This document shows, piece by piece, positions 1-64,000 of a DNA stretch of 64,000 bases (positions are counted from its first letter, which is position 1; each line of letters starts with the position of its first letter). Source of the stretch: [Phialemoniopsis] sp. UDSM-2020 (taxonomy: Eukaryota; Ascomycota; Sordariomycetes; Thyridiales; Thyridiaceae). The notes beneath the pieces are model-generated. The model made no database searches, was not told the origin of the DNA, and saw only the letters and a list, made by a program, of their open reading frames with translations. A program made the position numbers and the translations under genes. Location: positions 3,472,001-3,536,000 of the forward strand of contig JAEILZ010000006.1 of the NCBI GenBank assembly GCA_018873225.1, given 5' to 3'.

Positions 1-1404
1 AGTTTCGAGCATGTTGGGATGGAAAAATTGGCACCCGTGTGGCCCAAAGGACCTTTGGAGTCACCACCGGACAATCTGACAATGCCGCTCACAGTGCCTT
101 GCACAATTGACACCCAATCCCTATGCTGCACTTGTAGATATATACGCGCTAACTCCGCACCTTTGAAAGTGCAGGAACTCCGACCGCCTTTTCTGGGGTG
201 ATGGTGTCCCAGATTCATACAATCCAGCCTCAGTCTGTGCCACGTGAAGCCACACGCTGATCATGGTGACTGCCCACCACAACCGGTCTTGCCGTGGGCA
301 ACCAGAAACCTCAGTCACATTTGCTAGCCTGCATGTGTCTCTTGTGACACAGCTCGCGAGGTCTTACTGTCACTGAGGTCCTGCAACACATGTTTGTCCT
401 CAAGCAATTACAGCGCGGAAGTGGCCGACCATCGGCCCCATATTCATTTCGGAGACGGATTGACATGGTTTGTGCCCACCCGGCGAGCCCATCTTGGATT
501 TGATATCATGCAAGCTAGCTTCGCGAGACCCTCCAAAACCGGGGCCAGAACAGTCTGGCGTGGAAGAGTACAGGGGGTGCTGGGGAGGTCTTGAATGATT
601 CATAGTTTGCGCATGCCGCTTCACTCTCATCATCCATCTTGAATCTTTTGACACGCATGACTTTGTATTTGGTGACAGGCTGACCATCAAAGTGATGGCA
701 CGGAGCACTGGTAGAGACAGCAGCAATAGCCTATTGCTGTGCGACGACATACTCACCGCGAACTGATTTACCCGCCTTCGACACCTTCATCAATAGGATT
801 TCCATCTCTGGCGTCTTTTGAGCTGCACGATATGGCACCGAGCAAGCGGCGGCGTACGCAGTTGGGCACGGCCTGACGAACCCCTACCGTCACGAGCAAG
901 ACTGAAATCTGCATGTACAAATGCAAAGCGCTACTCTTCTTTCAGCCTGTAGGTCCTCATCATGTACTTCTTGGCCCGAAAAGAGTGTGCTTTGAAGCCG
1001 AGAGTCAACGCCGCAGGCTCCGCAATCCGGGGTGGCCACCGCCTTGGCTCGGGCTTGGCCTCAACGTCATGCTCCGATCTCCATACATTGTTCAATTGGA
1101 CATGGTGGGCGCGATTAGGTGACGCCATCAATCGCCATTGGGGAATTCACGCGAAGTTCGACCCCGAGCCGGACATCCTCACGTCGTTATCTTGCGCGGC
1201 CTGTTGATGATGACTCTTCTGGAGACAAGGATCAGCTCGCTACCAATCGCAGTCCCTGAATCTTAGTCCGGGACTTTAGTCCGGCTAGTCCGAACCCCGC
1301 CATCAGACCGTCCGTCCTGAAGAACATGCAAGCGAAGACAATCATTTTCCAATAAGCCTTTTTCTTTCTTTCCCACCGCGCTATCGCGGCGGACTAAGAG
1401 ACTA
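1..1404. other. Intergenic, no supported gene
   Basis: Several short open frames occur on both strands, but none has a recognisable domain, splice continuity or convincing coding composition. The last 140 bases form the promoter of the following Zn2Cys6 gene and hold a repeated CGG-containing motif that is listed separately. Confidence 0.6.
1264..1396. promoter_or_regulatory. Four TAGTCCG/CGGACTA copies before a Zn2Cys6 gene
   Basis: TAGTCCG occurs at 1264-1270, 1277-1283 and 1286-1292, and its reverse complement CGGACTA at 1390-1396, eight bases before the ATG at 1405. Zn2Cys6 regulators usually bind paired CGG triplets. The cluster may therefore be an autoregulatory site, which is inference. 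Confidence 0.4.
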
Positions 1405-3678
1405 ATGTCTGCTCCGAGTCGACGGCGTAACGGCTCCCAAGCCTCCTGCGAGCCCTGCCGCAAGGGCAAGATCCGCTGCGACCACCAGAAGCCGATATGT
1501 GGATCCTGTCGCCGGCGCAGGCTGGAGTCTCAATGCTGGTATCACCCTGCACCGCTCACGAAGCGACGAGGATCTCAGCAGTTGACGCCGACGAGTCCTC
1601 AAACGCAGCGATCGGACGAGTCCAGGATCGCGCGGGAGCCTGATGAACCTGCTCAATCGCCTTCACAGAGGCCGGCCGGGCGAGAGCCCGAATTCCGCAC
1701 ATGGCCCTTCATGTCGTCCTTCTCGCACGAGACACCGCCGCAGCCTATCCTGTCGGAGATCTATGACGAGAGGACCCATGCGGAGCAGCTCGCCCAGACT
1801 GAGGAGGTTGTCGCTCAGCTCAAGGAGCTCGACGTCATTGAGCGAATCGTCCATGAGTACTATGCCTTCTCCCAGGTGGCGCTGGTGCGCAAGCCGATGC
1901 TCATGAAGATGATTGAACTGCTCCGCAAGAGCCCCGTCACCTCCAATTTTGTCAACGGACTCAGTCAGCCGGACGATCTGAAACGGCTTGCTCAGAATGT
2001 GCTGCACAACACCGCAAGCCCAGTCACTGTTGCCCCGACTCTGGACCTCGAGGGGTTTTGCTCTCTGTTCTGTGGCAAGAACCTGCGGATCGAACCGCTT
2101 GGCTGTCTGTTCGCCCTCTCCGCCCGGATATCTCTCTACCGACTGAGTGATGAACCGGGGAGGTCGGACGATTTCATACGGCGTATGATACGCTCGAGTC
2201 ATCTGAGCATCAAGCTTATGCGGGAGCTGACCTCACAGCCGAATGATGTCAGTATATGGCTGGCGCACGAGGTCATGGGGTTGACAGATGTGATGGAAGG
2301 TGACGCCAGTGAGTCCGATTCTTCTTTTTATCTTTTTACTAAGTAATACGAGTTGAACTAACATCAAGTATAGGTTTAAGGGCCTGGCGCCAGATCGGCG
2401 ACTTGGCCACGGATCTGTACGCCTTCGGCCTGAATCGCGAAGCCAACTACACACCCGACTCCGGTCCCTTCTTCCTCAGAGAGAGCCGTCGCGAGATATT
2501 CGCCAGGGTGTATCACATCGACAAGCTCTATGCCACCGTCTTCAATCGGCCGCCGCAACTGCCGTCGCGCTTCAAAGACAGCAGGGCCCCTCTTGACCTA
2601 CCAGACGATGTACTCTTCTCAGCGGACTACGCGACACTGATCCGAGAGCGAAACGAGTTGACAGAGGATGGTTGGAACACAGACAAGGACTATAGGAATA
2701 CCACCTGGGCTCGGATGCGGTACATCATGGCCGACTTTATGGAGGAGACGTCCGAGTGCCAGTTCCGTGCTATCCAGCCGGCTGATCATGCGAAGCTGAG
2801 GTACTGTACCATATGTGAGAACATCGTGACGAAGCGCCGTGTGGCTGACAATCTGCATTTTAGGGACATATCTCGGCGATGCCACGAGACATGGAATGCC
2901 TTTCCGTCACACCTGCGATACACACCCGATTGCTGGTCGTCCAAGCTTCGACCAAACGCATGCCTGATCCTCGCAAAGGCATACCTTCAGTTCCTCCACA
3001 TTCCCTTCCAGCTATACCGCTTGATCGACGAAGGCAAACCACCATCGCCGGAGCTTCTCAGGACAGCGGCTGCGATGCTGAAAACCGTCGTGCAGATGGA
3101 GAAGGTGTTGCCCAGAGCATTTTCCTCACCACGGGAGTTACCTGGACTTGTACGTGTTTGACTAGATCAGAAGGAAATGTTTGAGCGACCCCAGCTAATA
3201 TGTACTGTCGCAGATATTATGCTACGGCATGCCGACAGCCGTGATACTCGTGACAGCACTGCAAGACGCGCAGCAAGACCCCTCAAGGAGCCTGCCCGCC
3301 GGGCTCAGCAAATCGAGCATCATACGCAGCCTCTCCGTCCTCATCGCGCAGCTCGAGAGCGCCACACATCGCGAGACGGCCAATCATGCCACGTGCATAC
3401 AGGCAGCAAAGGCCCTGTCGCGGAAGCTCGACCAGATTCTCGACGAGCCGGTGGTCGCGGCGGCGCCAGTCACGCCTGCTGGAAGTGCTGATGCGACAGT
3501 CGAGAATGTGGCGGATACGGACATACTTCCTGCCAACTCAGGACCGACCGGCGCAGCAGGGCAGGCGATTGACTTGGATGCGGTGTTGCTGAATCCTAAT
3601 TTTGACGACTTGGATCTACAGAATTGGGCTGTTGAGCTTGACTTTGGGACTACGAATAGCGGATGGCAGATATTCTAA
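1405..3678 (+). CDS. Zn2Cys6 transcription factor with fungal regulatory middle region
   Basis: This is a nuclear DNA-binding regulator of the Gal4 type. Exons are 1405-2308, 2374-2800, 2864-3149 and 3214-3678, giving about 693 residues. The introns at 2309-2373 and 3150-3213 are required by frame. The third, 2801-2863, is 63 bases with no in-frame stop, so it is inferred from its GT-AG ends and CTGAC branch site. The zinc cluster lies at residues 15-44 with spacing C-x2-C-x6-C-x6-C-x2-C-x8-C, followed by a basic linker. The rest resembles the fungal transcription factor middle homology region, including YRLSDEPGRSDDFIRRMI and the helix around FARVYHIDKLYATVFNRPP. The C-terminus is acidic and Gln/Asn-rich, as in activation domains. 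The target genes are unknown. The convergent MFS gene starts only 38 bases beyond its stop. Confidence 0.85.
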
Positions 3679-3715
3679 ATTACGCATAATGAAACAATGG
3701 CCTGATAATAGATCT

Positions 3716-5368
3716 TCATGCACTGGGTGCCTTCTCATGCGACTGTCCCTCTAGTCCGAAGTCCGTCTCGAGATCGGTGCGAAGGACGATCTCCTTCTCA
3801 ACGCACACGAGTGCCAGAGCCACTACCGGAAATGCAATACTCACAAGCCAGGAAGTCTTCATGGCTCGTGCGAACACCTCAATGACCTGTTCCCGTGTTT
3901 CGGGTGGGAATCTTTCGAGCAAGCTTGCAGTGACATAGCTATAGGCTCGACCGTTGTCTAGCTGCTCTCGCACGGCTCTATCGGTGATGAGGTGAGCCTC
4001 GGAAGCAAATCGGCTATTGAAGATGGCGCCCGGCATTGCGACACCCCAGATAGAACCGTATGCTCTCATGAAAGCAAACGCAGCCGTTGCTGCAGAGGTA
4101 TCCTTCTCGTCCAGCCCAGCTTGCACAGCAGGCAAGTTCGTCGACATCATGAAACCGACACCCACGGCGGGAGTCATCTGCACTAAAATCCACTCAACCT
4201 GCTGGGTGTCTTGATCAAAACGCGCGAACAGACCGAGGCCAAGGAGCATGAGGAGGAAAGCGATAAAATGCAGAGGTCGGTATCGCCCGGTCTTGCTGAG
4301 GATTATGCCGCCGACGACGCTGCACGGCACCTCGACGAGCACGGTGGGGAGCAACCACACGCCAGACTGTGTGCTACTTGCGCGCAGTACGGCTTGGAAG
4401 TAGACGGGGAGGAAGTAGATGCCCCAGAACAAGAGCACAAAGTTGATGAACGCGATCAGCAGAGCGGCGGCCGGGGTGCGCTTTGTGAATATGCGGCCTG
4501 GCAGTGCTGGCTGGATGACCCAGGGTGCGGCTTCGTAGAGATGAAAGAGGCCGAGACCAGCGAATCCAAGAATCAGGGGCACCAGCACTCGGTGGTCTGA
4601 CCAAGGATAGCGGGTGCCGGCCACCGAAAGGGCGTAGAGGACTGATGTCACAGCTGCTAGGAGGATGAGGTTTCCCACATAGTCAATCCGCTTCAGGCGA
4701 GACGTGATGGAAGTGGCCCGGTCGTAGTTGACTCTGAGAAAGAGGACGAGGAGTACAAGTGATGCTCCTCCGATGGGAAGATTGATGTAAAACACCCATC
4801 GCCATGACGACTGCTCAACGAGAATACCCCCGACGAAGGGTCCTATGGCCGTCCCTAGTATGAACACGGCAAAGACCAAGCTCATGTAGTATCCTCTCTC
4901 GCGTACTGGGACGAGATCACTGACGACCAGTTCGATGAAAAGGTTTATACCACCTCCTCCAATCCCCTGAACTGCCCTGCCGGCAATCAGCGTCGTGGTA
5001 TTGCTGGCTCCACCGGAGATGCCACTTCCCAATGTGAAGATAGCCACGACGCCAATGAAGATCCAGCGCCGCCCGAATATGTCGGCCAACTGACCAAGCA
5101 GCGGCAGGAAAGCGGCGCTGGTCAGAAAGTAAGCGTTGACGAACCAGATGTAGAGGTCACCGGCGTCGAGCTCGTGGGCAATGAAGGGCAGAGCTGTCGA
5201 GGTCACGGTCGATTCGACGGCGGCGAGCATCGACGTCAGCATCAGAGCCGGGAATATTGCCCAGAAGCGCCAACCTTTGGGTTTCTTTGGCGGTTCCTGT
5301 AGGTTTTCATCCCGGCTGCTGTGTTTACTCGGAGTTGGAGAGGGAGGGCTGGTTGTAAGTTCAGCCAT
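3716..5368 (-). CDS. MFS multidrug/toxin efflux transporter, DHA2 (14-TMS) type
   Basis: This plasma-membrane drug:proton antiporter is a single exon of 550 residues. I chose the ATG at 5368 over an in-frame one 35 codons upstream because the extra N-terminal stretch is atypical and the chosen start gives the usual cytosolic Ser/Pro-rich leader. About 14 hydrophobic segments begin near residue 35. MFS motif A appears as GQLADIFGRR at about residues 92-101. A motif-C-like segment, GTAIGPFVGG, marks drug antiporters. The length fits the AflT/TRI12-like DHA2 family. It is divergent from the small Zn2Cys6 gene at 5694, which may control it. The substrate cannot be read from the sequence. Confidence 0.85.
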   Translation of the reverse strand: MAELTTSPPSPTPSKHSSRDENLQEPPKKPKGWRFWAIFPALMLTSMLAAVESTVTSTALPFIAHELDAGDLYIWFVNAYFLTSAAFLPLLGQLADIFGRRWIFIGVVAIFTLGSGISGGASNTTTLIAGRAVQGIGGGGINLFIELVVSDLVPVRERGYYMSLVFAVFILGTAIGPFVGGILVEQSSWRWVFYINLPIGGASLVLLVLFLRVNYDRATSITSRLKRIDYVGNLILLAAVTSVLYALSVAGTRYPWSDHRVLVPLILGFAGLGLFHLYEAAPWVIQPALPGRIFTKRTPAAALLIAFINFVLLFWGIYFLPVYFQAVLRASSTQSGVWLLPTVLVEVPCSVVGGIILSKTGRYRPLHFIAFLLMLLGLGLFARFDQDTQQVEWILVQMTPAVGVGFMMSTNLPAVQAGLDEKDTSAATAAFAFMRAYGSIWGVAMPGAIFNSRFASEAHLITDRAVREQLDNGRAYSYVTASLLERFPPETREQVIEVFARAMKTSWLVSIAFPVVALALVCVEKEIVLRTDLETDFGLEGQSHEKAPSA

Positions 5369-5693
5369 TGCACTTGAGTTGTTGAGCAGCTTTTCGCAAG
5401 CGAAAGCCAGAGTAATGATAGTGCTTGTGACATTGCATTTTGAGAAGACCAGACACTTGAGCTTTATATACAATTACATTGTGCTTTGGACGGTCTCGTA
5501 AGTCTTCCTTATTACACAAGCACAACTCCTGTTGCTCCACATATGTTTTGTCAGCCTCCTGCTGTTTTCGTTGGATTTGGTGGATTCGGCATTGCCCAAA
5601 AGGGAAAGTCACCGAAAATTCTCCCCTAAAGCATTAAGGGGCCCTTCCCAAACCAACACCTCAACTTTGTTCCATACACACAACTCCCTTGTC
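5369..5693. promoter_or_regulatory. Shared divergent promoter of MFS exporter and Zn2Cys6 gene
   Basis: These 325 bases separate two divergent start codons. They contain facing stress-element cores, CCCCT at 5623-5627 and AGGGG at 5637-5641, forming an imperfect inverted repeat. In yeast CCCCT is the Msn2/4 site. Its use here is inference. Confidence 0.4.
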
Positions 5694-6701
5694 ATGAAGT
5701 TTGTGCAATTTCAACACACCAGTCAGCGCCAACCAAGACGGGCCTGCGACAGGTGTCATTCTTTCAAGCTCAAATGCCTTCGCGAGACTCCCGATCAGAA
5801 ATGCGAAAGGTGCCGTCGTGCTGGTACTGAATGCGTGTCCAGCACCCCCGCAAACTCGCAGACGCGTCCACAGAGGTCATCATCCCTCTTGCAAGGCGAC
5901 GTTCCCAATGGCCATGATGGAAGTGAACCGTCGATCAACAATTCTCCCGTGGCGGTAGAGGGGACACCACCGTTCGGAACACCGACAATGGCGAAGCCGC
6001 CTCAGCCCATGGACTCGCCAGTCTACTCAAGCTCTGAAGACGATTCATCCAAGCTAGTGACATGGATACGAAAGTATTCCGACCTCAACATACTATTGAC
6101 GCAGCACTTGATGTCACTCCAGAGCTCTTCAGACCAACGAGACGACATGGTCTTGGTTGGGGGAACTCTCAATCTAACAAGCTTATACATAGACATCACC
6201 AGCGACTTGTGCTCTCGTCTGCCTATGTCCTACCGCAAAGTAAACGGCGATATGGCTGATACTAGGTCTTCACCAGCTGATAGCCTATCTCTTGATCCAG
6301 CGTCAGAACTGTTGATTTTCTCTACGTATGTCCGGCTTCTCGAGATCTATGACGCAACACTTCGAGACTTCAAACGTTATGTTCTGCCACCGAAACATAT
6401 TCACTCTGGCTTTCCGCCCCCCGTTGTCACATTTGGGCGTTATTCCCTCCCGACCCATTCAAACTCACATCCGATCCTCATCGTCAACCTCCTCGAGTCA
6501 TTCTTCACACAATCACGCGAATTGACAAAAGAGCTGTCTTCTCCGAAACGCACACAGGGTTTTCGTGGCGACTTTGAGAGCTTTGGCGGTGTATCGCTCG
6601 TCATTGTGCCGGACTTGGCGTTGAGTGCAATTCGCATCAGAGAGGAGGTCGTCGTGCAATTGCTTCAGAAAGAGAAGGCAATAATTTTTGGTTTTGCGTG
6701 A
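5694..6701 (+). CDS. Small Zn2Cys6 transcription factor
   Basis: This is a single-exon nuclear regulator of 335 residues. The ATG at 5694 places the zinc cluster near the N-terminus, as is normal; an in-frame ATG 54 codons upstream gives an unlikely hydrophobic leader. The binuclear cluster is at residues 18-47 with spacing C-x2-C-x6-C-x8-C-x2-C-x6-C and basic residues RQPRR just before it. The remainder is Ser/Pro-rich and lacks the large fungal regulatory domain. The size and layout resemble AflR-like pathway regulators. It is divergent from the DHA2 exporter, the usual pairing for a local regulator and its efflux pump. Confidence 0.8.
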   Translation: MKFVQFQHTSQRQPRRACDRCHSFKLKCLRETPDQKCERCRRAGTECVSSTPANSQTRPQRSSSLLQGDVPNGHDGSEPSINNSPVAVEGTPPFGTPTMAKPPQPMDSPVYSSSEDDSSKLVTWIRKYSDLNILLTQHLMSLQSSSDQRDDMVLVGGTLNLTSLYIDITSDLCSRLPMSYRKVNGDMADTRSSPADSLSLDPASELLIFSTYVRLLEIYDATLRDFKRYVLPPKHIHSGFPPPVVTFGRYSLPTHSNSHPILIVNLLESFFTQSRELTKELSSPKRTQGFRGDFESFGGVSLVIVPDLALSAIRIREEVVVQLLQKEKAIIFGFA

Positions 6702-7658
6702 TCGAGATGATTGGAATCATAGTTACCGTGCGAGCCTCAGAATATGTCATTGAAATAGAGATCAATTGATCCTTCAACATTTGTGTCTTCCGCTGGTCGT
6801 GGATGGGAAAATCGTGAGCCCCTACTGTGCGATGGACCCGCAGTGGCCTCAATCCTTGTTACTGGCAGGGGCTGGGAGCCATGCTCCAGTAGTTCACAAT
6901 GCCAAGACGGAATGGCAGATGAGCGTGGGCCAATAATGAATGTGTTGGCATATCTAATGCCGAAGGATCACCAGCTGAAGTCGTGCAGATCTGCTGCTAA
7001 TGCAGTCAATATGGAATAGCTCATCTCCTTGCATCGTGTCAAAATCGACGAAAGCCATGCCAACGAGGATTGCAACCAATACGTCTACTGTATCAATGGA
7101 AAAGTCAATATGAGGATTTACTCTGCATACGGACGGAACTGTTGATCATTCTTGATTCGACAAGGTATTTGAAGCCTAGACTGGAACATCTGGTGGAACA
7201 TGTCGATCTTTTCGCTTTATCTGTTTGTAACTTGATGTACTGTGGGGAGGGTACAAATTTGGCCAGTTTTCGCGTGCAAGGAGATGTCCAAGTGGACAAG
7301 ACAGACTCCATTACTCCTCCTGCACATCTTTATGGAGAAAGCTTTTGTGGGTGAGACGATGCCACTGGCGTCATCAAGCCGATCGCATCTTTTCTTTGCA
7401 GGCAGTGTCTCATTCGTTTTCAGCTTGCACCTTCCTTCGGGACTAGTACAATTCTAGAGAGAACCGTCCCCATCCATGACATATCTATATAATCAGCACG
7501 GCTCACCCGAGTCGAAGCATACGTGGCGACAAGACATTTGGGTTCATCAATAAGTGCGAGACATATGCTACACGACACATTGGTCCTCGAATGATTTCCT
7601 TCAGCCTCAGGCAACGAAACCGCAACGCAGAAGTCTACACAACAACGACATAGAGACC
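6702..7658. other. Intergenic, nothing recognised
   Basis: Only short overlapping open frames without domains or coherent splicing are present. The 3' part is presumably the promoter of the small gene at 7659. Confidence 0.5.
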
Positions 7659-8106
7659 ATGTCTACAATTGCAGGTGTTGGAGAAGTGGATGGTCAACTG
7701 AGAGCGATCGCCGGGAATGTAAGGCATGAAGTTCACCCTCACAACGTCACAAACTATCTAACTAAACAAAAACCATTCATAGATCCCGCCGCCTACCGGA
7801 TGGACTAACGACTTTGAGGTCCTTGGAGCTGAGATGGCCTGGGGAGAGTCCGGGGACATTCCTGAACTTCTTTCAGGCGTTGGGATAGATGCGTCCTCTA
7901 CCAAGCCCCTCTATGCAACCGAGCCCTGGACCGGTGAGGTCATGCTTTTGTTTGAAAGCGGCGATCCACTCTGCTTCTTCCTCTTCAACCGAATCGACGA
8001 CTCTCTTTTCAAGGTGATGAATGTGAGTTCGCTAGAGGTGCTTGTGGAATGGATCAATGATGAGGATAAGGGACTTGCCTCTCTATCGTTGGAGCAGATT
8101 GTCTAG
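7659..8106 (+). CDS. Small uncharacterised protein, two exons
   Basis: I do not recognise this 127-residue protein. Exons are 7659-7718 and 7783-8106. The 64-base intron has GTAAGG at its start, a CTAAC branch site and TAG at its end. Splicing joins the frames to give IPPPTGWTNDFEVLGAEMAW across the junction region, which reads as continuous globular protein. The product is acidic (ESGD, NDEDKG) with hydrophobic beta-like stretches (EVMLLFESGD, LCFFLFNRID) and has no signal peptide or membrane span. It is probably cytosolic. Confidence rests on the clean splice and coding-like composition, not on homology. Confidence 0.6.
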
Positions 8107-8345
8107 ATGGGGCCGTGGTATGGATCGGGCTCATACGGCACAATGAAAGCTGGGCCGTTTATTAGGAACCGTCAATAATCTCAATGACATGTGAACATGT
8201 ATCACTGAGCAGGCGATTCAAATAATGCAACATAGAGTGTCTAAAAGGGAACGTGTAATATGCTAAGTGTGTGCGGTATTACTACATATCTCCCAACTAT
8301 GAACGTAAATTACGCATGGGCCCATCTTCTGCAAATTGAAAGGCA

Positions 8346-8969
8346 TCAAAGAACGAAGCTTGTAAAGAGAAGGGAAATAAGCAGCATGGTCCTCCATGAA
8401 GCACCGTCCATTCCCTCAGGCCTTGCATCACTACTCTGGATTCCCTTCTTTAGCATGGCATAGTCAATCCACTGGCAATGGCCGCCAAACATCTCCTTTG
8501 TGGCATTCCATGGGACCTTGGTACCGTTCTTGACCATCTCCGCTATCTTGGCACCAGCAGCATTTTTGACACAGTCGTCGAAGTTCTCGGCGAGCGGTAT
8601 GTTATCCGTGTAGCAATATGATTGCCTGCAGTTGCTGTGGGTCACCCACATCGTGTTGTTGCTTTCCCAGGTAGGGCAGCATTGCCAGAGCATGTCGGAG
8701 TCGAAGCCTGGGCTGACCATAACATCCGGCGACTCGGCTGGCCCACTGAAGCGAGTATCGCAGATTACTGGAAGTCCCAAGTCGGCCGGGGGTCGACCAC
8801 AGGCTCCTGGACGCACGCGCCAAGCTGACTGGAGCTTCGAATTTGAAAGCAGTCAGCAATTAAAGGTTCCAGCGATCGGAAGTTCTGGCTATTCGTTGAG
8901 CTTCAAACATACTTGCGCTTGGCCTGGGACGCCATCTGCGGTGTAATTCACATCAAAGATCTTCCCCAT
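8346..8969 (-). CDS. Cys-rich protein with GPI-like hydrophobic C-terminus
   Basis: Function is unknown. Exons on the minus strand are 8969-8913 and 8834-8346; the intron 8912-8835 has GTATGT, a GCTGAC branch and AAG at its end. The product is 181 residues. The middle holds many cysteines (MLWQCCPTWESN, HSNCRQSYCYTD, FGGHCQWID) and several N-glycosylation sequons. The last 20 residues are hydrophobic after a small-residue stretch (GMDGAS), which resembles a GPI-attachment signal. No N-terminal signal peptide is visible from this start, so an unseen upstream exon or an unconventional N-terminus is possible. It is divergent from the secreted Cys-rich gene at 9806; both may act at the cell surface. 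Confidence 0.55.
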
Positions 8970-9805
8970 GGTCGGTGTTTTAGGTTGGAGAGTTTGAGTC
9001 GAGGAAATGGTACTGAATGCAAGGAGTGTGCGGTATCGCAGGTAGTGAGATGAAAACAGATGTCGAGTTTATAATTGTGCAAAACATGACCGAGCGCAGT
9101 AATGCTGTTGGTTCAGTCAAATTATTACAGCTCCCTACCCGGTCTACTGATGTCATCGATCAGCCTCTGGATACAGCCTATTTGAGATTTGTTGTTGGCG
9201 GTTTACCGGTCCGCTCCAACGCGCCAACTATAGTTTAGCGAGGCCCAAATCGGTCAGTTGACGGTAACCTACCATGTAGAAGCATCACCGCCAAGACTGT
9301 AGCGGAAGAAATGCTCCAATTATGTTGAATCTCATTTAACAACGTTGCAATGCAAGTACGAGTGTGCCGTCGTATGAAAATTGGAAAAGTCGTTGGCAGA
9401 TGCTGTACTCGAGGCTGTGTCAGTGCATCTGTCAAAAGACCAATGGAGATAGAAACATCCACGACGTTGGAAGTCTTGGGTCCTGTATTCATGTTACATT
9501 TCTCTACCAACAACTGTCTGTTGCTTTCAACATCGTGTAATACGGTCCGGATGTAATGATTTGCCAAAGTGTCAAATGAAATGCGATCGAGATCGTGAGG
9601 CCCGAGGAGGGCCTCAAGACAAACCAGTCGTGGCAGCCAACACATCTCAACGTCCAGCAGGAGCTAGGGATATTTGGTGGCTCTGAATGTCTATAAAACC
9701 AGCCTGATATCTCCAGCAATGCGACAACACTTTTGGACATGATCTTCAACCCAACTATCACGAGCTCCTACTATCTAAACTCAATTACCCTCAGCTTCAT
9801 CAAGC
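8970..9805. promoter_or_regulatory. Divergent intergenic region of two Cys-rich protein genes
   Basis: No coding signal is convincing here. A TATAAAA box at 9692-9698, 108 bases before the ATG at 9806, is a plausible core promoter for the plus-strand gene. Confidence 0.45.
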
Positions 9806-11183
9806 ATGATGATCAGACTCCTTGCCTTGCTGGGCGTCAGTGGCATCAGTAACGCCTTCACGGGCCGGGTGGACTACCCAACTCCTGACAGATACTCTCT
9901 CTGTACTGCCGATCGCGGGTAAGTTGGTTCGGATTCACTTATCGGCTTGACGGTACTGATAGACGCTCACACGCGCTAGATATCAAACGACCGATGCACT
10001 CGAAGCAGCCAGTTTCCTCTGGCAGAATGCTACCTTCGCGAATGGGCTTTCGATGACGAAGAAAGACTGCATCTACAAGCACGTCAATACCACTGTGGTT
10101 TCTCTGTGTAATGGAAGCGCACGCAACCGAACCGTAAACCAAGACGAAGTCAAACGCGGCATCGACCAGTTGATCAAAGACTGTGGCCAAGACGGCGCCT
10201 TCAGTGGTGTCCACGTCGTCAACAACCTGACATTTGCTGCTTACGGTATCTTCGGTGGGAAGAACCTGGCCGTTCCGGGTGGCGCCTCACCCCCCGACCT
10301 GCCGGGTGGCACCACCAAGAGGCAAATCACACCATGTAGCCAGCCAGACTTTGGTGGTAAACCGCATTACGACTGTCCAAAGCCTGAAGGGCATACTCTG
10401 AACCCGGACGGTTCCTGTGGGAAGCCGAGCCCATTCGATAAATGCCAGGTCTACTGTGAGATCAAGAGGACTGGCTTCATTGGTATGGAGACGAATGCCC
10501 CCTGGCCGTTCGATCAAGTGCAAGCAGGCGCGGTTCATCAATCAATTCAAGAGGGCAGCGAGACCTCTATTTCCATGGGTTTCTCCATCAGCGCAGAGGG
10601 GATCGCCAAGGAAGTATTCGGTGCAGGAGTGTCATTTGATTGTGGGCAACAATTCATGCTTCCTTCTTGATGTGACCTGAAGACTGACATAGAAATAGGG
10701 CAAAGAACGGAGTCCAAAGTGAAAACGATCACTAGAGATGTCGAAAACACCGATCCCAACTGGGCAGCGCGATGGGTGTTCTTCCCGCAGCTTATCGAGA
10801 CCTGCGGCTCCCTTTCCAAACAGAAATATACAGCTGGAGGTCCCTGTATTGGAGATCAGAGCTGCAATCAAAAGCCCGCCGATCAAGGCTCCTGCAGCGG
10901 CGACGTCGAAACCATCCCCAACGTCTGTTCACTTAGCCCCTATACAATCAAGGACCAGGTTCAAGTCTTCTGGGCCCTTCGTAAGTGCACTTTTCGATAT
11001 TCTGTTGAGCCAATTGAGGTTGCGACCCAGTCAACTGATTATCACGAATATGTAGGTTATGAGGATGCGGATGGTGTGATTGCGCCAATGGAAAAACAGC
11101 ACGATAGCTACAAGTTCATTTGTGCCCAGGACTACGACAAGGATGGAGAGTGGGAGTGTGCAGCTGGGCCGCAGGCCAAGTAG
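9806..11183 (+). CDS. Secreted Cys-rich protein, four exons, function unknown
   Basis: This is a predicted extracellular protein of 394 residues. Exons are 9806-9918, 9980-10641, 10699-10980 and 11056-11183. The second intron uses a weak GTGGGC donor but restores frame at SFDWQRTES. The last intron is 75 bases with no in-frame stop, so its removal is inferred from GTAAGT and TAG ends. Residues 1-18 form a signal peptide (MMIRLLALLGVSGISNAF). The mature protein has more than ten cysteines, several N-glycosylation sequons and a Gly/Pro-rich hinge ending in KR (PGGTTKRQITP) that could be a Kex2 site. The N-terminal part loosely recalls fungal Ecp2-like secreted proteins, but I cannot confirm this. 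A cell-wall, hostile-interaction or effector role is possible. Confidence 0.7.
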
Positions 11184-11535
11184 CTGTCTATGCGCCATCA
11201 TTGGATGCAGTCGCCTTCCGACTGATGCTGGGGTGAATCTAATTCAGCTCTTTTGCTGGATGGAGGAGGGGCTCTTCTTGGCTCACTTGCACGTATCTAA
11301 CGACCACACTTCTGAAGATCCTCTACCCGGCGTGACAGAATTATTGCATCAGATAACAACTCCCCTTCGTAGCAATATCCACTTCGATTGGCTTTCTAGT
11401 TACTTTATCTTTCCATTTCGAATAACCAACTTCCTCTTTCATGACCTGACACAGAAAGGGTTCATGACCGTACCCCCTCGCCTAGTCTTGCCGACTTCTT
11501 GATACTGCTCAGGTGCAAGTGGTGAACAAATCCTG
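11184..11535. other. Convergent intergenic, no gene seen
   Basis: This is the 3' flank of two convergent genes and nothing recognisable occurs in it. A long open frame on the plus strand lacks any domain and is judged non-coding. Confidence 0.5.
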
Positions 11536-12894
11536 CTAGGCCACGTCCAACTCGCCACCATACGCCACCGCTTTGGGGGGGAATACCACATCCAAATACG
11601 TCTTGAGATTTTCCTTGCACATAGGGCCATGTAGTGTTTCAGCAGCTTCTTTTACCATGGTCCTGGTTCGAGCGGATGGCTCAATTCCTGTGTCCTGCTG
11701 GACTTTGGGCTCGCTATTGTCGCTATCTTGTTGCCATGCTGCAGCCTTTTGGAAAACATCCGATCTCTCCACTTCTGCCAGAAAGGATCTGCGGCGGTCA
11801 TTGTCCGGAATGAAGACATCCCACCATGCCCATCGATTGGCTCTCTCGGATATTGGAAGCATGGATATGAAAATTAGAGCTGCTCGGCGGCCCGAAAAGT
11901 GAAGCGGCTCCATATGCTGTACTGAGGCAGGCTGTTTCTCGAGAATAAGCTCTGGGCCTGCTGCAGCGTGGAGAAGTTTCTTGAGCAGCCATGTCATGAG
12001 ATAGACTGCAAGCCACAGTAGACTGGACCATCTGTCCTCTCCTTCAGCGTTTGTTGTGGCTGCAAGCAGAGCCGCCTGGGTTGTCAGGATCATAGCGAGC
12101 AGGCGACAAGACCACTTTAGGACCATGGGGTGGTTTGTGCGGATGGGGATATTTGTGAGAGCATGGAGTTGACTGGAATATCCACACACAACAGAGATCT
12201 TAGACGAGTTCCAGCTGTCAGCGATGACGTGGACGTCGAGGGCAGCCCCATTCCGCGCGGTGTGCACGCGGTCTGATTCCACTGCTGCTTGGTTTGCGAA
12301 GATTGGGTCGATGAGCAGTCTGAATGCCGAGTTTAGTGTGAGCGACAAGCCGATACAGACTAGCAATGCGGCGCCTAATATCATGCCCTTGGAAGCCACA
12401 AGGAACGCAATGATGATTGTAAAAGTTATCTCCAAAATGGATAGTGATAGCCCCGCCAACCACCTTATGCGGTTGATGCGAGGGTTATCGCCATGGTACG
12501 GTGTGAGGAAGCTGACGTATAGAACAGTCTCTCGGAAAGGATTCTCTGTTCTTGGGCTGGCAGACAGAGCCACGTTCCTTCGGACAATATCCGCCAGCTC
12601 GAGGATTGCCACATTCGTAAGGTCAAAGACATTCCCGTGGCGAATACTGGTCACAGAGAATGGACGAGAATCATGGCTCGCTCCGAAGAGCTGGAGATAG
12701 TCCATGTGCCACAATCGTTGAAAATCTCGAATGCAACCAGTGAGGCACTTCGATATAGAATGACGAGTCATCACAGTTGAGACCAGCTCCTGCTGTACCC
12801 GAAGACTCTCTGCAAAGAGCGGTACTGGGGCCCAGGGCGCAATGGAGCGGCAAGTTTCAATGAATTTGTCGATCATCATGGTATGTAACCCCAT
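11536..12894 (-). CDS. Fungal multipass membrane protein, uncharacterised
   Basis: This is a single-exon protein of 452 residues counted from the ATG at 12894; an in-frame ATG lies 25 codons upstream and another 5 codons downstream. Four to five hydrophobic segments are visible: two or three in the middle (GLSLSILEITFTIIIAFLVA, then GMILGAALLVCIGLSLTL), one at LLAMILTTQAALLAA and one at LLWLAVYLMTWLLKKLL. The C-terminal third is hydrophilic and mixed-charge, presumably cytosolic. No enzymatic motif is seen. Such proteins are common in filamentous fungi near HET and ankyrin genes, and this one is divergent from a HET-ankyrin gene. Confidence 0.65.
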   Translation of the reverse strand: MGLHTMMIDKFIETCRSIAPWAPVPLFAESLRVQQELVSTVMTRHSISKCLTGCIRDFQRLWHMDYLQLFGASHDSRPFSVTSIRHGNVFDLTNVAILELADIVRRNVALSASPRTENPFRETVLYVSFLTPYHGDNPRINRIRWLAGLSLSILEITFTIIIAFLVASKGMILGAALLVCIGLSLTLNSAFRLLIDPIFANQAAVESDRVHTARNGAALDVHVIADSWNSSKISVVCGYSSQLHALTNIPIRTNHPMVLKWSCRLLAMILTTQAALLAATTNAEGEDRWSSLLWLAVYLMTWLLKKLLHAAAGPELILEKQPASVQHMEPLHFSGRRAALIFISMLPISERANRWAWWDVFIPDNDRRRSFLAEVERSDVFQKAAAWQQDSDNSEPKVQQDTGIEPSARTRTMVKEAAETLHGPMCKENLKTYLDVVFPPKAVAYGGELDVA

Positions 12895-13506
12895 ATTATG
12901 AACAGCTGAAAATCTTCTAGTGCTATGTTCATGGGAGAAAAACGCGAAAATGCACAATCGGCAACACATAAATATGCTTCATGAAGTGGAGGGCAAACTG
13001 AGCTGGACGTGGTAGCGTAATCCATGGTCAGGTGCGGTGATTAAGCCACTTCATTCAGCCAATCAATCCCAACTTGCCCTGTAATATGACTTGTCTGCTG
13101 TAGTGCGCCTAGCTTCGTGCACGCCACGTATCACTCTGCAGTTACTATGCATCCGTAAGAAATGCTCATTGTGCGCTGCGCCATTGGAGCCTCAAGCCAA
13201 CTGCACTGTGTGGTTACGCAGCAGCGAAGCCTGCATGCTTTTCTCGACTTGGCGGGGTGTGTGTGTGCGCGTTTCCTGACCGAGCACAGCCACCGCCAAA
13301 ATCAGCCTTGTCACAATTCTCGATCTGGGCAGCAATTCCTTTCTCCCAACGAAACTATAAATTTGTGACAAAATATGATATATTTGCTACCACTATCTGC
13401 GCCGCTTCAGATGCCACTCCGAACGCAAGCTCGCAAGCAAATCATCTAAGTCCTCACCTTATCGTCCACGAATAAAGGGCGGCCGGCCCAGCCATCAATC
13501 CCGAGA
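12895..13506. promoter_or_regulatory. Divergent promoter, membrane protein and HET-ankyrin gene
   Basis: The 612 bases lie between opposing start codons. No conserved element stands out. A possible initiator TATA-like string occurs around 13360-13385. Confidence 0.35.
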
Positions 13507-16500
13507 ATGGAGGTTAACGAACGGACCAAGGAGCAAGTCCTGCTAGAAGCGTTCGATAAAGCGACTAAAGAGTTCAAACTCTGCCCAAATCGCGTCTGGT
13601 CTGTCGCAGGCAAAGAATTGCCAAGCCTAATGCCAACAGCAAGTGAATCATGGTCGATCAGAGGCATTGAAGAGCACGAGCTATGCACCGAGGATTTCTG
13701 CGAATATTCTCAACGTGATTTCACAGGTGTGACACAACGTCATGAGTGTGTTCAAGGGAATTGCGATCCCTTGAAGTATTTGTTTCCCAGGAACGTGCTT
13801 GAAGAAGCTGCAACAAATGGGACACCAACAGTGTGGTCGTTAAGCGGCAAATCGATGATTGTCGACCCGCAGCATTATATGGCGATCTCCCATGTATGGT
13901 CGGATGGTACTGGAGTTGGCTCCTGGCCTGAGGGTGAAGTGAACGAATGTCTATACGCTTTTTTCACCCGGGTTGCACGCCATTTCCGATGTGATGGAAT
14001 TTGGTGGGATACTCTCTGCATTCCGACTGGAAAGGCTGCTCGTGCCAAAGCCCTACGAAAAATTCCCATCAATTACCAGGACGCCCGTATAACACTCGTC
14101 CACGACTGCTTCCTCAGATGCCAGAATTGGAATAAAGAGACAGCCTGTTTCGCCATTCTGATGTCTCCTTGGTTTAGTCGAGGCTGGACTGCAGTGGAAT
14201 TGGCCATGTCACGAAAAGTGAAAGTGATCTTCCAGAGTTCCGGCGGTCCTGTGATGAAAGACCTTGACGAAGAGATTCTGGCGGATGAGAACTCATCGGA
14301 CGGTCCTAGAAAAAGGGCATCAGCTATCATAAGGAACCTCCGTAGGAAAATCACGACCATGAACGATCTCATTACGGTGTTGGGTCCGCGACACACATCT
14401 TGGCCCAAAGACATGGCCACCATCTCCGCACTTCTGGCAGGAGCAGTACCAATGAGCCAGCAGCAAGACACATACATGGGTATTCTCCGGAAATTGCGCA
14501 ATCTCTTGCCCGGACATCTTTTCCATCACTCCGCAAGCATGTCTCAAGTCAGTTGGTGCCCGAGTAGTCTGTTGAACATGCCCATCGCCGAGACAGGGTG
14601 CCCGATGGAGATCGATCAACATTGGAACTTGATCGCGCGATGGGGTGTGGTCGCGGTGGAGGAAAGGCTCGAGGATATGTGTGTTTGGGTCGGCACGCAT
14701 GCTCTACTAAAGATGAAAGTTCATGAAGCCATGACACACCCCAACGAGTGTTTGCTTCTAATTGAGCTTGGGATTGAACGGGTAGACAGGGCATTACTTG
14801 CCCAAAGGATGGAGCAAGATGGACACATTGTCGGGTATCGATACGTCGGAGCTCTACAATTCCATTCCGCCATGTTCGCAGACTACAGAAGGACGGTCCA
14901 ATATGAAGAACAGCAGATTGTCTTATTAGGCAACTCTGTCGCAAGGAAACGGCCCAATCCGGACGATGCCAAGGTGGCATTTCCCCAAAACCCTCTCGAT
15001 CGAGGTGCTGCCGGTTTGCTTGTCGCCGCAGCTGACGGCGACATACAGAGGATCCGAACTCTTTTGCGGCGATCAGCCTCCATCGACTATAGAGATCCAG
15101 TTACACTTAGAACAGCCCTGCATTGTGCAACATGGAGAGGACATCACGATATAGTGGAACTGCTCTTAGATAGCCAGGCAAACCCCCAACTGCCCGACAA
15201 ATTAGGCCAGCATCCGCTACACCTTGCCGCAGAACGTGGGACAGAACGAACCGTTGCTCTATTCATTGATAGAATGGCGATTATACACAGAAAGATGTTG
15301 TTAGACGCCCAGTGCAATGGCGGGCAGACTGTTTTGCATCGCGCAGCTTGGGGAGGCTCTGTGGCGGTGGTCGATTTGTTACTAGAGAGCACTGATTGTG
15401 ATCTTAACAAGAGGGACAAAGATGGAAATGCCGCCATTCATATAGCGGCCGAGAAGGGGTTTCAACCGGTCGTTACTAGTTTGCTTGGGGCTAGCAGCGT
15501 CGATGTGAATGCAACAAACCGAAACGGATTCACTCCATTGCTGCTCACGGCATTGCATGGATTCGAGTCAATCAGCACACTGCTGATCGAGAGGGGTGCC
15601 AATGTCGAGGGAATACATGAATCCGGCTGGAATCCACTGCATTTGGCATGTGTCAAGGCGAATGAATCGATGGTCGAGCTCCTGCTCCAGAAAGGCGTCA
15701 ACATCAATGCGGTCAACAGTATCGGCTGGAGTGCACTGCACTTAGCGATAGGATGCAGGGAAAGAGGCGTGGTCAGCTTGCTACTTCGAGAAGGTGCCGC
15801 TATGGACCTGACCGACATAGCGGGATGGACGCCATTACATTTGGCAGCCGAGATTCACGATGAGATCCTGGTCAAGGCGCTAAAGAGTAGTGGCGCGAGC
15901 CTCAACAGAGCAGAGAGCCCTAGATGGACACCATTTCATTTGGCTATGATGAATGGGCCCGAGACGGTACTTGATAAGTTGCTCGGCATGGCCAACGAGT
16001 TCAAAGAAAAGGATCATACCGGGCCCAGGATTCGCGACGAGACACAATTAAGCATTGACCATGCAATGTTTTATGCTGCAAAACATGGATATTCGGCCGC
16101 ATTACAGCTGTTTCTCAGGCAACCACCGGATGGGATTCAATCAGGCATATCTACGGAACTTAAATGGAGCAAATGGCACAAAACTGTGATGGAGGGTAAT
16201 GTGCTGCACGAATACAAAGGAATCCAAGAAAACATATTACCGCTTGCAGCAGCAAAGGGACATCAAGCTACGGTACGGTTACTTCTCAAGGAAGGCGTTG
16301 ACGTTGACACTGCCGATCAAGCTGGTTGTACGGCACTTTGGAGGGCGGCACAAGAAAGTCAAGAGGCCGTTGTACAGCTCTTGCTCGACAAAGGTGCCAA
16401 TATCGAGCAGAGTGACCGTGATAACTCCAGCCGCCCACTCGATTTGAGATTCAAACCTATTCTGCACTTGGGAAGTACGCCGCTATCCTATGCTGCTAGG

Positions 16501-17256
16501 ACCGGAAATCTTGCCATAATGGCACTCTTGCTCCGGAGAGGTGCCAACACTGAAGCCAAAGATAATGGAGGCTGTACACCGCTTTGGAGAGCGGCCGAGG
16601 GAGGGTTCGACGATGCTATCGACCTCCTTCTGGAGAATGGCGCCAACATTGAGGCAAAGGATTATGAAAATAGAACCCCACTATTTTATGCTGCTATGAA
16701 TGGTAGCCTTCCCATGATGAAATTCCTGCGAACGAGAGGTGCCAATATTGACGCCAGGGGTAAACATGGTTATACAGCGCTTTGGAGAGCAGCCGAGGGA
16801 AGATTCCAGTATGTCACAAAGGTTCTTCTTGACGAAGGCGCAAATCTGGAGGCAACAGATGAGAACGGTAGAACACCACTTTTCTTTGCTGTGGAAAGGG
16901 GGAATCTTGCTATGATAAGACTTCTACTCTCAAGAGGGGCCGACATAGAGGCATTAGACCACGGAGACTGTACAATACTCACCAAGGCATTTATCGGAGG
17001 AAATGACGCTGTTATTCAGCTCTTACTTGACTCAGGCGCTGACTTGGAGGAAAAGGATGCTGACGGTAGGAGTCTGCTGTCCCGGGCTATTGGAGCGGGA
17101 AATGCTGCTGTGGCAAAGCGTCTGTTAGATAAAGGCGCCAACGTCGAAAGTCATGATAAAGACGGCCACGACATACGTTACTGGGCTGATCGTTGCCCAT
17201 ATCCCTCTGAGAGGCAAAGTGTCTGTGCCTTACTCGCTGACAGGGGTTTAAGCTGA
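13507..17256 (+). CDS. HET-domain protein with long ankyrin-repeat array
   Basis: This is an intronless gene of 1,249 residues. A diverged HET (heterokaryon incompatibility) domain spans about residues 120-235, with YMAISHVWSDGTG at 124-136, GIWWDTLCIP at 164-173 and SPWFSRGWTAVELA at 220-233. HET domains trigger programmed cell death in nonself recognition. A linker of about 250 residues follows, without a P-loop NACHT domain. About 20 ankyrin repeats then run from about residue 500 to the end (LHLAAxxG and LLLxxGANxxxxD signatures), interrupted by a non-repeat insert around residues 820-910. The last repeats alternate ALWRAAEG and PLFYAA types with a 66-residue period. Ankyrin arrays usually serve as recognition surfaces. 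The role in nonself or pathogen sensing is inference. Confidence 0.88.
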   Translation: MEVNERTKEQVLLEAFDKATKEFKLCPNRVWSVAGKELPSLMPTASESWSIRGIEEHELCTEDFCEYSQRDFTGVTQRHECVQGNCDPLKYLFPRNVLEEAATNGTPTVWSLSGKSMIVDPQHYMAISHVWSDGTGVGSWPEGEVNECLYAFFTRVARHFRCDGIWWDTLCIPTGKAARAKALRKIPINYQDARITLVHDCFLRCQNWNKETACFAILMSPWFSRGWTAVELAMSRKVKVIFQSSGGPVMKDLDEEILADENSSDGPRKRASAIIRNLRRKITTMNDLITVLGPRHTSWPKDMATISALLAGAVPMSQQQDTYMGILRKLRNLLPGHLFHHSASMSQVSWCPSSLLNMPIAETGCPMEIDQHWNLIARWGVVAVEERLEDMCVWVGTHALLKMKVHEAMTHPNECLLLIELGIERVDRALLAQRMEQDGHIVGYRYVGALQFHSAMFADYRRTVQYEEQQIVLLGNSVARKRPNPDDAKVAFPQNPLDRGAAGLLVAAADGDIQRIRTLLRRSASIDYRDPVTLRTALHCATWRGHHDIVELLLDSQANPQLPDKLGQHPLHLAAERGTERTVALFIDRMAIIHRKMLLDAQCNGGQTVLHRAAWGGSVAVVDLLLESTDCDLNKRDKDGNAAIHIAAEKGFQPVVTSLLGASSVDVNATNRNGFTPLLLTALHGFESISTLLIERGANVEGIHESGWNPLHLACVKANESMVELLLQKGVNINAVNSIGWSALHLAIGCRERGVVSLLLREGAAMDLTDIAGWTPLHLAAEIHDEILVKALKSSGASLNRAESPRWTPFHLAMMNGPETVLDKLLGMANEFKEKDHTGPRIRDETQLSIDHAMFYAAKHGYSAALQLFLRQPPDGIQSGISTELKWSKWHKTVMEGNVLHEYKGIQENILPLAAAKGHQATVRLLLKEGVDVDTADQAGCTALWRAAQESQEAVVQLLLDKGANIEQSDRDNSSRPLDLRFKPILHLGSTPLSYAARTGNLAIMALLLRRGANTEAKDNGGCTPLWRAAEGGFDDAIDLLLENGANIEAKDYENRTPLFYAAMNGSLPMMKFLRTRGANIDARGKHGYTALWRAAEGRFQYVTKVLLDEGANLEATDENGRTPLFFAVERGNLAMIRLLLSRGADIEALDHGDCTILTKAFIGGNDAVIQLLLDSGADLEEKDADGRSLLSRAIGAGNAAVAKRLLDKGANVESHDKDGHDIRYWADRCPYPSERQSVCALLADRGLS
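16471..17010 (+). repeat. 198-bp tandem super-repeat inside the ankyrin array
   Basis: The string GCTTTGGAGAGC starts at 16581 and again at 16779, exactly 198 bases (66 codons, two ankyrin repeats) apart, and the flanking bases are also similar. Related but more diverged copies start near 16326 and 16977. This indicates duplication of ankyrin repeats in pairs. Confidence 0.65.
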
Positions 17257-17707
17257 GGACTTCTGATATGAGGTTGCGGAGATCTTGGAATGCAAGATTA
17301 CTTGGAACGAATTCCATGTATAGCAAAGAGTTGGAGTATCACTAGCCATAGAAAAGTTCAAGAAAGGCGCAGAAGACTACTATGTTCGCTAGTGCTATGA
17401 GAAAAGGTGACAGGGTGCGCATATTATCCTACCAATGTCGCTATCGTATGAATAAGGACCAGACTCATCGGCGAAATCCCCAAAATGGTCATACAACTAT
17501 CACAGCTTTTCTGGGGCCTTCTGATCAGCGCACGCCGTGTGCAATTATGTCAAAACGAAAAATCAGCACCTGTGATTGGGCTTAAAGTTCAAATTCCGGA
17601 ACGAAATCCGGGCCTCCGCATGCACAGTTGACAGGGGTCAAGCCCTCAAGCCAGGGGTGGCGAAATCAGGTACTAGATCTTGTGATCTCAATGTGAAATG
17701 TTATCAT

Positions 17708-17753
<46 letters not shown>

Positions 17754-18594
17754 CTTTTTGGAATTTGGGTTTCTATCGAAATTGGTTTTCTTGCCTAGAC
17801 GCAAGCTAAACTTGCGGTTGCCAGATGAAGTCCACATCAGCTTGGTGCGAGGGCTGTGAAAATTGACGAAAATCAATCTCACCCGCGTCAGGACACTGCA
17901 GCGTCGACACTATTCTATGTTTAATTGCTATGCATTGGTACATGGATGTTATAGTCCTCTATGTCGACCTGCGAGGCTCAGAACAGTCCAGAGACTGAAC
18001 TAGGACCACTGCTGGTCTGTTTGCGAAGAAGAATGGTCATGGCCTTCGTGGTAAATTATGAGATCACAAACTTGCAGTGCCGAAGTGGATTTGGATTTGC
18101 TGTTAACGGGGAGAACTTCCTGTCTCTTTGCGCCCTAAAAAGGCGAGCAACTCAGCTCTTATCAATTATAGGTTTTACTACTCTCGTTCCTGAGCATTCA
18201 GAGGAGCCAAATCCAAGCATCGTTTTCCCATTCGTTTAGTTCATCGCAAAAGGCCATAGTATCCTCTCCACAGGAGCAACAAGGAGCACGCCCCCAATCT
18301 GCATCATTGAAATTGCGTCCACTTCAAGTTTCCTGGATTCGCATCAATGCGATGAGCACGTGGTGCTCTCGACCAATCCTGTAAGCCCATGCATGCTGAC
18401 GTTGTGGGTGACGAGATGTTAGTATTGTCTTGGCCATCCCCACAAGGCGGCTGCCGAGACATTGTGGATAGCGCATCGAAGCTGATACAAATGCACGCTT
18501 GTCGTCGAAAGTCGCAAGTAGGGAGGAAAACTTCTCTTTTGACACCTTCTGGTCGCCTTTACTTTTCAAGGACCACCAAAGATATCCCCTCAAG
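17257..18594. other. Gene-free interval with long poly-T tract
   Basis: No supported gene was found in these 1.3 kb. The interval contains the poly-T run listed separately and AT-rich unique sequence. The last 100 bases serve as leader of the pyrophosphatase gene. Confidence 0.5.
17709..17753. repeat. Poly-T tract, 45 bases
   Basis: An uninterrupted run of 45 T occupies 17709-17753, followed by C and five more T. It may be a mononucleotide microsatellite or the poly-A end of a minus-strand retroposed sequence. No element body or target-site duplication could be recognised. Confidence 0.8.
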
Positions 18595-19963
18595 ATGATT
18601 GCAACAGCAAGACTACTCCTTGCTTTGGCACCTATTTTCGTCGCCGGCCGCACCATTAGCGCTAGACAATCCAATGCTACTTTCGACTTCAATGCCCTGA
18701 CTGTCAGGGAGGTTGGCGCTCGCAACACATTGGTGAGTGGAAGACGCGATTTTACAGTATTGGAAGCATGAGGCTAATGCTCCCACCTAGGACTGGAGAA
18801 TTTGGCTGGAGAAGGATGGCCACCCCATTTCTGGGTGGCACGACGTCCCCTTGTGGCCTGACGAGAGCGACAAGCGCATTGTGAGCTTCGTCGTAGAGAT
18901 TCCACGCTGGACCGATGGCAAAATCGAGACCAAGCGGGACGAGCCACTCAGTAAGCAGCTGGACAATATCGTGTAGTCTCACTCAGTGTTCCTGACGGTT
19001 ACTTAGATCCAATTTTTCATGACGAGAAGAAGAATGCACCTCGGTTTGTCGAGAGTGTGTGGCCTCACAAGTCGTACCCCTTCCTCTACGGCTCGATTCC
19101 GCAAACATGGGAGAGTCCAAACCTGGAGCACGACTTTACCGGATTCCCCGGTGACAATGACCCGATGGATTTGTTCGACATTGGCATTGAGTAAGACCTC
19201 GGTACGAGTGTCCTTCCATGTTTTATGGTGCTGATAGTTCGTCTCCTAGTCCTGGCTTTGTTGGACAAGTCAAGAAAGTGAAGGTTCTCGGCGGTCTTGC
19301 TCTGAACGATGTATGTTTCTGAGCTCTCGCACACGTAATCACAGACCAAGCATGCTGATCTAGGAAACTGCAGGGCGGTGAGACCGACTGGAAGATTATC
19401 GGCATCGATGTCAATGACCCATTGTCGAAGCTGGTAGAGAGTGCGTAAAATGATTATCCTCGGTGAGCCTCTAGACGGAACTGCCACTGACCGGTAACCT
19501 AGCCGTTGCGGATCTTGAGAAGTACAGGCCTGGCCTGGCTAAGACCTTTTACGACTGGTTCACCGTACGTATCTGAATCTTTGTTTGGCACAAGGTGGCA
19601 GAAATGATCGCTGATTGCCTTGCAACATAGTACTATAAGGTACCTCGCGGAGACGACGTACTCGAGATCGTCGGCGGTGACTACCAAAACGCGAGTTTCA
19701 TCCAGGAGACGATCGCGCAGAGCCACGGCTACTGGCAGGAGCTGGTGCGCGGCAAGGTCGACTCCAACGAGATCAACTACAACCAGACGAGCCAGGCCGA
19801 GCTGTGCCGCAGCTTTGTCGCGTCGGACAAGGCCACGGAGCGCTTTGGCATCCCTGCCGAGTCGGCGATTCTGCCCCCGGCCGAGAAGCCGGAGAAGTAC
19901 AACTGGTGGTATTACCTGGACGAGACCTACAAGCTGATTAATACTGGGGCTGCGTCCAATTAG
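18595..19963 (+). CDS. Family I inorganic pyrophosphatase with signal peptide
   Basis: The enzyme hydrolyses pyrophosphate to two phosphates. Seven exons are 18595-18732, 18791-18950, 19007-19190, 19250-19310, 19374-19440, 19503-19564 and 19631-19963, giving 334 residues. Residues from about 45 align with the eukaryotic family I enzyme. VVEIPRW, the RFV arginine, the YG tyrosine, the metal-binding signature GDNDPMDL, the ETDWK Asp/Lys pair and YYKVP are all kept, so activity is expected. Unlike the cytosolic and mitochondrial enzymes, the N-terminus is a hydrophobic leader (MIATARLLLALAPIFVAG) resembling a secretory signal, with several N-x-S/T sequons in the body. Secretion into the wall space or vacuole is inferred. 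No linked genes suggest a pathway. Confidence 0.9.
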
Positions 19964-20540
19964 ATGCTGAGGGCGGTGGTGTCGGTTGCGCTAAGCGCCG
20001 AAGTCCGCGTTCCGTGCTCCGATCATCAGCTCCACCGGCCCTGTCTGAGGCACGACAGCCAGTCAAGTGTCTCGAGGCCAATAGCAATCAATAGCATACA
20101 GATGAATAGATAATCTGCAACAATATCGTTTGCATCGTGACTTCTTCTCTTGAGTTGATATGGTTGGCATTTGTGTCAACGGCCATGTAGAAATCGAAGA
20201 CGTCATAGAGATGCACGCCACCTATCCAAACCCAATTACTTAGGACCCATCGCATTCGCACTCGCATTGCGGGCGAGGATAAACGTTGTGAGCACTCATT
20301 ATGTGGGCCATCCCTTGAAATCCGGTCGTGGGGCCGGAATTACGCCTAGCAAAATCCAGCCCTGTATCAGTAACTCCAGCATCATCATCGTCCAGATGAG
20401 ATAAATAGAGCCGAAATATCTCGTCAATTCAGTTCAATACATTACAGCTATCGAATTTAATCTAGTTTACTAAATTTATCTCGAAGCGCAGAGTCACGCC
20501 GTTCTTCAAGCACTTTGTTCGAACTCTCCAACGCAGTATT
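19964..20540. other. Intergenic, promoter of downstream oxidoreductase
   Basis: No coding signal is evident. A TATA-like ATAAATAG at about 20402-20409 and AT-rich sequence precede the ATG at 20541. Confidence 0.4.
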
Positions 20541-21665
20541 ATGGACCCCAAACCGACTAACACGGCCGCTTGGCTGCCCATCAAATCGTCCAAATCGCTC
20601 CAAGTCGGCGTCGCCAAGTATCCCAGCCCGTCAAAAGGCCAGCTCGTCGTCCGGACTCACGCTATCGCTCTGAACCCCATCGACTTTAGCATACCCATCA
20701 TCGGCAGCTTGGCGTTCCCCTGGATCAACTACCCTTTCGTCCCAGGCAGTGACATCTCCGGCACCGTTGTCGAAGTGGGTCAGGGAGTACAGCGCTTCAA
20801 GGCCGGCGACCGGGTCGTTGCATACGCACGCAGTCTCGATAAGGAGAGCAGTGGTGCTCCGGAAGGCGCGTTTCAAGATTACGTCTTAGTTCGTGACAAT
20901 TGCTGCGCCCCTATTCCAGACATTATGGACTTCAACCAGGCTAGTGTCATTCCTCTCGGCAGCGCTACTGCGACCAGTGGGCTGTTTGGCAAGGACTACT
21001 GTGCTTTGGAATATCCCAAAGCTCATCCAAAATCAAATGGCCAGTCGTTCTTGGTTTGGGGTGGCTCGACAAGCGTGGGTTGCAATGCCATACAGCTTGC
21101 CGTGGCTGCGGGCTACCAAGTCGTGACTACTGCATCACCAAAGAACTTTGGTCTAGTCAAGGGTCTCGGAGCGTCGCACGTCTTCGACTACCGCAGCTCG
21201 ACTGTCAAGGAAGACATCATCGACGTGCTGAAGCAGACCAAATGCGCCGGCGCTATTGCCATTGGTCAGGGCTCAGCTGCGCCGTGCCTCGACATCATCT
21301 CTGCTGTCCCTTCGGCTACGGGGAGGAAGTTCGTCGCGCAGGCCAGCACGCCCGGAGGGCCGCCTACGAAGGGCGGGCTTGCCATGGTTGGATTTGCCGC
21401 CGGTGTCATTGGAACGAACGCCTCGCTTGCTGTGCGTCAGAGACTGAGAGGAGTGTCGTCGAAGTTCATCCTGATTGAGGGGCTGGAGAGTCCAGTATGG
21501 AATGCTCTTTACAGGGATTTTTTTCCGGTTGCCTTGGCAGAAGGCACATTCAAGCCTGCCCCTGTGGCGGAGGTTTATGGCAAGGGACTAGGGTCAATCC
21601 AGGATGGTTTGGAGGTATTGAAGGACGGGGTTTCGGCGAAGAAGCTTGTTATTTCTATGGAATAG
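20541..21665 (+). CDS. CipB-like medium-chain dehydrogenase/reductase
   Basis: This is a single-exon NADPH-dependent oxidoreductase of the zinc-alcohol-dehydrogenase superfamily, 374 residues. The GroES-like N-terminal half contains ALNPIDFS and PGSDISGTVVEVG. The Rossmann half has VWGGSTSVGCNAIQLA at about 172-187, a GxGxxG variant typical of CipB and of trans-enoyl reductases of the LovC type. The structural zinc cysteines are absent, as in quinone-oxidoreductase-like members. The substrate is unknown; this family includes cellobiose-induced proteins and polyketide enoyl reductases, but no PKS lies in the window. A clear paralogue is encoded at 29516-30547. Confidence 0.82.
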   Translation: MDPKPTNTAAWLPIKSSKSLQVGVAKYPSPSKGQLVVRTHAIALNPIDFSIPIIGSLAFPWINYPFVPGSDISGTVVEVGQGVQRFKAGDRVVAYARSLDKESSGAPEGAFQDYVLVRDNCCAPIPDIMDFNQASVIPLGSATATSGLFGKDYCALEYPKAHPKSNGQSFLVWGGSTSVGCNAIQLAVAAGYQVVTTASPKNFGLVKGLGASHVFDYRSSTVKEDIIDVLKQTKCAGAIAIGQGSAAPCLDIISAVPSATGRKFVAQASTPGGPPTKGGLAMVGFAAGVIGTNASLAVRQRLRGVSSKFILIEGLESPVWNALYRDFFPVALAEGTFKPAPVAEVYGKGLGSIQDGLEVLKDGVSAKKLVISME

Positions 21666-21944
21666 TGTACGTCGCAGTGTTTTGCTTTTCCCTCAATATC
21701 CCCATCAGTCATAATATCAGTCCTACATTTATTTTTTCAAAACATGGAATCTCGAGCATAAAGACAACAGGACAAACGTGGCACTCAGACTTCGTCAAAG
21801 TGCGCAAATAAACTACTAGCTTCTTGTAATGCAGAGGTATTTGCGGGATTCGGAGAACAAAATGTGAACTCATAATGATGCCTTCCTTCTGCCGGCATGA
21901 TCTATTACGCTAAGTATATTCTTCAATGACACCTCGTTCCCATC

Positions 21945-23427
21945 TTACAACATGGCTCGCAGGGCGCGGCTGGGAGGGTTGAGATCCAGGTTCCTGTTCT
22001 TCCATCCCGTAAGCTCCGCCAAGTCCCGGTATTGATACGGATGCGGATACAGGACATCCTCCTTCGGGTCTGTACCGCTCTTCCAGCTCCACGCCTCGGT
22101 GTGTTCCTTGGGCAGCTTGCCTTCCAGCATGTCTACTACGTACTTGCCGATGATGGGCAAGAACTTGAAGCCGTGGTGCGCACCACAGGTGGCGATGAAT
22201 AGGTTCTTGGTGTTAGGGTAGGGGCAGATGCGGAAATGAAGATCCTTGGTGTGGCAGTCCCTGTGTTCAATAATTAGCGGAAAGGCACTTTGACGGTCAC
22301 TGATTCGCACTTACCAGCACATCCGAGTTGTCACCCACTCCCTGTCAGCCAGCTCCGGCAGGATGTCTCGCAGGAACTTGCGCACATCGGCCTCGAGCTC
22401 GGCAGGAATACCGTCGTGAGGGTGGTCGCCATGCGAGTGTGTGATAGACGCTCCAGAGACACTTGAGTAGGCATAGTTGGTGATGCTGTGATTGGAGATG
22501 ATCTTCATCAGACCATGCTCATCGGGCGGGAAAGCAATGCCTGGCCAAAGTGTCAGTTTCCTTAATTCAGAAGGGGTTTCCAAAGAATCTTGAACGGACC
22601 ATGCTCCATATCGTCAATGATAGGCATCTTCTTGTACTTCTCGATCTCGGCCGGCGTGAGCTTGATGACCACCAAGCAGCCCGCGCTGGCAACCGACTCT
22701 TCCCTCGCCTCGACCAGTGTGGGGATGTTGGCACCGTTGGAAACGATGACCCAGTCGGCAAAATGTGCCTTTCCAGATGCACTCAGAGCTCCGACGCAGG
22801 TCTTTTGGTCGTCGTAGAGGAGCTTCGTGACGTAACCGTCCTGGCCGGTGATGTACTCGACACCTTCTGTCCTGGCCTCGTTGGCCATCCGGACCAACGC
22901 TTTACTTGAGGGGACCTGCAAAAAGTAATGTCAGCTTCAAGTCTCCTCGATGTATGTTTTGTTTCGGAGAACCATACCCATCCGGCCTCAGAGTTCCAGA
23001 CATTGCTCCAGCCCTCCATCGGACCGGTGATCACCGGCCACCTCTGCCGGACCTCATCGCCGGTCATCCAGTTGGTGTCTCCAGAGCCGAGGCTCTTGGC
23101 AGACTTGTACGCGCCCTTCAACCAATCAAGGGTGCCCTCGTGGGCAGCCATCACCCATCCCGTCTTGCGGAACAGGCCAGAGAGGAACGAAGTCGGGGAG
23201 TCCCAGACCTTCATCGCCTCCAGGCCCATCCGTGTGTACATGGGGTTTGGGTAGTCCGCCCGCACGATCTTATTCAGGTCAGTCGATGCGGCATCGTGGG
23301 AAGGAGTGTCGAAGCGGTCGAGCACGCGGATGTTGGTGTAGCCGCGCAGAGCCAGGTGGTAGGCGGTGGACGTGCCAAAGGCGCCGCCACCGATGATGAG
23401 AATGGAGGAGGGTTTCTTGTCAGACAT
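21945..23427 (-). CDS. FAD-dependent amine oxidase, amadoriase/sarcosine oxidase family
   Basis: This flavoenzyme oxidises secondary amines (N-glycated or N-methylated amino acids, pipecolate or saccharopine type), making hydrogen peroxide. Minus-strand exons are 23427-22978, 22915-22600, 22540-22315 and 22260-21945, giving 435 residues. The GTCCGT donor of intron 2 is unusual but frame and GAFP continuity support it. An FAD-binding GGGAFGTSTAYHL lies at about 13-25. RMCWD places Cys330 where this family attaches FAD covalently, and CGAHHGFKFLPIIG matches the family's C-terminal flavin/substrate loop. There is no PTS1 at the C-terminus (it ends RAML). It is divergent from an organic-anion permease with a Zn2Cys6 gene next, suggesting import and oxidation of a small amino compound. 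Confidence 0.85.
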
Positions 23428-24215
23428 CTTGTTCCTGGAGGGTGTGTAGACGATCACAGGGATTCTGGTTATCAGCCGACCAGTAGGAGTGAAGTCGAAT
23501 AGCCTAGAGATAGCGATACTTTATATGATCTAGCTCACTGCGATATCGCTATAAATCCGAGATGGCGAGAAATGGGGCGTGATAGTCGCACGGTCAAGAA
23601 CACCGTAGCTGCCGATCTTCCGCCGGAGGTCGAGATCAGTCTCGAGTCAAGGTGCCTCGAAGGCGAGTATGAAAAGTCTGGATTGCCGACGCATTGCGAC
23701 CCTCCCGCGACGAGATAATCCCAGTCTCCGGAGCCGTCTGCCCCCCACCATGAAACAGTGGGCACAACGCCTACACAAGATTGGGAGGGAGGCTATCACC
23801 AGCATCGGCCGCTTCGGCGGTGGGGACCGACATCAATCCCGTCCCAAGACCAATCGCCAGACCACTACCGAGTGCTTGGCGTGTACTGAAAAGACTTTTT
23901 GCCCCACAGTCGGCCGCTACGGCGATACGAACCGACAAAGTTATCTCCCCAGGGTCCCCATGGGGTTCGCGTGGAAAATGTCACTCCTTCAGGGTGCCTC
24001 GTGACAGAGAATCGCTATCTTGTACATTCTGAAGATGCCGAGTTAGCGTGCCACGCCCCTGGCACGGATTGTTTGAGAGTGAGCCGCCCAGGTATTTAGA
24101 CTTCGAGCACCGCCGTGCCTCAGCTGGAAGGTCTTTATCACTCGCGGCATCTCAATTCGTTACCAGAAGCCTCAATTCGTACCATTCAAGTCAATTGCCA
24201 TCAACGAGAGCAAAC
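23428..24215. promoter_or_regulatory. Divergent promoter of amine oxidase and permease
   Basis: These 788 bases separate divergent starts at 23427 and 24216. They hold several paired CGG/CCG strings (for example CCGCCGG near 23620 and CGG clusters around 23810-23830 and 23920) that could be bound by the cluster's Zn2Cys6 protein. No gene is seen. Confidence 0.4.
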
Positions 24216-26124
24216 ATGTCGACAGGCGAAGACAAGATGGCTACCGATATGACCAAGGTGGAGTCCAAGGTCGAGTCGGCGACTCCCAGTCCCTTCGTCG
24301 ACCGCGAGAAGTTCCCTATGCTGGCTGACAAGACGGCCGAGGAGCTTCGTGAGCTCGAGAAGAAGGTTCGCTGGCGAGTCGACCTACGCTTGATGCCCAT
24401 GCTGGTGCTCATCTACATCATGAACTACCTTGACCGGTGAGCCTCCAAACAAAGTGTCAGGAGGTTGTAAACCGAACCTAACATCCCCATCTAGAAACAC
24501 CATTGCTCAGGCAAAGCTTGGAGGTCTCGTCAAGGACTTGAACCTGACTGGTGTTCAATACCAGGTTGGTACTACATGCTATCGGCCATTGGTTGACTTT
24601 GCTGACTTTTGTCTCTAGACCTGCGTCAGTATTTTGAACGCTGGGTATGCACTGTCACTGACACTCCCTGTATGCAAGGTCAGGTCAACTAACTAGCCAT
24701 CAGATATCTCCTCATGCAGGTGCCCTCCAACATCTGGCTAAACAAAGTCGGCAAGCCGGCTCTGTATCTCTCGATCTGCATGTCTATCTGGGTGAGTCAT
24801 ACACACAAACGCATCCGGTAGAACCTGGCTAATGATGATCTTGCAGGGTACCATCTCGGCCTTGAGCGGCGTTACGCAGAACTTTGGTGGCCTCTTCACC
24901 TGCCGCTTCCTCTTGGGCTTCATCGAAGCCGCATATTTTGTGAGACTTCCTGCTCTCGGACACTCTTCGGTATCGGACACTGACAGCCTGTTCACAGCCT
25001 GGCTGCATGTTCACGCTCAGCACATGGTATAAGCGCGAGGAACTGAGCAAGCGCATGGCGTTCTTCTACTCTGGCTCTCAGATCTCTGGTGCCTTTGCCG
25101 GCTTGATTGCTGGAGGTGTCGTCAACAACATGGTCGGGTACGTTGAATCTATGTCTGCTTCAGTGTCGTGTACAAATCTAACAAAGTTGTTGTAGTGTCC
25201 GCGGGCTGGGAGCGTGGAGATGGCTCTTCATCATTGAGGTATGTCGTGTTATTTGATCCTCCCAGTGTATCCATCAGTCTAACATTTGTCTTTGTCCAGG
25301 GAGCCATCACCGTGTTCATTGCCATCTTCGCATACTTCATCCTTCCCAACTTCCCCGCGACTACCCGCTGGCTCACCGAGGAGGAGAGGGAGATGGCCGT
25401 CTGGCGACTCCAGACCGACGTCAATGTCGGCGACTGGACCTCCAGCGAGCAGCAGATTACGTGGGGCGCTTTCTGGATGGTCATGAAGGACTGGAAGAAC
25501 TGGTTCCTCGTCGTGCTCGTCTACTGCACTGGCGCCTCTCTGTCCATCAACCAGTTCTTCCCGTCCGTCATCGCCACCCTCGGTCGGTCCAACTACGAGA
25601 CTCTCCTGCTGACCAGCCCTCCCTATCTACTGTCCTGCTTCGTCATGTTCTTTGTGTGCTGGTCCGCGGATCGCACCCAGGAGCGGTATTGGCACTTGAC
25701 CCTTCCTCTCTGGTCGTCTCTGCTCGGCTTCATCCTCGTCGGAGCTACCACCAATTTCGGTGCTCGGTACTTTGGCGCCATGATCATGATCCCCGGCATG
25801 TATGTCGCCTTCAACCTGTCCGTCGTCTGGACTGCCAACACCATCTACTCGCCTCCCGGTAAGCGCGCCTGCGCCCTGGCCTTCAACAACGCCTTTTCCG
25901 GTCTGGCTGGGCTTTACAGCGCCTACCTGTTCCCCGACAGCGCCGCACCCCGCTACGCGCTCGCTCTTGGTGTCAACGCTGGCATGCTCTTCCTTGGCAT
26001 TGTCACTGCCACCATCTTCCGCTTCATGCTGGTAAGCGAGAACAAGAAGATCGCCCTGCAGGAGGAGACGGAGACGGATGACGCCCGGCTGACTCACCCG
26101 CGTTCCTTCCGGTACGTGTACTAA
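24216..26124 (+). CDS. MFS organic anion permease, Dal5/ACS family
   Basis: This plasma-membrane symporter takes up organic anions (allantoate, nicotinate, pantothenate or related). Eight exons are 24216-24436, 24495-24564, 24619-24644, 24704-24791, 24847-24939, 24998-25137, 25196-25238 and 25300-26124, giving 501 residues. Junctions read continuously, for example YLDRNTIAQAKLGGL and MVGVRGLGAWRWLFIIEG. The WRVDLRLMPMLVLIYIMNYLDR entry into TM1, the RFLLGFIEAAYFPG segment and the WLTEEER loop are hallmarks of fungal ACS-family permeases. Twelve membrane segments are expected. It is divergent from the flavin amine oxidase, so it probably imports that enzyme's substrate or a related acid. Confidence 0.88.
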
Positions 26125-26731
26125 GCGGTGTAGCAACATCAAGGGAATAAAAGATGATAGGGAATATCGTTCACGAGATGAAGAGGAAGGCATCTTTCCT
26201 GACTGGTATTATGTATGGGTGTCATTCGTGTTGTAATTAATTAGACTGTAGATGTCTGTAGTACTTGATCGCGCAGAATTGCAATGTCACAGGATCTCGT
26301 CAAGGCAATCTCATGTTCATGTTTATAATGTACAAAGATAAAACCCTGCAATTTGGACTTGTCCGAGTTCTCAATTTTCACAGTGAGACTGAGAAACCTT
26401 CGTGCGTGCTTGAGTCGTGCAACTGATCTCGCCACTAATATCATGGTGTGGCACCAACCAGGTTAGCCTAAAGGATGGGAATGCTGGATTCAAGACATCT
26501 TTAAGCAAGGGCTAGCAGACAACCTCCACTTTCAATCTTCCTTTCATACTCCCCAGACTGGCGACACGAAGCCACTGCTTATCTATCGCTGACATCCTGT
26601 CGTACTTGCGCATAGTCCTTCCCCACGACAATCGCAAAGGCGTGCACGAGTCGAAAAAGAACACGTACATGGTTTGATCCGGTCGAGTCGCGCGCCCATG
26701 TGTTGGCGAGGGAGAGTCCTCTTGTCGAAAG
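26125..26731. other. Intergenic, no gene seen
   Basis: This is the 3' flank of the permease and the promoter of the Zn2Cys6 gene. No motif or frame can be supported. Confidence 0.45.
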
Positions 26732-28997
26732 ATGTCAACTTTTAAGGGTCGGGGATCCACCGCTTGCTACAACTGCCACCGGCAAAAAGTCCGATGCAAT
26801 GGCGGTAAGCAGCTGCGACGCAGCCCTCACTGCTCGTTCTATCGCTCAACTCTAACGTGTCCTGTAGAACAACCCTGCCAGCGCTGTCGAGTACGACAGA
26901 AGGAGTGTCTCTACGCCACCAAGGAGGCCATCGTCCCGGTGCCGGAGAGCTACTTGCAGCGGATTGACAAGACTTTGACTGAGCTCAGAGACGTCATCAA
27001 CCTGCACGGACTTGGGAATGCCCCCCCGAGCGCGGGACCGGCAGAGACACCGAAAGGCGGTGATGGCAACAGCAACACGTCGCCAAACCTACCGGGGGAG
27101 ATCCCTAGCCAGGCCGGAGCAGACCCTCTGGTCGATGACTCTACCGCCGAGTCTTTCATCCGCAAGCTCAAGGAGGTGATGCAGTCAGGGATCGCCATTC
27201 CAAATGCCTGGTCACCGCAGTCACCCGCAGCCATATCGACGAGCCAGCTCAGCAGCGGCTCTGACTCTTCGCAGCGAAGACATGCTGCCATGCGCTTTGA
27301 CACCTTGCGTATGTCCCTCGAATTACCATATTCGTGACCAGCAGCCACCGTACTGATTCATGTTCCTAGACTCTCAGTTGAACTTCAGGCTTCCCCCATA
27401 CTCATATGCTGTCCAGCTAGTCACCCGGGCCGAACAGGAGTTTGGCGATTACCACACATTCCTCCGCAAGACATTTTGGAAACGACTGCATGCTACCTAC
27501 AGGGAGCCGCACTCCCAGTCCAGAGACAGGAATTGGCTGTGCAGACTATCTCTAGTCCTTGCTCTCGCGGAGGCCTGCACGACTTCTGGTCAATCGCTGG
27601 CGAGCAGTTTTGATGGCCAGGGGACCATCAATCTCCCCGGTGAAGGTACCGGATCATGGACACAGGAAGCTTGCCCAACCTTATCATCCGGGGTCGAGTT
27701 CTTTGAGCAGGGCCTAGTGCTGTTGAAGGTGTCGTACGAAGATGCCACCGTCGATGACGTTGAGGCTCTGAATCTTGCCTCTCATTGCAGCTACCTCCTG
27801 AACCGCCGGAGGTCTGCCTACGGATATGCCGGACAGAGTATCCGGCTTGCCCACAGTCTGGGCCTCGACCGCCCTGCGCCAGCCTCCCTGTCAAATTTGG
27901 AGAGGGAGCACAGGAAGCGCGTATGGTGGACTGCATTCTGCATCGACCGCTCTACCAGCGCCGAGTTAGGTCTCCGACCCGCGTACGTCGGAGTTGGTGG
28001 GATCGGCGGAGAGCTCGACTACCCGGACTCGAGCAGCCTGAGCCCGGCAGAACAGGAAGAGTTCTACAATGCTGAGCTACTAACTGCTCAGATACAGGTG
28101 TGCGACCTAAAGAGCCATGTGATTGACACAGTCAGTAGCTTGAAGAGTCGCGACATTGAACATCCGTATCAGATCCTTGGCAACTGCCTCGAGCGGCTTG
28201 ACTCGTGTGGCCAGACATTGACGCCGTCGTTGCTATCGCATACGCAGACCGAGCCTACATCGAAGTCCTCGGAGGCACGGATAGCACTTTCCATTTTGAT
28301 GCGGTACAACCAGGTTAGTGGGTTCCCACTGGGCCTTGCTCCCTGATGCTAACCGGTGGTTTAGTGCTATATCCTCCTCTTGCGGCCCATTCTACTTCAC
28401 CAATTCGCATATCTTCTACGTGATGGGACCGTCGTCACGCTCTCGGACGATATTTGCAATGTGAACCGGACCTGTCTTCAAGCCGCTCGAGGCAATGCCA
28501 ACATAATTCTTGACTTGGCAAACACCGGATTGCTAGGTAGGTTAAAATGCATGCACCATGGATTCAAGTTGCTAACTGATGCAGTCAAATATGGGTACTG
28601 GGACTCCGTCCACCTTTTCTCATGCCTACTCATTCTCTCACTCGCCAACTCGATCACTTCGCGCCTCCCGAGTGCCTTCCGGTCCACGGCACAGGAGACC
28701 GAAAATGACGTCTCTGTCTACGCAAGGGGCAGGGAGATCCTGGTCAGCATGGTGCAGGCGGGGAACGTGTCGTCAAAGCATCACCTCAGCATGCTAGAAG
28801 AGGTTGAAGGCATCGGGAACGCGACGTCCGGAGTGGAGGCTTTGTTCAATTTGCCCTTGGATAGTAATACGCAGGTTGACGGGCAAGCGACGGATAATAT
28901 CGAGATTGAGCTCGGCTTTGACCACTGGGCGGATTTGATGATGCCACCGGATACGAACCTGCGAGCACTAGATCTTTTCTCGGTTCCTTTCGAATGA
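26732..28997 (+). CDS. Zn2Cys6 transcription factor with Fungal_trans domain
   Basis: This is a nuclear regulator, likely local to the amine oxidase/permease pair. Five exons are 26732-26804, 26868-27308, 27370-28313, 28365-28536 and 28585-28997, giving 680 residues. The first intron (63 bases, no stop) falls inside the zinc cluster; removing it gives the canonical C-x2-C-x6-C-x5-C-x2-C-x6-C at about residues 12-39, which strongly supports splicing. The fourth intron, 48 bases, also lacks a stop. The Fungal_trans region includes GYAGQSIRLAHSLGLDRP and REHRKRVWWTAFCIDR at about residues 365-405. It ends in an acidic tail. The neighbours suggest control of amino-compound catabolism. Confidence 0.85.
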
Positions 28998-29515
28998 TTT
29001 GAATTCACCTGTTATTCACGGGACAGTAAGAGGGATCAAGTGGGAAGCTGAAGAACATCCTGGGATGGGTGTCCAGTCTTCTCCGCCTTTCACGCATCTC
29101 TAAACCGGGAGATGCTGAAAGGGCGGTTGAGAGATGCTGAAAGAGAAGCAAAAAGATAGAAACGAAAGGCGAAAAACAATAGTTTGAAGACTTCCTGAGT
29201 CCAAGTTTCCGTCGTCACATAAAATGTGCGACACAGGAGTGACTCGAACCCAGTAGTGTCTCGTCAAGAGATCATAAAACGGATCTCCCCGCCGGCTGGC
29301 AACCTATAATGAGGACTTATTACACCATAAACAACACCACTACACCATCTGGAACCGGTCTTGGGAAACAGATCGTTAAGCTATCTGATAAGACTAGATT
29401 CTCTGTTTATGCCAAAGTGAGGTGCAAGGTGAGAAGCAGGGTGAAGCGGAAGGTGAGTTGAAAGTGAGTCTGTGATCCGGCCTAGCCTTCGCAACCCCTA
29501 CGCCCGGACCACCCT
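28998..29515. other. Convergent intergenic with tRNA-like phrase
   Basis: No gene is supported. On the minus strand at about 29230-29300 a B-box-like GGGTTCGAGTC follows a possible hairpin, but the stems do not pair as a tRNA should, so it is not called. Confidence 0.5.
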
Positions 29516-30547
29516 TCACAGCGTCACCACAAGCTTCGTAGCAGATAAGTTCTTTGCCGTAAACCGATCGAGACCACCCTGAATAGCCTCCAGCCCTTGC
29601 CCGATAACCTCCGCCTTGGGCTCAGCGACAAACGACCCGTACGCCAACGCCGCCGGCATGAACTCGCGATAAATCTTGAAAGCCAACTCCCTGTCCGGCC
29701 GCAGGACATCTACGAACCGAGCCTCGACGCCCTCAGGCAGTCCCTCCGTCTTGGGATTCGCCATGGTGCACGCAAGCCTCTTCCCACCTCCCGGCGCGGC
29801 TGCAGACACGGCCGCCGCGCACGCGTCGATGACTCCAGGGTACACCGAGAAGTCGATCCCGGCGTTGGGCACGGCGCCCGCGCACTTCTTGCCTTTGAAC
29901 GCGGCGACCAGGTCCTCCTTGACTGTGGGCGAGTTGTAGTCAAACACCTGGCTTGCCCCCAAGCGCTTGGCGCGGTCAAAGTTCGACGGCGACGCGGTGG
30001 TGATGACCTCGTAGCCCGCCGCGACGGCGAGCTGGATTGCGTTGCTGCCGACGCTTGTCGACGCGCCCCAGATGAGCACCGTCTCGCCCGTCGGCTGGGC
30101 CGCTTTGCCCGCAGAAGGCAGCTTTAGTCCGAGGTGGTCCCCGTGGAACAGGCTCTTGATGGCCGTAGACAGCGTGAGCGGCAGGACGGAGGCCTGCTCA
30201 TAGGACAGGGCGTCCGGGATAGGCGTGAGCATGTGGTCCGCCAGCACGGCGTGCTCCTGGAAAGCCGCCTCCGAAAGCCCCGCGACGCGGTCGCCGACCT
30301 TGATGCCGGTCACCTTGGAGCCGACGGCCACGACCTCGCCGGCGACGTCGCCGCCGATGACGCCCGGGAGCTTGAGGGCCGGGAAGAAGGCCGGGCCGAA
30401 GGACTGCATGGCCCAGTCTACGGGGTTGAGGGCGAAGGCGTGGGAGCGGACGACGACCTCGCTATGGCCGTGCGTGGGGTAGTCGTAGGGCTTGACCTCG
30501 AAGGGGGTCTTGGGGGCCGTCAGGACGGCGGCGGTGTTGGACGGCAT
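29516..30547 (-). CDS. CipB-like medium-chain dehydrogenase/reductase, second copy
   Basis: This is a single-exon NADPH oxidoreductase of 343 residues. The ATG at 30547 starts at the usual MPSNTAAVL; 57 in-frame upstream codons look untranslated. The GroES-like half has FALNPVDWAMQ and GGDVAGEVVAVG; the Rossmann half has IWGASTSVGSNAIQLA. It matches the gene at 20541-21665 closely around the cofactor site (TASPxNF, GASxVFDYxSxTVKED) but lacks several loops. The two flank the amine oxidase, permease and regulator, so they may be duplicated members of one locus. The substrate is unknown. Third-position GC is higher here than in the paralogue. Confidence 0.83.
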   Translation of the reverse strand: MPSNTAAVLTAPKTPFEVKPYDYPTHGHSEVVVRSHAFALNPVDWAMQSFGPAFFPALKLPGVIGGDVAGEVVAVGSKVTGIKVGDRVAGLSEAAFQEHAVLADHMLTPIPDALSYEQASVLPLTLSTAIKSLFHGDHLGLKLPSAGKAAQPTGETVLIWGASTSVGSNAIQLAVAAGYEVITTASPSNFDRAKRLGASQVFDYNSPTVKEDLVAAFKGKKCAGAVPNAGIDFSVYPGVIDACAAAVSAAAPGGGKRLACTMANPKTEGLPEGVEARFVDVLRPDRELAFKIYREFMPAALAYGSFVAEPKAEVIGQGLEAIQGGLDRFTAKNLSATKLVVTL

Positions 30548-31398
30548 GATGATATTTGCGGGGTATGTACGGGTGGTGGTGGGAGGGAAGGGAGTGTGTC
30601 TTGTGCAGGCAGTGTCTTTGGCAGTAAACAACAATGAGAATAGATATATGTCTTTTCTTCCGGAGATAAGGGAGGTGATCTTGCCTGATGTTGATGGAAG
30701 GAGGACGGTGGACGGCACGGAGGCACGCCGATGGACTTATTAGTGGGATTGGGGAACTCTTGTAGGATTGAGTGAAACGGCCTATCGAAGAAATCGAGAT
30801 TTTTATTCTCCTACGTCAGGAAAGACGAGGTAAAGAGCATCACCAGAGGCACACGTGAGAAATTAGTACGAGAAACGGCAAATAAGCAGCCGTTGTTGCG
30901 TTTCGTCTTGCTCACAGCATGCCATTCGGCACACAGGCAGGAAAGAGATCTCCAGTGTGCCAATTGCAGCAATACGCCAAGCCCCGATCGTCCAGGAACA
31001 TCGGCTACAACGGTGAAGCACGCACAAAAGAGGCAATGCATTCGACAAGGGATATCGTGACGTCTAGTGGAAATAACAGCAATGTCCATGAACTGAGAAA
31101 TCATATAAGACGGACACCGGTAGGTATGAGGACCGATCATTTGGATGTTGTGGCGGTCGTAAAAGCATAAGTCCGTCAAACTCCGCCAAGCAGCAACACC
31201 AGGACAAACTCCATGACGCCTGGATCAAATAATTCTCTGAGCTAGTGAAGAAGGGAAATGAGCTCCAGAAAGAGGGTAGGAGAAGTCATAGCATTCATTC
31301 CGGACGGATGCATCAAGAAGTATCGGTGAAGGACAGCGTGATGCTGTGTAGATGAACAACACCATCCTCCCACCAGACCACAAGCGAAGCCGAGGCAT
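30548..31398. other. Intergenic, no gene seen
   Basis: This is the promoter of the CipB-like gene and the 3' flank of the ubiquitin hydrolase gene. Short frames on both strands lack support. Confidence 0.45.
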
Positions 31399-32166
31399 CT
31401 ACACACCCTCCTCCAGCGACAATCCCACAATACTAAACTCAACCTCTCCATCCCCACCAGCCCCGAGAAACTTCCTCACGCCCCTGTCCAGCACGCCCGA
31501 GCTGAGCATATCCTCCCCCTCCGCCATCGCGCCCCGGTCAACAGGCCCGTCCGTCCCGCCCTCGAGCTCCCAGAGGTGCCCGTCGTCGCCCCGCACAAAA
31601 GCGATAAAATGCAGCGGCGCGTGCACCTCGGCCGGCGGCACCGCCGAGTCGCCGCCCCGCGCCGCGCGCATGTGCGCCGCCTCGATGGCCTCGTCGTCGC
31701 TGAGCAGCTGCGCGCGCTCCCGAGGACCGAGCGGGGCCGCACGCTCGAGGAACCGCCCGATCGCCGAGTCCGGCCTGACGTGCCGGCGCGGCGCGCCGTT
31801 GGCGAGGCAGTGGATCAGCGCCATGAGCCCGCACGCGTTGTCGATGGTCTGCAGGAACCAAGTGACGGGCTTCTCGTTGTTGTACGTCAAGCCCGCGCCG
31901 CCGGTGCCGGAGCGCAGGGTCGGGGTGGCGTCGGCGGCGCGGACGGCTCTGTAGGCCGACGGGGTGGTGATGAAGATGAGGGCCGGGACGGGGCGGGGGA
32001 TTAGAGAGAGCAGATCTGGGTCGTCGAGGCTGTAGACGTCGTGGAAGGAGAGGGTGTCCGAGGCGCCGAGGTCGTGGATCAGCTGGGTGAAGACGGCCGG
32101 GTTGTTCTCGAGCGGGATGAAGGACTTGCGGCCGTCGGGCAGGATGTGGACGCCTGGCGCTGGCAT
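31399..32166 (-). CDS. Ubiquitin C-terminal hydrolase (peptidase C12) with altered acid residue
   Basis: This is a cytosolic/nuclear deubiquitinase of the UCH-L1/L3/Yuh1 family that removes small adducts from the ubiquitin C-terminus. It is a single exon of 255 residues. The oxyanion Gln106 and nucleophile Cys112 sit in QTIDNACG, and His186 in HFIAFV. The third catalytic position, Asp in the canonical YELDG, is Glu202 here (WELEGG), and the His-to-acid spacing is 16 instead of 15. Activity may be weakened, or the loop may be shifted. The low-complexity Ala/Arg segments fit the very GC-rich codon use of this stretch. No operon-like context exists. Confidence 0.88.
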   Translation of the reverse strand: MPAPGVHILPDGRKSFIPLENNPAVFTQLIHDLGASDTLSFHDVYSLDDPDLLSLIPRPVPALIFITTPSAYRAVRAADATPTLRSGTGGAGLTYNNEKPVTWFLQTIDNACGLMALIHCLANGAPRRHVRPDSAIGRFLERAAPLGPRERAQLLSDDEAIEAAHMRAARGGDSAVPPAEVHAPLHFIAFVRGDDGHLWELEGGTDGPVDRGAMAEGEDMLSSGVLDRGVRKFLGAGGDGEVEFSIVGLSLEEGV

Positions 32167-32626
32167 CGCGGCGGTTGTTTTTAAAAGGTGAGTACTCTGT
32201 AGAAAAAGGTGAGGGCGTGAGAATGACTTGAGAATTGTCGCAAGGTGATTTTGATGATGTGAGGCTTTGTTGATGTCGGTCTGATTCAGTGAGATCTGGT
32301 AGGTGATGATGGACTTGAATTGCCCCGCGTTTACACAGGCAGCGACGCCACGACGCGTCCCTCAACTGACTTTACCATGGCAGGCGCCTTTGACACGACA
32401 TCGGATGAAATCAGAGAATATTCATGGTAGCACAACATTGAACCGTTTGGTAATCTCAACTTTATTAGTGTTTCTGCCCAGTACAGTAGGGTCAATCGCA
32501 ATGATGTCACAAAGTGGCTCACACGAGAGCATCGGCCGACCACGAGCGCGCGCGGCTCTTCAGCACCTTCATTAGATGATTCTTACACTACTTATGCGAC
32601 ACCCCCTTTCTCCCTGATCACCCCAT
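32167..32626. other. Intergenic, no gene seen
   Basis: This is the promoter of the ubiquitin hydrolase and the 3' flank of the phytase-like gene. Nothing else is recognisable. Confidence 0.4.
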
Positions 32627-34245
32627 CTACCCAACAAAAGGCTTCGACCCCTCAGGCAGCGTGACCCGGAACATGAGCACCTGGTTCTCGACATTGTACC
32701 CGGAGGCGTCCTTGTAGTTCAGCAGGCCGCCGCCCATGACGCCCTCCTGCGTGATGAAGTCGTTGTCCGACACGGCGAGCAGGTAGTACTCGTTGGCCGC
32801 GCCGAGCGTGTTGTTGCCGCCCTCGACGGGCAGCAGCGCGAGCCCTTCCCACTTCTCGTTGAGCAGGCCCGCGTCCTGCGCGCCGCCGTTGTGCAGGCCG
32901 AACTTGGCGAGCTGGGCGTTGACGTTGAAGTCGAGGAAGGAGCAGTAGTTGACGGGCGTGATGCCGGACTTGAGCTCGCCCTCTGGGTGGCAATAGTCAG
33001 CATGTGATAAAACAGGTATGGTAATGTAGGAGAGAACATACTACTGCTGGCAATAGAAGCGTTGAAAGCATCATACTTGGGCCCCGCAACATCAGTCGCG
33101 CCGGCAATGTCAAACACGTCGACGTGGCGGTACACCGACTCGGTCAGGTCCATCGCCCGACCGGCGCCCGAGTCGCGCGCGATGACGAGGAACTGCGACC
33201 CGCCCGCGTGGTGCACCTCGGACTGCGCCGCCACGCGCGTGTTGCCGTCGGCGTCGAGGTACAGCGGCAAGGGAACGACCCACTCGGACTTGTACACCGG
33301 CGCCTTGCTCGCGTCCTCGATCGAGTACGACAGGAACCGCGCGTGCCGGCGGTTCGGCTTCTTGAGCCCGCCCTCCTGCATGCCCGCCGACTGCAGCAGG
33401 ACGTACAGCGTCTTGCCGTCCTCGCTGATCGTCAGGCCCTCGAACCCTTGGTTGTTGTGCCGCCCCTGCGTCGGGTCGACCGGGTTAGGGTGTGCGTCGG
33501 GCTGGTACCGCGCCGGGTTGTCCGAGGGGAAACTGACGGTGCCGTTGCGCAGGGGCAGGATGGCGTCGGGCGGCGCGACGGCCATGGTCATGAGGCCCGT
33601 GCTGTCAAACTTGTACAGGTAAGGCCCGTACTCGTCACTGATCCAGAAGCCGCCGTCGGCCTTGGACAGCACCAGACCCTCCGTATCGAGCGAGACGCGC
33701 TTGCCGCCCGCGCCGGGGCCGCCGAAGCCGTCGCCCGTGTACGTGGCGGCCGGCAGGACGGGAAAGCCCGGGTAGTTGGCGCCGCCGGTGACGTCCGGGT
33801 CCAGGCCGGTGGTGGGCTGGCCGTCGGGCCCCTTGAGGAAGATGCTGTCGAGATACTCGAGCTCAATGTTGGGCTTCTTGGCCGGGCTGGCGGCGCTGGC
33901 CCGCACGGGCGTGAACTTCAGCGCGAACTTGTGGATGCGGGCCTGGTAGTTGATGGTGCCCTCGGTGTTCCAGCCGCGGTCCGGCAGGGCGTAGATGACG
34001 GCCTCGTAGGCGTCGCCCTTGCGCTGCCAGCTCTCGGCGGCGAGCGAGGAGCCGATGCTCAGCGTGTCACCGTTCTTGTCCTTGGCCGTCGAGGGGACGA
34101 AGCCGTAGCCCGACAGGCCGTTGTAGGTGTACGTCTTGCCGTTGCAGGTGGTGTTGCTGACGGCGGGGCGGGGCACGCAGGTGCCGGCGGCGGCAGCGAG
34201 CGAGGCGGCGCCCAGAGCGGCCACGTATGTCTTGAGAAGGACCAT
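32627..34245 (-). CDS. Secreted phytase-like esterase (esterase-like activity of phytase family)
   Basis: This is a secreted beta-propeller-type protein of 519 residues. Minus-strand exons are 34245-33042 and 32982-32627; the intron 33041-32983 has GTATGT and CAG ends and gives IASSKGELKSG. A signal peptide (VLLKTYVAALGAASLAAAAG) precedes the mature start. Family features include NGLSGYGFVPS, EGLVLSKADGGFWISDEYGPYLYKF split by variable loops, and NQGFEGLTISEDGKTLYVLLQ, which matches the phytase-like esterase domain (PF13449). The substrate may be phosphate or carboxylic esters and is not determined by sequence. No GPI signal is seen at the C-terminus. It lies next to genes of unrelated function. 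Confidence 0.82.
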
Positions 34246-35696
34246 GTTGATAACCGCGGAGGAGGGATATGATCAGGGTCTACTTGGCAAGGCAGGCTAC
34301 CGAGACCAGACTCCGGGGTTCCGGCTGGGCGGGCGGCATCGCGGGCCTTTTATAATCTGCAGCACCCCACGGGTTGCCCTCCACAGACCCCTGCAACTGC
34401 AACGAAAATCTCAACAGACGCAGGACTCCCCAATCGAAAGTCCATAGCTCTGGACCCCGAAGGAAGCTGTATCGAAAAAAGGAGCTTTCTGGTCTTGGCA
34501 GACTCCAGAGAAGTGAATGGTTTGGAGTAGTCCCTCGTAGCGGCGTGGGGCGAGCTGAGAGAGAGGGCTGACAGGGCGGCACACGTGGGCTGTCTGGGCC
34601 TGTCTCACTGGCCTTTCCGCGTGTCGGCCCGCCGCGAGCAATCGCTGAGAGCTGCCCACCCTTGTCGTCCACGGGTGCAAAACACCACGGTCCCTGCTCG
34701 TTCTCTGCTTATTCCCTCTGTTCCGTCGGGCTTCGTTGATCTGGCCCATGGAACTATTGACGCCAGATCAGATAACTACCCCGTAGCAGTGCGCATTGTG
34801 GCGTCATTGATCATGCAGCACGTGCTCTTCCTCTGGGTTTTGGGACGGTCATTGCGCACATCGCAAGGTGGATGTTCTAGGTTAGCCAGCTGCCAGGCGC
34901 AGTGGTGATTGACCACCACACCTCCAACACCACGATTGAATTTGGAGTCAAAATCGGTTCGCTCGGCTTGAACCGTCTGCGCACGCGCGCTGTTAGTCAG
35001 CTCGCTAGAAAACAGGTTCAATTTTCGATTGCTTACTCTCGCTTACCTGATACCTCCAGGGGTTCAGATCGACGCGCCTCGATCCTTCAGACAGAAGCTT
35101 ATTCTGACCCGGCAGTCGAACACGCCCTGTAGATCGATCAGGGAGATCGGTGGCGAGAGGGATTGGCAGGTACCGGGCCAATGGGATCAGACACGTGAAA
35201 CAAAACAGTCTCAATCTGGAAGAAATCTTTTGACTCAATTTCTCGGGCATGATGTGTTGATGTCGTGGGTCCAAGACTGAAATGTTGGTACTGTCGATAT
35301 CTGCATCGTCATTGTTTGTCTGAGAGCATGTGCTCAGCTGCTCAAACACAACACCGCATTCAGGCTCAGGTTTCTCATGCACAAAGCGTACCATTCGGAG
35401 AGCGCCTTTGAATCATTGGAATTGTTCATGTAGATATTTTTCGTTATGCTTTTCCCGCTTTATGCAGGAGTCTATGGTCTATGAAATGCAAAGGTGCTCA
35501 GAACTCCGAAGCTGCTCTTTTGTCGCTCGGATCTTGTCATCCTTTTTTCATGTCACCCCTCTCTTACGCCGCCCTTTTCTTGCTTGTCGCGCTCAATTGG
35601 CGAGAGAGCTTTCCAGAAGCATCTTCAAGCCGAGCGCAGATTCAAGCAGAGGCGACATCACCAGCTGCCCGTTCAGGCATGCGCTGATTGAGACGC
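34246..35696. other. Gene-free interval, 1.45 kb
   Basis: Both strands carry only short frames with no domain, signal peptide or consistent splice chain. It is the promoter of the phytase-like gene on one side and the 3' flank of mannitol dehydrogenase on the other. Confidence 0.5.
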
Positions 35697-38689
<2,993 letters not shown>

Positions 38690-40239
38690 ATGACGTGTTA
38701 TAACTGCAATGGGAGAGTGGTGGATGACTCGGGGTATTGTCACCGGCGTACGTCTTTACTTTGAAGTAGCGAGTCCGACGAGCTGACAGGTCTCTAGACA
38801 AGTGTGGGATCAATTCCTGCCAATCTGCGAGACACGATGGTTCCATCGTCTGCACAAGCCGTACGTTATGTTTCCATCTCATGTCCCTTGCCCGTCAGAA
38901 ACGTTCACCAATAGTTCCAAGACAAATGCAAGGACCGGGATTGCCGAGAACCGAAGTTCGGACGCTTCAGCCATTGCGGCTTACGTACGTGATCACAGCC
39001 TCCTGACTCAACATCCCGTGAGACTAAATCTGGATGTCGCTGCAGATATGTGCACATATGCCTTCTCAACCTGCGATGACATCCGAACCCACAAGTCCAC
39101 CGTTTGCAAAGATCGTGGGACATTTGCCTTTGCACTCCATTGCAACTTCAACTGTTTCTAACTTTGGACACTTAGACAAATGCTACTCCTGTACCGCATC
39201 ACGAACGGCCTCGTCGTACTACTGCGAAACACGTTAGTTGATGGCCGTTAGGAGATAATTCATATCACCATGTTAATTGTCTGACAGACAAATGCTCAAA
39301 GAGCTGCAACAACGAAGCGAAGTTGCCTTCCAGGTATTGCGAGGGGAAGCGTAAGTGCTTGATGGACGATGGTCATGGCTGTGTACCCCAGTCTGACCCT
39401 GGCCATAGACAAATGTGTCGTCATAAGCTGCGAGCAGCCGCGAATTGGGCCTTATCGCTATTGTTCTGATCGTACGAGTTGCTCTGTCCAAGATCGTGCG
39501 TGCTTTGATTATTAGCTAATAGAAGACTAGACAAGTGCGCCGCTAAGAAATGCCCGGATCGACGACAAGAGTCCGATATTCACTGCCCTGGGCGTAAGTC
39601 GCACCTGCCACCTCTTCGAGTTCCGCGTCTTTACTAACTATGAGCAAGATGGCTGTATCTCGACCGGATGTCGCAACGAAGTGGCTCCCGGATTCACTCT
39701 TTGCTACACCGGTGCGCGGCGTTGTCATCTGTGCGTCAAGCTCCTACTGATGATGTGTAGATAAATGCGGCAACACGTATTGTGGCTTCAAGAAGCTTGA
39801 CGGCAGCATAGATTGCGGTCGGCGTAAGTCATCGAGCATAACCCCTGGCGCGATGATAATTGACTCGTGCCCAGACAAATTGAAACCTGAGCCCGAAATC
39901 ACGTCGCCTGCCAGCACTCGACGGACAGAAGTCGACGACGTGCAATACCCTTCAGAGTACTATGCGACGGCTTCCTCGGGGTATTACACCGTCCCTGACT
40001 ACTCGGCCCCGGTAGATGACTCGCAATCTCAGCCTGGCCAACAGTCTGCAACAAATTTGCAGGCTACTTCATGGGAACAAACTACGCAACAACCTGACGA
40101 GCCAGCCGAAAAGGATCAAGTCTATTCTCAGTATGTGGAGCCACCCGCCCAGAGGCTCCCGCCTGGTTTCAGAGAAGCCCCAAAATCGTCCTCCAGCTCC
40201 AAGGGGAAGAGCTCCCATGTCAAGCGATCTCGCAAGTGA
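38690..40239 (+). CDS. Tandem Cys-module protein, one module per mini-exon
   Basis: I cannot assign it to a named family. Eleven exons are 38690-38747, 38798-38860, 38922-38984, 39046-39114, 39176-39232, 39288-39350, 39409-39471, 39531-39593, 39649-39711, 39761-39823 and 39875-40239. They total 990 bases, an exact 329 codons plus stop. Exons 2-10 are 57-69 bases (seven are exactly 63) and every intron is phase 1. Each of exons 1-10 encodes C-x(2-6)-C-x10-C-x(2,3)-[H/D]; the His codon is split by the intron, so most modules open HKC. The C-x10-C spacing is invariant. The pattern suggests ten small CCCH-type zinc-binding units. The last exon gives a 121-residue Tyr/Ser/Pro/Gln-rich tail ending in KGKSSHVKRSRK, a likely nuclear localisation signal. 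No signal peptide is present. DNA, RNA or protein binding is inference. Confidence 0.78.
38798..39823 (+). repeat. Nine tandem phase-1 mini-exons
   Basis: Nine exon-intron units, average period about 118 bases, run head to tail. Each unit is an exon beginning AC/AT after the intron AG, then a Lys (usually) and TGC/TGT, and an intron of 49-61 bases. Module sequences are well diverged except at Cys, His and Lys positions, so the duplications are old. Confidence 0.75.
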
Positions 40240-40588
40240 AGGTGCCGTCTGTGGGAAAGTTTTAAACAGGACGTCTCATGTAGGAAATAAGAAGAAGGCG
40301 AGAAGCGTAAAGTTGACAGTTAAGTGTCTGTGATCCTCATCTGCCCAACAACACATCAATCCGGAGAGTACGAGACACGGCAACAATCTCAAACGTCAAG
40401 TCAGATTACTGAAGAGTCCCAAAATAAAGGGGAAAACAAATATCACTGCAAGCCGGCATCCTTTCCTTCCTTTTCCTTGCCCGTTGCGAATTTCTCCCTT
40501 TGCCTTTCCAGTATGCTTTCATATATGTAGGCGCTGAGGTTCCACGAAATGTTATTGACTCGAGTTCAGGAGTGTTACAGACAAGAGA
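40240..40588. other. Convergent intergenic, no gene seen
   Basis: These are the 3' ends of two convergent genes; nothing else is visible. Confidence 0.5.
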
Positions 40589-42440
40589 TCAGGGAGTTCC
40601 TGATAGTAATATCGCAAATACCACGGCTGATTGAGTGCTTATGCAAAAAAGCAGCAAGAGCTTCGAGATGCCGGGTGTATTGACCAGTCTCTGACCAAAG
40701 AATTGGTGTAACATGATCCAAAAGGTGCAGGTCAAGCCGCTTAGGGCAAGAGCTGGCAAGGTGTACTGGACATGGAATTGGAACGTGAGAGATGTGTAGT
40801 ATGTAAGGGCAAGCGCAGATATCGAAATGAATACAGCATGGAGAATAATAATAGCGACAGCGCCTTTGATCCAGGGGCATTCTTCGGCATTGAAATAATC
40901 CAGTTGTACGAGACCCTCAGCCTGCATGCTGAGTGCTTCAGGGGTGTCTCTACGTCTGGAATCAGTGCTCACTGCTCTGAGTTGTGTGTGGCCGGGTCGC
41001 GCAGCTAGCGACTCTCGTGCGGCGGACTCAAAGGCATATTCTACCTGGTGGTTTTGTGCCTTCAAGAAACATTGCAGAACTGCTAGAATTGGTCCAGCGA
41101 GAAGTATCATGGCAAGCACTTGGCCGAACGACCACCCGCCTTCGTCAACATCAACTATCTTCTTGGTGACATGAAGGCGGATAGTTCCCCACACCGCTGA
41201 GAATATCAACCAATAGATCTAATACCCATGGGTGTTACGATCAGCAATCCTATATCAAGGGATCAAGGGACCAAGGTGTTTGCGAGGGCTTACATCGGAG
41301 AATGTCGAAAGGTAAACATATGTAGATAACCCTATTGCTATAGCAAAGGATATCTCCACTTTCTGGTACAGGGACACCACATGACGCTGCAGGCCAGCCA
41401 TCTTCTGGATATCTTGCTGAAGCTGATTATGGTGGCGCTTGTACCAAGCTCGGCCACGTCGTCTCAGTAGATGTAGAATGCGTGTCATGAAAGATGACAT
41501 CTTGATCAGACGGGCGAACAGCCCCGTCGCGAAGAGTATCATTGACATTATGGTTGTTTGATACGCGGCCGTATCGACGAATCTTTTATAAGGGTCAAGA
41601 CGATGAAACCGAAACCAATCAAGGCTACGGTTCATGTCAAAGAAACATATTGCCTGTGAACTCGGGTAACTTCCCGAGGAATACGATGGGTTCGTCCAGT
41701 TGAAGCAGACAGTCGGAACCATCGCCACCAGTAGAGCGATGGTTTGAAATATGATGAGAGATAATCGAACCCATTTCTCTGTTTTTCGAACGCCAAAATA
41801 TGCTCGCAGGGCGGTCAGGCTAGCAAGTTGTGTGAGGCTAGAGAACCAAGCTTGCAGGACGACAATCAGGAAGTGGTATGCGGATATTCCACATCCTAGA
41901 TTGGCGAACCCGCTGATCAAAATTCCGAGGCCAGTCGTGGTCTGAATGTCACACATGTTCAATATTGACTAGAAAGCGTCAATCAGCGGGAAACCTTTTA
42001 AACCTTTTGCGCACATTTCTTCTGACCAGATTGAATGCCTCCTGCCAGTCGAATCTGCCTTGCAGCCGATTGAGTGGGAGGTTAACACGGTTGCAAACGC
42101 GCTCAAGTTTCTTGTGGATGGATTGGATCATAATGGCATCGACAGGATTGGTATCCCACAATAGAGATGCGTCCAAGGCCGTTCCAGTACTGCTAGCTTC
42201 GTGAGCATTGTGTTGTGGGTCGTAGACAATGCAATAGTGCAGTGCTACGAGCAAGGTAGCGATCCATGCCGTGGCCAGGAAACTTATGGTCACCTATGAA
42301 GTTTAGATAACACTCCAAAACTCCAGTACTCCGGCCAACAATTTGCGCAAACTCACCCCCAATCCTCCGATATCTCCGTACGCCTCCAAAGGTCGATTTT
42401 GGACCTCCCATTCGCAACTGTAGCTGCATTTACTCGTCAT
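40589..42440 (-). CDS. Fungal multipass membrane protein, four exons
   Basis: This is an uncharacterised integral membrane protein of 555 residues. Minus-strand exons are 42440-42357, 42293-42015, 41968-41294 and 41218-40589. The 46-base second intron uses a GTGCGC donor and is the least certain junction; the others join cleanly (IGGLG to VTISFLATAW, and FSD to IYWLIFSAVWG). About eight hydrophobic segments are seen, including MTISFLATAWIATLLVALHY, GLGILISGFANLG, SLIIFQTIALLVAMVP and HVQYTLPALALSGL. The motif CDIQTTTGLGILISG followed by CGISAYHFLIVVLQAWFSS recurs in a large family of fungal membrane proteins of unknown role. It lies tail-side to a HET gene on the same strand, a frequent association. 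Confidence 0.72.
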
Positions 42441-42696
42441 GATGTTGAGAATCCCCGTGCCTGTCTGGTAATTGGGATCAAAGGTTACAGTGCGTCTGTG
42501 CGAGAATGAAGAATTAGAGAATTTGACACAGCATCAAGGTAAGATAAGCAGCACTTCCAGCCTCAGCCTCGTTCTTCACAGGAACGAGCGTATACACTTG
42601 CCATTGGAACAACCCCGCTTAATCTATTTGACGCTTAAGCGAGTGGCTGAGCGTGTGTCTATATGTAGTCTCACGTAATCTGAATATATCACTGAT

Positions 42697-44721
42697 CTAG
42701 ACGATCACAAAATCCTCGCTATTACGCTTCCCCTCCTCCATTGCTTCACCATCCATGACCCCGTCAATATAGGCCTCTCCGACAAAGCTACACAGGTCAC
42801 CCTCCACCGGACGTAAGACCACCGGCGCCTTATGACCGAAGATGATCGCGATGAAATCCCCTTTTTGAATATATGACGGACCTGTACCGAGCCTGCCACC
42901 ATCAGTGACGAACAAGGTCATTTTGCCTCCGCGAAAGTGGCTTGCCACCCTGCGCTGGAGAAAATGCGAGAAGCAAGAAATTTGTAGCTGGATCGGTGTA
43001 TTTCGACCACCGTCTATTTCATCTCGCAAGCACTCATATCGAGACAGCAGCGCGGCATTTTCCGGGGCTACGTCCTCCTCTTCGAAACGCCCCTGTCCGT
43101 CAAATGTCTTTTGGGCGAGGCCCAGATACGTGCTGTTAGTCCGTGCCATTTCTCCATGGAGTGTGATGTTATCCATTACACATGTGCGAATGATGGTTTT
43201 GTCATCAGTGATTCCGCTCTCGTAGGAGAATGTGACAATCTCATTCGTTAGGGACTCTCTCGGTTTGACGATAATTGTGTATTGTGTGTCCAAGATGGAC
43301 GTGATGGCGCCGAGACGAAACCCACTGAGCAAAAGTGTGGGCGAGTCCTCCGCTTCGTCACTAGAGTGCTCCGGCGATTGTTGTCTATCAGACGATGCTT
43401 TAAACCCAGGGAAGCCGTACGAAACGGGAAAGAAGGGGACACCCTCCCTGCACAACCGAGTCCAGTCTGGGACCCAAGAGGGCAAATCAGCCAAATCCTT
43501 TGGAAAGGTACTGAAACCAAGTGAATATCCCTTGTCGTGTCGAATGAATGCTCTTGTGAAGGCGGTGAATACCTCGATGGTTGATTTGCTGTAGTCGGTT
43601 CTGAGGTTGAGTAGACTCGCATCATGGCTTACTCCAAGAAGCCCAAAAAAGAGGTCCCTAGCGTCGGTTGCAAGAAGCATTGGCATATCGAATGAGCCCA
43701 TGCAACTTTTGAAGATCGAAAGTAATGAAGGAAAGCCTTTCTGGTGGCGTCTGCGTCGTATCATGAAGCCGGGGTTATCAATGAGATTGCGATTGAAGTT
43801 CCCCAGCCATTGCGGGCTTGTTGTGCCAGGGTTAGCCTTGGCCTTCAATTCATCTAGAATCCGTGACGACTTGTCGGACAGCCTACGGTTGGTCACAGCG
43901 AGAACACTCTCGAAATGATCGACCGGTAACTGGCGATTGCCACAGAGGGACATGCCGTTGCGAGATACGGCTAGCTCTTGAACAATCCATAGCCGCTGGA
44001 AAAACGGACGTCGTAATAGGGCTTCCATCGCTTTATTCATTCGATCTGAAGTCAAGTCTAGTGGGTGCTGAAACGCCAATCGCACCAGAAATGGAGCCGC
44101 CTCGTGTGTGAAGATAGAACTGTTATTGTCGAACATTTCCGTCGACACGTCGGACGAGGAAGGACCTTGAAATACGAGCTTCGGCAAGGCGTCTTGGTGT
44201 TTATCCCCAAGGAAGCGAAGAAGGCATTCTTCTTGTGCATTTGGGGACATCGCGACAAAGCCCAATACATCCGCCTGAAAAGCCTCTCGGCCAAATGCCG
44301 CCACCCAGTCGAGGAGAAAATCGCTATCATCCGCCTCAGGGCCGAGCCAGTGGTAGACTGTTTCTGCTGTCTGAAAGATGTCTCGCATTCGATCCACCTC
44401 CCAGCTTTTTTCGTCATCATTTGCTTGGTCGATACAGATCGCATCTACCCAGACCCAAGCTTCAGTTCTCTGCTGCCCTAGTTCTGCGAGGGCGCAGTAG
44501 AGATTTTGGCGGACTGGAACCTCGACATTGTTAACGAGAATAGTCACCTGATCATCAGCGCTGCCCCAGACGTAGGACAGAGCTATGTACGGAGTCTCTC
44601 CGTGTTGATGGTGCTCAAGCTGCACAGACAAAAGGTCACCGTCTGTTGATGGCTGGCGACCCTCAAGATTGAGCCGGATTAACCGTATTTCTCCATTTTC
44701 TCGATTCAGACGTAGATGCAT
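42697..44721 (-). CDS. HET-domain heterokaryon incompatibility protein
   Basis: This intronless gene encodes 674 residues. The canonical HET domain occupies about residues 44-190: YIALSYVWG near 45-53, WVWVDAICIDQAND near 90-103, and MRDIFQTAETVYHWLG near 112-127. HET proteins drive cell death when incompatible hyphae fuse. The C-terminal part (residues 200-670) is the usual variable region with no recognised domain; near the end, RVASHFRGGKMTLFVTDGGRLG and GDFIAIIFGHKAPVVLRP match the conserved tail of many single HET proteins. It is intact from start to stop. The partner locus is unknown. Together with the HET-ankyrin gene 25 kb away it marks this as an accessory-type region. Confidence 0.9.
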   Translation of the reverse strand: MHLRLNRENGEIRLIRLNLEGRQPSTDGDLLSVQLEHHQHGETPYIALSYVWGSADDQVTILVNNVEVPVRQNLYCALAELGQQRTEAWVWVDAICIDQANDDEKSWEVDRMRDIFQTAETVYHWLGPEADDSDFLLDWVAAFGREAFQADVLGFVAMSPNAQEECLLRFLGDKHQDALPKLVFQGPSSSDVSTEMFDNNSSIFTHEAAPFLVRLAFQHPLDLTSDRMNKAMEALLRRPFFQRLWIVQELAVSRNGMSLCGNRQLPVDHFESVLAVTNRRLSDKSSRILDELKAKANPGTTSPQWLGNFNRNLIDNPGFMIRRRRHQKGFPSLLSIFKSCMGSFDMPMLLATDARDLFFGLLGVSHDASLLNLRTDYSKSTIEVFTAFTRAFIRHDKGYSLGFSTFPKDLADLPSWVPDWTRLCREGVPFFPVSYGFPGFKASSDRQQSPEHSSDEAEDSPTLLLSGFRLGAITSILDTQYTIIVKPRESLTNEIVTFSYESGITDDKTIIRTCVMDNITLHGEMARTNSTYLGLAQKTFDGQGRFEEEDVAPENAALLSRYECLRDEIDGGRNTPIQLQISCFSHFLQRRVASHFRGGKMTLFVTDGGRLGTGPSYIQKGDFIAIIFGHKAPVVLRPVEGDLCSFVGEAYIDGVMDGEAMEEGKRNSEDFVIV

Positions 44722-45305
44722 CGTTTGTGGCTTTCAGAAATCATTGAAGTTGACTTTCGCGAGTAGACCTCTCCTCTAGCCGAGAAACAAATACCAATCA
44801 GGGTGATGAGGTAGACCTAGCTGCTTGCATTCGAGCGTTGGGTCAGTAAAAGCCTCGGATGGATGCCTAATATGTGCACCAGCAAACGCCAATCAGATCA
44901 TCGCTACCGACCAACTCAAGTCCGTGCCTGTGCTGAGGTGGCAGAGTCCGATGTTCGCCAAGATTCTTCTTCGCAGCCACCTTGTCATTCGTTGATTCTT
45001 TCCAGGTTCTCTCCTCTCCGTGTCCTCAACCTGGCTCAATCTTGGTTATGATTAATAATCGGAGGCTACTGCCGAAATGCTGCACGTAACAGAAAAGCAG
45101 GACTGATGCCATTATCATGAATTCTAGTCAACAAAACACTTGCATGATCCTTCCATCTCAATGATTGACCCCATGCTGACAACCCAGTGGATCTCGAACG
45201 GGTTGCCTGATGCGGGCCTTGGCATCCATCTGCACCGAAGCCAAAAGATTCAGTACAAGGTACAGGCCCCATCCGCAAGTTCCCCCGGACTCATCGCATT
45301 TCATC
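44722..45305. other. Divergent intergenic, no gene seen
   Basis: The interval separates the divergent HET and 2EXR genes. No distinctive site was found. Confidence 0.45.
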
Positions 45306-46616
45306 ATGGGCAAGTTTGACGATCTTGCCCTTGAAGTGCAGGGGGCCATATGGCAACTTGTGCTTCCGTTTCGCGGCGTGCATTGGATCGAAGTAGAAGG
45401 TATTCCACACGAGCCTAGCTATGTCCGTGAGGGTATCGACATGACAGAATGGCACAAATTCGATCGAATACCGGAGTCGTACGATGAAGCTTCCAAACTT
45501 GTAAAGAGACATCCAAATTATTACCAGCGCTCAAGGACAAAGACCGACGACTCTGGCGCCTTCTTTCAGCGTCTTTTCACGACTGTGCCGTCTGCTCTTG
45601 GCAAGGCAGGCCCGCAAGACGAAGACAGCAGCGCCGCTACATTTGGGTACGCTTGTAATGACGGAGAGACCACTACTCTCGACGATGAAATTGCCTACAC
45701 GCGACGTTGCCGACGGCTGTCGACGTATACCCAGATCACCGCACTTCTCTCAACCTGCAGGTTGTCACGCCTCATCGCCCTCGAGCGCATCCATGATGAC
45801 AGCAGATACAGCTGGCCTCTCCATCGCAGCATGGGGTCGATGTACCGCCCACGGCACATGAACACCTGGATGACCCAATACCTCCGCGGCAAGACACCCC
45901 CTGCAATGAATGAAGACGAGGAAGTCCTCGTCCCAAGAATCCATGCGCTTGATCTGGTCGTGTTCCGGGTCTATGACAGTCAGGGCCGCGCGACACCATT
46001 GCTACGGCAGGCTGCCTGGCAGTGCAGGATCGAGAAACTGTCCCATGGAACCACGTTCGGATGCTTTGATCGCATTGGGATAGAGTGGCATCCATCGTGG
46101 GCCACCGCCGGTGGGCGGGGCGAGCTGCGCTCCAAGAGCTTCCAGGCCTTTGTCAGGCTCACGGCCCACGAACCCTCACTCCTGTGCTGGCTCGTCGACG
46201 GCATTCCGCGCCCTGACTGGAAGCGCGACTACCCTGCAATTGTGGAGGAGATCTTTGCGCAGCGCATGGAGATGAACAAGGCCGAGGTCGTGATGCACAT
46301 CCATATGCACTGGGGACATAGCCGCGAGGAGTCGATGGCAATAATACACGATCACCACTTAGGACTGGAGTTCGAAGCCAATGGACGCCGATACTATGTA
46401 GTGTACGTCGTGGGGAGCGGCTACACTCCGGAGCAAAAGACGCAGTTGGACAAGGCTGGGCTCGGCTATCGCGGGCCGTTTCCGGGAAGCGCAGACATGT
46501 GGCCAGAGGCCCTGCGAGAGCCGGTGAGGTGCGCCTACGATATGATATCTGATAAGTCCCGTAACATGGGCACGTACCACCATGTCTCGTACATCTTGAG
46601 TTGGGAACCATTATGA
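45306..46616 (+). CDS. 2EXR-domain protein
   Basis: This is a single-exon protein of 436 residues; the ATG at 45306 begins MGKFDDLALEV. The N-terminal stretch LALEVQGAIWQLVLPFRGVH matches the fungal 2EXR domain pattern (LPLELRxxIWxxALPxxR). The middle, from LLSTCRLSRLIALE, is also typical, with a conserved TCR-x-SR. The rest is unique, with His-rich HIHMHWGH and a C-terminal TYHHVSYI. No catalytic motif is recognised. Such proteins are abundant in moulds and their function is unknown. An upstream in-frame ATG 32 codons earlier lacks support. Confidence 0.75.
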   Translation: MGKFDDLALEVQGAIWQLVLPFRGVHWIEVEGIPHEPSYVREGIDMTEWHKFDRIPESYDEASKLVKRHPNYYQRSRTKTDDSGAFFQRLFTTVPSALGKAGPQDEDSSAATFGYACNDGETTTLDDEIAYTRRCRRLSTYTQITALLSTCRLSRLIALERIHDDSRYSWPLHRSMGSMYRPRHMNTWMTQYLRGKTPPAMNEDEEVLVPRIHALDLVVFRVYDSQGRATPLLRQAAWQCRIEKLSHGTTFGCFDRIGIEWHPSWATAGGRGELRSKSFQAFVRLTAHEPSLLCWLVDGIPRPDWKRDYPAIVEEIFAQRMEMNKAEVVMHIHMHWGHSREESMAIIHDHHLGLEFEANGRRYYVVYVVGSGYTPEQKTQLDKAGLGYRGPFPGSADMWPEALREPVRCAYDMISDKSRNMGTYHHVSYILSWEPL

Positions 46617-46855
46617 GCCAGGATTATGAGCGGTCATCATAATTCTCAATACAGATTCTGTCATGGTTTTCATACATATAAGCACGGGATATTCTGTGCT
46701 GCTCTCGTTACTGATCTGATGTGCGTCGTGGGTGTTGAGCCGCCCAGTAAAATTGTTACTTGGGGTATAGTATTTTTGAAGATTAATCCCCTCCTTAGAA
46801 AATTCAGGAACTCGCCTCGGCCATGGAAGCCGAGGTCACGCGTATTTGAAAAACC

Positions 46856-47964
46856 TTACAGGTCATTAGGGCAATGAGGCTTCTTTCCCTTCAACCCAGA
46901 TCTCATCAACTTGACGACATCATCTACTGTTGTTCCCCTCACTCTCCTGCGTGGCTGCTCTTGACCCAAATCTGTGTCTTCAGCGACAATTCGATACACC
47001 TCTGCGACCCCATTAAAGCTGGTAGAAGCATCAGTCAATCTGCGAAGGACTTGGCAAACACAAGGTCCTCAGGAGGATCAACTCACAGCCCTTGGTCAAA
47101 TCCTCCATCTTCTTTGACCATGGTCCCAATCTGCTGCATTTCATTTACCCAGCGATACGCCTTTGGAGGCATATCTATCAAACCCTTGTCTGCTATTCTC
47201 AGAGTTTGTGCATTGTATCTCTCCATATACTCGCGCAGCTGAGGCAAAACACCAAGGGTATCGGCTGTGACGAAGGACTGGATAGCCAAGGCGTAGAATC
47301 CTTTTGTGGTACTGGCGTAACACAGCTTAAGTCCGGATGCGGCGCCTATACGATTCGAAATGTGTTCGATGTTGAGAACCTTTGCAACGTCTTCATATGG
47401 TAGCTTCGTTGGGCCAGAGACAATGAGCGAGGGGCAGTTCCACCCAGTAGGTGCCTCGACCTTTTGGTATGGAACTCCACCAATGATGCCTCCGTCAATG
47501 AGAACAATGTTGGGATTGCCCTCAAGAAGGGCCTGCGTCTGGGCGGCCAGACCAGGTGATATGGCGTTGAGATCCAGATAGTAGAGAGGAGTCTGGCGAG
47601 CGGCCGGGGCACTGGGTGTCGCTTTCAACACACGTTGCGCCGTGTCTGACGCATCTCGGGGCGGTACAATGGAAAGCAAACAAGTTGACTGCCTGACCAA
47701 CTCATCGACAGAGGAGAGAAGCGTTATTCCGTTCGACAGAGCCCTTTCTTTGGTTTGCTCACTTTTGGCATCAGTATTTTGGCTAATCATGATGGGTGTT
47801 TTTGTGGTTGCTTGACCCCCCAAAGAGTGAGCCTGCATCACTTACCTCCTATCTTCTGCAAATGTTACAACTTTATAATTCTGACTCATAAGCACCTGAC
47901 CTATACCCAAGCCCATGTCACCAACCGATAGAATGCCGATCGTCAGTCTGGCTTGGTCGCTCAT
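46856..47964 (-). CDS. 6PGDH-like NAD(P) dehydrogenase with DUF1932 C-terminal domain
   Basis: This is an NAD(P)-dependent beta-hydroxyacid-dehydrogenase-type enzyme. Minus-strand exons are 47964-47846, 47761-47087 and 47018-46856, giving 318 residues. The Rossmann motif GILSVGDMGLGIGQ lies at about 10-23. LLSIVPP and YYLDLNAISPG match the family's strand and substrate loop, and DGGIIGG with SGLKLCYASTTKG is the helix bearing the catalytic Lys (GxxxKxxxxxxxKG form). The C-terminal DUF1932 part fits phosphogluconate-dehydrogenase-like proteins, whose substrates are mostly unassigned. It is divergent from a carboxylate transporter, so a hydroxy- or oxo-carboxylate substrate is inferred. Confidence 0.8.
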
Positions 47965-48896
47965 GGTTGAGTAGTGAATTGGAGCTAGTGTTTTAAATAT
48001 GTCAATCAATTGAACAGTGAAGTCTAGGCAACCAAATATTTTCCCTGGGGCTCAATCAATGTACGTTATCTCGATCGAACAAAGAGACGAGACGAGGGAC
48101 GAGAAGCGTTGGTGACAACCGTCAGACTGAAAATCAGTGGCTGATCTGGGTATCGAACGAACATATCGGAGCAAAAGTGAGGTACCACACGGTTGAAGAT
48201 GCCCCGAGCATTCTGGCAGGGGCCTACCTTTGCCACTCTTCCAAGATGCATCTCCGGGCGTGTTGGTGGGCAAAGTAAAGAACTTGCCGGGAAATGGCAT
48301 TCCGTCTCCGTTGAGCGGAGTGCCATATCAAGCGGATGATCCTTTTGCATCTAGTGGGGACTGTGTGGTACATCTTGTTATGCGCTTGTCTCTCTCGGGC
48401 GTTGCCGAGCGTCGATTACCTGGTTGGCAACCAAGCCCGGTTATCGGTCACTGCCAATCAGGAGACGTCTGTCTGCTAACCGTTACAAGGTACGCGAGGA
48501 GTTTCCTACAGTGACGGGATACAAAATCCGTCCTCAGTGAATTAGTCCTGGGGCAGTGGGGTAACCTTTCCATCTGGAAGCTCAACGTCCATTTGGAGCC
48601 GAAGCGATCCATGTAGCCTATCGCTGGCACAACGACCGAGTTGCGGGGCCCCGCATTCCGCCCTGCAATGGGGTCACCATTTCTTCTTGGGTTCTGCTAT
48701 ATACAGCCCAGGTTCGTCACTTGCTCCAGGCTCTGACATGGCATAGAAAGGTCAAGTACCCATTCAATACAGCCATAGACGGGCATGCAGATAGTCTATT
48801 GTTTTCACTGCGAATACCATCTATGACACTTGTCTCAATCAACCCTTTGGTCTCATCACCTTTGCTTTCGAACCAGCGCGGCACCAGGGTCACATC
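47965..48896. promoter_or_regulatory. Divergent promoter of dehydrogenase and carboxylate transporter
   Basis: These 932 bases lie between opposite start codons. The clearest element is the GC palindrome at 48642-48655, listed separately. No gene is seen. Confidence 0.4.
48642..48655. promoter_or_regulatory. Palindrome of two CreA-type sites
   Basis: TGCGGGGCCCCGCA is a perfect 14-base palindrome. Each arm contains GCGGGG, which fits the CreA consensus SYGGRG, so two facing repressor sites abut. It lies about 240 bases before the transporter ATG. Carbon catabolite repression of a Jen1-like transporter would be expected; binding here is inference. Confidence 0.5.
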
Positions 48897-50594
48897 ATGG
48901 GCTTCAAGGAAGAAGTTGCTAATTTCCCGAGGGAGATTGGCAAGGCATTCAAATTGAATCGAACCCAAGCTTTGATCTTCTTTACGGGTTGGTGGTGCTG
49001 GACGCTGAGCTCAATGCAATTCTATTTACTTCCTTACACCCAGCCGGCTGTGGCAGAGTCCCTAGGGGTGCCATCATCAAAGGTGGCTGAGGCTAACACA
49101 ACCTCTATGCTGTCTCGCGCCATAGGTGCTGCCATCTTTGGAGTAATCTCGGATCAGTATGGTCGTAAAGTCCCCCTGGTTATCGATCTCGTTTTGATGG
49201 CCGTCTGTACTCTCGGCACCGGCTTTGTCAAGACATATGGGCAATTGATAGCAGCACGCTTCCTTTTTGGTGAGGATGTCCTGACAAATCTCGTGTCCAG
49301 GCTAGACTGACCGAACTTCCTAGGTATGACGTATGGTGCCATGTATGGGGTTACAATGGCTGCTGTTCTTGAAGCAGTTCCTCGGGAGACTCGAGGTGTC
49401 GTTGCAGGCTTCACTCAGCAGGGGTTTGGTGCAGGCAACATGCTTGCATCGGGCTTTCACCTCGCCATGCGTGCGTACCGACTGGTCCTTGAGGCATTAG
49501 ACTCTTGACTAACAATTCTCTTCTCGAACTGCTAGACAACTATGGCTGGCGGGCGCTATATTTTCTTGGTGCCGGCCTCAATGTCACTGCCATTGCCTTG
49601 CGGCTGCTGTGCCCAGAGTACTCGGTTGGTTCGGAAGCAGAACGAGAAGACGCGAGGATTGTCGAGACACCAGTAGAAGACCGCGACAGGTCCAACACCA
49701 AATCCGCTACACTGTCATTCTGGGTCAAATTTCGCTTCGCCATTACCCGTCACTGGCCAATCTTCATATACTGCACCTTACTTACTGCATGTTTCAACAC
49801 CCTTGGTCACGGACATATGGATGTATTTCCAACTTTCCTTGAGAAGCAGCGTGGTCTAAGCATTCACAACGAGACGTACGTCACTATCATTCTTCAATTT
49901 GGAGGTATCCTCGGCGGCGTCATAGGCGGGTACCTGTGTCGGTACAGCCCTAAATGGGTACCCTTTGGCTTCGCTATCTCACTCGGCCCTTTACTGCCAT
50001 CAATCATACTGCCGCTCAAGTGGCAGTCTCTAGCTGCTGGTTCCTTCTTCTTCGAATTCAGCTACGGTGCTGCTATCGGAACAATCGGCAACATTCTGCA
50101 AATGGTGTGCCCTCATCCAGGCATTCGGGCGGCCTTTGGAGGTGTCACATACAACCTGGGCAATGCCATCTCCTCGGTGGCCCCGACGATCGAAACAAGA
50201 TTGGGCGATCAGCTGCCGACGAGCGAGGGCATCCCGGATTACGGTCGCATTATATTGATCCTTGGTGGAATAGTACGTACTGCCTATATTCCCCAATCAT
50301 GCTACGCAAATCTAAGTCATTCCACAATAGATGATCGGTCTGCTTTCACTAACCTTAGCCTGCATGCCTATTGGAAGCATAAACATGGACTGGGATAGAG
50401 AAGACCCCAACCAGGTAATTCCTGCCCATGAGCTGCCCGCCAAGACGGCTGGAACCGCTGTGGATGGGATCGAGCCAGCCCGTGACATCGAACACAGCCC
50501 AGTACCAAAGCACAGCGGGAATGGCGGCGATTCCGAATTCATTGAGATGGCTCAGGCTCAACGACAGGTCGCGACGGCCCATACATCCATCTAG
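48897..50594 (+). CDS. Jen1-like carboxylate transporter (MFS, SHS family)
   Basis: This plasma-membrane proton symporter takes up mono- or dicarboxylates. Four exons are 48897-49269, 49324-49470, 49536-50272 and 50331-50594, giving 506 residues; all junctions keep frame (FLFG to MTYGAMYG, and LGGI to MIGLLS). The sialate:H+ symporter layout is clear: an N-terminal amphipathic segment, FFTGWWCWTLSSMQFYLLP in TM1, motif A as GVISDQYGRKVPL, the TQQGFGAGNMLA loop and about 12 hydrophobic segments. The NxxSxxHxxD motif of Jen1 is not obvious, so substrate preference is uncertain. The cytosolic tail is acidic. The catabolic genes nearby make it the likely uptake step. Confidence 0.85.
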
Positions 50595-51245
50595 TGGAAT
50601 CGCTGTCTGGACTCAAACCCAGAGACTTGTTTTTTTTTTTAGTGCGATAGGAAGAGATGGGCTTTTGGACCGTTGTGAGAGCAATGTATGGCTCTGCCAT
50701 GGATTGCTTGGCATGTCTGCGAGTACGATTCCGTTGAGCAAGGGGCGGCTCGAGCGCCGGGACAGTATGTCCAGTATCACATATTAAGGAGGACAGACGC
50801 TCGCCTAGACTTGATGTTGGACGAAATCAAAGACAATGTAGTTACTGAGTTGTTTCTTATTAGACACTGATATGGCATAGCGTATTGAATATGACTGGGA
50901 GATGTGACATGTTGGTAATGCGTGTTGTCTAAGTGCTCCAAGAGGTATCATAATTGCGATGTCTCTGTCGTACTCCATGCAAACTACAAAATCAAAGACC
51001 CAAATACTAACCTCACATTTCTGGTGGGACCAAGTACAATTAAAAGCCGAGCTAAAGAATCAAGTATCCCAAGGACAGCCGCTATATATATTGACCATTC
51101 AATCATGCATGTTGGCGAGGCGTTGCCTTGTCAATTTCAGTAGCTCCTGGATGCTGAGTCTCTCTATTTATTTGGTGATGGGTAATCTGCAGCTATGGTG
51201 TTCGGAAGTCGTATTGGAAACTCTTGTCCTTGTTGAATTGTTGAA
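50595..51245. other. Convergent intergenic, no gene seen
   Basis: These are the 3' flanks of the transporter and the quinone oxidoreductase. Only short frames occur. Confidence 0.45.
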
Positions 51246-52455
51246 TTAAACCTTGACATTGCAGATCAGCTTTCCCGCATGTGTGTTTGATTCCATCTTC
51301 TTGTGCGCCCTGCCAATCTCTGACCAGTCAAATACCTCATCTACAGTGACCTTTAGCTCACCGCTGGCAAAATGAGGGAGAGCCTTCTCAACCACAACGT
51401 CACGCAGCTGCTTCTGATAGTCGGCAGCACGAGTACGGAGTGTGGTGGCCATGACCCAAAGCCGTTTGTTCATCAAGTCTCGGAAGCTGAACTTTTCGAC
51501 GATTGCGCCACTCATCGTGGCCACGATCACGATCCGCCCCTCCATGGCCGCCGCCGCCGTCGTGCGGTGCCAGTGAGATTGGCCCACGAGATCGATGATT
51601 AGCTCGACGCCCTTGCCATCAGTCTCTCGCTTGATCACCTCGGCGAAGTCATCGTTGCCGCATGTGCGGTAGTTGATGGCAAAGTCGGCTCCAAGGGATG
51701 TACACAGCGTGCACTTGTCGTCGCTGCCCGCCGTGACAAATATCTTGTTCGCGCCTCCCGCACGGGCGACTTGGATAGCGGCTTGGCCGACTCCGGAGGA
51801 GCCGGCATGGATGAGCACGGACTGGCCTGGTTGCAAGCCACCAACAAGATGGAGGGCTTGTACGGCAGTAAAATACGTCTAGCTCAATCAGTCTTGTGCA
51901 AGATACCAAGGGTGAACGGCAACGGATCTAAACCAACTTCTGGAAAGCCCGCGGCTGTTTCGAAACTCATGCCTTCGGGCATATGCATGAGCATGTCTTC
52001 GGAGACAGAGATCTTCTCCGCATACTATGGACGTTTGACTGGATTAGAGCCCCCTCATTCAGCGATGAAATGGTTCGACTCACAGCACCTCCATATGCAA
52101 GACCGAAGCAACGTTGCCCAACCTTGAAGTCTGATTTACCTACGTGAAATTCTCACGTGAGTCGAATAAGAACTTGTGACACGGCCAGCCTCAAGAGGAT
52201 GACAACGATGTGCTTACATTTGGGCCCCAAGGCTTCCACAAGACCGCTAAACTCGACTCCGAGGATGTTGCCAGATTCGGGTAGTAATTTGTAGGGGTAT
52301 TTATCTTCTCGCTGCATGATATCCATGCGATTGAGCCCAAAGGAATGTATCTTGACTAAAACACGGTTGTCGGTCGCTCGGGGATCCGGTACATCATCCT
52401 CGATGAAGAAGTTGTCGGCACTCCCCTTGCCGCCTCTGATGCCAACTGCCTTCAT
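51246..52455 (-). CDS. NADPH:quinone oxidoreductase-like MDR enzyme
   Basis: This is a medium-chain reductase of the PIG3/QOR group. Minus-strand exons are 52455-52218, 52139-52084, 52024-51938 and 51878-51246, giving 337 residues. Joined exons read LGPKCKSDFKVGQRCFGLAYGGA and FPETYFTAVQAL. The GroES-like domain has FGLNRMDIMQRE and the Rossmann domain has HAGSSGVGQAAIQVA, the AxxGVG motif of quinone reductases. No zinc ligands are present. It probably reduces quinones or enones with NADPH. It sits between the Jen1-like transporter and the cluster's Zn2Cys6 gene on the same strand as the latter. A role in the same pathway is inferred. Confidence 0.83.
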
Positions 52456-52993
52456 TTTCGTGATCTCTATACGACTAGAACTCTTAGCTTTGCGAAGACT
52501 TTCTGGGAAATGGAAGTGTTACAAGGCACACTTATTCGTTGTCGAAGCCACGAGATCTAAGAGGATGATCTGTAGTATGATTGGTCTCTTGTTGGGAGGA
52601 ATGTCAATTCCCGGACCCGATCAATCTACTCGGACATTGGAGGTTGACCAAAACAAGCCCTTGGACAATGGTGTGCCGACTTCCCGCAGGATGCGGAGTA
52701 GTTACGCCATCCCTCTAGGAAGAACAGTGCTGATTGTGGAGTTCTACGGAGTGCCACATTCCGCCCCGAGTTGTGGCCCGAGTTGATCCGTTTGTCACGT
52801 TTGCCGGTCAGAGGACGCCTCCAAATTCCGCTGAACTTCTTCATCCACAAGAGCGTCCATCGCAGTCAATATACCTGACACAGTCGCCACTAAGAAGTTC
52901 GTAATGCAATCTTGAAGACGTGCTAAGTATTATAATAAATGGCGTCTTGCCGCATCAATTCAACCCTATCCAATCCAATATGCAGTATTACGC
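52456..52993. other. Intergenic, no gene seen
   Basis: This is the promoter of the quinone oxidoreductase and the 3' flank of the regulator. No specific element stood out. Confidence 0.4.
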
Positions 52994-55441
52994 TCACTCT
53001 TGTCCCACGCCGATGTTGTTCTCGTGAATACCAAACATCGAAAGAGACAGATTCTCGTTCATGAATCCAAACAATAGGTCTTGCCCGGGGACACACAGTT
53101 CCTGAAATGGTTGCATCGGCGCGAGGTCATCGAAGATCGGCGACGCGTCAGAGAATTGCCACAGATTGCCCAAACCTTGATCAGGGCCAGCAAATCGAAA
53201 CTCTTTTGGCAATCAATGACATAGTCAGTACAGGGTAGGCGGGGATTTATAAGGAAAGAGAGAATCTGGCACATGAGATGGGACGAGCTGGGACTCACTT
53301 GATGATTCTTGTACTCCTTTAGCAGCCATGAGTTTGCGAACAATGCGCGCAGTGTCTGCAGCTCCTGAATTCGGCACGGCCAATTCGTCGAGGCAGCTCA
53401 AGCTCGCTGCAAGTAATGAAGACGTTTCTTCAAAAGCGCCTCTGTCGCTACCGGCGGCGAGAGACGCAGCATTTAGCACGTGAATGGTGCAAGCCACGTA
53501 AACGGCATAACTAAGTAGGTAGCTAGATCTGCGCAACGGATATATAGACCGATAGCTGAGCGCGAGACTGGTGATGTTTCGGGCCGCAGCTGTACATCTT
53601 TTCCATGAAAAGGCCGACTTTTGGAGTGGGTGGCCGCTACTGGTCTCAGTGCTCACCGCAGGCCTTGAAGGTTTAGGAGTGTCTACCGCTGGAGGGGCGA
53701 TGAAAGGGCGATGTAGTAGTATGACGAGTGAGTGGTACGTTGTGAGGAGAATGATACGATTTGGGGCGACCGGTGTGGACAGCTGTGTGGGAGGATTTGT
53801 CCAAGGCTCGTAGCAGAGGTGGGACGGCAAAGCCTGATACCAGCCACGCAGGTCATTGTCGAGTGGGCGGACCTCATTCGAGATTTTTCGGGCCGTTGCT
53901 CCCACAAAGTAGATTTTGTTGATTATGCGAGTCATGATCTTGGAGAGGAGGCACAATTGCTGAAAGACACTGACCGAATATGTCAGAGGTGCCGCTCCGG
54001 ACGTCATTACCAGGCGTGCCGGATCTGAGATCATTGGATCTTGATAGGGCTCCCATGCCTCGAGCTCCTCGAACGTGTCGAGAAAGTCTCGTGAGACACG
54101 CGCATCGCGAAGTCTGATTGTAGGTGGTCGTCCAAGGTACAGACTCTGGAGTTTCTCGCAGATAAAAGCGCCCCAGAATACGCGCCGCCTAATCTCCACC
54201 TCCTCGGCGTTGAACTTGCTGACCCCGCGGGAGTCGAGATGCAGCCCGAGATCGTAGACCATCCTCAGGGCATATCCGGTGTACAGCCATCCTTTACTAA
54301 TCTTGCCTCGGGCGATGAAAGTTGACCCGAGCATGAGTAGTGCGATGACAGTAGGTATCTGCGACTGGCTAAGTAGCCCTTCGCGGAGCAAAAGATCGTC
54401 ACACCGCACAAAGAACCGTTGGCCGGCTGTTTCCGCATCTCCTGGATCCTCTCGCACTTCGAGTCGCTCTGAAAACTTGGATGCACAGGCGAAGACGGCA
54501 TATAGCAAGAGGTCAGAGCAGTATGGACCACCATCTACAAGTTCCCGCATAAAAGCCGGTCGGTATGTCAACAAGAAAGTGTGGTGTTGTCGACTCCAAT
54601 GGAGTTCGAGAAGATGTAATGCCAGTTCCGCCGGGATGCCCCGTATGGAAGTCAATTGACGCAGTCGATACTCGCGCTGCCTCTCCAATGCTGCATTAGC
54701 AACGAGTTGGTATCGTAGAGACTCTGTAGGCTCATTCAATGGCACGGAGATAGAGTAATGAGGTGCCGTTGCTCCGCGCGCTGAAGTGTTGACACCGATG
54801 ACAGACGACGAGGTGAACAAGGCATCGTTCTCCTGGTGGATACCGCCAGTCACTGCATACCTGGCTGAGCTGTCATCGTAATCGTCGTCGCTAGAAGACC
54901 CGCCTTGGTCGTAAGACTCCGTGTCCGGCTCGACACTTCCGTTATCATGCTCCGGGACATCACCGGTGTCCTCGACAGCGTGTTCAACGAGAATAGGTCT
55001 CTCCGGGCTAGGCCGCAGGCATTCAGCATGGCTGGGACCTCTCCACGGTACGCCTTCTTGTGGTCCTTGGGCGGTACTGGACCAGGGTCTCTGAGGTGGC
55101 GTTGAGGCTGCTGTGTTGCGTGAATCGGCGAGTGCGATGCGGCCATCCCTGAGTATCAGAGAATCGAGTAACACTTGCCTTTCGACTTCGGCTGCGGTTT
55201 TTAGACGGCAAAGCGCATCTTCCAATACAGACTTCTCATCCCGGAGAGAATTAATCAGCGCCGCAGATGGACGTTGCTTATGGGGTCCTTTGTGGTAGAT
55301 GCAAGACCTGTCATTGCGGCGACATGGGCCACATGTGGGCTTGACGGTGTCACACTTGATCTTCCGTCTACGACAGAACTCGCACGCCCGAACCATGTTG
55401 GACAAGTTCCGAGCTTCTGCGATCTCTGCATGTCGAGCCAC
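52994..55441 (-). CDS. Zn2Cys6 transcription factor, probable catabolic cluster regulator
   Basis: This is a nuclear regulator of 783 residues in two minus-strand exons, 55441-53299 and 53202-52994; the 96-base intron joins SS-K-FRFAG in frame. Without splicing the frame ends 26 codons later. The zinc cluster is at residues 20-47, C-x2-C-x6-C-x6-C-x2-C-x6-C, followed by the basic linker HKGPHKQRP and a coiled-coil-like helix (LRDEKSVLEDALCRLKTAAE). A Ser/Asp-rich spacer precedes the Fungal_trans domain around residues 240-560, with GYALRMVYDLGLHLDSRG and RRRVFWGAFICEKLQSLYLGR. The C-terminus has an aromatic-acidic tail. It is divergent from the first amidohydrolase, with a CGG inverted repeat between them. 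Confidence 0.87.
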
Positions 55442-55923
55442 CGTGATCCGTAAGTCGACGGGTCAGCTCCTAGACATGGTTGTGATGGATGAAAGCCTAG
55501 GTTCTCTTGAGCTACCACTACCTAGATGCCTATCCTCTGCTCACGACGAATCCTACTGATCTACCCCTCACTTGCTGGGGCGAATGTGGGGAGAGTCGAC
55601 TGCCCCATGGGCGATCAGCGCTGATGACTTGAAATCGGTGTCTCCTTAGAGGTCGACCCCCGGCTCTAACGGCGCAGAGCTCGGCCCACAGCGGTACCCA
55701 TAATACCTTTCTCGATGATCACCAAACCACGGACGGAATGAAACTTTCCGCTTCGCTCCGCCTGCTTCCGTAGTGAGCCGCATACCACATAGCTAGTCAA
55801 GTGACGAAATAACACCGTGCGGCTACAAGATCTTACATGTTTACAAAACCCATCAACTCTTCACTAACAATTGCAGTTCTGTACTAGTGACTACAACACT
55901 TTGTGCTGAAATCTCACAACATA
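55442..55923. promoter_or_regulatory. Divergent promoter, Zn2Cys6 gene and amidohydrolase
   Basis: These 482 bases separate opposite starts. CGGAA at 55734-55738 and TTCCG at 55746-55750 form an inverted repeat (CGG-N11-CCG), a typical Zn2Cys6 operator form. ACGGACGGA at 55729-55737 overlaps it and recurs upstream of the second amidohydrolase. Confidence 0.45.
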
Positions 55924-56850
55924 ATGGCGTGTAGACCGACAGCCGGTGGTTTCTCGAAGACACCCGGTTGGCTTGATTGGTACGACCAGCCAAGCAAGCC
56001 GACATTCAAGCTACCCGATGGAGCCATAGACTCTCATTGTCACGTCTTCGGACACGGGGACAAGTACCCTTACTCGCCGGATCGAAAATATACGCCCTGC
56101 GACGCATCACAGGAGCAGCTGTTTGCTCTTCGCGACCACCTCGGCTTCAGCCGCAACGTCATCGTTCAAGCAACATGTCATGGAGACGACAACCGTGCCT
56201 TGGTTGATGCCTGCCGCGCCTCGGGTGGCCGGGCTAGGGGTGTCGCGACTGTGAAACGAACAATCAGTGATGACGCGTTACAACAGCTACATGACGCGGG
56301 CATCAGGGGGGTCCGCTTCAACTTTGTCAAACGGCTGGTGGACTTCACGCCGAAAGAGGAACTCGAGGAGATTGCTCACCGTGTCTCGAAGCTAGGTTGG
56401 CATGTGGTCGTGTACTTTGAGGCTGCTGATCTGCCCGATCTGTGGGACTTCTTTGATGAACTCCCTACCGCGATCGTCATTGATCATATGGGCCGGCCAG
56501 ACGTCACAAGCTCTGTGGATGGGCCGGAGTTTGTCTTATTCAGGAAGTTCGTACGTGAGCGCGCGAATACCTACGTCAAAGTTACTTGCCCAGAGAGACT
56601 ATCAAAGTGCGGTCCGTGGGCCTTGGATGGCGAGAGGAGCGCCTACCGTGACGTGCTGCCCTTCGCGCGGACGATCGTTGAAGAATTCCCCGATCGGGTT
56701 CTATGGGGAACAGACTGGCCACATCCAAATCTGAAGAGCCATGTACCGGATGATGGTTTGCTGGTGGATCTCATCCCGAGCATTGCGCCGACGCCAGAGT
56801 TGCAGCAGAAGTTGTTGGCAGATAACCCGATGAGACTCTACTGGTCATAA
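55924..56850 (+). CDS. LigI-like amidohydrolase (2-pyrone-4,6-dicarboxylate lactonase family)
   Basis: This is a TIM-barrel hydrolase of the amidohydrolase_2 family, 308 residues, single exon. The ATG at 55924 (ATAATGGCG) is preferred over an in-frame one seven codons upstream. DSHCHVFG gives the N-terminal HxH; VIDHMGRPD carries the third His; LWGTDWPHPN carries the Asp of the last strand. This set matches LigI, which opens the lactone 2-pyrone-4,6-dicarboxylate to 4-oxalomesaconate. The N-terminal PSKPTFKLPDGAIDSHCHVFG region is especially LigI-like. The true substrate in fungi may be another lactone. It is followed by a related gene on the same strand and divergent from the regulator. Confidence 0.87.
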   Translation: MACRPTAGGFSKTPGWLDWYDQPSKPTFKLPDGAIDSHCHVFGHGDKYPYSPDRKYTPCDASQEQLFALRDHLGFSRNVIVQATCHGDDNRALVDACRASGGRARGVATVKRTISDDALQQLHDAGIRGVRFNFVKRLVDFTPKEELEEIAHRVSKLGWHVVVYFEAADLPDLWDFFDELPTAIVIDHMGRPDVTSSVDGPEFVLFRKFVRERANTYVKVTCPERLSKCGPWALDGERSAYRDVLPFARTIVEEFPDRVLWGTDWPHPNLKSHVPDDGLLVDLIPSIAPTPELQQKLLADNPMRLYWS

Positions 56851-57532
56851 TTACATAAAGAAACGGGATGATTACTAAGGCCACTCATCGTAAACTCGAT
56901 AGCTCTAATATGCAATGAAGGTAGCGTTCAACACGAGTGGTAAATGATCTAATCGAAGACCTAGTCGGTCGGTACAGTGCGCATACTTGCATAAAGAGGC
57001 TTAAGAAGGAGAGAACCAACCTTGCGCAAGATGCATTTTCTTGCCTAGTCACTGAACGAAACCCAGGAATAGGCTATGCAAGAAAATAACTGCAGTAAAC
57101 CCCAAACAACGGTTTGGGGGTGACAGGAATTAGAACTTCGTTGAAGGCGATCATCTAGCACATTCGTTGGATACGGAGATCTTTCCTTATTAAGACATCA
57201 TGTACGCAACTCAAGAACGCAACTTGGTACTGACAGGGTAACTAGCAACGGAATTTCGAGGCCGCGCCCTGGAAACCCCGCGACCCACAAGTCATTATGC
57301 TACGGACGGAGTTTTGCTTTCTACCGCTGATGGAAAAGATCTCTACGGAACCCATTAACCGCTGACTTGACGGCACGAACAGATCCGGTACTTTGGTACT
57401 GCTGATTCTGTCATAATACAGCTTTCACTAGATCGGTAAAAGATAGAGTTCAGTGTCGACATCGACCAAAGGCATGCCAAGAGCTTGCAGAGCACACAAC
57501 ATCCTTGGCGAACCGGTAGAATTCCTCTTACA
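56851..57532. other. Intergenic, promoter of second amidohydrolase
   Basis: No gene is seen. ACGGACGGA at 57302-57310 repeats the nine bases found at 55729-55737 upstream of the first amidohydrolase, a possible shared regulator site. Confidence 0.4.
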
Positions 57533-58506
57533 ATGGCAAATAATCTGGTTCCCAAGGGCTCCTGGGACACCCACATCCATGTTTTCACGCCCGAAAAGTA
57601 CCCGTACGGTCTGCCGCGCTCGTACACGCCTCGGAGTGCCGGACTTGACGAGTACCCATTCTCGGAGACGGGCTGCGAAAACATCCTCGTTGTACAAGCT
57701 ACTGTGCAGGGTTCCAGTCCTGCGCCTGTCCTGGATGTGCTGAAGTCACCGCTCCCTCCAGGCTGTGCCAAAGCCCGCGGCCTCTGTACCATCGACTTGG
57801 AAACAACGACGGATGAAGAATTGGACCGTCTGCACGCTGCCGGCTTCCGAGGCATCCGTCTCCACGAAGTGTCCTGGGGCCACGGTGAGCAGAAAGGCGC
57901 AGATGCTATTCGCCACAAAATACAATCTGCAGCTGCCATAGTTGCACGTCTTGGCTGGATCGTAGATGTGTTCACAGACATCAAGACATGGGCAAGCATG
58001 GAGAACATGATCCGCACCCAGATTGACTCGCGAGTCCTCCTGGTGGCTGACCACTGTGGTGGCGCATTTCCGGGTCAAGAGAATCTGGAAGCCTTTTCCA
58101 CGTTTCTTGACTTGATACGAGAGGGCAAACTCTATGTTAAGCTGTCGGGCTTCGAGCGTCTTTATCATGGCCACGACGTCGGCTTTAAAGCCATGGCGCC
58201 CATTGTGAAGGCAATTGTTACTTCTGGGCCGAAACAGGTTATGTTTGGATCAGGTATGAGGAACTGAAGGAGGAGCTTCGGCACAGTCCTCTACACATCT
58301 ATCTGCTGACACTTTCCACAGATTGGCCCCATACGCAACTTGGAGTAACGCGTGTTGGGAAATCAGACGAACAGCGGCTGACTGACATCGAAGGGTTCCG
58401 AGACGTACCGACTTTGGTTCATATCCAGACTCTCCGAAGTTGGATTTCGGACGACACGGTTTGGCACGATCTTTGGGTTACCAATCCCACCAGGCTGTTT
58501 CAATGA
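57533..58506 (+). CDS. Second LigI-like amidohydrolase
   Basis: This is an amidohydrolase_2 family protein of 301 residues in two exons, 57533-58253 and 58322-58506. The intron splits the GD codon of FGSDWPH, and splicing restores this essential motif. SWDTHIHVFTPEKYPYG gives the HxH; VADHCGGAF matches the third His strand; KLSGFERL is a family motif. It is about as long as LigI but clearly diverged from the neighbour at 55924, for example in the C-terminal half (HIQTLRSWISDDTVWHDLWVTNPTRLF). It probably hydrolyses a related lactone or acyl intermediate one step apart. The ATG follows a leader without in-frame coding support. Confidence 0.85.
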
Positions 58507-58953
58507 TGGCAAAGCAGCAGCCCCTCCGTAATCGAGCTCGTACGCATGTACCTAGTCCTCTGACCACATCAATCACTTGTATCTTGTTCCTTCTAATTAT
58601 CTGACCGAGAGGTTGGTCTCAGAGCACCTGATCATAGTGACGTTTCGCGAAGTAATGTATTTCCCAAGTGGGTATGCAAATGTTATGCCTTGCAAAAGCG
58701 ACCACAGGGAACCACGAACGTTTTGATGAGGTTGTTCTGTGATATTATTCATTGCTAACCATTTAGAGGGACCGCTCAATAGTCAAAGAAATACAAGATT
58801 AAAACACCGCGAGTTGACGCTGTCCCGTCCAGAAACAATATGTAGCACCTATTCAGTAAAGTGGAGACAGCCAAGGAGCTCATCTATCTACCCATTTACT
58901 CTCTTTTGAGCGGCTCCATTATTGGTGTCCAGTGTCGTTGGCTGGTTACTGTC
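58507..58953. other. Convergent intergenic, no gene seen
   Basis: These are the 3' ends of the second amidohydrolase and the flavoprotein gene; nothing else is visible. Confidence 0.45.
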
Positions 58954-60588
58954 TTAAAGGCGGGAGCGCGTGTGCATTACACTACTTGCCCCGTGCCAAT
59001 TGCTTTGAGCATCTGCAGCATAACTCGCAGCATGTACACCTGCTTGACGACCAAACGTCGCTCCCGCTGTCAAGCCGCTTCCGCCTGGATAATTGTCGTA
59101 GAAGAGGCCACCGACCATCTCACCGCAACAGTAAACGCCAGGGATAGGCGCTCCAGTCAAGTCTGAAATCAATCCCGATGTGTTGTGATCGATGGCAAGG
59201 CCGCCGAAGGTGAACGTCACGCCACAGCGGACCCGGACGGCCATATAGGGCCCTTTGTTGAGTGGCAGCGCCCAATTCGACTTTGGTATCCGGAGTGCGG
59301 CCCTAGGAGACTGTGTCGAGAGTCCGTCTTTGATGGCGGGATCCCACTTCAGACCCTTATTAGTCGATTGGAAAGCGTCAACAGCGTGGTTATACTCCTG
59401 CACTGTGTCGACAAACTTGTTGGAATCCTCGAGGCCATACTTGGTCAACGCTTCGGCAAGCTCTTGAATGGTATTACCGCGGATCTTTTGCACTACTTCA
59501 TCCCGATACTCCTCGCTTCTCAGCCACGGAATTCCCTGGGAGTCCCAGATCTGGAATGCCGTGCCCCCGGGCTGGCCCAGGATTGCCTTGCCGAATTTAG
59601 CGTAGGTGTAATTGCGAAGGTCGCTTCCTTCGTCAAAGAAGCGCTCCCCGGACGTGTTGACCGTGATGCCTAGGGGGTACCCGGACTTGGTGAACTCGTT
59701 TGAAATGACTCGGTCTCCCGCGTCGGGGTCCGAGTTTGCGTCCCATGCCACGGAATGGCACCCTGACCAGTTTCCAGCTTGACGAGCATGGAGCTCTCGT
59801 AGAGCGAGCTCGAGGACGTCGCCGGTGTTGTAAGGAGTGCCGCGGACGTGTGCTAGATCCCAGCCGGGACCTAGATACTGAGCGCGCATACGCGAGTTGG
59901 CTTCGAAGCCTCCGGCTGCCAGGATCACTGCGCGAGACGTGACGCGTGTAGACTTTCCAAACGAGGACCTGACAATCAGGCCGGAGAGGGCGCCATCTCG
60001 TGGGTCCGTGATGACATGTGCGGCCGCCGTAGAGTGCCAGGTAGTCACACCGCGCTGAAAGCTCGCCTTTTGGAGATCATTGATCAATCCCTTGCCGCCC
60101 TCGTCTGTCTTCAAAGCAAGGCCTCCCCAGAACTTGTAACGGTCGTTTATCTTGTACGCCTGGCGGTTGAATGACAACTGGAAGCGTACCCCAAGTGAGG
60201 CCATCCATTTGATTGTAGCATTGGAGTTGTCGATCAAAACCTGACCCAACTGGCGGTTGTACCGACCACGGGTCACCCGCTCCATATCGGTGTGGAAGTC
60301 ATTGCGCGTGTATGCAGGGAGGTCGATTTTCATCGCAAGGTCTGCATCGACGTTATTCACAATCGGTAGCACGTCTTCCAAGCCGCCATGAGCTGTTCTC
60401 ATGGCACCCGCGGTGAAGTAGGTGTTGCCGCCGGCCCAATCCTCAGGACATTTATCGACGAGCAGCACGCGGGTGCCGTTGCCCAGGGCATCAGCTGCGG
60501 AGATGGCAGCACAGTAACCTGCATTCCCACCACCGACAACGACAATGTCGAAGTCGGTAACGTGATCTTGTGAGAGCGGAACAAGCAT
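58954..60588 (-). CDS. FAD-dependent tricarballylate dehydrogenase/fumarate reductase-like enzyme
   Basis: This is a single-exon flavoprotein of 544 residues in the FAD_binding_2 family. The dinucleotide motif VVVGGGNAGYCAA lies at about 16-28, followed by VLLVDKCPEDWAGGNTYFTAGAMR, the family's flavin/substrate segment. AVILAAGGFEAN closes the FAD domain. The capping domain and the C-terminal GGLFYDNYPGGSGLTAGATFGR are intact. This pattern most resembles TcuA, which oxidises tricarballylate to cis-aconitate, and fumarate-reductase-like enzymes acting on unsaturated polycarboxylates. No haem or membrane segment is present. It is divergent from the aldolase gene, and the cluster context points to a di- or tricarboxylate substrate. 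Confidence 0.87.
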   Translation of the reverse strand: MLVPLSQDHVTDFDIVVVGGGNAGYCAAISAADALGNGTRVLLVDKCPEDWAGGNTYFTAGAMRTAHGGLEDVLPIVNNVDADLAMKIDLPAYTRNDFHTDMERVTRGRYNRQLGQVLIDNSNATIKWMASLGVRFQLSFNRQAYKINDRYKFWGGLALKTDEGGKGLINDLQKASFQRGVTTWHSTAAAHVITDPRDGALSGLIVRSSFGKSTRVTSRAVILAAGGFEANSRMRAQYLGPGWDLAHVRGTPYNTGDVLELALRELHARQAGNWSGCHSVAWDANSDPDAGDRVISNEFTKSGYPLGITVNTSGERFFDEGSDLRNYTYAKFGKAILGQPGGTAFQIWDSQGIPWLRSEEYRDEVVQKIRGNTIQELAEALTKYGLEDSNKFVDTVQEYNHAVDAFQSTNKGLKWDPAIKDGLSTQSPRAALRIPKSNWALPLNKGPYMAVRVRCGVTFTFGGLAIDHNTSGLISDLTGAPIPGVYCCGEMVGGLFYDNYPGGSGLTAGATFGRQAGVHAASYAADAQSNWHGASSVMHTRSRL

Positions 60589-61185
60589 TGCTCTAAATGT
60601 CTATGCATGTGAGATACACTGGAGTGTGTCCGCCTCTCCTACCCAAGCTTGATCGGGCACGTCAATAAGTAAACCCTCCGAAGGGCCCTGTATGACGCAT
60701 GGATCACATCGTATTGCAAATCAGTGACGAGACGTCACTGTACAGACGCCCTCTCCGATCGCAATGATTGTCAGTCGGTGGTGGATATGACAGATCCATG
60801 ACGGGTACCCAATGTCCGTGGCGTTGTATGAACTGGTTTCCCCCCCGTGTCTGGTCTGTCTCCACTCCGGTTCCCACCTCGACGGAATGCTAAATTCCAC
60901 CTCGTCGCCAACCCTTGTCATTTGTCAACCCACCAACGGGCTGGAGACCTCCGTTGGTACTTTTCAGTGGTGGCGACTGTGGGGCAACTGGGAAACATGC
61001 TGGAAGAGGTAGATTCAGGATGCTTGCAAGCCCCTGGGGCTTATAAAGAATTGTTGGATGGACTAATTAGTGTGTCGCCTATGTTGCCGAGCGGATTCAG
61101 ATGAGTAGACCCATGCTGTCCCAACAATCGCCGTTAGGCCCATCACAGCAACATCAATCAGCATTTTGCATATCTTTCTGAAGGC
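60589..61185. promoter_or_regulatory. Divergent promoter of flavoprotein and class II aldolase
   Basis: These 597 bases lie between opposite starts. Several CTCCG/CGGA strings occur near 60866-60890 and 60947-60955, which could serve the cluster regulator. No gene is seen. Confidence 0.35.
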
Positions 61186-62232
61186 ATGTCGCCGTCAAAG
61201 GTCGAAGAGGCTGTTGTCCCTGTCGGGGTGGACTTGAAGACCAAGCCCGCCAAATCCGTTCCCGCTTCAAGTAACAAAGATGGTTTCTTCGAAGACGTTC
61301 ACTTCCTCGGGGACAAGGACGGGAAAATCGTGATTCGGTCACCGCCCACTTTTGAAAACAAGCTCGATGAGCGCCAGTATAAGATGCAGCACCTTGCAGC
61401 GGCATTTCGCGTCTTTGCCAAGCAAGGATTCGATGAGGGGGTTGCCGGCCATATTTCCTTGCGGGACCCAATCGAGCCAGGTGAGTGGTTCAGCTCTCAT
61501 ACAACCCTGAAATTGATGGTCGGAGAGCTTGAAATCTGATGTGCCTGTAGAGCACTTCTGGATCAATCCTTTGTCCAAGCACTTCAGCCAGATCAAGACT
61601 TCGGACCTCGTCCTCGTCGATGAGCATGGCAGCGTGCTCCCAGGAGGCGCGCAATACCCAATCAATGGTCCGGCTTTTGCTATCCACAGCGAGATTCACA
61701 AGGCCAGGCCTGACATCAACGCTGCTTGCCACGCGCATTCGGTGTACGGCAAGGCTTTCTCCTGTTTTGGTAAGCCCATCGAGCCCCTGTACCAGGACGC
61801 AATCCGCTTCTATAACGATCTAAGCGGTAAGTTCTCTCGTCGCTACCTGACGTACGCATGCATGATATGCTGAATAATCTCCATATAGTATATGACGCGT
61901 ACGGCGGCACTGTCGTGTCCACAGAGGAGGGTCAGCGCATCGCCCAGGCTCTTGGGCCCAAGAACAGAAGCGTGATTCTCAGAAACCACGGTATCATTAC
62001 TTGCGGCGCCACAGTGGACGAGGCTGCATTTCTCTTCATTTCCCTTGACCGCTGTTGTCACTCGCAGCTCCTTGCCAATGCCGCGGCGGGCCCTGGCTGG
62101 GAGAAGGTGTACATTGACGAAGAGACTGCTCTGGCAACGCACAAGCGCAGTGGTAATTCGAGCAAGATGTGGCTAGCTTTCCAGCCTTATTTCGACCAGA
62201 TAGTGTCGGAGACCCCGGATGTCCTGGACTGA
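61186..62232 (+). CDS. Class II aldolase/adducin-domain protein
   Basis: This is a probable zinc-dependent aldolase or decarboxylase of 304 residues. Exons are 61186-61480, 61551-61826 and 61889-62232. Joined text reads DPIEPEHFWINP and YNDLSVYDAYGG. GVAGHISLRD carries the substrate-phosphate/carboxylate loop; HAHSVYG gives the zinc-binding HxH; NHGIITCG holds the third His region. The N-terminal 45 residues are a fungal extension. Cytosolic members of this group in moulds are mostly unassigned; bacterial relatives cleave or decarboxylate hydroxy-oxo acids. Located with LigI-like and TcuA-like genes, it may cleave the ring-opened acid to pyruvate or oxaloacetate, which is inference. Confidence 0.85.
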
Positions 62233-62874
62233 TCAGCTGCTGTCAGCATTGGATGCGTAGCCCAGTCTCGATCAGGCTTAGTTGTACTTGTTCATTGTAT
62301 TGCAATGCATTTACTCGCGAGCAATCTTCCCAAGGCTTGATTCTCAGACACGAAGGACTGACCACCTTCTAGTCCGGTGCACTGTCACAACTAGCACGAC
62401 TCATATTAATTGGGTTCACTGTTTGCGAAAGGGCTATAGATTATTACCACGTCAATGCAAAGAACATGTATATTTTGTCATTCAGAACTAGATGGCGACA
62501 TATCATCAACCCTTAATGACCTGAACAATCAGAACATACTCCATATACCCTAAGCTTGCCCTACCCGAGTTTGCGAGCCAGTTCAGTCAGGTACTTGGGA
62601 TTTTGGAGAAATCTTCTGTTGGAATCTTGTGAGTTTTCTCCCGAGTCTGCTATTTGCTCGGTTAAAAATATCAACTGCACGGGCTTGCGACACTTCGGGG
62701 CACCTTGCCACCTCAACGCAAGTCACGTTTCGTCTGTGATTGATTACTTAATGATCCCGTGCTGCCTGCCCAAATCCTTCAGACCTCCAGTCCCTCCTCT
62801 CGCCTATAACGCTTCCGTCACAGCACCTTTCCGCATTTGCCCACGTGTCAGATAGGTTCCTAATAAGGCGTACG
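62233..62874. other. Intergenic, no gene seen
   Basis: This is the flank between the aldolase and the beta-lactamase-like gene on the same strand. Only short frames occur. Confidence 0.4.
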
Positions 62875-64000
62875 ATGCTGTTCGATAAGTTCGCGGCCTT
62901 AGGGCCAATCATCAAGGAGATCTGCGATATATCAGGTATCGCCGGTGTGTCGCTGGGTGTTCTCCACGACAACGAAGTCGTCTACAATTTCTCAGCCGGA
63001 TATGCAGACGTCGAAAAGCGTCTATCCTGCGATGCCGACACGACATTTGTCATTGGTTCTCTCACCAAGGCCATGACGGCCGCCCTGCTGGCTTCTTACC
63101 GCCATGACGGCACCATTGAATCCTGGGACGCTCCTTTGCGATCTTTTCTGCCCGACTTTCATCGCGAAGACATGCACGGCGAAGCGACTCTCGTCGACCT
63201 CCTCACGCACCGCACGGGACTCGCCCCGCTCGATTCTCTCTGGATCGCTTCCAACAATGTGCCGTTCCTGCCCAGGGCCGAGGCTCTCCCGACGCTCAAC
63301 TACGCACCCGCGGTTCACCCTTTCCGGACACAGTTTCTTTACAACAACTTTGCATATGAAGCCCTTGGTCAGGTTGTGGAAACCATTGCTGGCACATCTT
63401 TCGCTAAAGCCCTAGAGAACCGACTCCTGCAGCCGCTTGTTATGAACCGCACGTACTACACCGGAGAGAGCCGAGAAAATGAGGCCAAACCCTACGCGTC
63501 CCTAGAGGATCGGACCCTGTACCCACTCCCACCTGCAATATCGGGTGAGGATGTGCTCATGGGAGCGGCCGGAGGCGTAAGGAGCTCGGTGAACGACCTT
63601 CTGAGATTCTACAAGGCATTCATGGACGCTGCTCAAGATGAGATGGCTGTGAATACGGGCCCGCAGCTCCCATCCTCCCCTGGGTCTCCCCTGAAGGGAG
63701 TTCGTCAGCTCTGGAAGGGTCAGATCTCCTTGCCTTCACCCTGGCTCAGAGAACGCTCATATGCGTTCGGCTGGGCACGAGCTCAACTCCCTGGTTCTTT
63801 GGCACTGGGGGACGAAGGGCACAGCAAGCTAAATCCACCGCTCGGTACCGGTACTCCGTCAAAGCTAGCCTTGTATCACGGAGGCAATATTGCGGGATTC
63901 AGTACATCCACTACATTGTTTCCAGAGACAAACAGTGGAGTCGTGGTCCTCACCAATTCCTTATCTTTGAATGGGGGAGTCAGATGGATCAGCGAGCTTC
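62875..64000 (+). CDS. Beta-lactamase/transpeptidase-fold serine hydrolase, cut by window end
   Basis: The frame is open to the last base, so the C-terminus is missing; 375 residues are visible. The ATG at 62875 follows stop codons closely upstream in frame. The class C beta-lactamase/esterase fold is clear: S62-L-T-K65 (SxxK nucleophile), YNN in FLYNNFAYEALG, and HGGNIAGFS as the KTG-equivalent HxG. Fungal members are esterases, amidases or LovD-like acyltransferases rather than antibiotic-degrading enzymes. No signal peptide is present, so it acts inside the cell. It lies downstream of the aldolase on the same strand and may hydrolyse an ester substrate feeding the cluster. Confidence 0.85.
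   Translation, partial: MLFDKFAALGPIIKEICDISGIAGVSLGVLHDNEVVYNFSAGYADVEKRLSCDADTTFVIGSLTKAMTAALLASYRHDGTIESWDAPLRSFLPDFHREDMHGEATLVDLLTHRTGLAPLDSLWIASNNVPFLPRAEALPTLNYAPAVHPFRTQFLYNNFAYEALGQVVETIAGTSFAKALENRLLQPLVMNRTYYTGESRENEAKPYASLEDRTLYPLPPAISGEDVLMGAAGGVRSSVNDLLRFYKAFMDAAQDEMAVNTGPQLPSSPGSPLKGVRQLWKGQISLPSPWLRERSYAFGWARAQLPGSLALGDEGHSKLNPPLGTGTPSKLALYHGGNIAGFSTSTTLFPETNSGVVVLTNSLSLNGGVRWISEL

Follow-up and report, generated by a model that had tools for sequence, protein, structure and literature searches.

Growth of a gene by duplication of symmetric mini-exons is thought to be typical of animals, and the classical RNA-binding CCCH zinc finger (zf-CCCH) is spaced C-x(7-8)-C-x5-C-x3-H. 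Shorter Cys/His units are curated in Pfam as Zf_WRKY19 (PF24906), a tandem unit of 24 positions, and CxC6 (PF18721), a 66-position profile named after transposon genes. CxC5/CxC6 clusters are reported to accompany KDZ transposons; those of Pleurotus ostreatus lay with Copia elements instead, and cysteine-rich clusters were suggested to bind specific DNA (PMC7641404). A related cluster, CxC7, was suggested to bind DNA or chromatin proteins (PMC12062965). Among fungal genes with mini-exons, the NACHT-ANK genes of Tuber melanosporum form a superfamily with dozens of 3 bp mini-exons (PMC9815663). Here we describe an eleven-exon gene model of a filamentous ascomycete that encodes ten tandem Cys modules, each closed at an intron.

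Results

The gene model lies on the plus strand at positions 38690-40239 of the window (the whole 64-kb stretch of DNA that was analysed). Its eleven exons join to 990 nt, or 330 codons with the stop, and encode 329 residues. Exon joining reproduced the model of the preliminary description exactly, including its coordinates and the length of exons 2 to 10 (57 to 69 nt each). An in-frame stop at 38597 begins 93 bases before the start ATG, and no other in-frame ATG lies between the two. All ten modules retain their three Cys, and the exons contain neither a frame break nor an in-frame stop.

The modules follow the general form C-x(2-6)-C-x10-C-x(2-3)-[H/D], span about 21 residues and stand in tandem. 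Exon 1 (38690-38747) carries the start codon and module 1 (C-x2-C-x10-C-x2-H). The spacing C-x4-C-x10-C-x2-H is found in modules 2 (exon 2, 38798-38860), 3 (exon 3, 38922-38984), 7 (exon 7, 39409-39471, within the subthreshold CxC6 match reported below), 8 (exon 8, 39531-39593), and 10 (exon 10, 39761-39823). Module 9 (exon 9, 39649-39711) has the same spacing with a closing Asp, so that strict x4-x10-x2 spacing holds in 6 of 10 modules. The others are module 4 (exon 4, 39046-39114; C-x6-C-x10-C-x2-H), module 5 (exon 5, 39176-39232; C-x2-C-x10-C-x2-H), and module 6 (exon 6, 39288-39350; C-x3-C-x10-C-x3-H). Exon 11 (39875-40239) encodes a Cys-free tail, about 120 residues long, in which Ser, Gln and Pro are frequent; it has a basic end and is followed by the stop codon. 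The gap between the second and third Cys is 10 residues in all ten modules. The gap between the first and second varies (4 residues in six modules, 2 in two, 3 in one, and 6 in one), and the closing residue stands after a gap of 2 residues in nine modules and 3 in one. The spacing claimed beforehand, x10 followed two or three residues after the third Cys by His or once Asp, therefore applies to every module.

The ten introns are 49 to 61 nt long, run from GT to AG, and are all in phase 1. Each lies inside the codon that closes a module, and splicing rebuilds a His codon nine times and an Asp codon once. The claim of one phase-1 mini-exon per module was thus borne out at 10 of 10 introns. Intron 10 (51 nt) contains no stop and keeps the frame; if retained, it would lengthen the protein by 17 residues at the cost of the last His, so that the closing His of module 10 requires its splicing.

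To gauge chance, we scanned for module exons with a pattern composed after the modules had been seen: an AG acceptor, 2 nt and a codon, then TGY-(6-18)-TGY-30-TGY-6/9-N and a GT donor, in an open frame. On the plus strand of the 64-kb window this gave 9 matches, exactly exons 2 to 10, and on the minus strand 0. In 100 Markov-simulated 64-kb sequences, each scanned on a single strand, the mean was 0.06 matches and the maximum 2. With a stricter pattern, the 44.2-Mb genome yielded 5 matches, all at the 38690-40239 locus (exons 2, 3, 5, 7, and 8), and the reversed control 0. A looser pattern gave 30 matches in the genome (5 at the locus) versus 33 in the control; outside the locus it returns only noise.

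Splice signals were likewise enriched. Donors of the form GTA[AC]G[TA] occur in 7 of 10 introns versus 49 of 3,603 GT on the plus strand of the window, and a branch-like [CT]T[AG]A[CT] lies 15 to 19 nt upstream of the acceptor in 8 of 10 introns versus 143 of 4,058 AG; both patterns were fixed after the introns had been inspected, which weakens the test slightly. Poor donors follow exon 4 (intron 4, GTGGGA) and exon 9 (intron 9, GTGCGC), and no branch motif lies 15 to 19 nt before the acceptors of introns 2 and 3.

The assembly comprises 44,176,824 bases in 11 contigs, and a genome search found the locus to be single copy at the DNA level. Between 37000 and 42000 there are no inverted repeats of at least 16 nt. 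Searching the genome with the module protein itself returned eleven matches at E ≤ 10, all from the module gene; of two fungal relatives used as queries, one gave no match and the other a single match at E 1.14. These paralog searches ran without a positive control, and diverged 21-residue mini-exons would escape them.

According to Pfam, the window also encodes HET domains, a Zn2Cys6 cluster, and Fungal_trans, families that point to a filamentous ascomycete. Downstream of the module gene, a heterokaryon incompatibility (HET) domain protein is encoded on the minus strand at 42697-44721. An ankyrin-repeat gene at 13507-17256 on the plus strand forms a single open reading frame of 1,249 codons with a HET match of 24.3 bits near its start; this long repeat gene is one open frame, unlike the exon-per-module gene. 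Across 34000-46000, G+C content is 0.53 to 0.62 in 1-kb windows starting before 38 kb and 0.48 to 0.53 from 38 kb on, where the module gene sits.

We then asked how the modules relate to known proteins. When 5.8 billion proteins were searched directly, 178 candidates were returned, of which none reached E ≤ 0.01, probably because the search filter requires exact 5-residue words. The search thus yielded no ortholog that would show conservation of the gene. An artificial consensus of five modules, which we composed, returned five proteins (P0001 to P0005) among 45 candidates, with P0005 at E 0.078. P0002 is hypothetical protein F5Y15DRAFT_380327 of Xylariaceae sp. FL0016, and P0003 is hypothetical protein VSDG_05863 of Cytospora chrysosperma. 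P0001 and P0004 are unnamed proteins with lipoprotein-like starts, as judged by eye. The UniRef name of P0003 is "WRKY transcription factor 19," although Pfam detects no family in it; this name was probably carried over from WRKY19-type zinc units.

In whole-protein phmmer comparisons, the spliced protein scored best against P0001 (48 bits), followed by P0004 (34 bits), P0002 (16 bits), and P0003 (13 bits); against P0005 it fell below zero bits. With residues 1-210 as the query, 0 of 200 full shuffles reached the real score for each of P0001, P0002, P0003, and P0004, and the same was true of 200 spacing-breaking reorderings for each of the four. With Cys and His held fixed, the real score was reached by 2 of 200 shuffles for P0001, 0 of 200 for P0004, 2 of 200 for P0002, and 1 of 200 for P0003. 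Judged by these comparisons, the signal toward P0001 to P0004 is mostly the Cys/His frame, with a small contribution beyond it, and identity outside Cys and His is thin. Against P0005, which is of the WRKY19 type, the module protein scored no better than shuffles, about half of which did as well.

A hidden Markov model built from 33 modules of six other proteins ranked the spliced protein first (E 3.8e-5) when run against 1,901 six-frame stretches of the window, and the next ranks were two unspliced parts of the module locus. Among single modules, only modules 2 and 7 had an i-E below 0.001. The protein shares with the P0001 to P0004 type, which is unnamed in Pfam, both the tandem units and a similarity above the composition and spacing controls.

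Searching with an alignment built from P0001 and P0004 brought up two loci of Clostridia metagenome-assembled genomes (MAGs), L043 and L044, out of 28 stretches. By eye, the gene at L043:2818-3306 has a lipoprotein-like start and four modules, and that at L044:2407-3294 contains a membrane segment and ends in modules.

Pfam detected no match in the whole module protein even at E 10. Modules 7 to 9 matched CxC6 at 17.4 bits (E 0.0054), short of the Pfam cutoff of 27.5 bits, and P0001 scored 13.4 bits against the same family. The L043 protein passes the cutoffs of both CxC6 (35.7 bits versus 27.5) and zf-TRM13_CCCH (23.2 bits versus 20.9) and remains under that of Zf_WRKY19 (18.8 bits versus 27); the L044 protein passes none of the three. 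P0005 passes Zf_WRKY19 with 90 bits. At the cutoff of 27 bits, Zf_WRKY19 had no match in the whole module protein or in its module part. Six-frame searches of the genome with Zf_WRKY19 and profile searches with CxC6 and KDZ also gave no match, and the control genomes were silent as well. Sequence searches of solved structures found no relative of the module. The spacing C-x(2-6)-C-x10-C-x(2-3)-[H/D] departs from that of the classical zf-CCCH finger, and Pfam gave no match to that family either. By these tests the protein belongs to no curated family, but its putative zinc module lies close to the Cys3His mini zinc clusters (CxC6 and WRKY19-type).

The preliminary description had proposed a tiny zinc-binding unit. 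That proposal is supported insofar as the C-C-C-H unit resembles known mini zinc fingers in size and kind. Each module probably binds a single zinc, with its three Cys and the closing His as ligands. The invariant gap between the second and third Cys, next to a variable gap between the first and second, fits a loop of fixed geometry.

In the best AlphaFold2 model of P0001, the module array (residues 21-190) reached block means of pLDDT 80 to 94 with only four sequences in the input, and a strand or bridge recurs every 21 residues. Of the five models, the best had a mean pLDDT of 63.9 and the others 34.6 to 49.6; pTM was 0.43. Residues 190-345 of P0001 form a C-terminal part modeled with low confidence and without a Pfam match at the cutoff. 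P0002 folded without an alignment yielded no confident module part.

Finally, we compared the repeats with one another. The mean identity of the intron sequences was 0.588 versus 0.577 after shuffling, and among exons 2 to 10 neighbors were no more alike than distant pairs (0.606 versus 0.610). Since the introns are barely above shuffles and neighboring exons are no closer, any duplication would be old, and its order cannot be read from the exons.

Discussion

We consider, with moderate confidence, that the locus is a genuine protein gene of a filamentous ascomycete, present in one copy and multiply spliced, and that it encodes ten Cys3His mini zinc modules predicted to form a rod scaffold. 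Successive modules, like small knots on a string, would pack end to end into this rod, as predicted for the relative P0001. The rod would most likely serve inside the cell as a scaffold that binds nucleic acid or protein. The basic tail perhaps directs the protein to the nucleus, and it makes nucleic acid or a nuclear partner plausible.

Growth by tandem duplication of one intron-flanked exon would be the most likely origin of the gene. All introns cut the equivalent module codon in phase 1, so adding, losing, or skipping a unit leaves the reading frame intact. The resemblance to animal-type exon shuffling raised in the preliminary description persists in symmetry and position only, in that the introns bounding the modules share one phase and equivalent positions in 10 of 10 cases. 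Protein and pattern searches of the same genome, which diverged copies could escape, found no second gene with the module exon. More broadly, the gene may represent fungal modular growth through symmetric phase-1 mini-exons, built on an ancient shared zinc unit of about 21 residues that also occurs in bacterial lipoproteins, with exon skipping possibly varying the number of units; we put this fuller reading forward as a tentative possibility.

An old intron-free array may instead have received its introns later and in parallel, at the identical site of each module, for example from a mobile intron-like element with a preferred target. Similar tandem units are indeed plain open reading frames at the two Clostridia MAG loci, and the introns share little sequence beyond shuffles. 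This history is nonetheless unlikely, because ten insertions would all have had to hit one and the same base of the closing codon, leaving every module split; moreover, the locus is single copy and the introns fall under no repeat family (single introns were left out of the genome search).

A second alternative is that the gene began as a transposon-borne cysteine cluster (CxC6 type), was recruited by the host, and now binds DNA or chromatin proteins. The CxC6 match of modules 7 to 9 and the L043 protein, which exceeds the CxC6 cutoff, point in this direction, as do the KDZ association and the DNA- or chromatin-binding roles suggested in the sources cited above. Against it, modules 7 to 9 stay under the cutoff and the whole protein has no match, the genome contains no CxC6 or KDZ match (the controls being equally silent), and the locus is single copy without inverted repeats of at least 16 nt nearby. 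We regard such an origin as rather improbable. That the locus is a decaying or unexpressed relic of a repeat gene, spuriously callable by gene finders, is very improbable: the two weak donors and the failure of the direct search to detect an ortholog at E ≤ 0.01 would fit it, but the reading frame is intact, three Cys persist in all ten modules and the closing His in nine, and splice signals exceed background by a wide margin.

If the ten introns are real, the mini-exon gene offers a compact natural test of repeat-protein growth in a fungus, in which every unit is one exon, the loss or gain of any inner exon preserves the frame, and the geometry of the unit is nearly fixed. Were exon skipping to occur, one gene would give rise to a family of rods of differing length. 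Gene finders may miss such genes, the exons being about 63 bases long. The gene also draws attention to tandem Cys3His modules as a class that is hardly annotated in fungi and Clostridia.

How far the locus is new depends on the level of comparison. The preliminary description, which recognized no family, had called it the best candidate for an undescribed system. It is right that no Pfam family passes, but similar tandem units occur in uncharacterised fungal proteins and in bacterial lipoprotein-like proteins. The kind of protein is already known in outline, and its fungal relatives carry only the label "hypothetical" or a borrowed name. Full-text searches of open papers found no description of the layout or of the module family, an absence that strict term matching in some of them makes weak.

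Comparison with known systems

Among curated families, CxC6 has a comparable Cys/His cluster; it differs in its 66-position profile and its naming after transposon genes, against ten short modules in a single-copy gene. The unit of Zf_WRKY19, at 24 positions, likewise stands in tandem, its member P0005 having the form C-x4-C-x9-C-x2-H. It differs in a gap of 9 rather than the 10 found in the module protein, whose linker is also shorter.

The unit also occurs in bacterial proteins and in the bacterial-looking P0001 and P0004. L043, L044, P0001, and P0004 share C-x4-C-x10-C-x2-H units with mostly one residue before the next Cys, and P0001 also has the 21-residue period. L043 and L044 differ from the present gene in being plain open reading frames with, by eye, an N-terminal signal or membrane segment, and P0001 in carrying another C-terminal part. 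P0002 and P0003 are, like the module protein, fungal, with many tandem Cys-x4-Cys-x(9-16)-Cys-x2-His units in which the next Cys mostly lies 1 to 2 residues past the His, and no Pfam family reaches the cutoff in them. They differ in that the gap between the second and third Cys is 10 in 6 of 12 and 0 of 7 modules, respectively (the script that cut the modules puts some out of register), and P0002 also differs in the long predicted helix at its end.

With respect to exon layout, the nearest fungal case we found is that of the truffle NACHT-ANK mini-exon genes. They too are repeat-protein genes of fungi whose repeat part could be varied by the splicing of small exons; they differ in that their exons are 3 bp, so that an exon is not one repeat, and in belonging to another protein family (PMC9815663). 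For a fungus, the ten successive one-module exons of one phase look to be the unusual part of the gene described here.
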